In this document: in pieces, positions 1-33,273 of the stretch
Layout: each line of letters begins with the position of its first letter
How positions within the stretch are numbered: position 1 is the first letter of the stretch
Source: Bacillota bacterium
GTDB lineage: Bacteria > Bacillota > Limnochordia > Limnochordales > ZCTH02-B6
Assembly: GCA_017656145.1 (NCBI GenBank)
Contig: JACDOI010000027.1
Coordinates: 1 to 33,273, forward strand
Direction: 5' to 3'
DNA length: 33,273 bases
The notes under the pieces: generated by a model
The model's database searches: none
What the model was told of the DNA's origin: nothing
The model's input: the letters and a program-made list of their open reading frames with translations, nothing else
Translations under genes and position numbers: made by a program

Positions 1-45
1 ATGGTACTGCCCGGGCAACCGGGTGGGAGAGTAGGTCCGCGCCGG
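1..45 (+). rRNA. rrf: 5S ribosomal RNA, 3' end only (partial)
   Basis: The first 45 bases match the conserved 3' third of bacterial 5S rRNA: the GATGGTACTG-type arm, a CCCGGGCAACCGGGT hairpin, then GGGAGAGTAGGTC and a terminal G/C strand that would pair with the missing 5' end. The 5' two thirds lie outside the window. This means a ribosomal RNA operon, or a separate 5S gene, ends just before yebC on the same strand. The exact mature 3' end is uncertain by a few bases. Confidence 0.88.
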
Positions 46-55
46 AAAACTTTTT

Positions 56-95
56 CCGAAGCGCCCTCGATGCCGGATGGCCGAGGGCGCTTCGG
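56..95 (+). terminator. Hairpin downstream of the 5S rRNA gene, probable terminator
   Basis: A perfect 14-bp inverted repeat (CCGAAGCGCCCTCG at 56-69 and its complement at 82-95) encloses a 12-base loop about ten bases after the end of 5S rRNA. There is no clear T-tract on its 3' side; a T5 run lies just 5' of the stem. It is probably the rRNA transcript end, either as an imperfect intrinsic terminator or as a processing or stabilising hairpin. Confidence 0.6.
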
Positions 96-108
96 CGCGT
101 CTAAAGTC

Positions 109-138
109 TTGGCTTGCCCGGTTTGGACGTGGTACGAT
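109..138 (+). promoter_or_regulatory. Candidate sigma-A promoter for yebC
   Basis: TTGGCT (109-114) and TACGAT (133-138) are separated by 18 bp, and the -10 carries an extended TG (130-131) one base upstream. Each hexamer matches consensus at 4 of 6 positions. The site lies between the rRNA hairpin and the yebC ribosome binding site, where a promoter is expected. The start of transcription would be near 145. Confidence 0.45.
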
Positions 139-162
139 CACTTGATAGTGAGGTGATCGTCA

Positions 163-909
163 GTGGCCGGGCACTCAAAGTGGGCGAACATCAAGCATCG
201 CAAGGAGAAGGAAGACGCCCGCCGGGGCAAAATGTTCACCAAGTTGTCCCGCCAAATCACCGTAGCGGCCCGTGAGGGCGGTCCCGATCCGGCCGCCAAT
301 GGCCGACTCCGGCTCGCGATCGACAAAGCGCGCGCGGTCAACATGCCGATGGAAAACATCGAACGGGCCATCAAGCGGGGCACAGGCGAGCTCGAAGGGG
401 TCTCCTACGAGGAGATGATCTACGAAGGATACGGTCCCGGCGGAGTGGCCATCATGCTCGAGATTATGACGGACAACCGCAACCGGACCGCGAGCGAGGT
501 TCGCCACCTCTTTTCCCGGTACGGCGGAAGCCTGGGCGAGAGCGGATGCGTCGCGTGGATGTTTGAGCGCCGGGGCGTTATCGCGGTGGAGCGGGCGGCG
601 GTCGACGATGAAGATGCGTTGCTGTTGGCGGCTGCCGATGCCGGTGCCGACGACGTCCAGGCGCAGGAGGACCGGTTTGAGGTGCAAACGCCGCCCGGTG
701 CCCTGGATGCGGTCAAGCGGCGGCTGGAGGAGGCCGGCTACCGCATCGTCTCTGCCGGGCTGGTCATGGTGCCCAAGACGACGGTGGAGGTGACCGGCGA
801 GGACGCATCCAGGCTGATGAAGCTTCTCGATGCCCTCGAGGATCACGACGACGTGCAAGAGGTCTACGCGAACTTCGACGTCCCGGACGAAGTGCTGGCC
901 GCGCTGTAG
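163..909 (+). CDS. yebC: YebC/TACO1-family protein (translation or transcription regulator)
   Basis: This 248-residue protein has the full YebC/PmpR/TACO1 pattern. It opens with the invariant [14 protein letters not shown] block, followed by the region around residues 80-130 with the [10 protein letters not shown] motif and a [12 protein letters not shown] stretch, and an acidic C-terminal domain ending near NFDVPDE. Family members are cytosolic. They have been described as DNA-binding regulators and more recently as factors that help ribosomes through difficult sequences; the sequence cannot say which role applies here. The start is GTG, chosen because AGGTGAT at 151-157 is a good Shine-Dalgarno match and because the family N-terminus begins exactly there. 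The gene stands first in a block leading to ruvCAB, a neighbourhood known in clostridia and other bacteria. Confidence 0.95.
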
Positions 910-1001
910 ACGCCGGCAGCCGGGCCCATGCCAGTTGTTGGCTAAATTCCCCTGCCGCGGGAAACGCTAGCAGCAGCAGTTTGCCCGCGGGGGGATGAAG
1001 G

Positions 1002-1346
1002 ATGACGCGCCGCAACCGGTGGCTGTTGGCCCTTACCGCCACGCTGTCGTTTGCTGCCGGCTTCGTCCTGGCGCAAGCGATGTTCAGCCCGGCACCGGCC
1101 AGGCCAGATGTCTCCGGCGTTCCGGGAGAGCCGTGCACCGACTATCCGGGCGGGTTCGTCGGGCTGCACGAAGGTCGGGTGGCCGTTTTCGAAGGGGAGC
1201 CGGGAGGCTGTCATCGCCTCGTGGAGGAGACGTCCATCGAACGCTCCAACTTGCATGCATTCCAGGTCACCGACCTCGAACGCGGGATCGCCTTTGAGGA
1301 CGAGGCGGAACTGTTTCAAATCCTTGAAGGCCTCATGGGGCCCTAA
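1002..1346 (+). CDS. BofC C-terminal-domain-like secreted or membrane-anchored protein
   Basis: This 114-residue protein has a basic N-terminus (MTRRNR) and one hydrophobic segment at about residues 8-27, a signal peptide or membrane anchor. A globular domain from about residue 48 contains GGFVGLHEGRVAVFEG and ends with the acidic DEAELFQILEGL. This resembles the C-terminal domain of BofC, the spore intermembrane-space protein that restrains SpoIVB signalling to pro-sigma-K in Bacillus. Context agrees: bofC lies just upstream of ruvA in B. subtilis, and here the gene precedes ruvC. The protein is much shorter than Bacillus BofC, so a sporulation role is inference. The ATG is preceded by GAAGG and a G-run. 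Two overlapping frames (from 995 and 1051) show no family pattern and were discounted. Confidence 0.65.
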   Translation: MTRRNRWLLALTATLSFAAGFVLAQAMFSPAPARPDVSGVPGEPCTDYPGGFVGLHEGRVAVFEGEPGGCHRLVEETSIERSNLHAFQVTDLERGIAFEDEAELFQILEGLMGP

Positions 1347-1414
1347 ACTGTATTGGAAGGAAAGGGTCCGCCCGAAAGCGAAACGGGCACCAGGCGGCAG
1401 GTGAGGACCGAACG

Positions 1415-1912
1415 GTGAAGATCCTGGGAATTGACCCGGGGACGGCGGTGACCGGATACGGCTTGATCGAGGACGGCGCCCAGCCCCGCGCGCTCGGGTA
1501 CGGCGGCATTCGGACTCCGGCCGGCATTCCCGAGGCAGATCGTTTGTTGCGCATTTACGCCCAGGTCGACGAACTGATCCGCGGCACTTGTCCCGACGTC
1601 TTGGCCGTTGAGCGGGTGTTTTTCAACAAAAACGCCTCCAGCGCGCTGGCGGTGGGGCAAGCCCGGGGCGTCGTGCTGCTGGCCGCTGCACAGGCCGGGG
1701 TGCCGGTCTTCGAACCGACGCCGCTGGAAGTCAAGTTGGCCGTCACCGGGGAGGGGCGGGCCGGCAAGCGCCAGGTCGGATACATGGTTCGAGTCCTGCT
1801 GGGCCTTGAGTCCCGCCCCCAGCCCGACGACGCGGCCGACGCCCTCGCGGTCGCGTTGACGTGCGCCCGGACGCTGACCACCCGTCGCCGGTGGGGGGAA
1901 GCAGGCGGATGA
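1415..1912 (+). CDS. ruvC: Crossover junction endodeoxyribonuclease RuvC
   Basis: RuvC is the Holliday-junction resolvase, a homodimeric Mg-dependent nuclease with an RNase H fold that cuts symmetrically across the junction moved by RuvAB. The 165 residues carry the four catalytic acidic positions: D7 in GIDPGT, E66 in AVERVFF, and D139 and D142 in the PDDAADALA helix. The length is typical. The GTG start follows AGGTGAGGA at 1400-1408. The TGA stop overlaps the ruvA start in ATGA (1909-1912), so translation of the two is probably coupled. Confidence 0.97.
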   Translation: MKILGIDPGTAVTGYGLIEDGAQPRALGYGGIRTPAGIPEADRLLRIYAQVDELIRGTCPDVLAVERVFFNKNASSALAVGQARGVVLLAAAQAGVPVFEPTPLEVKLAVTGEGRAGKRQVGYMVRVLLGLESRPQPDDAADALAVALTCARTLTTRRRWGEAGG

Positions 1913-2517
1913 TCGCCATGTTGCGCGGCCGGATCGCCCGCCGGGGAGCGGACTGGGTCGTCGTCGACGTCGGCGGCGTCGGGTACCGGGTGGCGGTGCC
2001 CGGACCAGCGGTCGCCAAGATGCCCGCCCCCGGCGGCGAGGTCGTGCTTCACGTTCACACGCACGTCCGGGAAGATACCCTGGCCCTGTTCGGTTTCTTG
2101 TCCGAGGATGAGCTGCGGCTGTTCGAACAAATTGTGGCAGTAACCGGCATGGGGCCCCGGCTTGCCTTGACCGCGCTGTCTACGCTTTCGCCCGACGAGT
2201 TTCGCCGGGCGGTGTTGGATGAAGATGCGGCCCGGTTGACCCGCATTCCGGGCGTCGGGCGCAAGACGGCTCAACGCATCATCCTCGAACTCAAAGGACG
2301 GCTACCGGCAGAACCCGTCGCGGAGGGGCCGGTTCCGGCGGGTGACGGGATGGAGGACGCGCTGGCGGCCCTGGTAAGCCTGGGATACGGGCAGGCAGAG
2401 GCGGCCGACGCCATTCGCCGGGCTGCCCGTGATGCCGGCGCTCAAGCGGCGGATCCCGCCCACCTCGTGCGGGTGGCTCTGCGGCATTTGGATAGCTTGA
2501 AAGGGGACGCCAGGTGA
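1909..2517 (+). CDS. ruvA: Holliday junction branch migration protein RuvA
   Basis: RuvA is the tetrameric junction-binding subunit that loads RuvB helicase rings onto Holliday junctions. The 202-residue protein begins [13 protein letters not shown] and has the N-terminal OB fold with the DVGGVGYRV motif. Tandem helix-hairpin-helix motifs follow ([10 protein letters not shown] near residue 73 and [12 protein letters not shown] near residue 108), then a flexible linker and the small C-terminal RuvB-contacting domain (about residues 143-200, [12 protein letters not shown]). The start is the ATG at 1909, which overlaps the ruvC stop by four bases. An upstream in-frame GTG at 1861 would add residues not seen in the family. 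The stop overlaps the ruvB GTG. Confidence 0.97.
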
Positions 2518-3551
2518 GCGGGCAGGAGGAACGGATGGTCAGCGGGCGGCGCCGGCCTGAGGACGCGGAGATCGAGGCGAGCCTGCGGCCTCGCCGCCTG
2601 TCGGCGTACATCGGCCAAGACCAGATCAAGCAAAATCTCGAGGTCTTCATCCAGGCCGCCAATGAGCGGCGAGAGCCCCTTGATCACGTCTTGCTGTACG
2701 GTCCGCCGGGGTTGGGCAAGACCACTCTGGCCGGCGTCATCGCCAACGAGCTCGGAGTCGGGATGCGCGTCACGTCCGGGCCCGCCATCGAGCGTCAAGG
2801 GGACCTGGTGGCCATCCTGACCAACCTGGAGCCCCGGGACGTATTGTTCATCGACGAGATTCACCGGCTGAACCGGACGGTGGAAGAGGTTCTGTACCCG
2901 GCCATGGAAGACTTCGCGGTGGACATCGTCATCGGAAAAGGGCCCAGCGCCCGCTCGCTCCGGTTGGATTTGCCGCCCTTTACGTTGATCGGCGCCACGA
3001 CCCGGGCGGGCATGCTGACCTCGCCGCTTCGGGACCGGTTTGGCGTGTTGTTCCGGCTCGACTACTATTGCGAAGACGATCTGGCGCTCATCGTTCGCCG
3101 GGCGGCGGGGGTGCTCGGGGTCGAAATCACCGACGGAGGCGCCCGGGAGGTGGCCCGCCGGGCCCGGGGCACACCGCGCATCGCCAACCGGCTGCTCAAG
3201 CGGGTGCGGGATTTCGCTCAAGTCCGGGCCGATGGGGTCATTACCGCCGAGGTGGCCCGGGAGGCGCTGTCGATGCTGGACGTCGACGACTTGGGTTTGG
3301 ACCGCACCGACCGGGAGCTGCTTTTGGCCATCATCGACAAGTTTGATGGCGGGCCGGTGGGGGTGGAGACGCTGGCCGCGGCCACCGGCGAGGAAGTGGA
3401 AACGATAGAGGATGTGTATGAGCCGTACTTGATGAAACTCGGATATTTGGAGCGGACTCCCCGGGGGCGGAAGGCCACCGGCTTGGCGTACCGGCACCTG
3501 CAGCGGACGCCCCGTCGCCCGGGGCAGGGAGAGCTCTTTGGGGAGGCGTGA
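2514..3551 (+). CDS. ruvB: Holliday junction branch migration DNA helicase RuvB
   Basis: RuvB is the AAA+ ATPase motor of RuvABC branch migration. The 345 residues show Walker A GPPGLGKT (63-70), Walker B VLFIDE (110-115), a sensor/arginine-finger segment around GATTRAG and LRDRFG, and a C-terminal winged-helix domain with the family ending [14 protein letters not shown]. The first codon is taken as the GTG that overlaps the ruvA stop in GTGA. An ATG seven codons in (2535) is an alternative, since the first residues are not conserved. The gene is followed by the DUF2905 gene after three bases. Confidence 0.97.
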
Positions 3552-3554
3552 GGG

Positions 3555-3773
3555 TTGGAAGTGGGAGGTCTGGGCCGGATGCTCATTTTCTTGGGCCTGG
3601 TCATCCTCGCCATGGGGCTTGTGCTTCTGGTGGTCGACCGCCTGCCCGGCATCCCGCGCTTGCCCGGGGACATCTTGGTGCGCCGGGGCAACTTCACGTT
3701 TTACTTCCCGCTGGCCACCTCCCTCGTTCTCAGCGTACTGTTGACCTTATTGCTGCATTTGTTCCGCCGGTAG
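3555..3773 (+). CDS. DUF2905 family small membrane protein
   Basis: This is a 72-residue protein with two hydrophobic helices (about residues 9-27 and 48-68) separated by the conserved loop LPGIPRLPGDILVRRGNFTFYFPLATS, the hallmark of the DUF2905 family. These proteins have no established function and often sit next to ruvB or queA in Bacillota and related groups, as here. The TTG at 3555 follows GGGAGG (3541-3546). An ATG at 3579 has its own GGGAGG (3563-3568) and would give a 64-residue version that still contains both helices, so the start is uncertain. The gene starts three bases after ruvB and ends 15 bases before recO, so it is almost certainly co-transcribed with both. Confidence 0.85.
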   Translation: MEVGGLGRMLIFLGLVILAMGLVLLVVDRLPGIPRLPGDILVRRGNFTFYFPLATSLVLSVLLTLLLHLFRR

Positions 3774-3788
3774 AAGGGGAGGACGCGG

Positions 3789-4535
3789 GTGGCGGTTTAC
3801 AAAGCTGAGGGGATCGTGCTCAGAGCCCGGAACCTCGGCGAAGCTGACAAGATCTTGACGCTCTTTACCCCTGCCCGCGGCAAAGTGGAGGCGGTGGCCC
3901 GGGGAGCCCGGCGGGCTCGCAGCCGGCTTATGGGCGCCACGCAACTGTTCACCCACGGCCGGTACTTGTTGTTTGAGGGCAAGGAGCTGGATTCGTTGAG
4001 CCAGGGCGAGATCATTCACTCCTTCCGGCCGCTGCGGGAGGACCTGGAACGCATGGCCCACGCCAGTTACGCCGTCGAACTTGTGGACCGGTCCACTGAG
4101 CCAGGCGACCGGCACGACCGCCTGTTTTTGCTGCTTTCCGCGGTCCTTGGTCTGCTCGCGACCGGCTCGGACCTCGCCCTGGTCAGCCGGTACTTCGAGC
4201 TGCGGCTGCTGGAGGAGCTGGGTTACCGTCCGCATCTTTCGAGCTGCATCCGTTGCGGTGCGGCGGATATTGCCGCGTTCAGCATCGAACTGGGGGGGCT
4301 GGTGTGCCCCCGTTGCCGGGTCAACGATCCCGGTGCGGTGGATGTAGGAGAGGAGTCGGTGAGCGTCATGCGCTATTTGCAACGGGCGGAGCCGGAGCGC
4401 CTTGCGGTCGTCCGCCCGTCGAACGCGGCCCTGCAGACTATGGAAGACATTTTGCCCAAGTTTTGCGCCGCCCGCATCGGGCGACCCATGCAATCCTTGG
4501 AGTTTCTCATGTCCATTCGGGCCGCAGACGGCTAA
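3789..4535 (+). CDS. recO: DNA repair protein RecO
   Basis: RecO is a recombination mediator that works with RecR (and RecF) to load RecA onto SSB-coated single-stranded DNA. The 248 residues have the usual layout. An N-terminal OB fold (1-80) begins VYKAEGIVLRARNLGEADKI. A helical domain follows, then a zinc ribbon with cysteines at 153, 156, 173 and 176 (CIRC...CPRC). The GTG start is preceded by GGGGAGGA at about 3777-3784. RecO next to glyQ-glyS and upstream of dnaG-rpoD is a classic Bacillota order. Confidence 0.95.
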   Translation: MAVYKAEGIVLRARNLGEADKILTLFTPARGKVEAVARGARRARSRLMGATQLFTHGRYLLFEGKELDSLSQGEIIHSFRPLREDLERMAHASYAVELVDRSTEPGDRHDRLFLLLSAVLGLLATGSDLALVSRYFELRLLEELGYRPHLSSCIRCGAADIAAFSIELGGLVCPRCRVNDPGAVDVGEESVSVMRYLQRAEPERLAVVRPSNAALQTMEDILPKFCAARIGRPMQSLEFLMSIRAADG

Positions 4536-4555
4536 CGTCGCGCCGGAAGGCCGCA

Positions 4556-4584
4556 TTGACAGCCTGGACCGTTTTTGTTACTTG
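4556..4584 (+). promoter_or_regulatory. Possible promoter for glyQ-glyS
   Basis: A perfect TTGACA (4556-4561) lies in the 95-base gap between recO and glyQ, 17 bp upstream of TACTTG (4579-4584). The -10 hexamer is poor (2 of 6) but carries an extended TG one base upstream. It could let glyQS be expressed independently of the ruv-recO unit. The gap is too short for a canonical glycine T-box leader, and no T-box motif was seen. Confidence 0.3.
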
Positions 4585-4630
4585 TGTGTTGGTATCCGCC
4601 CCGTGATGGTCTTCGGCAGGAGGTTGCGGC

Positions 4631-5521
4631 GTGAATTTCCAGGAGATGATTTTCGCACTGGAGGCGTACTGGGCCCGACGGGGATGCGTCGTTGTCCAGC
4701 CCTACGATATGGAGATGGGAGCGGGCACCATGCACCCGGCCACGTTTTTGCGGGTCCTTGGGCCCGAACCGTGGAACACAGCCTACGTTCAACCTTCCCG
4801 CCGGCCGACCGACGGCCGGTACGGGGAGAACCCGAACCGACTCCAGCACTATTACCAATACCAGGTGATCATGAAGCCGTCGCCCCCCGACATCCAGGAC
4901 ATCTACTTGGACAGCTTGCGGGCCGTCGGCATCGACCCGAATCAGCACGACGTCCGGTTTGTGGAGGACGACTGGGAATCGCCGACGCTGGGGGCCTGGG
5001 GCCTGGGATGGGAAGTTTGGCTGGACGGGATGGAGATCACCCAGTTTACCTACTTCCAGCAGTGCGGCGGCATCGACCTCAAGCCGGTTTCCGTCGAGAT
5101 CACCTACGGGTTGGAACGGCTGGCCATGTACTTGCAAGGGGTCGACAATGTTTTCGACCTGGTTTGGACCGACGGCGTCACCTACGGCGACGTCTACCAC
5201 CAAAACGAGGTAGAGCAGTCCCGCTACAACTTCGAGCTGTCGGAGCCCGCGCTGCTTTTCAACTTGTTTGAGGCTCACGAGCGGGAGGCCGCGCGCCTTT
5301 TGGAACACGACCTGGTCTTGCCCGCATACGATCACGTGCTGAAATGCTCCCACCTGTTCAACCTGCTGGACGCCCGGGGCGCGATCAGCGTCACCGAGCG
5401 CACCAAGTTCATCGGCCGCGTGCGCCATCTGGCCCGCGGGTGCGCCCGCAAGTACGTGGAGCAGCGGGAGCGCATGGGATTTCCGCTGCTTTCGGCCCGG
5501 CGGGAGGTGGCTCAGCCGTGA
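4631..5521 (+). CDS. glyQ: Glycine--tRNA ligase alpha subunit
   Basis: This is the catalytic subunit of the bacterial alpha2-beta2 glycyl-tRNA synthetase, which activates glycine with ATP. The 296 residues begin [18 protein letters not shown] and contain the family signatures [19 protein letters not shown] (near 23-41), the [23 protein letters not shown] block, and [12 protein letters not shown] near residue 138. The length is typical. GTG is the start, supported by AGGAGG at 4618-4623. The TGA overlaps the glyS GTG by four bases (GTGA), fitting equimolar synthesis of the two subunits. Confidence 0.98.
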
Positions 5522-7590
5522 ACCGGGATTTGCTGCTGGAGATCGGCACCGAGGAGCTGCCCGCGCGGTTTGTGCCCGGGGCCCTGGCTCAGCTGCGGGA
5601 GACGGCCATCGAACAAATGAAGGAATTGCGCCTGACATGGGAGGACGCGCGCGTCTACGGCACCCCCCGGCGGCTGGCGCTGCTCGTCAAAGGCTTGCCG
5701 GAGCGGCAAGGGGACTTGGTGCGGGAAGTGAAAGGTCCAGCGCGGCGCGTCGCGTTCGACGAGGAAGGCCGGCCAACCCGGGCGGCCGAGGGCTTCGCCA
5801 AAAGCCAGGGCGTGACAGTGGCCGACTTGGAACTGCGGGACACGGAGCAGGGGCAGTACGTCTTCGCAGTGCTGCGGGAAGAAGGGCGGCGGCTTGAGGA
5901 CGTGCTTCCCGGCTGGCTCGGCCGGCTCATCGAGGGGCTGCACTTTCCCAAGTCCATGCGCTGGGGCGACGGTGATCTCCGGTTCGCCCGGCCCATCCGG
6001 TGGCTGGTGGCGTTGCTGGATCAGGAAGTAGTGCCTGTCAGCCTGGAAGGCCTCAGCGCGGGCCGCGCGACCCGGGGCCACCGGTTTTTGGCCCCGGGCC
6101 CGATTTTGCTCGCGCGACCGGACGAGTACGTCGACCGCCTGCGGGAGGCGTTCGTCCTGGCAGACAGCGGTGAGCGGGAACAGGCGGTGCTTGAGGAAGT
6201 GCGGCGGGCCGCGGCGGCGCACGGCGGACGCGCCCTTGAGGATCCCGACCTCCTGGCTGAGGTGGTCAACCTCGTCGAGTACCCGGCCGCGGTGGCCGGA
6301 TCGTTTGCCGAAGAGTACTTGCAGTTGCCGCGGGAAGTCTTGATCACCCCGATGCGGGAGCATCAGAGGTACTTCCCGGTAGTGGACGAATCCGGGCGCC
6401 TGTTGCCGCGGTTTGTGGCGGTGAGCGATGGCCCCAGGCCCGACATGGACGTCGTTCGAGCCGGTAACGAGAAGGTTTTGGCCGCGCGGCTGGCCGATGC
6501 CCGGTTTTTCTACGACGAGGACCGGCGGCGCCCCCTCGAGGACTACGTCGACCGGTTGAAGGGAATCGTCTTCCAGGAGCGTCTGGGGACGGTGTATGAA
6601 AAGGCGGAGCGGATTCGCCGGCTCGCGCGGTTTTTGGGCGAACGGATCGACGCCGGCGAGGCGGTGCTGGCGACCGCGGATCGAGCGGCGTTTTTGGCCA
6701 AAGCGGACCTGGCCACGCAGATGGTTTATGAATTCCCGGAGCTGCAAGGCGTTATGGGCCGGGAATACGCCTTGTTGTCGGGCGAGGAAGAGGCGGTTGC
6801 CCAGGCCATCCTTGAACACTACTTGCCCCGCCATGCAGGGGATGAGTTGCCCAAGAGCCTTCCCGGATGTCTTGTCAGCGTGGCCGATAAGCTGGACACC
6901 ATCGCGGGCTGTTTCGGCGTCGGGCTTGTGCCTACAGGTTCGCAGGATCCGTACGGGTTGCGCCGGCAGGCGATGGGCACGGTGCGCATCGCGCGCACCT
7001 TGCCCCGCGGTTTCGATCTGGAAGAGGCGGTGCGGATGGCGCTGTCCGGCTACGGGAACCGGTTCCGGGACGAGGAGGACGGCCTTGTCGCCCGGATCAT
7101 GGATTTCTTCCGGCAACGACTGCGGGGATTGCTGCAGGAAGAAGGGCTTCGCCACGATCTGGTGGAGGCGGCCCTGGGGACCGGCATCGGCGACATCGCC
7201 GGCACCTTTGGGCGGGCCCAGGCCCTGGCGGAGTTCAGCCAGGACGAAAGGTTCGGTGTTCTGGTGACCGCTTACCAGCGGGCGGCCAATCTCGCCAGGC
7301 AGGGCGGCACCGATCAGGTGGACGAGACGCTGTTCCAAACCGACGCGGAACGGGACTTGTACGCCGCGCTGGGGGACGTCGGAGTCCGAGTCGATGCATG
7401 TGTAGCCGACGGCCGCTATCAGGACGCTCTGCGGGAGCTTGCAAGGCTTGGGCCGCGGGTGGACAGGCTGTTCGCGGACGTTTTGATTATGGCCCCTGAG
7501 GAGGACGTCCGGCGAAACCGGCTGGCTTTGCTTCGCCGCACGGCCCGTTTGTTTTGCCGGGTGGCGGACCTGGGGGCGGTGGCCGTTTGA
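5518..7590 (+). CDS. glyS: Glycine--tRNA ligase beta subunit
   Basis: The tRNA-recognising beta subunit of heterotetrameric glycyl-tRNA synthetase. The 690 residues begin [22 protein letters not shown], the invariant N-terminus, and contain the [32 protein letters not shown] and [13 protein letters not shown] blocks. A central HD-like region ([22 protein letters not shown]) and a C-terminal DALR-like anticodon-binding region follow. The GTG at 5518, within the glyQ stop, is chosen because the conserved N-terminus starts there; an in-frame ATG at 5344 lies inside glyQ and is not credible. No ccpN or ppsR-like gene follows, unlike in many Bacillota; ppdK comes next after 38 bases. Confidence 0.97.
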
Positions 7591-7628
7591 CTCAAGCAAC
7601 AGCGACCGACGAAGGAGGCCAACGACGG

Positions 7629-10259
7629 ATGACCAAGCGGGTGTATTTCTTCGGTGGAGGAACGGCAGAAGGCTCGGGCAAGATGCGGGAGCTTTTGGGC
7701 GGCAAGGGCGCGAACCTCGCAGAGATGAGCCGGCTCGGAATTCCGGTCCCTCCGGGATTCACCATCACCACGGAAATGTGCACGGAGTATTACCGCAACG
7801 GCAAGCAGTGGCCGCAAGGGTTGGCCGAGGAGATCGAAGCCAACCTCCGGAAACTGGAAGAAGCCATGGGAGCCCGGTTCGGCGATCCCGCAAACCCGCT
7901 GCTTGTGTCCGTACGCTCCGGCGCCCGGGTCTCCATGCCGGGGATGATGGATACTATCCTCAATCTCGGCTTGAACGACGAAACGGTGGAAGGGCTCATC
8001 AAGCGGACCGGCAACCCGCGCTTTGGCTACGACAGTTACCGCCGGTTCATCCACATGTACGGCGACGTAGTGCTGGGGGTTGCCCACGAGGAGTTTGAGG
8101 CCCGCATCGACCGGATGAAGGAAGAGAAAGGCGTCAATTTGGACACCGAGCTCGACGCCGACGACCTGGCTCGCCTGGTCGAGGAGTACAAGGCGCTGGT
8201 GGCGGAGAAGACCGGCCGTTCGTTCCCATCCGACCCGATGGAGCAGCTGAAGGGCGCCATCAACGCGGTGTTCGACTCGTGGAACACACCCCGGGCCGTA
8301 CGGTACCGGGAATTGCACGACATCCCCAACGACTGGGGCACAGCGGTCAACGTGCAGGCGATGGTCTTCGGCAACATGGGGAACCGGTCCGCGACCGGGG
8401 TGGCATTTACCCGCAATCCGGCCACGGGCGAGAAGGAGTTTTACGGCGAGTTTCTGGTCAACGCCCAAGGCGAGGACGTGGTGGCCGGCATCCGCACGCC
8501 CGAGCCTATCGCGCGGCTCAAAGAGCTGATGCCCGAGGCGTATGCGCAGCTGGAGGAGATCTACCAGCGGCTGGAGCGCCACTACAAGGACATGCAGGAC
8601 ATCGAGTTCACCATTCAGGAAGGCCAGCTGTACATGCTCCAGACGCGCTCGGGCAAGCGGACCGCCCAGGCGGCAGTGCGCATCGCGGTGGAAATGGTGG
8701 ACGAGGGCCTGATCGATGAGCGGGAAGCCGTCCTGCAAGTGCCGGCGGGTCAGCTGGACCAGCTTTTGCACAAGCAGATCGACCCGAAGGCCAAGGTGGA
8801 AGTCATCGCCCGGGGGCTGCCCGCGTCCCCCGGTGCCGCGGTCGGGCGGGTGGTGTTCAACGCTGAGGACGCGGAGCAGTGGGCGGCCCGAGGGGAAAAG
8901 GTCATCCTCGTCCGGCGGGAGACGTCGCCGGAAGATATCGGCGGCATGCACGCCGCGCAAGGAATTCTCACCGCGCGCGGCGGCATGACGTCCCATGCGG
9001 CGGTCGTGGCCCGGGGCATGGGCAAGTGCTGCGTGGCCGGCGCGGGCGAAATTCGAATCGATGAGGCGGCTCGCCGCTTCACGGTCAACGGGCGGGTGTT
9101 TCAGGAGGGCGACTGGATCACGCTGAACGGCAGCACCGGCGAGGTGATTGCCGGGCAGGTGGAGCTGGTCGATCCGGAATTGTCGGGCCATTTCGCCCGG
9201 CTCATGGAATGGGCTGATCGCTTCCGGGCGCTTAGGGTGAGAACCAACGCGGACACCCCAAACGACGCGGCCTTGGCCCGGAAGTTCGGCGCGGAGGGCA
9301 TCGGGCTTTGCCGGACCGAGCACATGTTCTTCGGCGAAGACCGGATCCGGGCCATGCGGGAGATGATTTTGGCCGCCGACAGTGACGCCCGGCGGCGAGC
9401 TCTCGAAAAGCTGTTGCCGTACCAGCGGGAAGACTTTTACGGCATCTTCAAGGCCATGGATGGGTTGCCGGTGACCATCCGCCTGCTGGACCCGCCGCTT
9501 CATGAGTTTTTGCCGCACGAACCCGAGGCCGTGGCCGCGATCGCCGAGGACCTGGGAGTGTCGCCGGACGATGTTCGGGCCAAAGTGTCAAGCCTGCAGG
9601 AGTTCAATCCGATGCTGGGCCACCGGGGGTGCCGGCTGGCCATCACGTACCCGGAAATTTATGAAATGCAGACCCGGGCCATCTTCGAGGCGGCCGCGCG
9701 ATACAAGGCCGAAGGCGGCCGGCCGTTGCCGGAGGTCATGGTTCCCCTTGTGGGGACAGTCGGAGAGCTCCGCATCCTCAAGCGCCGGATCAAAGAAGTG
9801 GCCGACCGGGTGCTCCAGGAAGCAGGGGTGGAAGTTCCGTACACCATCGGAACCATGATCGAGGTTCCCCGGGCCGCGGTGCTGGCCGGCCGCATCGCTG
9901 AAGAGGCCCAGTTCTTCTCCTTCGGCACCAATGACCTGACCCAGATGACCTTTGGGTTCAGCCGGGACGACGTGGGCACGTTCCTGCCGGCCTATCTCGA
10001 GCAGGGCATCCTGGAAAAGGACCCGTTCCAGACGCTGGATCAGTCCGGCGTGGGCGAGCTGGTGGAGATGGGAACCCGCCGGGGCCGGGAGACGAATCCC
10101 GACCTCAAGGTGGGCATCTGCGGCGAGCACGGTGGGGATCCCGAGTCGGTGGCTTTTTGCCATCGGGTGGGGATGGACTACGTAAGCTGCTCGCCGTTCC
10201 GGGTGCCGGTGGCGCGCCTTGCCGCCGCCCAGGCGAACTTGAAGGCGCCCCGCTCCTGA
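7629..10259 (+). CDS. ppdK: Pyruvate, phosphate dikinase
   Basis: PPDK interconverts pyruvate, ATP and Pi with phosphoenolpyruvate, AMP and PPi, so it can act in gluconeogenesis or PPi-linked glycolysis. The 876 residues match bacterial PPDK in length. The order is an N-terminal ATP-grasp domain ([21 protein letters not shown]), a central phosphohistidine swivel domain with catalytic His456 in [13 protein letters not shown], and a C-terminal PEP/pyruvate TIM barrel with the acid-base Cys831 in [10 protein letters not shown]. Thr454, two residues before the histidine, is the position phosphorylated by DUF299 regulators in other organisms. The ATG is supported by AAGGAGG at 7612-7618; an in-frame ATG at 7554 lies within glyS. 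The usual regulator gene (ppsR/yqfL) is not adjacent. Confidence 0.97.
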
Positions 10260-10284
10260 CCGCCAGCCGGAGCCGATCGGGTTT

Positions 10285-10315
10285 GGCCGGGCCTCCCGGG
10301 GCGGGAGGCCCGGCC
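10285..10315 (+). terminator. Strong GC hairpin between ppdK and dnaG
   Basis: A perfect 13-bp stem (GGCCGGGCCTCCC at 10285-10297 with its complement at 10303-10315) encloses a 5-base loop and is followed by GCTTTCG. It lies 25 bases after the ppdK stop and 62 before dnaG. With only a short T-run it may act as a leaky terminator or 3'-end stabiliser, separating ppdK from dnaG-rpoD expression. Confidence 0.6.
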
Positions 10316-10377
10316 GCTTTCGCCGGGAAGGAACAAACCGGCTCGTGCCGAAGGCTAGCCCCGGGAGTGGGCGTGGC

Positions 10378-12225
10378 ATGCGGTTCCCTCAAGACGTCAT
10401 CGACGAGATCCGCAGCCGGGTGGACATCGCAGAGGTCGTGGGTGAGTACGTCGCCCTCCGCAAAAGCGGGCGGAACTGGGTAGGCTTGTGCCCGTTTCAT
10501 GCTGAAAAGACCCCTTCCTTTACAGTCAGCCCCGAGCGGCAACTGTTCTACTGCTTTGGCTGCCAGGCCGGGGGCGATGTGTTTGCCTTTGTGATGAAGC
10601 GGACGGGAATGGGATTCGCCGAAGCGGTGGAGCACCTGGCCCGCCGGGCCGGGATCGATCTTTTGCGATTCGCGGCCTCGCCGGAGGAAGAAGAGCGGCT
10701 TGCCCGCAGGGGGCGGCTGTTGGAAGTTCACCGGCTGGCTGCCGGGTTTTTCGCGCGCGCCCTAGAGAGCGGCCAAGGGCGGGCGGCCCGGGCGTACTTG
10801 GAGCGCCGGGGGATATCGGCGGAGATGATCCAGAGATATCAGCTGGGCTACGCGCCGCCCGGCGATTCCCTCGCGCGGTTTCTCCGGGATCAGGGGATTG
10901 ACGACGATGTGGCAGTAGAGGCAGGTTTAATTATCCCCGCAAGCGACGGCCGGCAACCGTTTCCCCGGTTCCGGGACCGGTTGATGTTTCCCATCGCGGA
11001 TTCGGCCGGCCGGATCGTCGGATTCGGTGGACGGGTGCTGGGCGAGCGCAAACGGGCACCCAAGTACCTGAACTCCCCGGAAACGCCGCTTTTCAGCAAA
11101 GGCCGGGTGCTGTACGGGTTCCACCTGGCCAAGGATGCCATCGCCGCCTCAGGCACCGCGATCATCGTCGAGGGGTACACCGACTGCATCAGCCTGGTTC
11201 AGCACGGCTTGCCCAATACGGTCGCGTCTTTGGGCACGGCCTTCACCGAAGCCCAAGCGCAGCTGCTCGCGCGGGTAGCCCAGCGCGCGGTCATCGCCTT
11301 CGACGCGGATGCAGCCGGGCAGGCGGCGGCCGAGCGGAGCCTCAACCTGTTGCGGCGGACCGGCTTGCGGGTGGCTGTCATGGAGCTTTCGCCGGGCCAA
11401 GACCCGGATCAGTTTGCCCAAACCCGCGGCCGAGAGGCCCTTCAGGAAGCAGTGCGCACCGCGGTGCCGCTGCTCGAATACAAGTTGAACAAGGTGCTGC
11501 CGGCCGAGGCTCCGGCCGACCCGGAGGGGAAGGTACGGGCGGTCGAAGCCGCGCTGGCGGTCTTGGGGGAAGTGGAGAGCCCCGTTGAGCGGGAGGCGTA
11601 CACCGAAGTCGTTGCCCGTCGCATTGCTGTACCTGTCGCCAGCGTCCGGGCAGAGCTTGGCCGCTGGCAGGCAATGCGGTCCAGCAGAGGCAAGATGCAG
11701 TATACGGCGGGAAAAAACCGCCATAATAATAGAGGTTTTCACGTCCACCGCAGCGAACACACATCCCGCGGCCGGCCTGTCGTTTCAGGTGAAGGAGGAA
11801 ATCGGCTGGCCAGCGCCGAACAAGTGGTCCTTCGACACGTCCTGGCGGCCGGGGATTGCCCGGGGGCGCGCGAGCTCCTGAACGAGCGGGAGGTATGGTC
11901 GAGCCCCATGGTGGGCCGGGCGGCGGCGCTGTTGCGGGATCGCTTGGAAGGCCCGTCCGATCCGGCCCAGTGGCTGTCCAGCCTGCCTCCCACGCCGGAG
12001 GCCGCTTGGTTGCGGGACCTGTGGGCGAGGACGGGAATGGCCCGGATCGCGTGGGAAGAGGCGCGCCGGGAATTGTTGCGCGAGCGAGCCAGGGAGAAGC
12101 TCGGCCGGCTGGAGGCGCAACTTGGTGCTGTGATGAAGGCGGTCTTGCCGGACGGGGCCGCCGGTATGCTGGCGAAGCTCTTGGTCGAGTATAAAAGGCT
12201 AAGGAGCGACCTTGTGGGTGGGTGA
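10378..12225 (+). CDS. dnaG: DNA primase DnaG
   Basis: DnaG synthesises RNA primers at the replication fork in concert with the replicative helicase. Counted from the ATG at 10378 it has 615 residues. An N-terminal CHC2 zinc ribbon (C38, H41, C59, C62) is followed by the polymerase core with TOPRIM motifs (E265 in IVEGYTD; D309 and D311 in FDADAAG) and a C-terminal region that should bind helicase. B. subtilis primase begins at the equivalent of this ATG. A GTG at 10345 after GGAAGGA would add 11 residues. The linker near residues 438-475 is locally AT-rich and holds an A-run in a small hairpin and a strong internal Shine-Dalgarno; both are reported as findings. The stop overlaps a possible rpoD GTG. 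Confidence 0.96.
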
Positions 12226-12254
12226 GCAACGGGGTACGAAAGGGGGGAGGCGCC

Positions 12255-13379
12255 ATGACCGACCGGGACACGAACGGGCCGCGTCTGCCGGATCAGGAGA
12301 CCATTGACGAGCTCATGCAGCGCGGCAAGCGCCGGGGCGCGCTCACATACCGGGAGATCATGGACGCGCTGCAAGAAGTTGAGCTTTCCCCCGAGCAGAT
12401 TGACGAGGTGTACGAGAGGCTGGCCAGCCAGGGTATCGACGTCATTGCAGACGGAGCCGACGCGGACGCATTCATCGACGGGGAGGACGACGAGGACAAT
12501 GGCCTTCCCGCGGACCCGGCGGCCGTCGACCTCAGTGTGCCCGAAGGCATCGGCCTGGATGACCCGGTGCGCATGTATCTCAAGGAGATCGGTCGCGTGC
12601 CGTTGCTCTCCGCCGAGGAAGAGATCGAGCTGGCCAAGCGCATCGAGCAGGGGGACGAGGAGGCCAAGCGCCGGCTGGCTGAGGCCAACTTGCGGCTTGT
12701 GGTCAGCATCGCCAAGCGGTACGTGGGGCGAGGCATGCTGTTTCTCGACCTGATCCAGGAGGGCAATCTCGGGCTCCTCAAGGCGGTTGAGAAGTTCGAC
12801 TACCGCAAGGGGTTCAAGTTCAGCACATACGCGACGTGGTGGATCCGGCAGGCCATCACCCGGGCTATCGCTGATCAGGCCCGGACGATCCGCATCCCGG
12901 TCCATATGGTGGAGACCATCAACAAGCTGGTCCGGGTTCACCGCCATCTCCTGCAGGAGCTGGGACGGGACCCGACGCCCGCGGAGCTCGCGGAGCGGAT
13001 GGGGCTCTCCGAGGATCGGGTGCGGGAGATTCAAAAGATCGCCCAGGAGCCCGTGTCACTCGAGACGCCCATCGGCGAAGAGGAAGACAGCCACCTGGGC
13101 GACTTCATCGAGGATCAGGAGGCGCCGGCGCCGGCGGAGGCGGCTTCGTACCTGATGCTCAAGGAGCAACTGGAGGACGTCCTCGACACGTTGACGCCGC
13201 GCGAGGAAAAGGTGCTGCGCCTGCGGTTTGGGCTCGACGACGGAAGGGCCCGGACGCTGGAAGAGGTCGGGCAGGTGTTTGGCGTCACTCGGGAGCGAAT
13301 CCGGCAGATCGAGGCCAAGGCTTTGCGGAAGCTGCGTCATCCCAGCCGCAGCAAGAAGCTGAAGGACTTCCTGGATTGA
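12255..13379 (+). CDS. rpoD: RNA polymerase primary sigma factor (SigA/RpoD)
   Basis: The housekeeping sigma factor, which directs RNA polymerase to -35/-10 promoters such as those seen before the tRNA genes here. The 374 residues are close to B. subtilis SigA (371). Region 1.1 lies at about 10-65, an acidic linker follows, then region 1.2 ([22 protein letters not shown]), region 2 ([27 protein letters not shown] and the [10 protein letters not shown] melting helix), region 3, and region 4 with the helix-turn-helix [18 protein letters not shown] near the C-terminus. The ATG follows AGGGGGGAGG (12241-12250). An upstream GTG at 12222, overlapping the dnaG stop in GTGA, would add 11 residues. 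The dnaG-rpoD pairing is standard in Bacillota. Confidence 0.97.
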
Positions 13380-13387
13380 GCTCCTGT

Positions 13388-13417
13388 TTGACACCCGCAG
13401 ATGGGAAAACCTATAAT
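13388..13417 (+). promoter_or_regulatory. Consensus sigma-A promoter for tRNA-Asn and the CAT-anticodon tRNA
   Basis: TTGACA (13388-13393) and TATAAT (13412-13417) are both perfect consensus hexamers, separated by 18 bp. They lie directly after rpoD and about 66 bases before the first tRNA. Transcription should start near 13424, leaving a GC-rich leader of about 60 bases. Confidence 0.85.
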
Positions 13418-13483
13418 GAGGATGCGGCTACGGCGATATCCAAAGCGGGCGCGCGGCCGCCGAGCCAGCGCGCCCCGGTACGT

Positions 13484-13558
13484 TCCTCGGTAGCTCAACG
13501 GTAGAGCGCCCGGCTGTTAACCGGAGGGTTGCAGGTTCGAATCCTGCCCGAGGAGCCA
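13484..13558 (+). tRNA. tRNA-Asn (anticodon GTT)
   Basis: The cloverleaf is complete: acceptor TCCTCGG (13484-13490) pairs with CCGAGGA (13548-13554), the discriminator is G, and CCA is encoded (13556-13558). The D arm is TAGCTCAACGGTAGAGC. The anticodon loop CTGTTAA gives anticodon GTT at 13516-13518. The T arm contains GGTTCGAATCC. A GUU anticodon reads AAC/AAU asparagine codons. Confidence 0.95.
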
Positions 13559-13564
13559 GTTTGC

Positions 13565-13640
13565 GGGCCCATAGCTCAACGGTCAGAGCAGCGGACTCAT
13601 AATCCGTTGGTTGCAGGTTCGAATCCTGCTGGGCCCACCA
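13565..13640 (+). tRNA. tRNA with CAT anticodon, probably tRNA-Ile2 (lysidine-modified)
   Basis: Acceptor GGGCCCA (13565-13571) pairs with TGGGCCC (13630-13636), with discriminator A and encoded CCA. The anticodon loop CTCATAA gives CAT at 13598-13600. It is not initiator tRNA: the acceptor stem is fully paired and the three G-C pairs of the initiator anticodon stem are absent. The AGCAGCGGACTCATAATCCG region and C4-G69/C5-G68 acceptor pairs resemble tRNA-Ile2, whose C34 is converted to lysidine by TilS to read AUA, more than elongator tRNA-Met, whose loop is usually TTCATAC. Elongator Met remains possible. Confidence 0.9.
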
Positions 13641-13650
13641 GCGGCTTTTT
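13626..13650 (+). terminator. Terminator-like hairpin overlapping the end of the CAT tRNA
   Basis: CTGCTGG (13626-13632) and CCAGCGG (13638-13644) can form a 7-bp stem (one G-T pair) with a 5-base loop, followed by CTTTTT (13645-13650). This is a short intrinsic-terminator layout, but the left arm is inside the T and acceptor stems of the tRNA, so it competes with tRNA folding. Confidence 0.4.
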
Positions 13651-13656
13651 CACATC

Positions 13657-13724
13657 GGGGATGCCGGCCGGCGGCGACCGGCCCGGGATATGCGAAGGCC
13701 GCCGGCACCCGATCGCCGATCCCC
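13657..13724 (+). repeat. Nested inverted repeats between two tRNA transcription units
   Basis: GGGGAT (13657-13662) with ATCCCC (13719-13724) encloses TGCCGGC (13662-13668) with GCCGGCA (13701-13707), followed by ATTTG, which runs into the -35 of the next promoter. The structure could help terminate the tRNA-Asn/Ile2 transcript. Confidence 0.35.
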
Positions 13725-13726
13725 AT

Positions 13727-13755
13727 TTGACAGAGCGGGCGGGCGGCGTTACAAT
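13727..13755 (+). promoter_or_regulatory. Sigma-A promoter for tRNA-Glu
   Basis: TTGACA (13727-13732, perfect) and TACAAT (13750-13755, 5 of 6) are separated by 17 bp, 22 bases before tRNA-Glu. Transcription should start near 13762. Confidence 0.85.
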
Positions 13756-13777
13756 AATAAAGGTTTGTTCAAGGTAG

Positions 13778-13853
13778 GCCCCCATCGTCTAGCGGCCTAG
13801 GACACCGCCCTTTCAAGGCGGCGGCACGGGTTCGAATCCCGTTGGGGGTACCA
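13778..13853 (+). tRNA. tRNA-Glu (anticodon TTC)
   Basis: Acceptor GCCCCCA (13778-13784) pairs with TGGGGGT before discriminator A and encoded CCA (13851-13853), with a G-T pair at the end. The anticodon stem CCGCC/GGCGG encloses loop CTTTCAA with TTC at 13812-13814. The T arm is CACGGGTTCGAATCCCGT. It has its own promoter. A short GGGCC/GGCCC hairpin at 13858-13876 followed by TTAT may end the transcript. Confidence 0.95.
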
Positions 13854-14012
13854 AATCGGGCCGAGACCTGAGGCCCTTATGTTCAACCCCGAGCGAGCAT
13901 GCGCGCGGGATGGAACGAATTGCCCGGAGGGGAGAGGAGTTCCACCGTGGCCCTGCGAGCGCGGGGTTAACTGTTCTCCGGGGGCTGAGAATGCGGACGG
14001 ATCTTACCAGTG

Positions 14013-15197
14013 TTAACTCGCCGTGCTTTGATCCGTTCTGGGGCTCCCAACGAGCATGGAGACGAACTCATCTTCATTTAGAACTGGAATACCGAGCTCG
14101 CGTGCCTTTTTGACCTTATTGCCGAAGCCGTCACCGGCTACAACGAAGTCCGTTCTTCGCGAGACGCTACTCGTGCAACGAGCCCCAAGGAGTTCAAGCA
14201 GTCGTTGAGCCTCTGCTCGCGTCCAGCGCTGGAAACGGCCGCTGAGTACGACCCGCTTGCCTTCAAGCGCCTCCCGGCAGATCGCGGCTCCGTGTAAGCC
14301 AGGAACATTGAGGAGATCCTCCAGGGTCATGTCTTCCAGAGCAGTAGAGGATGGCGTGGTTCTATGGGTACGGCCGTCTAAAAGTTCCTTTAGATAAGTG
14401 TGGCCGTGTTTGGTTGGAAGATTGAGCAGTTCAAGGGTGGCCCGCGCGTCATCGAGGGCACGATGTTGTTGCCGGGAAATGTTATGGCAAAGAAGCAGGT
14501 AGGAGAGACGACCTGATCGGAAACCATGTGCGCGCCAATTGATTTCCTTCAGCGAACAGCGCCACGGCTTGGATGCCGCTAGGGGATATCTGCGGGTTAC
14601 GAAAGCCTTATCGAACTCAGCGTTATGAGCGATAATAAAATCGGCCCGCGCGATCAAGGCGGCTACGGCATGGTCGTCAAGCGCGCGCCCTTTGACGTCT
14701 TCGTTCGACAATCCGTGGAGATTCGTCAAAAACTCAGGGATTGGGCGGTTAGGTTCTTGCAGGCCGGTGTATTCTTCAGCTACTTCGAGAACCTTGCCGG
14801 TCCCGCGGTGGAACGAAAAAAGGACTATTGCCAGTTCGATAATCTCATCCCGGCGCGGGTCAAGTCCGGTTGTTTCGACATCCATAACGGCCGCAACGCC
14901 GGTTTCCCCCTCTCGGGCTTGTGCCGAAGAACGGTCGGCGTGCACAAAGCCGGTTGGAGGTCGTGAAGGGGAGGCCTTGCCAGCGTTAGGCTCCGGCTCG
15001 GACACGCGCGGACCCGCGTGTTGTCGTTTCGCCCGGCGGGGAACTATCAGCAATGCGAGGAGCGCAACGACAGCGAATGCCGGGTACTGTCCGTCAATGA
15101 GCATTCCCAGTGCCGACAAGCCGAACAAGGCGGCAAGGACGTACCGGATGAAAGCGATAAACCTGCGCACGGTCACCAGCCCGTCAACCGCGGACAC
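14013..15197 (-). CDS. Membrane-anchored DEDDh 3'-5' exonuclease with C-terminal BRCT domain
   Basis: This is a 394-residue three-part protein. (1) Residues about 13-53 contain two hydrophobic helices with a short GQYPA turn, followed by a basic stretch (PRRAKRQH) and a low-complexity linker, suggesting a membrane hairpin with the rest in the cytosol. (2) Residues about 100-258 form a DnaQ/PolC-epsilon-type exonuclease with D106 and E108 (MDVETTG), D196 (AHNAEFD), and H245 with D250 (HRALDDA), so it is probably catalytically competent. (3) Residues about 311-383 form a BRCT domain like that of NAD-dependent DNA ligase (GKRVVLSGRF, SVSRRTDFVVAG, GIPVLNEDEF). Nucleic-acid trimming or repair at the membrane is inference. 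The start is GTG with only a weak AAAGG close by. Base composition is visibly less GC-rich than the flanks, and it lies beside a tRNA cluster, so acquisition by transfer is possible. Confidence 0.85.
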   Translation of the reverse strand: MSAVDGLVTVRRFIAFIRYVLAALFGLSALGMLIDGQYPAFAVVALLALLIVPRRAKRQHAGPRVSEPEPNAGKASPSRPPTGFVHADRSSAQAREGETGVAAVMDVETTGLDPRRDEIIELAIVLFSFHRGTGKVLEVAEEYTGLQEPNRPIPEFLTNLHGLSNEDVKGRALDDHAVAALIARADFIIAHNAEFDKAFVTRRYPLAASKPWRCSLKEINWRAHGFRSGRLSYLLLCHNISRQQHRALDDARATLELLNLPTKHGHTYLKELLDGRTHRTTPSSTALEDMTLEDLLNVPGLHGAAICREALEGKRVVLSGRFQRWTRAEAQRLLELLGARCTSSVSRRTDFVVAGDGFGNKVKKARELGIPVLNEDEFVSMLVGSPRTDQSTAS

Positions 15198-15225
15198 TGC
15201 CTTTTAGCGGGAACTTACCTTCACG

Positions 15226-15234
15226 AGTATATCA
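15226..15234 (-). promoter_or_regulatory. Extended -10 element upstream of the exonuclease gene
   Basis: On the minus strand the bases read TGATATACT: a TATACT hexamer (5 of 6) preceded by the TG of an extended -10, about 29 bases before the GTG start. No convincing -35 lies 16-18 bp further upstream, as is common with extended -10 promoters. Confidence 0.4.
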
Positions 15235-15309
15235 TGACCTGTCGATGGCCAGCACGATCGTGTCCGCAAGGCCAGGGATCGGACCGCGGGCGGCGAATCC
15301 TTCATCAAT

Positions 15310-16635
15310 GTGAGCCGTTCTCCATGGGCATGGCAACCGCCGAAAGAAACGGTCGTCCTGGGACCTCCGGAGAGCCCGCCGGATGCCCGCCTGGCCGTTC
15401 CCGGATCCAAGAGCGCGACGAACCGGGCGTTGATTTTGGCCGCGCTGGCCCGGGGTTCGTCGCGCCTTGAGGGCGTCCTGAAAAGCGACGACAGTTACTG
15501 GTGCGTGGCCGCCCTTCGCACCCTCGGCGTAGAGGTGCAGGTCGAAGGTACGGCTGCGGTGGTGCAGGGCTGCGGTGCCCGGTGGCCCAACCCGGCGGCC
15601 CGCGTCTACCTCGGTTCCGCGGGCACGTTGGCCCGGTTTTTGCCCGGGGCGCTGGCCGGGGGCCGTGGCGGTCAGTGGGAACTCGACGGCAGCGAACAGC
15701 TGCGGGGCCGGCCGATTCGGCCGCTCGTCGACGCGCTGCGGTCGTTGGGCGCGAGCGTCGAATACCTCCAAGAGGACGGGGCGCTGCCGATACGGGTGCG
15801 CGCCGGGCTTGCAGGCGGCCGGGTGGCGGTTCCGGGCAACGTTTCCAGCCAGTTCACCAGCGGCGTGCTGCTCGCAGCGCCTCTGGCCCGATCGCCGGTG
15901 GAGGTGCGGGTGACCGGCAGGCTCGTGCAGCCGGAGTATGTGGGGCTTACGGTCCAGCTCATGCGGGCGTTCGGTGCTCGGGTGGAGGCCTCGGCGGATT
16001 TTTCCGTCGTGCGAGCGGAGCCGGGCGGGTATGAAGCCCGCGAAATGGAGCTTGAGGCCGACGCGTCGACCGCGTGTTACTTTCTCGCCCTGGCAGCGTT
16101 GACGGGAGGCCGGGTTCGAGTCACGAATGTCGGCTACCGGTCGTTGCAGCCCGACGCGCGGTTTGTCGATGTGCTCGAGCGGATGGGCTGTCGGGTCAAT
16201 CGAAACGGGGCGGGGCTCGAAGTTGCCGGCCCGGCCCGGCTGCGCGGCGGATTCGCGGCTGACATGCGCCCGATGTCGGATCAGGCGCTGACATTGGGTG
16301 CGGTGGCGGTGTTTGCCGACGGGCCGGTGACGATCACCGGCGTTGCCCACATCCGCCGTCACGAGTCCAATCGCATCCGCGTGTTCGCTTCCCAAATGGC
16401 CCGCCTCGGCGTGCAGGTCGACGAGCATGCCGACGGGTTCACCGTCCACCCTCGCGAACCTAAACCCGGTCCGGTTCTCGATCCGCACGATGACCACCGG
16501 CAAGCCATGGCTTTCTCTCTTCTGGCGGCTCGCGTCCAGGGCATTGCCATCCGCGATCCCGGTTGCGTCTCCAAGACATGCCCGCCGTTTTTTGAATTAT
16601 TGGCTGCCCTGGGGATAAACGCCCGTTACGTTTGA
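15310..16635 (+). CDS. aroA: 3-phosphoshikimate 1-carboxyvinyltransferase (EPSP synthase)
   Basis: AroA joins shikimate-3-phosphate and phosphoenolpyruvate in the sixth step of chorismate synthesis. The 441-residue protein has the two-domain inside-out alpha/beta fold signatures: PGSKSATNRAL near 31-41 with K34 in the substrate-binding position, GSAGTLARFLPG, the LDGSEQLRGRPIRPLVDAL block, a middle SSQFTSG motif, and the C-terminal DDHRQAMAFSL and PGCVSKTCPPF motifs. The wording is nearer to actinobacterial-type AroA (SxTNRAL) than to the classical PGDKSISHRA form. GTG at 15310 is the likeliest start, but no clear ribosome binding site precedes it and the frame is open upstream. It stands alone, without other aro genes, divergent from the exonuclease. 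Confidence 0.93.
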   Translation: MSRSPWAWQPPKETVVLGPPESPPDARLAVPGSKSATNRALILAALARGSSRLEGVLKSDDSYWCVAALRTLGVEVQVEGTAAVVQGCGARWPNPAARVYLGSAGTLARFLPGALAGGRGGQWELDGSEQLRGRPIRPLVDALRSLGASVEYLQEDGALPIRVRAGLAGGRVAVPGNVSSQFTSGVLLAAPLARSPVEVRVTGRLVQPEYVGLTVQLMRAFGARVEASADFSVVRAEPGGYEAREMELEADASTACYFLALAALTGGRVRVTNVGYRSLQPDARFVDVLERMGCRVNRNGAGLEVAGPARLRGGFAADMRPMSDQALTLGAVAVFADGPVTITGVAHIRRHESNRIRVFASQMARLGVQVDEHADGFTVHPREPKPGPVLDPHDDHRQAMAFSLLAARVQGIAIRDPGCVSKTCPPFFELLAALGINARYV

Positions 16636-16639
16636 ACCC

Positions 16640-16790
16640 GCGGCATTACAGCTCCATCAGGTTCTGGCACAGTGCCGAAGGCGCTCAGGCCCAGTTGTAG
16701 AGCTTCTCCCTGGGCACCAACGAAGCAGGCGAGTCATCAAGCCCAGCAACCCCCGGGGACATGCACATACCTGGCGGGATATCGGAGAAC
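16640..16790 (-). ncRNA. Candidate structured RNA (6S-like?) downstream of aroA
   Basis: The 287-base gap between aroA and the zinc-finger gene shows no convincing coding frame. It contains GCCCAG (16689-16694), CTGGGC (16710-16715) and GCCCAG (16741-16746), so the middle element can pair with either flank in mutually exclusive hairpins. On the minus strand a weak promoter (TTGGCC and TATGTT, 16-bp spacer, near 16791-16820) would start an RNA near 16785. The minus-strand stretch GGGAGAAGCTCTACAACTG recalls the GAGAAGC...AACTG segment of 6S RNA. This is pattern recall only; strand, ends and identity are uncertain. Confidence 0.25.
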
Positions 16791-16922
16791 GGAAACATAT
16801 CCCTAGCCCGATGCGGGCCAAGCGGGGAATCGGCGGGCAGGGAACGCACGCTGGGCGGCGAATGTTTGTATCATGGAGTGAATAGTCAGGGTTGTCCTCC
16901 AACACCGCGAGCGAAGGCGGTG

Positions 16923-17117
16923 ATGACGATGAAGGTCGAACGCCGGTGCGAATTGTGCCACAAGCCCATTCCCCGCGAGCGTTTAGAGGCATTGCCCCAG
17001 ACGCGGCGGTGTGTGGACTGCGCCCGGAGAAACGGCTCGGATGTGTTTGCCCGCCGCGTCGGCATCGGGATGGACATCGACACGTACAAGGATCTGCTCG
17101 GAGCTACCCGCAGCTAG
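16923..17117 (+). CDS. Small DksA/TraR-type C4 zinc-finger protein
   Basis: This 64-residue protein consists almost entirely of a four-cysteine zinc finger with cysteines at 9, 12, 30 and 33. The C-x2-C-x17-C-x2-C spacing and the KPIPRERLEALPQTRRC wording are typical of the DksA/TraR family. Full-length DksA uses a long coiled coil to reach into the RNA polymerase secondary channel. Here that coiled coil is absent, so a DksA-like mechanism cannot be assumed. A short tail (about 34-64, VGIGMDIDTYKDLL) follows the finger. The ATG at 16923 (or 16929) follows GAAGGCGG. The frame stays open upstream to 16761, but that extension has no family similarity. It might bind RNA polymerase, DNA or another protein; function unknown. 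Confidence 0.75.
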   Translation: MTMKVERRCELCHKPIPRERLEALPQTRRCVDCARRNGSDVFARRVGIGMDIDTYKDLLGATRS

Positions 17118-17166
17118 CTGCAACAACGTCTGATCGGGCAGCCTCCCGCTCAGCCAGCCTTCCGAT

Positions 17167-17526
17167 TCACTCGTCTTCGGATTTGGCGTCCGGCCGCGCC
17201 GCCGCGCCGGGCATGACCTCACCCGCCAGCCATTCGAGGTAAGCCGGGTTGCCCCCGATGACGCGAAACGCGGTCACGCACGGAACGGAATACGAATGCA
17301 TGCCGCGCACCGCATCGACCAGCTCTTCCAGGACCGCGGCCCGGGTCTTGAGAAACAGGAGCGCCTCGCCGTCCTCCACGACGCTCCCATGCCACCAGTA
17401 GAACGAACGGATCGCGGGCACGACGTTGGCGCACGCGGCCAGACGCCGTTGGACCAGTTCCCGGCCGATGCGCGACGCTTCCTCCGCGTCCTGGGCGGTG
17501 ATGTACACGAGAATCTCGTCGGACAT
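17167..17526 (-). CDS. cutA: CutA1-family divalent-cation tolerance protein
   Basis: This 119-residue protein has the whole CutA1 pattern: EILVYITAQDAEEASRIGRELVQRRLAACANVV at the N-terminus, the SFYWWHGSVVEDGEALLFLKTR core, and MHSYSVPCVTAFRVIGGNPAYLEWL at the C-terminus. CutA forms very stable ferredoxin-like trimers. It was named for copper tolerance in E. coli, but its molecular role is not settled. A 20-residue polar tail (PGAAARPDAKSEDE) extends beyond the core. The ATG start is supported by GGAGGTGA on the minus strand (17531-17538). It lies 124 bases downstream of citrate synthase on the same strand and may be co-transcribed with it. Confidence 0.93.
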   Translation of the reverse strand: MSDEILVYITAQDAEEASRIGRELVQRRLAACANVVPAIRSFYWWHGSVVEDGEALLFLKTRAAVLEELVDAVRGMHSYSVPCVTAFRVIGGNPAYLEWLAGEVMPGAAARPDAKSEDE

Positions 17527-17650
17527 ATCGTCACCTCCATCGGAAGGCCAGGCCGGGCCCCGGGAGCTTTGCTCAACGGCATGGCGCCACCGGGGGATCG
17601 CGCGGCCTGGTCCGAGGGAATGGGGAGAGCCGGTTTGGCCGGCGGCCGGC

Positions 17651-18775
17651 TCAATCCCGCTCGTCCAGCGGTCGGAACGTCAGCTCGGAGGGCCCGACGT
17701 ACTCGGCCCGGGGGCGGATGAGCCGGTTGTCCGCGAGTTGCTCCAGCACATGGGCCGACCAGCCCGACACCCGGCTGAAGGCGAACACCGGTGTGAAGAG
17801 ATCGACGGGGATTCCCAACATATAGTAGGTCGAGGCGGAGTAAAAGTCCACGTTGGGATACAGCCCTTTGCGCTCGTACATGAGCTCTTCCAGGCGCCGG
17901 GACATCTCAAACCAGCGGGTCTCGCCGCGCGCCTCGCCCAGCTTTTGCGAGAATTGGCGCAAGAAATCGGCCCGCGGGTCGCCCGTCTTGTATACTCGAT
18001 GGCCGAAGCCCATGATTCGCTGCTTGTTTTCCAGCGCCTGCGTCAGCCACGGCTCCACCCGGGATGGATCCCCGATCTCCATCAGGGTGCGCATCACCTG
18101 CTCGTTCGCGCCGCCGTGAAGCGGTCCCTTCAACGCGCCGATGGCCGCGGTGATGGCCGAGTACAGATCGGCAAGGGTGGAAGCCGTCACCCGGGCGGTG
18201 AACGTTGACGCGTTGAGCTCATGGTCGGCGTGGAGGATCAGCGCGGCGTCGAAGATGCTCCACTCGAGCTCGTCGGGCTCCTTGTCCCGGAGCATGTAAA
18301 GGAAGTTGGCTGCAAGCCCCAAGCCGGCTCGGGGCGCCAGCGGCTCTTTGCCTTCCCGCAGCCGCGCGAAGGAGGCGATGATCATGGGAATGCGGGCCAA
18401 AAGCCGGATCGCCTTGCGCAGGTTGGCTTCCCGATCCGGTGAGGAGGCCTCGGGATCGAGAACACCCAGTGCGGAAACCGCGGTGCGCAACACCGCCATC
18501 GGCTCCGACTCCTTAGGACAAGCCCGCAACAGATCGGTCACTTCCCTGGGCAGTTCTTGGGCGGCGGCCACTTGCTGGCGGAAGGCGGTCAGTTGAGCAC
18601 GGTTTGGAAGCTGGCCGTGCCACAAAAGGTAGACGACCTCTTCAAAGGTCGCTTTGCCGATGAACTCCCCGATGTCGTATCCCCGGTACACCAGACGTCG
18701 GCGTTGTCCGTCGATAAAACAGATTTCCGACCGTAAAGCAACGATGTCTTCCAGTCCGGCCTTAAATCCCGACAT
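17651..18775 (-). CDS. gltA: Citrate synthase
   Basis: The enzyme condenses oxaloacetate and acetyl-CoA to citrate, entering the TCA cycle. The 374-residue length fits the short Gram-positive/archaeal type (CitZ-like). Catalytic residues are visible: H185 in LHADHELNAS, H220 in GPLHGGANE, H259 in GFGHRVYK and D310 in PNVDFYSA. The last three correspond to pig His274, His320 and Asp375. The ATG start has AAAGGAG on the minus strand at 18784-18790. A methylcitrate synthase role cannot be excluded by sequence reading, but no prp genes lie nearby. No aconitase or isocitrate dehydrogenase gene is adjacent. Confidence 0.94.
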   Translation of the reverse strand: MSGFKAGLEDIVALRSEICFIDGQRRRLVYRGYDIGEFIGKATFEEVVYLLWHGQLPNRAQLTAFRQQVAAAQELPREVTDLLRACPKESEPMAVLRTAVSALGVLDPEASSPDREANLRKAIRLLARIPMIIASFARLREGKEPLAPRAGLGLAANFLYMLRDKEPDELEWSIFDAALILHADHELNASTFTARVTASTLADLYSAITAAIGALKGPLHGGANEQVMRTLMEIGDPSRVEPWLTQALENKQRIMGFGHRVYKTGDPRADFLRQFSQKLGEARGETRWFEMSRRLEELMYERKGLYPNVDFYSASTYYMLGIPVDLFTPVFAFSRVSGWSAHVLEQLADNRLIRPRAEYVGPSELTFRPLDERD

Positions 18776-18821
18776 ATACCCGACTCCTTTCCGGGAATCC
18801 TGCCAAGGGAATTCAACGAAT

Positions 18822-18839
18822 CTGACCTATCCCCGTCAG
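18822..18839. promoter_or_regulatory. Short dyad in the citrate synthase upstream region
   Basis: CTGAC (18822-18826) and GTCAG (18835-18839) form an 18-bp inverted repeat about 50 bases upstream of the citrate synthase start. It could be an operator. No convincing -35/-10 pair was identified beside it. Confidence 0.25.
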
Positions 18840-18891
18840 TCTTTCTTTGCGGCGGCAGCCGTTCCCTGCCGTTGCGGCGCCTTCGGCCACG

Positions 18892-18922
18892 AAAAGGGCC
18901 GGGCGAAAGCCCGGCCCTTTTT
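18892..18922 (-). terminator. Intrinsic terminator after sufB (bidirectional form)
   Basis: A perfect 9-bp stem, GGGCCGGGC (18896-18904) and GCCCGGCCC (18909-18917), with a GAAA loop is flanked by AAAA on the left and TTTTT on the right, so it can terminate in either direction. It lies 22 bases past the sufB stop on the minus strand and separates sufB from the citrate synthase promoter region. Confidence 0.9.
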
Positions 18923-18943
18923 GTATGTTCGCCACCTGTCCTG

Positions 18944-20344
18944 TTACCCCACGGAGCCCTCCATCTCCAGCTGGATCAGCCGGTTGAGCTCCACCGCGTA
19001 CTCCATGGGAAGTTCTTTGGTGAACGGTTCGAGGAATCCCTGCACGACCATCATCGTAGCCTCATCTTCCGACAAACCGCGGCTCATGAGGTAGAACAGC
19101 TGGTCTTCTCGGACTTTGCTCACGGTCGCCTCGTGTTCGATGGCCACGTCCTCGTGCAAAATGTCCATGTACGGAATGGTTTCCGCCTTGGAGTGGTCAT
19201 CGAACAGCAATGCGTCGCACTTTACCGTGCAGCGGGCGTGATGAGCGTTCGGGTTGATCCGCACCAGTCCCCGGTAGGTGGTGGTGCCGCCGCCCTTGGA
19301 AATGGATTTGGACGTCACCGTAGACGACGTATACGGCGCGTTGTGCACGACCTTGGCACCCGCGTCCTGGTGCTGCCCGGTGGATGCGAACGCGATGGAG
19401 AGCACGTCGCCCCGGGCGCCCTTGCCCATGAGGAACACGGCCGGGTACTTCATGGTCACCTTGCTGCCGATGTTTCCGTCTACCCACTCCATGGTGGCGT
19501 CCTCGTATGCTACGGCCCGCTTGGTCACCAGGTTGTAGACGTTGTGGGACCAGTTTTGGATCGTCGTGTAGCGCACCCGGCTGCCCTTGAGGCAAATGAT
19601 CTCGACCACCGCGGAGTGCAGCGAATCCGTCGAGTAGATGGGGGCCGTGCAGCCTTCGACGTAGTGCACGAAACTGCCCTCATCGGCGATGATCAAGGTC
19701 CGCTCAAACTGGCCCATGTTCTCCGCATTGATGCGGAAGTACGCTTGCAGCGGAATCTCGACCCGGGTGTTCGGCGGCACGTAGATGAACGATCCGCCGC
19801 TCCAGACCGCCGAGTTCAGCGCTGCGAACTTGTTGTCGCTGGGCGGCACGACGGTGCCGATGTACTTGCGCACCAGATCCGGGTATTCCCGGACCGCCGT
19901 GTCGGTATCGCAAAAGATGACACCTTGCTTGGCCAGGTCTTCGCGGATGTTGTGGTAGACGACTTCCGACTCGTACTGGGCCGTGACGCCGGCCAGGAAC
20001 TTGCGCTCCGCTTCAGGGATTCCGAGCCGGTCGAAGGTGCGCTTGATGTACTCAGGCACTTCGTCCCAGCTGCGGCCCTTCCGCTCCGCGGGGCGCACAT
20101 AGTAATGGATGTTATCGAAATCGATCCCCGACAAATCCGCTCCCCACTCGGGCATGGGCTTGCGGAGGAACGTCTCCAGCGACTTTAGGCGGAATTCCCG
20201 CATCCACTCGGGCTCGCCCTTCATCTCGGAAATTTCGGCCACGAGCTGGCGGGACAGACCCTTGCCGGACTTGAACACGTACTGCTCCGGGTCGCGGAAC
20301 CCGTAGCGGTACTCCTGATCGATGTCGATTACGGGCTTTGCCAT
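18944..20344 (-). CDS. sufB: Fe-S cluster assembly scaffold protein SufB
   Basis: SufB is the core scaffold of the SUF system; with SufC and SufD it assembles Fe-S clusters before transfer to apoproteins. The 466 residues are standard length and include [14 protein letters not shown] near the start, the [23 protein letters not shown] block, the beta-helix core with [19 protein letters not shown], and the C-terminal [24 protein letters not shown] and [19 protein letters not shown] motifs. The ATG at 20344 follows AGGGGGGAT. The frame is open far upstream, through the antisense of mraZ and rsmH, but that extension is not real. The gene is alone here: sufC, sufD, sufS and sufU are not adjacent, which is unusual for Bacillota. 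It ends at a strong terminator and has its own promoter. Confidence 0.96.
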
Positions 20345-20377
20345 CCGCTTATCCCCCCTTCGTCCGACTTCATACCT

Positions 20378-20405
20378 ATTATATCTCACCGCCTCTGCCC
20401 TGCAA
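20378..20405 (-). promoter_or_regulatory. Promoter of sufB
   Basis: On the minus strand TTGCAG (20405-20400) and a perfect TATAAT (20383-20378) are separated by 16 bp. Transcription should start near 20371, giving a leader of about 27 bases before the sufB ATG. Confidence 0.6.
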
Positions 20406-20500
20406 GCCTTTGGGCCTTTGGGAAGCGTCCTAGGACCATCGGGCAAAATCGGCCGGGAGGGGAGGAATCGCCCACGGACCCCCGAATCTTCCCGGTACCG

Positions 20501-20540
20501 GTGGGGGGGAGTGGGGAGAAGTGGGGGAGACTGGGGCCCA
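20501..20540 (+). promoter_or_regulatory. MraZ-box-like operator: four 10-bp repeats ending at the mraZ start codon
   Basis: GTGGG occurs at 20501, 20511 and 20521, and CTGGG at 20531: four repeats in exact 10-bp register, the last touching the ATG at 20540. MraZ from several bacteria binds three or four TGGGN-like repeats spaced by 5 bp in its own leader, so autoregulation of the dcw operon is expected. The repeats also form the purine-rich ribosome binding region, so operator and translation signal coincide. No strong -35/-10 pair was seen in 20406-20500. Confidence 0.8.
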
Positions 20541-20971
20541 TGTTCCTGGGGGAGTTCCAGCACGCTCTCGACGACAAGGGCCGCCTGACCATCCCCGCTA
20601 GGTTCCGGGAAGGGCTTGGTCAGCGGTTCGTTGTGACGCGCGGGCTGGACGGTTGCCTGTTCGTCTATCCCCAGGCCGAGTGGCAAGTGCTTGAATCGCG
20701 GCTCAAGGCTTTGCCACTCACCAGGGGCGATGCGCGGGCGTTCGTCCGGTTTCTGTTCTCCGGCGCGTGCGAGTGCGAGTTGGACCGCCAGGGACGGGTC
20801 ATGTTGCCGCCGCCGTTGCGGGAATACGCCGGGCTTGAGAAAGACGTGGTTGTCATCGGCGTTTCCAACCGGGTGGAGATCTGGGCCGCCGCCCGCTGGG
20901 CAGGCTACGTGGATAAAGCTGCCCAGTCGTTTGCCGAGATCGCCGAGAAGCTGGAAGGACTGATCCTGTAG
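20540..20971 (+). CDS. mraZ: Transcriptional regulator MraZ
   Basis: MraZ is a ring-forming AbrB-like DNA-binding protein that controls the division and cell wall (dcw) cluster it heads. The 143 residues contain the two MraZ repeats, each with the D-x-K/Q-G-R-x3-P signature: [14 protein letters not shown] near residue 9 and [16 protein letters not shown] near residue 79. The start is the ATG giving [15 protein letters not shown], the family N-terminus; an earlier in-frame GTG at 20501 would translate the operator repeats. It is followed by rsmH after nine bases. Confidence 0.96.
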
Positions 20972-20980
20972 GGGGCCGGG

Positions 20981-21961
20981 GTGGCGAGTGTGCAGCATGT
21001 GCCCGTGCTCTTGGATGAGGTCGTCGACATTTTGCGCCCCGGACCGGGCAAAGTGCTGGTCGACTGCACCGTCGGGGGCGGCGGCCATGCGGCCGCCCTG
21101 GCGGCTCGGCTCGCACCCGGCGGCCGGCTCATCGGGCTGGACCGGGACCCCAACGCCCTGGCCCGGGCCCGGGAGAGGCTGGCGCCGTTCCAAGCGGCGG
21201 TAGAGCTTGTGCACGCGGATTTTCGGCGGCTTGGGGACGTGCTTGAGTCGCTGGGAACGTCGAAGGTCGACGGCGTTCTGTTCGACCTGGGCGTTTCTTC
21301 GTTTCAGCTGGATGAAGCTGAGCGGGGGTTTACGTACCGAACCGATGCGCCCCTCGACATGCGGATGGATCCGAGCGCCCCGCTGACGGCGGAGCAGCTG
21401 GTCAATACGCTGCCAGAGGCCGAGTTGGCCCGCATTTTGCGGGAGTACGGCGAGGAGCGGTGGGCGGGCCGCATCGCCTCCCAGATCGTCCGAAGGCGGG
21501 CACGGACTCCCTTTCGTACAACGGGACAGCTGGTGGAGGCAGTCAAGGAAGCCATCCCCGCACCGGCCCGCCGGCGAGGCCCCCATCCCGCACGCCGGAC
21601 GTTCCAGGCATTGCGGATCGCGGTCAATGGAGAGCTTACGGCTCTTGAGGCCGGCCTTGTGGCAGCGCTCAACTCCCTTGCGCCTGGCGGGCGGTTGGCC
21701 GTCATCAGTTTCCACTCGCTTGAAGACCGCATCGTCAAACAAATGTTTCGCGACTGGTCCGCGGGTTGCCAATGCCCGCCGGACCTTCCTGAGTGCCGGT
21801 GTGGGCGACAGCCTATGGTGCGCATCTTGACCCGGAGACCCATCGTGCCCGGCCCCGAGGAAGTGGCCGCCAACCCCCGAGCCCGCAGCGCGCGCCTGCG
21901 GGCGGCAGAGCGGACCGTTCTAGGCGTGGAGGAGGGGGAATACCATTGGTACCAGCCGTGA
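20981..21961 (+). CDS. rsmH: 16S rRNA (cytosine(1402)-N(4))-methyltransferase RsmH
   Basis: RsmH (formerly MraW) makes the N4 methylation of C1402 in the ribosomal P site, using S-adenosylmethionine. The 326 residues have the [13 protein letters not shown] start, the SAM-binding [14 protein letters not shown] motif (near residue 28), the [14 protein letters not shown] and [15 protein letters not shown] blocks, and the C-terminal [19 protein letters not shown] motif. GTG at 20981 is preceded only by a G-rich stretch. Its position second in the dcw cluster is standard. Confidence 0.97.
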
Positions 21962-22446
21962 AGACGCCCCACCCGCAGCCTTGGCATCATCCGGACCCGG
22001 GAAGCCTTGGGGCTTCCCCCCGGCCGAAGCCGGGCAAACGGCCCGTAAGCCCGTTTATCGTCTTGCCTGTGATTGCGATTTTGACCCTGGGCGTCGGCAT
22101 GGGGCTGGTGGCCCAGCGAGTGGCGATCATGTCGCTGGGGTTTGAGCTCGGGGAGCTGGAGCGGGAGTTGGCTCGCCTTCAGGACGAGCACCGGCGGTTG
22201 GAGCTCGAAACGGTGCGGGCTCGCTCGCCGGAACGGATCGAATCCCTGGCCCGCAGCCGTCTGCAGATGGTGGATCCCGGTCCGGCCACAGTAGTCGTGC
22301 TCGGGGATACGGAAACGGCGACAGCCGACACCGCACAGGCTGCGCCGCCCGCCCCGGCCGGTCCGATATCCCGGCTGGCGGCTTTCGGGCAATGGTTGCT
22401 GGACCGCCTGGCAGTCCCGGCGGAGGCGGGAGACCGGGAACCGTGA
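21946..22446 (+). CDS. ftsL: Cell division protein FtsL-like
   Basis: This is a bitopic divisome protein of about 166 residues. A proline-rich cytosolic N-terminus (about 1-34) precedes one transmembrane helix (about 36-57, [21 protein letters not shown]), a short coiled coil ([21 protein letters not shown]) typical of FtsL/DivIC, the conserved [15 protein letters not shown] segment, and an Ala/Pro-rich external tail. FtsL links DivIB/FtsQ and DivIC and helps activate FtsW and its PBP. The sequence is weakly conserved, so the call rests on layout and position between rsmH and the class B PBP. The TTG at 21946 follows AGGAGG (21930-21935). A GTG at 21958, overlapping the rsmH stop in GTGA, is an alternative lacking a Shine-Dalgarno. 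Confidence 0.82.
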
Positions 22447-22498
22447 CCTAGACTGGCGGGCGCCGGGGCGGCCGAGGTGCTTGCGGGAGGGTTGCCCG

Positions 22499-24607
22499 GT
22501 GGCCGGCCTTGTTACGACGCTTGTCCGCAAGCGGGTGGCGCTGGTCTTTCTGGCGGTTTCTGTCTCGGCCTTCTTGCTCACCACCCGATTGGCCTACGTC
22601 CAAGTCGTGCGGCATCGGTATTATACCGGCCTCGCCCTCGACCAACGCCTGAGGGGAATGCCCGCGGATCCTCTTCGCGGCCCGATCTACGACCGAAACA
22701 TGACCGAGTTGGCTACCAGCGTCAGTTCCGACGCCGTGTACGTCCGGCCCGCGGAAATCCGGGACGCGTCCGCCACCGCTTTTGCGCTGGCCGGAATTTT
22801 GGGTCATTCTTATGAGCAAGTGCTCGAACGGATCACCCGACGGCAGGCCGAAGTCTGGATCGCCCGGCGGGTCAGCGAGGAACAGGCCCGCCGGGTACTG
22901 GAGGCCGGTATGCCCGGCGTTTACCTTGCCCAGCGGACAGCGCGAGTATATCCCCATGGTACCCTGGCATCCCACGTAATAGGCATCGTCGGCGTTGACA
23001 ACCAGGGCCTGGAGGGGATTGAACTCCAGTACGACGAACTGTTGCGGGGTGTCCCAGGCCGGGTGCTCGCCGAAAGAGACGCTCGCGGCCGGATCATCCC
23101 CAAAGGGATGGAAGACTATGTGCCGCCCAGGGACGGAATGGGAATTGTTCTGACCATCGATGCGGCCATTCAAGCTATGGCCGAGCGGGAATTGGCCCAG
23201 GCGTGTATCGCGACCTTGTCCGAGTTTTGCATGACCATCTGGATGGATCCTGCAAGCGGCGAAATTTTGGCCATGGCCGTGTATCCGACGTTCGATCCCA
23301 ACGCTCCCCAAGACTACCCGGCCGCCAGCCGGCGCAACCGGACGGTCACCGACCAGTTTGAACCGGGCTCCATCTTCAAGATCGCGACGGCCGTGGCCGC
23401 ACTGGAAGAAGGCGTCGTAATGCCCGACGAGCAGTTTTACGACGCAGGGTACATCGAAATCGGCGGCGGCCGGGTTCGCTGCTGGCGAGGAGGGGGACAC
23501 GGCAGCCTGACGTTCGCCCGGGCCGTGGAGGTATCGTGCAACCCGGTCTTCGCGGAGCTGGGCGGGCTGAGAATGGGACCGAGCCGGTTTTACCCGTATC
23601 TGGAGGCGTTCGGCTTTGGTGACCGGCTCGGCGTCGACTACCCGGGCGAAGCCCGGGGCCTTATCCCGGTGCCCGGGCAGGTTGCCTACGGCGAGGTGTT
23701 GCGCTGGGCCAACGTCGGGTTTGGGCAGGGGGTGGCTGTGACCCCGCTGCAGATGGTAACGGCCTTGGCCGCCATCGCCAACGACGGCGTACGCATGTGG
23801 CCTCATCTCGTCCGGGGCGTCGTAGAACCGGAGACCGGTGCCGTGCAGCCGGTGCAGCCCCAGCCGGTGCAGCGGGTCGTTTCCGAGGCCACCGCCCGGA
23901 CGTTCATGGCCATGTTGCGGGACACGGTCGTCAACGGGTCGGGGGCCAATGCCGACATCCCGGGCTACCTTGTCGGCGGCAAGACCGGAACGGCCCAGGT
24001 TGCTGAGGGCGGCGTGTACACCGAGCGGCGCATGGCGTCCTTCCTCGGCGTAGCCCCCGTCGACGACCCGCGGCTTGCCGGCATCGTCATCTTGTTTGAT
24101 CTGAAGCCCCGGCCGGCCTACGGCGGCGTCCACGCCGCGCCGGTGTGGCGAGCCATCGCGGCGCAAGCGTTGCCCTATCTTGGTGTGATTCCCCGGGAGC
24201 CGGAAGGCGAAACGCCGGCTGTGGGCTTGGTACGGGTGCCCAACGTGCAAAACTTGCCGCTTCACGACGCGGAAGCAGTCCTTTCGGCCGCCGGATTGCA
24301 GCCGGTACCGGAAGGGATTGGCACATACGTCCTCGACCAGGTTCCCGCCCCCGGGGCCGCGGTGGAGCTGGGAACCCGGGTACTGTTGGAGTTCTACGAG
24401 GTTCCAGATCACTGGCAGGGGGAGACGACGGTGCCCTCGCTTGCCGGCCGGCCGGTCCGGGAAGCCGCACGAGTGTTGGCCGAAGCCGGGCTAGTCCTGG
24501 AAATCCAAGGTGAGGGGGTAGCCGTCTCGCAAGATCCGGCCCCAGGCCAGGTGGTGCTGCGGGGAACCAGGGTCAGCGTCCAATTCAGCCCGGAAGTTGA
24601 AAAATAA
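22499..24607 (+). CDS. Class B penicillin-binding protein with two PASTA domains (FtsI/SpoVD type)
   Basis: A septal peptidoglycan DD-transpeptidase that partners with FtsW. Of its 702 residues, one N-terminal transmembrane helix (about 14-34) is followed by the PBP dimerisation domain (about 55-200, with LRGPIYDRN) and the transpeptidase domain with Ser291-x-x-Lys294 (GSIFK), S346-C-N348 and K495-T-G. Two C-terminal PASTA domains follow (about 575-635 with VPNVQNLPLHDAEAVL, and about 640-702 with VPSLAGRPVREAARVL). PASTA repeats occur in PBP2x, SpoVD and related proteins. With only one PBP gene here, a vegetative or sporulation role cannot be told apart. The GTG at 22499 has GGGAGG (22485-22490) eight bases upstream; a TTG at 22481 is less likely. 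Confidence 0.95.
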   Translation: MAGLVTTLVRKRVALVFLAVSVSAFLLTTRLAYVQVVRHRYYTGLALDQRLRGMPADPLRGPIYDRNMTELATSVSSDAVYVRPAEIRDASATAFALAGILGHSYEQVLERITRRQAEVWIARRVSEEQARRVLEAGMPGVYLAQRTARVYPHGTLASHVIGIVGVDNQGLEGIELQYDELLRGVPGRVLAERDARGRIIPKGMEDYVPPRDGMGIVLTIDAAIQAMAERELAQACIATLSEFCMTIWMDPASGEILAMAVYPTFDPNAPQDYPAASRRNRTVTDQFEPGSIFKIATAVAALEEGVVMPDEQFYDAGYIEIGGGRVRCWRGGGHGSLTFARAVEVSCNPVFAELGGLRMGPSRFYPYLEAFGFGDRLGVDYPGEARGLIPVPGQVAYGEVLRWANVGFGQGVAVTPLQMVTALAAIANDGVRMWPHLVRGVVEPETGAVQPVQPQPVQRVVSEATARTFMAMLRDTVVNGSGANADIPGYLVGGKTGTAQVAEGGVYTERRMASFLGVAPVDDPRLAGIVILFDLKPRPAYGGVHAAPVWRAIAAQALPYLGVIPREPEGETPAVGLVRVPNVQNLPLHDAEAVLSAAGLQPVPEGIGTYVLDQVPAPGAAVELGTRVLLEFYEVPDHWQGETTVPSLAGRPVREAARVLAEAGLVLEIQGEGVAVSQDPAPGQVVLRGTRVSVQFSPEVEK

Positions 24608-24673
24608 CGGCACCGTTGGAAGGAAACACTGGATCCGGCGCCGTAAATGCGAACGGTACTCCGGGAGGTTGCC

Positions 24674-26173
24674 ATGGAACTCCGCACCCTGCTTGCTCAC
24701 ATCCCCCAGTATGCCGTCGTCCGAGGCGACCCGGCCGTCGCCGTCCGGGGACTCGCATACGATTCCCGGGAGGTTCGCCCCGGCGATGTGTTCGTATGCT
24801 GGCAAGGACTGCGCTTCGACGGCCATGCGTTTGCCGCAGAGGCGGCCCGGCGCGGCGCGGTGGCGGCGGTGACCGAGCGACCCGTAGAGGGCCCGCCGGT
24901 GCAAGTCGTCGTGCCCGATGGACGGGAGGCGCTGGCCCGCCTTTCCGCGGCATTTTACGGGTTTCCGTCCCGCCGGCTGCGGGTCATCGGGGTGACGGGC
25001 ACCAACGGGAAGACGACCACCACTCACCTGATCAAAGCCGTTCTGGAGGCGGCGGGCCATCGGGTTGGGCTCATCGGCACCATCCGTCATCTGATCGGCG
25101 AGGAGGTGCTGGAAGCCAGCCGGACGACCCCCGAATCCCTCGATCTGCAGCGCCTGCTGTTCCACATGGCCGAGCGGGGAATGGACTATGCGGTGATGGA
25201 AGTGTCGTCCCACGCGGTGGCCCTCCGACGCACGCTGGGTACGGAGTACGACGTGGCGGTGTTCACCAACATTACCCGGGATCATCTGGACTTTCACGGC
25301 AGCTTCGAGGAGTACGTCGCCGCGAAGGCGGGCCTGTTTTCGTCGCTTGATCCGACGGGCGGCAAGCCCCGCAAGGCTGCGGTGCTCAACGTGGACGACG
25401 CGCACGCGGGAGCGATGCGGGCCGCGGCACGGGTTCCCGTCGTGGCATACGGCATCGAAGGGCGGGCCGACGTCAAGGCGCGGGGCGTTCGGGTGCGGCC
25501 GGAAGGGGTGAGCTACGAGGCGGTCACGCCTTCGGGCCCGCTTCCCTTGCAGCTGCGGTTGACCGGACGGTTCAACGTGTACAACTCGCTGGCCGCAGTC
25601 GCTGTGGGATGGCACGAAGGGGTGCCGTTGGCATCCATCCGGGCTGCCCTGGAGAGAGTGCCGGGTGTTCCCGGGCGGCTGGAGCGCATCGACCGGGGAC
25701 AAGCGTTTACCGTGCTGGTGGACTACGCCCACACCCCCGACAGCCTCGAAAACGTTCTAAAGACGTGTCGCGGGTTCGCTTCCGGCCGCATTTTGCTCGT
25801 TTTCGGCTGCGGCGGCGACCGGGACCGGGGAAAGCGGCCGCTGATGGGGGAGATCGCCGCGCGCCTCGCGGACTTGGTTATCGTCACCGCGGACAATCCC
25901 CGCAGCGAGGATCCCGAAGCCATTTGCCGGGACATCGAGGCCGGCATCAAGCGGGCGGGAGGGCCGCCCTTGGGATACCGCATCATCGTCGAGCGGCGGG
26001 ATGCCATCCGGGAGGCGATCCGGTTGGCTGCGCCTCGCGATATTGTGCTCATCGCCGGCAAGGGGCACGAGACGTACCAGATCTTTCACGATCGCACCGT
26101 ACACTTCGACGACCGGGAGGAAGCCGCCCACGCCTTAAAGGAGCGGTTCGGCGATGGATCCCCTGACCGCTGA
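24674..26173 (+). CDS. murE: UDP-MurNAc-L-Ala-D-Glu:meso-2,6-diaminopimelate ligase
   Basis: MurE is the ATP-dependent Mur ligase that adds the third stem-peptide residue in the cytosol. The 499 residues have the N-terminal UDP-binding domain with YDSREVRPGDVFVC, the P-loop GTNGKTTT (109-116), the carbamylated-lysine/HxxxD core, and a C-terminal domain with D407-N-P-R410, the motif that selects meso-diaminopimelate over lysine. A DAP-type peptidoglycan is therefore predicted. The ATG at 24674 has GGGAGG (24663-24668) upstream; an ATG at 24647 lacks one. The 3' end overlaps murF by 20 bases. Confidence 0.97.
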   Translation: MELRTLLAHIPQYAVVRGDPAVAVRGLAYDSREVRPGDVFVCWQGLRFDGHAFAAEAARRGAVAAVTERPVEGPPVQVVVPDGREALARLSAAFYGFPSRRLRVIGVTGTNGKTTTTHLIKAVLEAAGHRVGLIGTIRHLIGEEVLEASRTTPESLDLQRLLFHMAERGMDYAVMEVSSHAVALRRTLGTEYDVAVFTNITRDHLDFHGSFEEYVAAKAGLFSSLDPTGGKPRKAAVLNVDDAHAGAMRAAARVPVVAYGIEGRADVKARGVRVRPEGVSYEAVTPSGPLPLQLRLTGRFNVYNSLAAVAVGWHEGVPLASIRAALERVPGVPGRLERIDRGQAFTVLVDYAHTPDSLENVLKTCRGFASGRILLVFGCGGDRDRGKRPLMGEIAARLADLVIVTADNPRSEDPEAICRDIEAGIKRAGGPPLGYRIIVERRDAIREAIRLAAPRDIVLIAGKGHETYQIFHDRTVHFDDREEAAHALKERFGDGSPDR

Positions 26174-27548
26174 TGCGGTGGCCCGCCAAGTGGGCGGCGC
26201 GCTTTTGGCGGGCGACGGCGGGGTCGTCGTCCGCGGGGTGACGACCGACAGCCGGGGGCCGCTCCAGGGCCGATTGTTCGTGCCGCTCAAGGGCGAGCGA
26301 TTCGACGGCCACGATTTCATTCACCAGGCTTTGGACGGCGGGGCGACGGCTTGCTTCATCGGTCCGGGTCGGCCGGTGCCGGAAAGTTCCCGGGCAGCGG
26401 TCATCCGGGTGGACGATCCGCTGGCCGCGCTGCAACGGCTCGCGACCTGCCAGCGGGCGCGCCTTGCCGCCCGGGTGGTGGCGGTTACGGGCAGCAACGG
26501 CAAGACGACCACCAAGGACATGATCGCTGCCGTCGCGTCGGTGCGCTGGCGGACCGTCAAGTCCCAAGGAAACTACAACAACGAGATCGGGCTGCCGCTG
26601 GCCGTTTTGGCGGCCGACCGGACGACGGAAGTTCTGGTGCTGGAGATGGGCATGCGGGGCGTGGGACAAATCCGGGACCTGGCGCGGATTGCCAAGCCCC
26701 ACGTGGGCGTTGTCACCAACGTCGGGCCCGTTCATCTGGAATTGTTGGGCACCATGGAGCAAGTCGCCCGCGCCAAAGCGGAGCTGGTGGAGGAGTTGTC
26801 TGGCGACGGATTTGCCGTGCTCAACGCCGATGACCGCCGGGTGGCAGCCATGGCCCGAAGGACCCAGGCTACCCCGGTGCTGTACGGAACGGGGACGGAA
26901 GCAGCCGTGCGAGCGACCGGGATCGCCAGCCGCATAGACCGCGGAGTGGAATTCATCCTTAGCTGGCAAGGCCGGTCCAAGCCGGTGATGGTGCCCGCCC
27001 CGGGGCGCCACAACGTGCATAACGCCCTGGCCGCGGCGGCGGCCGCGCTCGTTTTGGGCATGGATCTGGAAGAAGTGGCGGCCGGTCTTTTGGCCTTTCC
27101 CGATCACGCGTCGGGCATGCGGCTTGAGGTGCGGGAGCGCTCCGACGGCGTGCGGGTGATTAATGACGCCTACAACGCGAGCCCGGCCTCCATGCGGGCA
27201 GCGCTGGACTTTCTGGCCGAGCTGCCGGCCAAAAGGAAGGTCGCGGTTCTCGGCGACATGTTGGAACTTGGGCCGGCGGCGGCTGAAGCTCACCGGGATG
27301 TGGGGCGGATGTGCGCGGCGGCGGGCGTCGCGGCGTTGGTGGCGGTCGGCCGCTGGGCCCCGACGGTGGCCGCTGAGGCCTGCAAGTTCGGCATTCCGGC
27401 GGGCTCGGTGTTCGCATGCCGGGACGCGTCCGAGGCAGGGGAGCTGGCGGCAGGCCTCGTGAAGCCGGGGGACGCGGTGCTCGTGAAGGCATCCCGGGGC
27501 CTGCGGCTGGAACAGGTGGCCGAGCGGTTGCTGGCCGCTCCCGAGTGA
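26154..27548 (+). CDS. murF: UDP-MurNAc-tripeptide:D-alanyl-D-alanine ligase
   Basis: MurF adds D-Ala-D-Ala to complete the soluble UDP-MurNAc-pentapeptide. The 464 residues show the DSRGPLQGRLFVPLKGERFDGH N-terminal domain, the P-loop GSNGKTTT (113-120), the EMGMRGVGQI motif and INDAYNASPASM in the C-terminal domain. The ATG lies 20 bases inside the murE end and has AAAGGAG (26137-26143) with ten-base spacing, so the two are coupled. A 67-base gap precedes mraY. Confidence 0.97.
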   Translation: MDPLTADAVARQVGGALLAGDGGVVVRGVTTDSRGPLQGRLFVPLKGERFDGHDFIHQALDGGATACFIGPGRPVPESSRAAVIRVDDPLAALQRLATCQRARLAARVVAVTGSNGKTTTKDMIAAVASVRWRTVKSQGNYNNEIGLPLAVLAADRTTEVLVLEMGMRGVGQIRDLARIAKPHVGVVTNVGPVHLELLGTMEQVARAKAELVEELSGDGFAVLNADDRRVAAMARRTQATPVLYGTGTEAAVRATGIASRIDRGVEFILSWQGRSKPVMVPAPGRHNVHNALAAAAAALVLGMDLEEVAAGLLAFPDHASGMRLEVRERSDGVRVINDAYNASPASMRAALDFLAELPAKRKVAVLGDMLELGPAAAEAHRDVGRMCAAAGVAALVAVGRWAPTVAAEACKFGIPAGSVFACRDASEAGELAAGLVKPGDAVLVKASRGLRLEQVAERLLAAPE

Positions 27549-27615
27549 CCGCCTGCCGGCCGCCCCGGGCCGCCGGCGCCCGGGCGTCGCTTCGCGCCTA
27601 GGGAGGGGACAGGCA

Positions 27616-28569
27616 GTGACCACCATCATCTATCCGGCCGCCTTCGGCTTTGCCGTGGCCGTGCTCCTTGGGCGGCCCACCATCGCATGGCTGCACCGGA
27701 TGCGGCTGGGCCAGGTGGTGCGCCAGGCGGGTCCCCGCACCCATCTGAAAAAGGCGGGTACGCCGTCAATGGGCGGCGCTTTGATCGTCGCCGGCGCGCT
27801 GGCGAGCACCCTGGCCTTCGTGCCGGACCCGCTGGAAGCTTGGCCGTTGCTTTTGGCGTTGATCGGGTTCGCGCTCATCGGGATGCTGGATGACCTTTCA
27901 AAACTCTTGGCTCGCCGATCGTTAGGTTTAAAGGCCCGGCAAAAGCTGGCGCTGCAGCTGGTCGTGGCCGTGGTGGTGGCTCTGGCGGCCTTGGAGCGGA
28001 CAGGGCCGGAGCTCCGGGTGCCATATCTCGAAGGCGTCTACGCCGTTCCGGAATGGTTGTATCTGCTTTTGGCTGTCGGGGCGATCGTCGGCGCAGGCAA
28101 CGCGGTGAACCTGACCGACGGGCTTGATGGCTTGGCGGCGGGAGCTACAGCGGTGGCCGCGTTGACCATGGGCGTCATCGCCTCGAGACTTGAGGTCGTG
28201 GACGCAGCCGTCTTCGCGGCGGCCGTGGGCGGGGCGTGTCTCGGATTTGCATGGTTCAACGCCCACCCGGCCCAGGTCATCATGGGCGACACTGGGAGCC
28301 TGGCCTTGGGCGGGGCGCTGGCCGCGGTGGCGCTGTTTACCCGCACGCCCCTTTTGCTGGTGATCGTGGGCGGGCTGTTCGTTTTGGAGACGTTGTCGGT
28401 CATCCTTCAGGTTGCATATTTTCGCCTGACAGGGGGACGGCGGATTTTTCGCATGAGCCCGCTGCACCATCACTTCGAGCTCGCAGGCTGGGCGGAGCCT
28501 CAGGTGGTGACCCGGTTCTGGTTGCTGTCGCTGGCGTTTGCGGCCGCGGGCCTGCTGGGCTTGCGGTGA
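27616..28569 (+). CDS. mraY: Phospho-N-acetylmuramoyl-pentapeptide transferase
   Basis: MraY moves phospho-MurNAc-pentapeptide onto undecaprenyl phosphate to form lipid I, the first membrane step of peptidoglycan synthesis. The 317-residue polytopic protein contains TPSMGGALI, the aspartate pair D92-D93 in GMLDDLSK, NLTDGLDGLAAG near residue 165, the GDTGSLALG loop and the MSPLHHHFEL histidine cluster near the C-terminus, all active-site markers. Roughly ten hydrophobic helices are seen. GTG is the start, with GGGAGGGG (27601-27608) upstream. In most Bacillota murD would follow; here the next gene is ftsW. Confidence 0.97.
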   Translation: MTTIIYPAAFGFAVAVLLGRPTIAWLHRMRLGQVVRQAGPRTHLKKAGTPSMGGALIVAGALASTLAFVPDPLEAWPLLLALIGFALIGMLDDLSKLLARRSLGLKARQKLALQLVVAVVVALAALERTGPELRVPYLEGVYAVPEWLYLLLAVGAIVGAGNAVNLTDGLDGLAAGATAVAALTMGVIASRLEVVDAAVFAAAVGGACLGFAWFNAHPAQVIMGDTGSLALGGALAAVALFTRTPLLLVIVGGLFVLETLSVILQVAYFRLTGGRRIFRMSPLHHHFELAGWAEPQVVTRFWLLSLAFAAAGLLGLR

Positions 28570-28623
28570 GGGCGCCGGGAAGGAATCCGGCGGCTTCGAA
28601 CCACATACAATTGGACGCGAACG

Positions 28624-29739
28624 GTGCTGGGGGTGCTCATCCTGCGATCCGGTTCCGGTCGGCCCGACGTGCTGATCTTCGCCGCCGTGGTGTTGCTTTT
28701 GGCCATCGGGCTGGTGATGGTCATGAGCGCGGGTTCCGTAACCGGCATGATCGAGTACGGGGATCCGTACCACCACGTCAAACGCCAGCTCGTATGGTCC
28801 GTGCTCGGGCTGCTGGCCATGGCGGTTTTGGTTCGCATCGATTACCGGATGTGGCGGCTGTCTACCGGGCCGCTGTTGGCGGCGGCGTTTTTGGGCTTGG
28901 TCCTGGTCCTGTTCGCCGGAGACGAGATCGCGGGCGCTCGCCGCTGGATTGGTTTTGGGCTGTTCAACGTCCAACCGTCGGAAATCGCCAAGGTGGCGCT
29001 CATCAATTACCTGGCCGCCTATCTCTCGGCGCGCCGGGAACGGCTCGAGAGCTTTCTTGCCGGCTTTTTGCCCCCGATGTTGGTGGTCGGGGCCGCGTTC
29101 GTCCTCATCTTGCTGGAGCCGGATTTCGGAACGGGGGTCGCGCTGGTGGCCACCTCCATGGTGGTGCTATTTGCCGGAGGCGCGCGTGTGGAGCATCTGG
29201 GAGTGGCGGCGCTTTTGGCGGTGCCCGCCTTCGGGTTGTTGATCTACATCGAACCGTACCGGCTCCGGCGGCTGCTCGCGTTCTTGGACCCGTGGGCGGA
29301 TCGGATGGACGCGGGCTGGAACGTCGTTCAATCGCTGCTCGCCCTCGGCTCGGGTGGATTGTTCGGTTTGGGCCTTGGCGACGGGCGGCAGAAGTACTTG
29401 TACTTGCCGGCACAGCACACGGACTTCATCTTCGCGATCCTTGGAGAGGAATTGGGATTCATCGGCACAAGCACCGTCATCGCTTTATTTGTCGTGCTGG
29501 CCTGGCGGGGATACCGGACGGCGCTCAAGGCGCCGGACGTTTACGGTTGCATGCTGGCGGTGGGCATCACGACGATGATCGTCCTTCAAGCCTTGCTCAA
29601 TATCGGTGTCGTTACCGGTTCGCTGCCCGCGACCGGCATTACGTTGCCGTTCATCAGCTTCGGTGGGTCGTCTTTGGTGGTGACGCTGGCTGCGGTTGGC
29701 GTCCTGTTGAACATCTCGCGCTACGGAACCCGGGTGTGA
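28624..29739 (+). CDS. ftsW: SEDS-family peptidoglycan glycosyltransferase FtsW/SpoVE
   Basis: This is a 371-residue polytopic membrane protein of the SEDS family, which polymerises lipid II into glycan strands with a cognate class B PBP. Markers include GLVMVMSAGS in the first helix, ARRWIGFGLFNVQPSEIAKVALI, LILLEPDFGTG with the essential aspartate, LPAQHTDFIFAILGEELGF and the terminal TGITLPFISFGGSSL. About ten membrane helices are visible. Position in the dcw cluster favours FtsW or SpoVE over RodA. GTG at 28624 is the probable start, with weak Shine-Dalgarno support; GTG at 28633 is possible. The upstream gap is only 54 bases. Confidence 0.95.
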   Translation: MLGVLILRSGSGRPDVLIFAAVVLLLAIGLVMVMSAGSVTGMIEYGDPYHHVKRQLVWSVLGLLAMAVLVRIDYRMWRLSTGPLLAAAFLGLVLVLFAGDEIAGARRWIGFGLFNVQPSEIAKVALINYLAAYLSARRERLESFLAGFLPPMLVVGAAFVLILLEPDFGTGVALVATSMVVLFAGGARVEHLGVAALLAVPAFGLLIYIEPYRLRRLLAFLDPWADRMDAGWNVVQSLLALGSGGLFGLGLGDGRQKYLYLPAQHTDFIFAILGEELGFIGTSTVIALFVVLAWRGYRTALKAPDVYGCMLAVGITTMIVLQALLNIGVVTGSLPATGITLPFISFGGSSLVVTLAAVGVLLNISRYGTRV

Positions 29740-29740
29740 C

Positions 29741-30877
29741 ATGCGGATCTTGATCGCGGCCGGAGGCACCGGAGGCCACATATTTCCCGGCATTACCATC
29801 GCCCAGACGATCCGGCGGCGCAACCCCGAGGCCGAGATCTTGTTCGTCGGCTCCCGGCGCGGCATGGAAGCGGACATCGTCCCCCGGTTTGGGTTTGCGT
29901 TTGACGCGATTCCCGCACACTACCTCCGACGGCAGCTGTCGCTGGACGTATTGCGCACTGGTTTTACGGCGTTGAGGGGGTTGGCCCGAGCGGCGGCTAT
30001 CGTGCGCCGCTTTCGGCCCGACGTGGCGGTAGGCACCGGCGGGTACGTGTCGGGCCCGGTCGTGGCCGCGGCGCTGTTGTTGCGGGTGCCGGTGGTCATC
30101 CAGGAGCAGAACGCGTTTCCCGGCCTGACCAACCGGGTGCTAGGGCGGTTTGCCTGCCGGGTGGCGCTCGGCAATGCGGCGGCGCAGGCTTACTTCCGCG
30201 CCTCGCACCGGGTGACGGTGACGGGCAACCCGATCCGCTCGCACATTTTGACCGCGACCCGCGGCCATGGGTTGACCGCGTTCGGGTTGGAGCCGTCCAG
30301 GCCAACGCTGCTCGTGTTCGGCGGGAGCCAGGGAGGGCGGACCATCAACCGGGCTGTGCAGGAAGCCGCTCCGGAACTGACGGAACGGCTGGGCCTGCAA
30401 ATGTTGCATCAGACCGGCCGAGCCGGGTTCGACGCCATTGTGAACCATCTGGGCGATCGGATCCGCTGGATCGGACCCGATCATGCGGCGGCGGGCCGCT
30501 GGCACGTGTTGCCGTTCATCCACGACATGCCCGCGGCGTACGCCGCAGCGGACCTGGTGATCAGCCGGGCCGGTGCGATTACCTTAGCCGAGGTTACCGC
30601 ACGAGGACTGCCGTCGGTCCTCGTCCCGTACCCGTTCTCAGCCGAAGGCCATCAGGAGGCCAACGCCCGGGTGATGGCCGAGGCGGGGGCAGCGGTGGTC
30701 GTGCCCGACCGGGAGCTGGACGGAGAACGGCTCGTCAAGACGGTGGAAGAACTTTTGCGGGATCCGGCGCGGCTTGAGCGGATGGCCCGGGCAAGCCGGG
30801 GGCTCGCGCGGCCCGATGCGGCCGAGCGCATCGCGTCGCTGATCGAGGAGGCGGCTCGTCGCGGTGGACAGGCGTAG
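29741..30877 (+). CDS. murG: Undecaprenyldiphospho-muramoylpentapeptide beta-N-acetylglucosaminyltransferase
   Basis: MurG transfers GlcNAc from UDP-GlcNAc to lipid I to give lipid II on the inner membrane face. The 378-residue GT-B protein has the N-terminal GGTGGHIFPG loop, the TGGYVSGPV and IQEQNAFPGLTNR blocks, TGNPIRS, the second glycine loop FGGSQGGRTIN and the UDP-GlcNAc site with SRAGAITLAE and GHQEANAR. The ATG is one base after the ftsW stop (TGACATG), so translational coupling probably replaces a strong Shine-Dalgarno. Confidence 0.97.
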   Translation: MRILIAAGGTGGHIFPGITIAQTIRRRNPEAEILFVGSRRGMEADIVPRFGFAFDAIPAHYLRRQLSLDVLRTGFTALRGLARAAAIVRRFRPDVAVGTGGYVSGPVVAAALLLRVPVVIQEQNAFPGLTNRVLGRFACRVALGNAAAQAYFRASHRVTVTGNPIRSHILTATRGHGLTAFGLEPSRPTLLVFGGSQGGRTINRAVQEAAPELTERLGLQMLHQTGRAGFDAIVNHLGDRIRWIGPDHAAAGRWHVLPFIHDMPAAYAAADLVISRAGAITLAEVTARGLPSVLVPYPFSAEGHQEANARVMAEAGAAVVVPDRELDGERLVKTVEELLRDPARLERMARASRGLARPDAAERIASLIEEAARRGGQA

Positions 30878-30966
30878 CCCGGCAGAGGCAAGAACAGGGG
30901 ATTTTGGTGCTGCATAGAATGAAGTACTTGTTTTGCCTGGTTCCTCCGGAAGACACGGATGGAGCC

Positions 30967-30996
30967 GGCCCAGGACCGGGCCATTGACCCGGTCAA
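30967..30996 (+). repeat. Tandem dyads in the murG-murC gap
   Basis: GGCCC (30967-30971) and GGGCC (30978-30982) form one inverted repeat. Immediately afterwards TTGACCCGGTCAA (30984-30996) is a perfect 13-base palindrome with a central C. They lie about 50 bases before the murC start in a 166-base gap, the longest gap inside the dcw block. They may be an operator or RNA hairpins. A weak TAGAAT -10-like hexamer (30915-30920) lies upstream, without a good -35. Confidence 0.4.
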
Positions 30997-31043
30997 TCTC
31001 GGATCCCGGCCCCGCGGTCGCGACGCGAGGAAGGGGACGCTGC

Positions 31044-32471
31044 ATGTCACAACCGAAAATCCATTTCGTCGGCATCGGAGGCGCGGGGATGAGCGCCCTG
31101 GCCCAGATCCTGCTGGCCCAGGGAGCCGAGGTGTCCGGATCGGATCTGGCCGAGTCCGCTGCCGTCAAGCGGCTCAGGAGGCAAGGAGCTCGCATTTACG
31201 TTGGCCACCGGGAGTCCCACGTGGAGCAGGAAGCGCCGGACACGGTAGTTGTTTCGAGCGCCGTGCCGCCCGACAATCCCGAGGCCGCTCTTGCCCGGGC
31301 GAGAGGCATCCCGGTTTTGGGCCGGGCCGAGATGCTGGCGCGGCTCATGCAAGGTCGGGACGGCATTGCCGTGTCGGGCACCCACGGCAAGACGACGACC
31401 ACGTCGATGATCGCGCTGGTGCTTGAACGCTCGGGGCTGGACCCGACCGTGGCCATCGGCGGCGAGCTGAACGATATCGGCAGCAACGCCAAGCTGGGCC
31501 GGGGACCGCACTTCGTCGCGGAGGCGGACGAGAGCGACGGCTCTTTCCTGTTTCTGAAGCCCCGGATCGCCGTGGTGACCAACATCGACGCGGATCATCT
31601 GGAACATTACGGCACGGTGGAACAGATCGCCCAGACGTTCCAGCAGTTTGTGTCCCGGGTTCCGGCAGGGGGCCTTGTGGTGACGTGCGCGGACGATCCG
31701 TTGGCCGCGGGCCTTGACTCCGGTCCGGCTAGGCGGACCACCTACGGTTTGCGAGCTGCTGCGGACTACACCGCCCGGGACGTTCGCCTAGAAGGCATGG
31801 GCAGCCGGTGTACCGTAACGGAAAGGGGCGCGGTTCTCGGGCAGCTGTCACTGCAGGTGCCGGGTGTGCATAACATATCGAACGCCTTGGCGGCTGTGGC
31901 GGTCGGCCGGCACCTGGGACTGGCTTTTGACTCGATCGCACAGGCGTTGGCGGCGTTCCGCGGGGCAAGGCGGCGGTTTGAGGTCTTGGGGGAGGAACAG
32001 GGGATCTTGGTCGTCGACGACTACGCCCACCACCCGACCGAGTTGCGGGCGACGCTTGCGGCGGCCCGCCAGATCAACCGCCGGATCGTCGCGGTGTTTC
32101 AGCCTCACCGCTACACGCGCACCCACTTTCTCATGAACGATTTGGCCGGGAGCTTTCAGGACGCGGACCGGGTGATTCTTACGGATATATACGCGGCCTT
32201 GGAGCAGCCCATACCCGGCGTGACCGTTGAACGGCTGCATCGGGAGATGAAAACCGCGATCGGCCCCAAGGTCGATCTGGTCCGGGATAAGTCGGCGATA
32301 CCCGGGTTTTTGCTGGCCGCGGCGCGGCCTGGAGATCTGGTGTTGACTCTCGGGGCGGGGGATGTGCGCCTGATAGGGGAGGAATTCCTCAGCCTTTTGC
32401 GGTCCCGGCCGGCGATGGTAGCTCATGTGGCGCCGCCAAAGCCGACCGCCGGCCCTGGGACCGGCGGCTGA
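31044..32471 (+). CDS. murC: UDP-N-acetylmuramate--L-alanine ligase
   Basis: MurC attaches the first stem-peptide residue, L-alanine, to UDP-MurNAc. The 475 residues show the N-terminal Rossmann motif FVGIGGAGMSALAQ, the P-loop GTHGKTTT (112-119), EADESDGSFL, and the C-terminal VVDDYAHHPTEL motif characteristic of MurC. The ATG at 31044 has AAGGGG (31031-31036) seven bases upstream. The frame is open to 30933, but the extension lacks family similarity and runs over the palindromic gap. The murB gene follows 13 bases later. Confidence 0.97.
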   Translation: MSQPKIHFVGIGGAGMSALAQILLAQGAEVSGSDLAESAAVKRLRRQGARIYVGHRESHVEQEAPDTVVVSSAVPPDNPEAALARARGIPVLGRAEMLARLMQGRDGIAVSGTHGKTTTTSMIALVLERSGLDPTVAIGGELNDIGSNAKLGRGPHFVAEADESDGSFLFLKPRIAVVTNIDADHLEHYGTVEQIAQTFQQFVSRVPAGGLVVTCADDPLAAGLDSGPARRTTYGLRAAADYTARDVRLEGMGSRCTVTERGAVLGQLSLQVPGVHNISNALAAVAVGRHLGLAFDSIAQALAAFRGARRRFEVLGEEQGILVVDDYAHHPTELRATLAAARQINRRIVAVFQPHRYTRTHFLMNDLAGSFQDADRVILTDIYAALEQPIPGVTVERLHREMKTAIGPKVDLVRDKSAIPGFLLAAARPGDLVLTLGAGDVRLIGEEFLSLLRSRPAMVAHVAPPKPTAGPGTGG

Positions 32472-32484
32472 GGGAGGGCGGGCT

Positions 32485-33273
32485 GTGCGCGAGCTGGCCG
32501 AGTCTCTGGCCCGGGACCTCCGGGGCGAGGTTCGATGGCAGGAACCGCTGTGCCGCTACACCAGCTTTCGCATTGGGGGACCAGCGGACGTGCTGGTCTT
32601 GCCGGCATCGATCGAGGACGTCATCAAGGTGCGGAAGGCGGCTTCGGCGGCGGAAGTTCCACTGGCGGTAATCGGCGGCGGCAGCAACTTGCTGGTAGCC
32701 GACGCCGGGGTGCGGGGCATCGTGATGCGCATCGGGCGCGGGCTTTCGCGGGTGGTGTGGCGGTCCGACGGGGCGACGGTGGGCGCGGGTGCCCCGCTGC
32801 CTGGCGTGGCCAAGGAAGCAGGCCGCCGATCGCTGGCCGGGCTTGAGTTTGCGTGCGGTATCCCGGGAACCGTGGGCGGCGCGCTGGCCATGAACGCGGG
32901 CGCCCACGACGGGTGCATGGCGGACGTGGTGACCCGGGTTTTGGCCGTTGACGGCCACGGCCGGCTCGTGGAACTTGAACCGGAAGACATGGCGTTCGGC
33001 TATCGAACCAGCCGCCTGCTGCAAGACCGGGACCTGGTAGCGGTCGAGACGGACCTGCGGATCACACCGGGCCGGCCGGACCAGATCCGGGAGAAAATGG
33101 CGGCCTACTTGGAAAAGCGTCGCCGGACGCAGCCACTTGGGACGAAGAACGCCGGCAGCATCTTCAAGAACCCGCCGGGAGACTTCGCCGGCCGCCTGGT
33201 GGAGCAGGCAGGCTGTAAGGGCCTGTCGGTCGGGGACGCGGTGGTGTCGCCGGTGCATGCGAACTTCATCGTC
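32485..33273 (+). CDS. murB: UDP-N-acetylenolpyruvoylglucosamine reductase, 3' end outside the window
   Basis: MurB is the FAD/NADPH enzyme that reduces enolpyruvyl-UDP-GlcNAc to UDP-MurNAc. The 263 codons present have YTSFRIGGPADVLV, the FAD-binding VIGGGSNLLVADAGVRG loop, FACGIPGTVGGALAMNAGAH, FGYRTSRL (conserved Tyr-Arg) and NAGSIFKNP with the catalytic serine. The frame is open at the window edge within SPVHANFIV, which is normally some 25-30 residues from the end. The GTG start follows AGGGAGGG (32471-32478). In this organism murC precedes murB directly, and murD may lie beyond the window. Confidence 0.96.
   Translation, partial: MRELAESLARDLRGEVRWQEPLCRYTSFRIGGPADVLVLPASIEDVIKVRKAASAAEVPLAVIGGGSNLLVADAGVRGIVMRIGRGLSRVVWRSDGATVGAGAPLPGVAKEAGRRSLAGLEFACGIPGTVGGALAMNAGAHDGCMADVVTRVLAVDGHGRLVELEPEDMAFGYRTSRLLQDRDLVAVETDLRITPGRPDQIREKMAAYLEKRRRTQPLGTKNAGSIFKNPPGDFAGRLVEQAGCKGLSVGDAVVSPVHANFIV

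What the first reader, a model, noticed from the sequence alone, without database searches (positions are those of the whole stretch)
14013..15197. Membrane-tethered exonuclease-BRCT fusion beside a tRNA cluster
The protein combines two N-terminal hydrophobic helices, a complete DEDDh exonuclease (D106, E108, D196, H245, D250) and a ligase-type BRCT domain. Exonuclease-BRCT pairs are known in Bacillota, but a membrane hairpin in front is unusual. The gene is less GC-rich than its neighbours, faces the opposite way and lies between tRNA-Glu and aroA, a typical landing zone for acquired genes. A membrane-located nuclease could act in repair, DNA uptake or defence; which one is open.
Basis: partly seen in the sequence, partly recalled or inferred. 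Interest (0 to 1): 0.55.

Follow-up and report, generated by a model that had tools for sequence, protein, structure and literature searches.

The report
Membrane-tethered exonuclease of prophage-associated type
This bacterial gene encodes a DNA-chewing enzyme that seems to be pinned to the inside of the cell membrane, and related pinned enzymes sit in the part of dormant-virus genomes where genes that keep rival viruses out are often found, so it may be an unrecognised barrier against incoming DNA.

Summary
ORF 14013-15197(-) has a hydrophobic N-terminal hairpin, a complete DEDDh exonuclease of the PRK09182-like branch, and a LigA-type BRCT. It is the only exonuclease of this branch found in its genome. 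The gene is a composition outlier (GC3 0.59 against 0.76-0.84 in 21 window genes) and stands where three genomes of two sister genera carry an EamA-type gene, so it was inserted or moved there.

The main new result lies outside the window. The hairpin is a module: the same genome has it on an HNH nuclease beside a McrBC-like operon, and a phage contig of another family in the phylum has it on a DEDDh exonuclease of the same branch. Of the eight best-scoring viral relatives, seven have a C-terminal membrane segment; six of these lie between a repressor- or ImmA-type gene and an integrase or recombinase, a slot used by a known superinfection-exclusion gene.

Best reading (about 0.5): a cytoplasm-facing, membrane-tethered 3'-5' exonuclease that attacks entering foreign DNA. 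Activity, location and protection are untested. Soluble exonuclease-BRCT proteins occur in the class, so a repair role is the chief rival. The exact three-part architecture was seen only here.

The parts
14013..15197 (-). whole gene: membrane hairpin + DEDDh exonuclease + BRCT, 394 aa, GTG start
15033..15161 (-). N-terminal hydrophobic hairpin module, residues 13-55, with DG turn and PRR basic cap
   Evidence: KD segments, AF2 helices, similarity to HNH and G173 hairpins
14907..15032 (-). linker, residues 56-97, predicted disordered
   Evidence: pLDDT mostly below 50
14364..14906 (-). DEDDh exonuclease, residues 98-278, PRK09182-like; D106, E108, D196, H245, D250
14049..14276 (-). LigA-type BRCT, residues 308-383
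13778..13853 (+). tRNA-Glu, left neighbour, no duplicated 3' end found
15310..16635 (+). EPSP synthase (aroA), right neighbour; preceded by an EamA-type gene in G002, G003, G004
12222..13379 (+). sigma-70 factor gene (rpoD), conserved left anchor of the locus

Best explanation
An acquired (or relocated), membrane-tethered 3'-5' exonuclease of the defence or superinfection-exclusion type. The N-terminal hairpin holds the enzyme at the inner face of the cytoplasmic membrane; a flexible linker lets the DEDDh domain reach 3' ends of foreign DNA as or soon after it enters, and degrade it; the LigA-type BRCT probably helps bind broken or end-exposed DNA. Shown by computation: domain layout, intact catalytic residues, absence at this locus in relatives with odd composition, a hairpin shared with a phage-borne exonuclease and an HNH nuclease, and placement of membrane-segment relatives in phage lysogeny modules. 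Inferred: membrane location and topology, activity, substrate, protective role.
For: Domains and active site. Hairpin module on a same-branch exonuclease of a phage contig and on an HNH protein beside a McrBC-like operon. Seven of the eight best-scoring viral relatives have a C-terminal membrane segment, six of them with a repressor- or ImmA-type gene on one side and an integrase or recombinase on the other. Over 107 viral relatives, 9 of 12 with a membrane segment against 7 of 95 without have an integrase-like ORF within 4.5 kb; without the five contigs that gave the integrase queries, 4 of 7 against 7 of 95. The known exclusion gene ltp lies next to int in a lysogeny module (PMC3952083, passages). 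Insertion and composition.
Against: No functional data. Only 4 of 44 cellular rows have a membrane segment. The exact trio was seen in no other record. L167, among the eight best viral relatives, has no membrane segment, and L263 no detected integrase. Seven integrase-linked phage exonucleases lack a membrane segment. Ltp sits on the outer face and blocks injection, a different mechanism. The PADLOC candidate PDC-S48 matches the protein (E 3.4e-33) but also the ten-minus-one other exonucleases tested, so it is unspecific. Exonuclease descent shared with same-family copies is not rejected.
Confidence: 0.5

Rival explanations
1. A DNA-repair or replication-associated exonuclease: the BRCT recruits it to nicks or damaged DNA, as in soluble exonuclease-BRCT proteins and LigA; the hairpin only places it near membrane-bound nucleoid or is incidental.
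For: BRCT closest to LigA; PRK06063 model spans 96-382 (72 bits, far below its cut-off 389); eight soluble exonuclease-BRCT proteins in the same class.
Against: Hairpin shared with a phage exonuclease and an HNH nuclease; sporadic, inserted gene with odd composition.
Confidence: 0.25
2. A nuclease for processing transforming DNA during natural uptake, or for nutrient scavenging.
For: Membrane position would suit it.
Against: Predicted cytoplasmic orientation; no competence gene seen beside it in the window by eye; relatives lie in phage lysogeny modules. The genome was not searched for competence genes.
Confidence: 0.07
3. The hairpin is not part of the protein (real start at residue 65 or 85) and the product is a soluble exonuclease-BRCT.
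For: GTG codons there; the annotated GTG has no obvious ribosome-binding site by eye; the second segment is marginal.
Against: Same hairpin at the N-terminus of two other proteins beyond hydrophobic pattern: 5, 0 and 0 of 1000 pattern-keeping shuffles reach the pairwise scores.
Confidence: 0.08
4. A stranded or decaying piece of a mobile element without present function.
For: Single inserted gene with odd composition and no partner.
Against: Frame open and catalytic residues intact. Selection was not tested: no second genome of the genus was found among those searched.
Confidence: 0.1

Closest known systems
NCBIfam PRK09182 (NF006615), 3'-5' exonuclease subfamily
   Same: best family match, residues 93-276, 202.5 bits, E 6e-60
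   Different: just below its cut-off of 207; match covers the exonuclease part only
Exonuclease-BRCT proteins (NCBIfam PRK06063; soluble 429-484-aa frames in this class)
   Same: DEDDh exonuclease followed by BRCT
   Different: other exonuclease lineage; no membrane segment in the eight clearest
G173 phage-contig exonuclease (L139:3654-5291)
   Same: N-terminal hairpin of the same kind and same exonuclease branch, 41% identity in the alignment
   Different: about 300 residues with a weak TPR match between hairpin and exonuclease, no BRCT
Viral exonucleases with C-terminal membrane segment (L160, L161, L162, L163, L164, L263, L265)
   Same: same exonuclease branch, 44-47% identity to the window's domain for L160-L164; membrane segment
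   Different: segment at the C-terminus (L160 also shows one at the N-terminus); no BRCT match in the six scanned that lack other domains, L265 included
L218 phage exonuclease
   Same: exonuclease, BRCT-like region (tblastn alignment to 105-386) and terminal hairpin, between repressor and integrase-like ORF
   Different: other exonuclease lineage, hairpin at the C-terminus, BRCT not called by Pfam at 1e-3
TREX1
   Same: DEDDh fold in the Foldseek list (TREX2 2.8e-8, TREX1 2.7e-7); clears cytosolic DNA (abstract starts); membrane anchor recalled
   Different: about 20% identity; PolC, DinG and DnaQ rank higher; eukaryotic
Ltp superinfection-exclusion lipoprotein of phage TP-J34
   Same: lysogeny-module gene next to int, tethered at the membrane (PMC3952083, passages)
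   Different: outer face, blocks injection, not a nuclease

Membership tests
DEDDh exonuclease superfamily | RNase_T fold with D, E, D, H, D | tested here: met
PRK09182 (NF006615) | score at or above 207 bits | tested here: not met
   202.5 bits; called PRK09182-like, not a member
PRK06063 exonuclease-BRCT | score at or above 389 bits | tested here: not met
   72.4 bits
BRCT domain | Pfam gathering score 21.3 | tested here: met
   52.5 bits
Membrane-tethered exonuclease | two membrane-spanning helices | tested here: inconclusive
   KD 1.98 and marginal 1.61; AF2 helices with moderate pLDDT; no dedicated topology predictor
Prophage superinfection-exclusion gene | located in a phage lysogeny module | tested here: not met
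   window copy is chromosomal, no integrase-like or repressor-like ORF beside it; met by relatives
Prophage superinfection-exclusion gene | protects the cell against a second phage | not testable with these tools
   bench test needed
PADLOC candidate PDC-S48 | HMM match | tested here: inconclusive
   E 3.4e-33 in two stretches, but nine of nine other exonucleases also match

The most novel reading that the evidence does not exclude
Membrane-tethered DEDDh exonucleases are an unrecognised, recurrent class of prophage exclusion proteins. More than one exonuclease lineage has gained N-terminal hairpins or C-terminal anchors, sometimes with BRCT, in the repressor-integrase slot. They act like a prokaryotic TREX1, digesting entering DNA at the membrane; the window gene is a chromosomal, BRCT-bearing member.
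Probability: 0.35. Interest if true: 0.75.

Novelty: new variant of a known kind. Interest (0 to 1): 0.55.

Why it matters
If true, a nuclease fold usually filed as proofreading or repair is also a prophage- and host-encoded barrier working at the membrane, which can be tested directly in lysogens. It would give a reason for the DEDDh exonucleases found beside phage repressors, and the hairpin (DG turn, basic cap) offers a handle to look for other membrane-placed nucleases, such as the HNH protein of this genome.

Tried and rejected
tRNA-Glu attachment-site duplication: direct repeats in 13300-15500 gave tRNA-internal and short matches only; rejected. Same architecture elsewhere: 0 of 500 matching plasmid records and 0 of 159 matching phage records cover 80% of the query; genome-contig scan with the single protein, which finds close relatives only, gave 6 loci, none matching beyond residues 104-284; viral scan with the single protein gave none. 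A third 'hairpin' hit in the own genome (C12, E 0.2) lies opposite a long frame that looks like an ABC-F ATPase by eye; rejected. The window hairpin is not demonstrably related to the second G173 hairpin protein or to the phage hairpins L295 and L300. G005 exonuclease directly downstream of aroA: G008 of the same genus shows none there; read as chance. Exonuclease trees: backbone unresolved; window with G249 (95/80) in the second tree; one clade with G001-G003 not rejected (p 0.4), with G173 not rejected; in the first tree two long outgroup branches disturb it. PADLOC matches judged unspecific. Papers: searches listed nothing that by title or abstract start describes a membrane-tethered DnaQ-type exonuclease in a lysogeny module (104 listed 8 of 114, 76 listed 25 of 43); only passages of PMC3952083 were read. 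One search (PADLOC words) listed 10 of 1,561 papers, none of these ten with PDC-S48.

Full report
WHAT IS THERE. The ORF at 14013-15197(-), 394 aa, exists as described. Pfam places RNase_T at 104-258 and BRCT at 311-380; the catalytic residues are complete and invariant in alignments of 12 and 14 rows, window included. The closest curated family is PRK09182 (202.5 bits, cut-off 207); the exonuclease-BRCT family PRK06063 scores 72 bits (cut-off 389). Solved-structure matches by sequence at 1e-8 are five DNA-ligase BRCTs and one PolC exonuclease; by fold PolC, DinG, DnaQ, TREX2 and TREX1 among others. Residues 16-56 hold two hydrophobic segments, the second marginal, modelled as helices 3-34 and 39-50. 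Three basic residues precede and five follow the hairpin, which by the positive-inside rule puts both ends, and so the enzyme, in the cytoplasm (inference).

INSERTION. Composition is far from the neighbours: GC3 0.589 and CAI 0.472 against 0.758-0.843 and 0.633-0.759 in 21 other window genes (most gene names in that script are recalled). G002's exonuclease core also has a low GC3, 0.593, so low GC3 alone does not date or source the gene. In G003 and G004, of two sister genera, the rpoD - tRNA - aroA string holds an EamA gene and no exonuclease; in G002 (same genus as G004), where rpoD and aroA lie on separate contigs, an EamA-like frame named by eye is directly upstream of aroA. The G004 EamA protein found no match in the window's genome, 98.95% complete (an empty answer alone is weak). 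The exonucleases of G001, G002 and G003 lie on contigs other than those of their rpoD and aroA. So the gene was inserted or moved here; nothing found marks how. The exonuclease tree is unresolved and does not exclude common descent with the same-family copies. No second exonuclease of this branch was found in the genome. The phylum contains Peribacillus (G318's contig has the length of the Peribacillus record), so it is Bacillota in the wide sense; the class Limnochordia is a guess from memory.

THE HAIRPIN IS A MODULE. A search of 60 genomes with the hairpin alone found, in the own genome, the N-terminus of a 180-aa HNH protein (E 4.8e-5; next best in other genomes 0.066). That gene (G000:C25:8821-9363) adjoins an operon of a coiled-coil-like protein, an AAA_5 ATPase and a DUF2357-PDDEXK_7 nuclease, McrBC-like by recall, all of GC 0.52-0.55 beside a neighbour of 0.65. 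A two-row HMM against 299 phylum genomes gave one outside hit under 1e-3: E 1.7e-4, at the N-terminus of the very protein that the exonuclease search had found in G173. Pairwise scores among the three hairpins are reached by 5, 0 and 0 of 1000 shuffles that keep the hydrophobic pattern.

PHAGE RELATIVES. The G173 gene lies on a 38,728-base contig also held by IMG/VR, between an integrase and a pair of ImmA-like (below cut-off) and HTH_3 repressor genes, with other genes between. In the first scan the five best hits, L160-L164, all have a C-terminal membrane segment; the next two, L165 and L166, have none. Over both scans the eight best scorers are L162, L160, L262 (=L163), L263, L161, L265, L167 and L266 (=L164); all but L167 have such a segment. 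Six of the seven have a repressor and/or ImmA-type gene on one side and an integrase or serine recombinase on the other; for L263 none was detected. Five of the seven phage tails (L162, L163, L164, L263, L265) and the chromosomal G107 and G060 tails have 'GC' just before the hydrophobic stretch. Over all 107, integrase-like ORFs within 4.5 kb accompany 9 of 12 proteins with a membrane segment and 7 of 95 without; leaving out the five contigs that supplied the integrase queries, 4 of 7 and 7 of 95 (Fisher p 6e-7 and 0.002; counts entered by hand, computed). Limits: integrase queries come from membrane-bearing loci, flanks are at most 6 kb, and two of the 12 (L210, L311) rest on one N-terminal segment that may be a start-codon artefact. 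L218, of another exonuclease lineage, is repressor - exonuclease + BRCT-like region + C-terminal hairpin - integrase-like ORF; Pfam did not call its BRCT at 1e-3 and its integrase only by a SAM-like domain. L224 and L207 are exonuclease-BRCT proteins with HTH-like and integrase-like ORFs nearby and no membrane segment.

CELLULAR RELATIVES. G430 fuses the exonuclease to an EVE domain, G060's gene has a SIR2-domain gene two genes on, and G107's lies some 3 kb from PglZ and helicase genes; these were picked by eye, without a control. Of 12 class loci fetched for exonuclease-BRCT proteins, nine showed both domains; eight of the nine have no membrane segment and one (L349) a possible N-terminal one; two had no BRCT match and one no exonuclease match.

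READING. The known exclusion gene ltp of phage TP-J34 lies in the lysogeny module next to int, followed by a putative metalloproteinase described as similar to cI-like repressor; its product is tethered to the outer face of the membrane and blocks injection (PMC3952083, passages). By position, not mechanism, the exonuclease-TM genes resemble it. The simplest account is that cytoplasm-facing, membrane-tethered DEDDh exonucleases protect lysogens or hosts by attacking entering DNA, and that the window gene is a chromosomal member with an added BRCT. Not shown: activity, location, substrate, protection. The chief rival is a repair role. That no such class is in print is a statement about the listed searches only.

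Noticed in passing
G000:C25:3898-9363 (L103): Low-GC block: coiled-coil-like protein, AAA_5 ATPase, DUF2357-PDDEXK_7 nuclease (McrBC-like) and, 117 bases on and on the other strand, an HNH nuclease with the same hairpin as the window protein.
   Followed up: partly
L139:6033-6851 (G173 phage contig): A second hairpin protein with TPR matches, two genes from the hairpin-exonuclease; its hairpin resembles the exonuclease's one weakly (15 of 1000 shuffles as high).
   Followed up: partly
L105:22-1343 (G002:C95): Repeat array of 61-base period, read as a CRISPR array, ending about 0.1 kb from the stand-alone exonuclease gene of G002.
   Followed up: partly
L147:532-1719 (G430): Same-branch exonuclease fused to an EVE domain.
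   Followed up: no
L148:1042-6965 (G060): Exonuclease with C-terminal anchor, an 1110-aa protein without Pfam match, and a SIR2-domain gene in a row.
   Followed up: no
L100 (G005), about 3.8-4.4 kb: Same-branch exonuclease directly downstream of aroA, absent there in G008 of the same genus.
   Followed up: partly
L162, L163, L164, L263, L265, L146, L148: Shared 'GC' just before the C-terminal hydrophobic stretch of phage and chromosomal exonucleases; meaning unknown.
   Followed up: no
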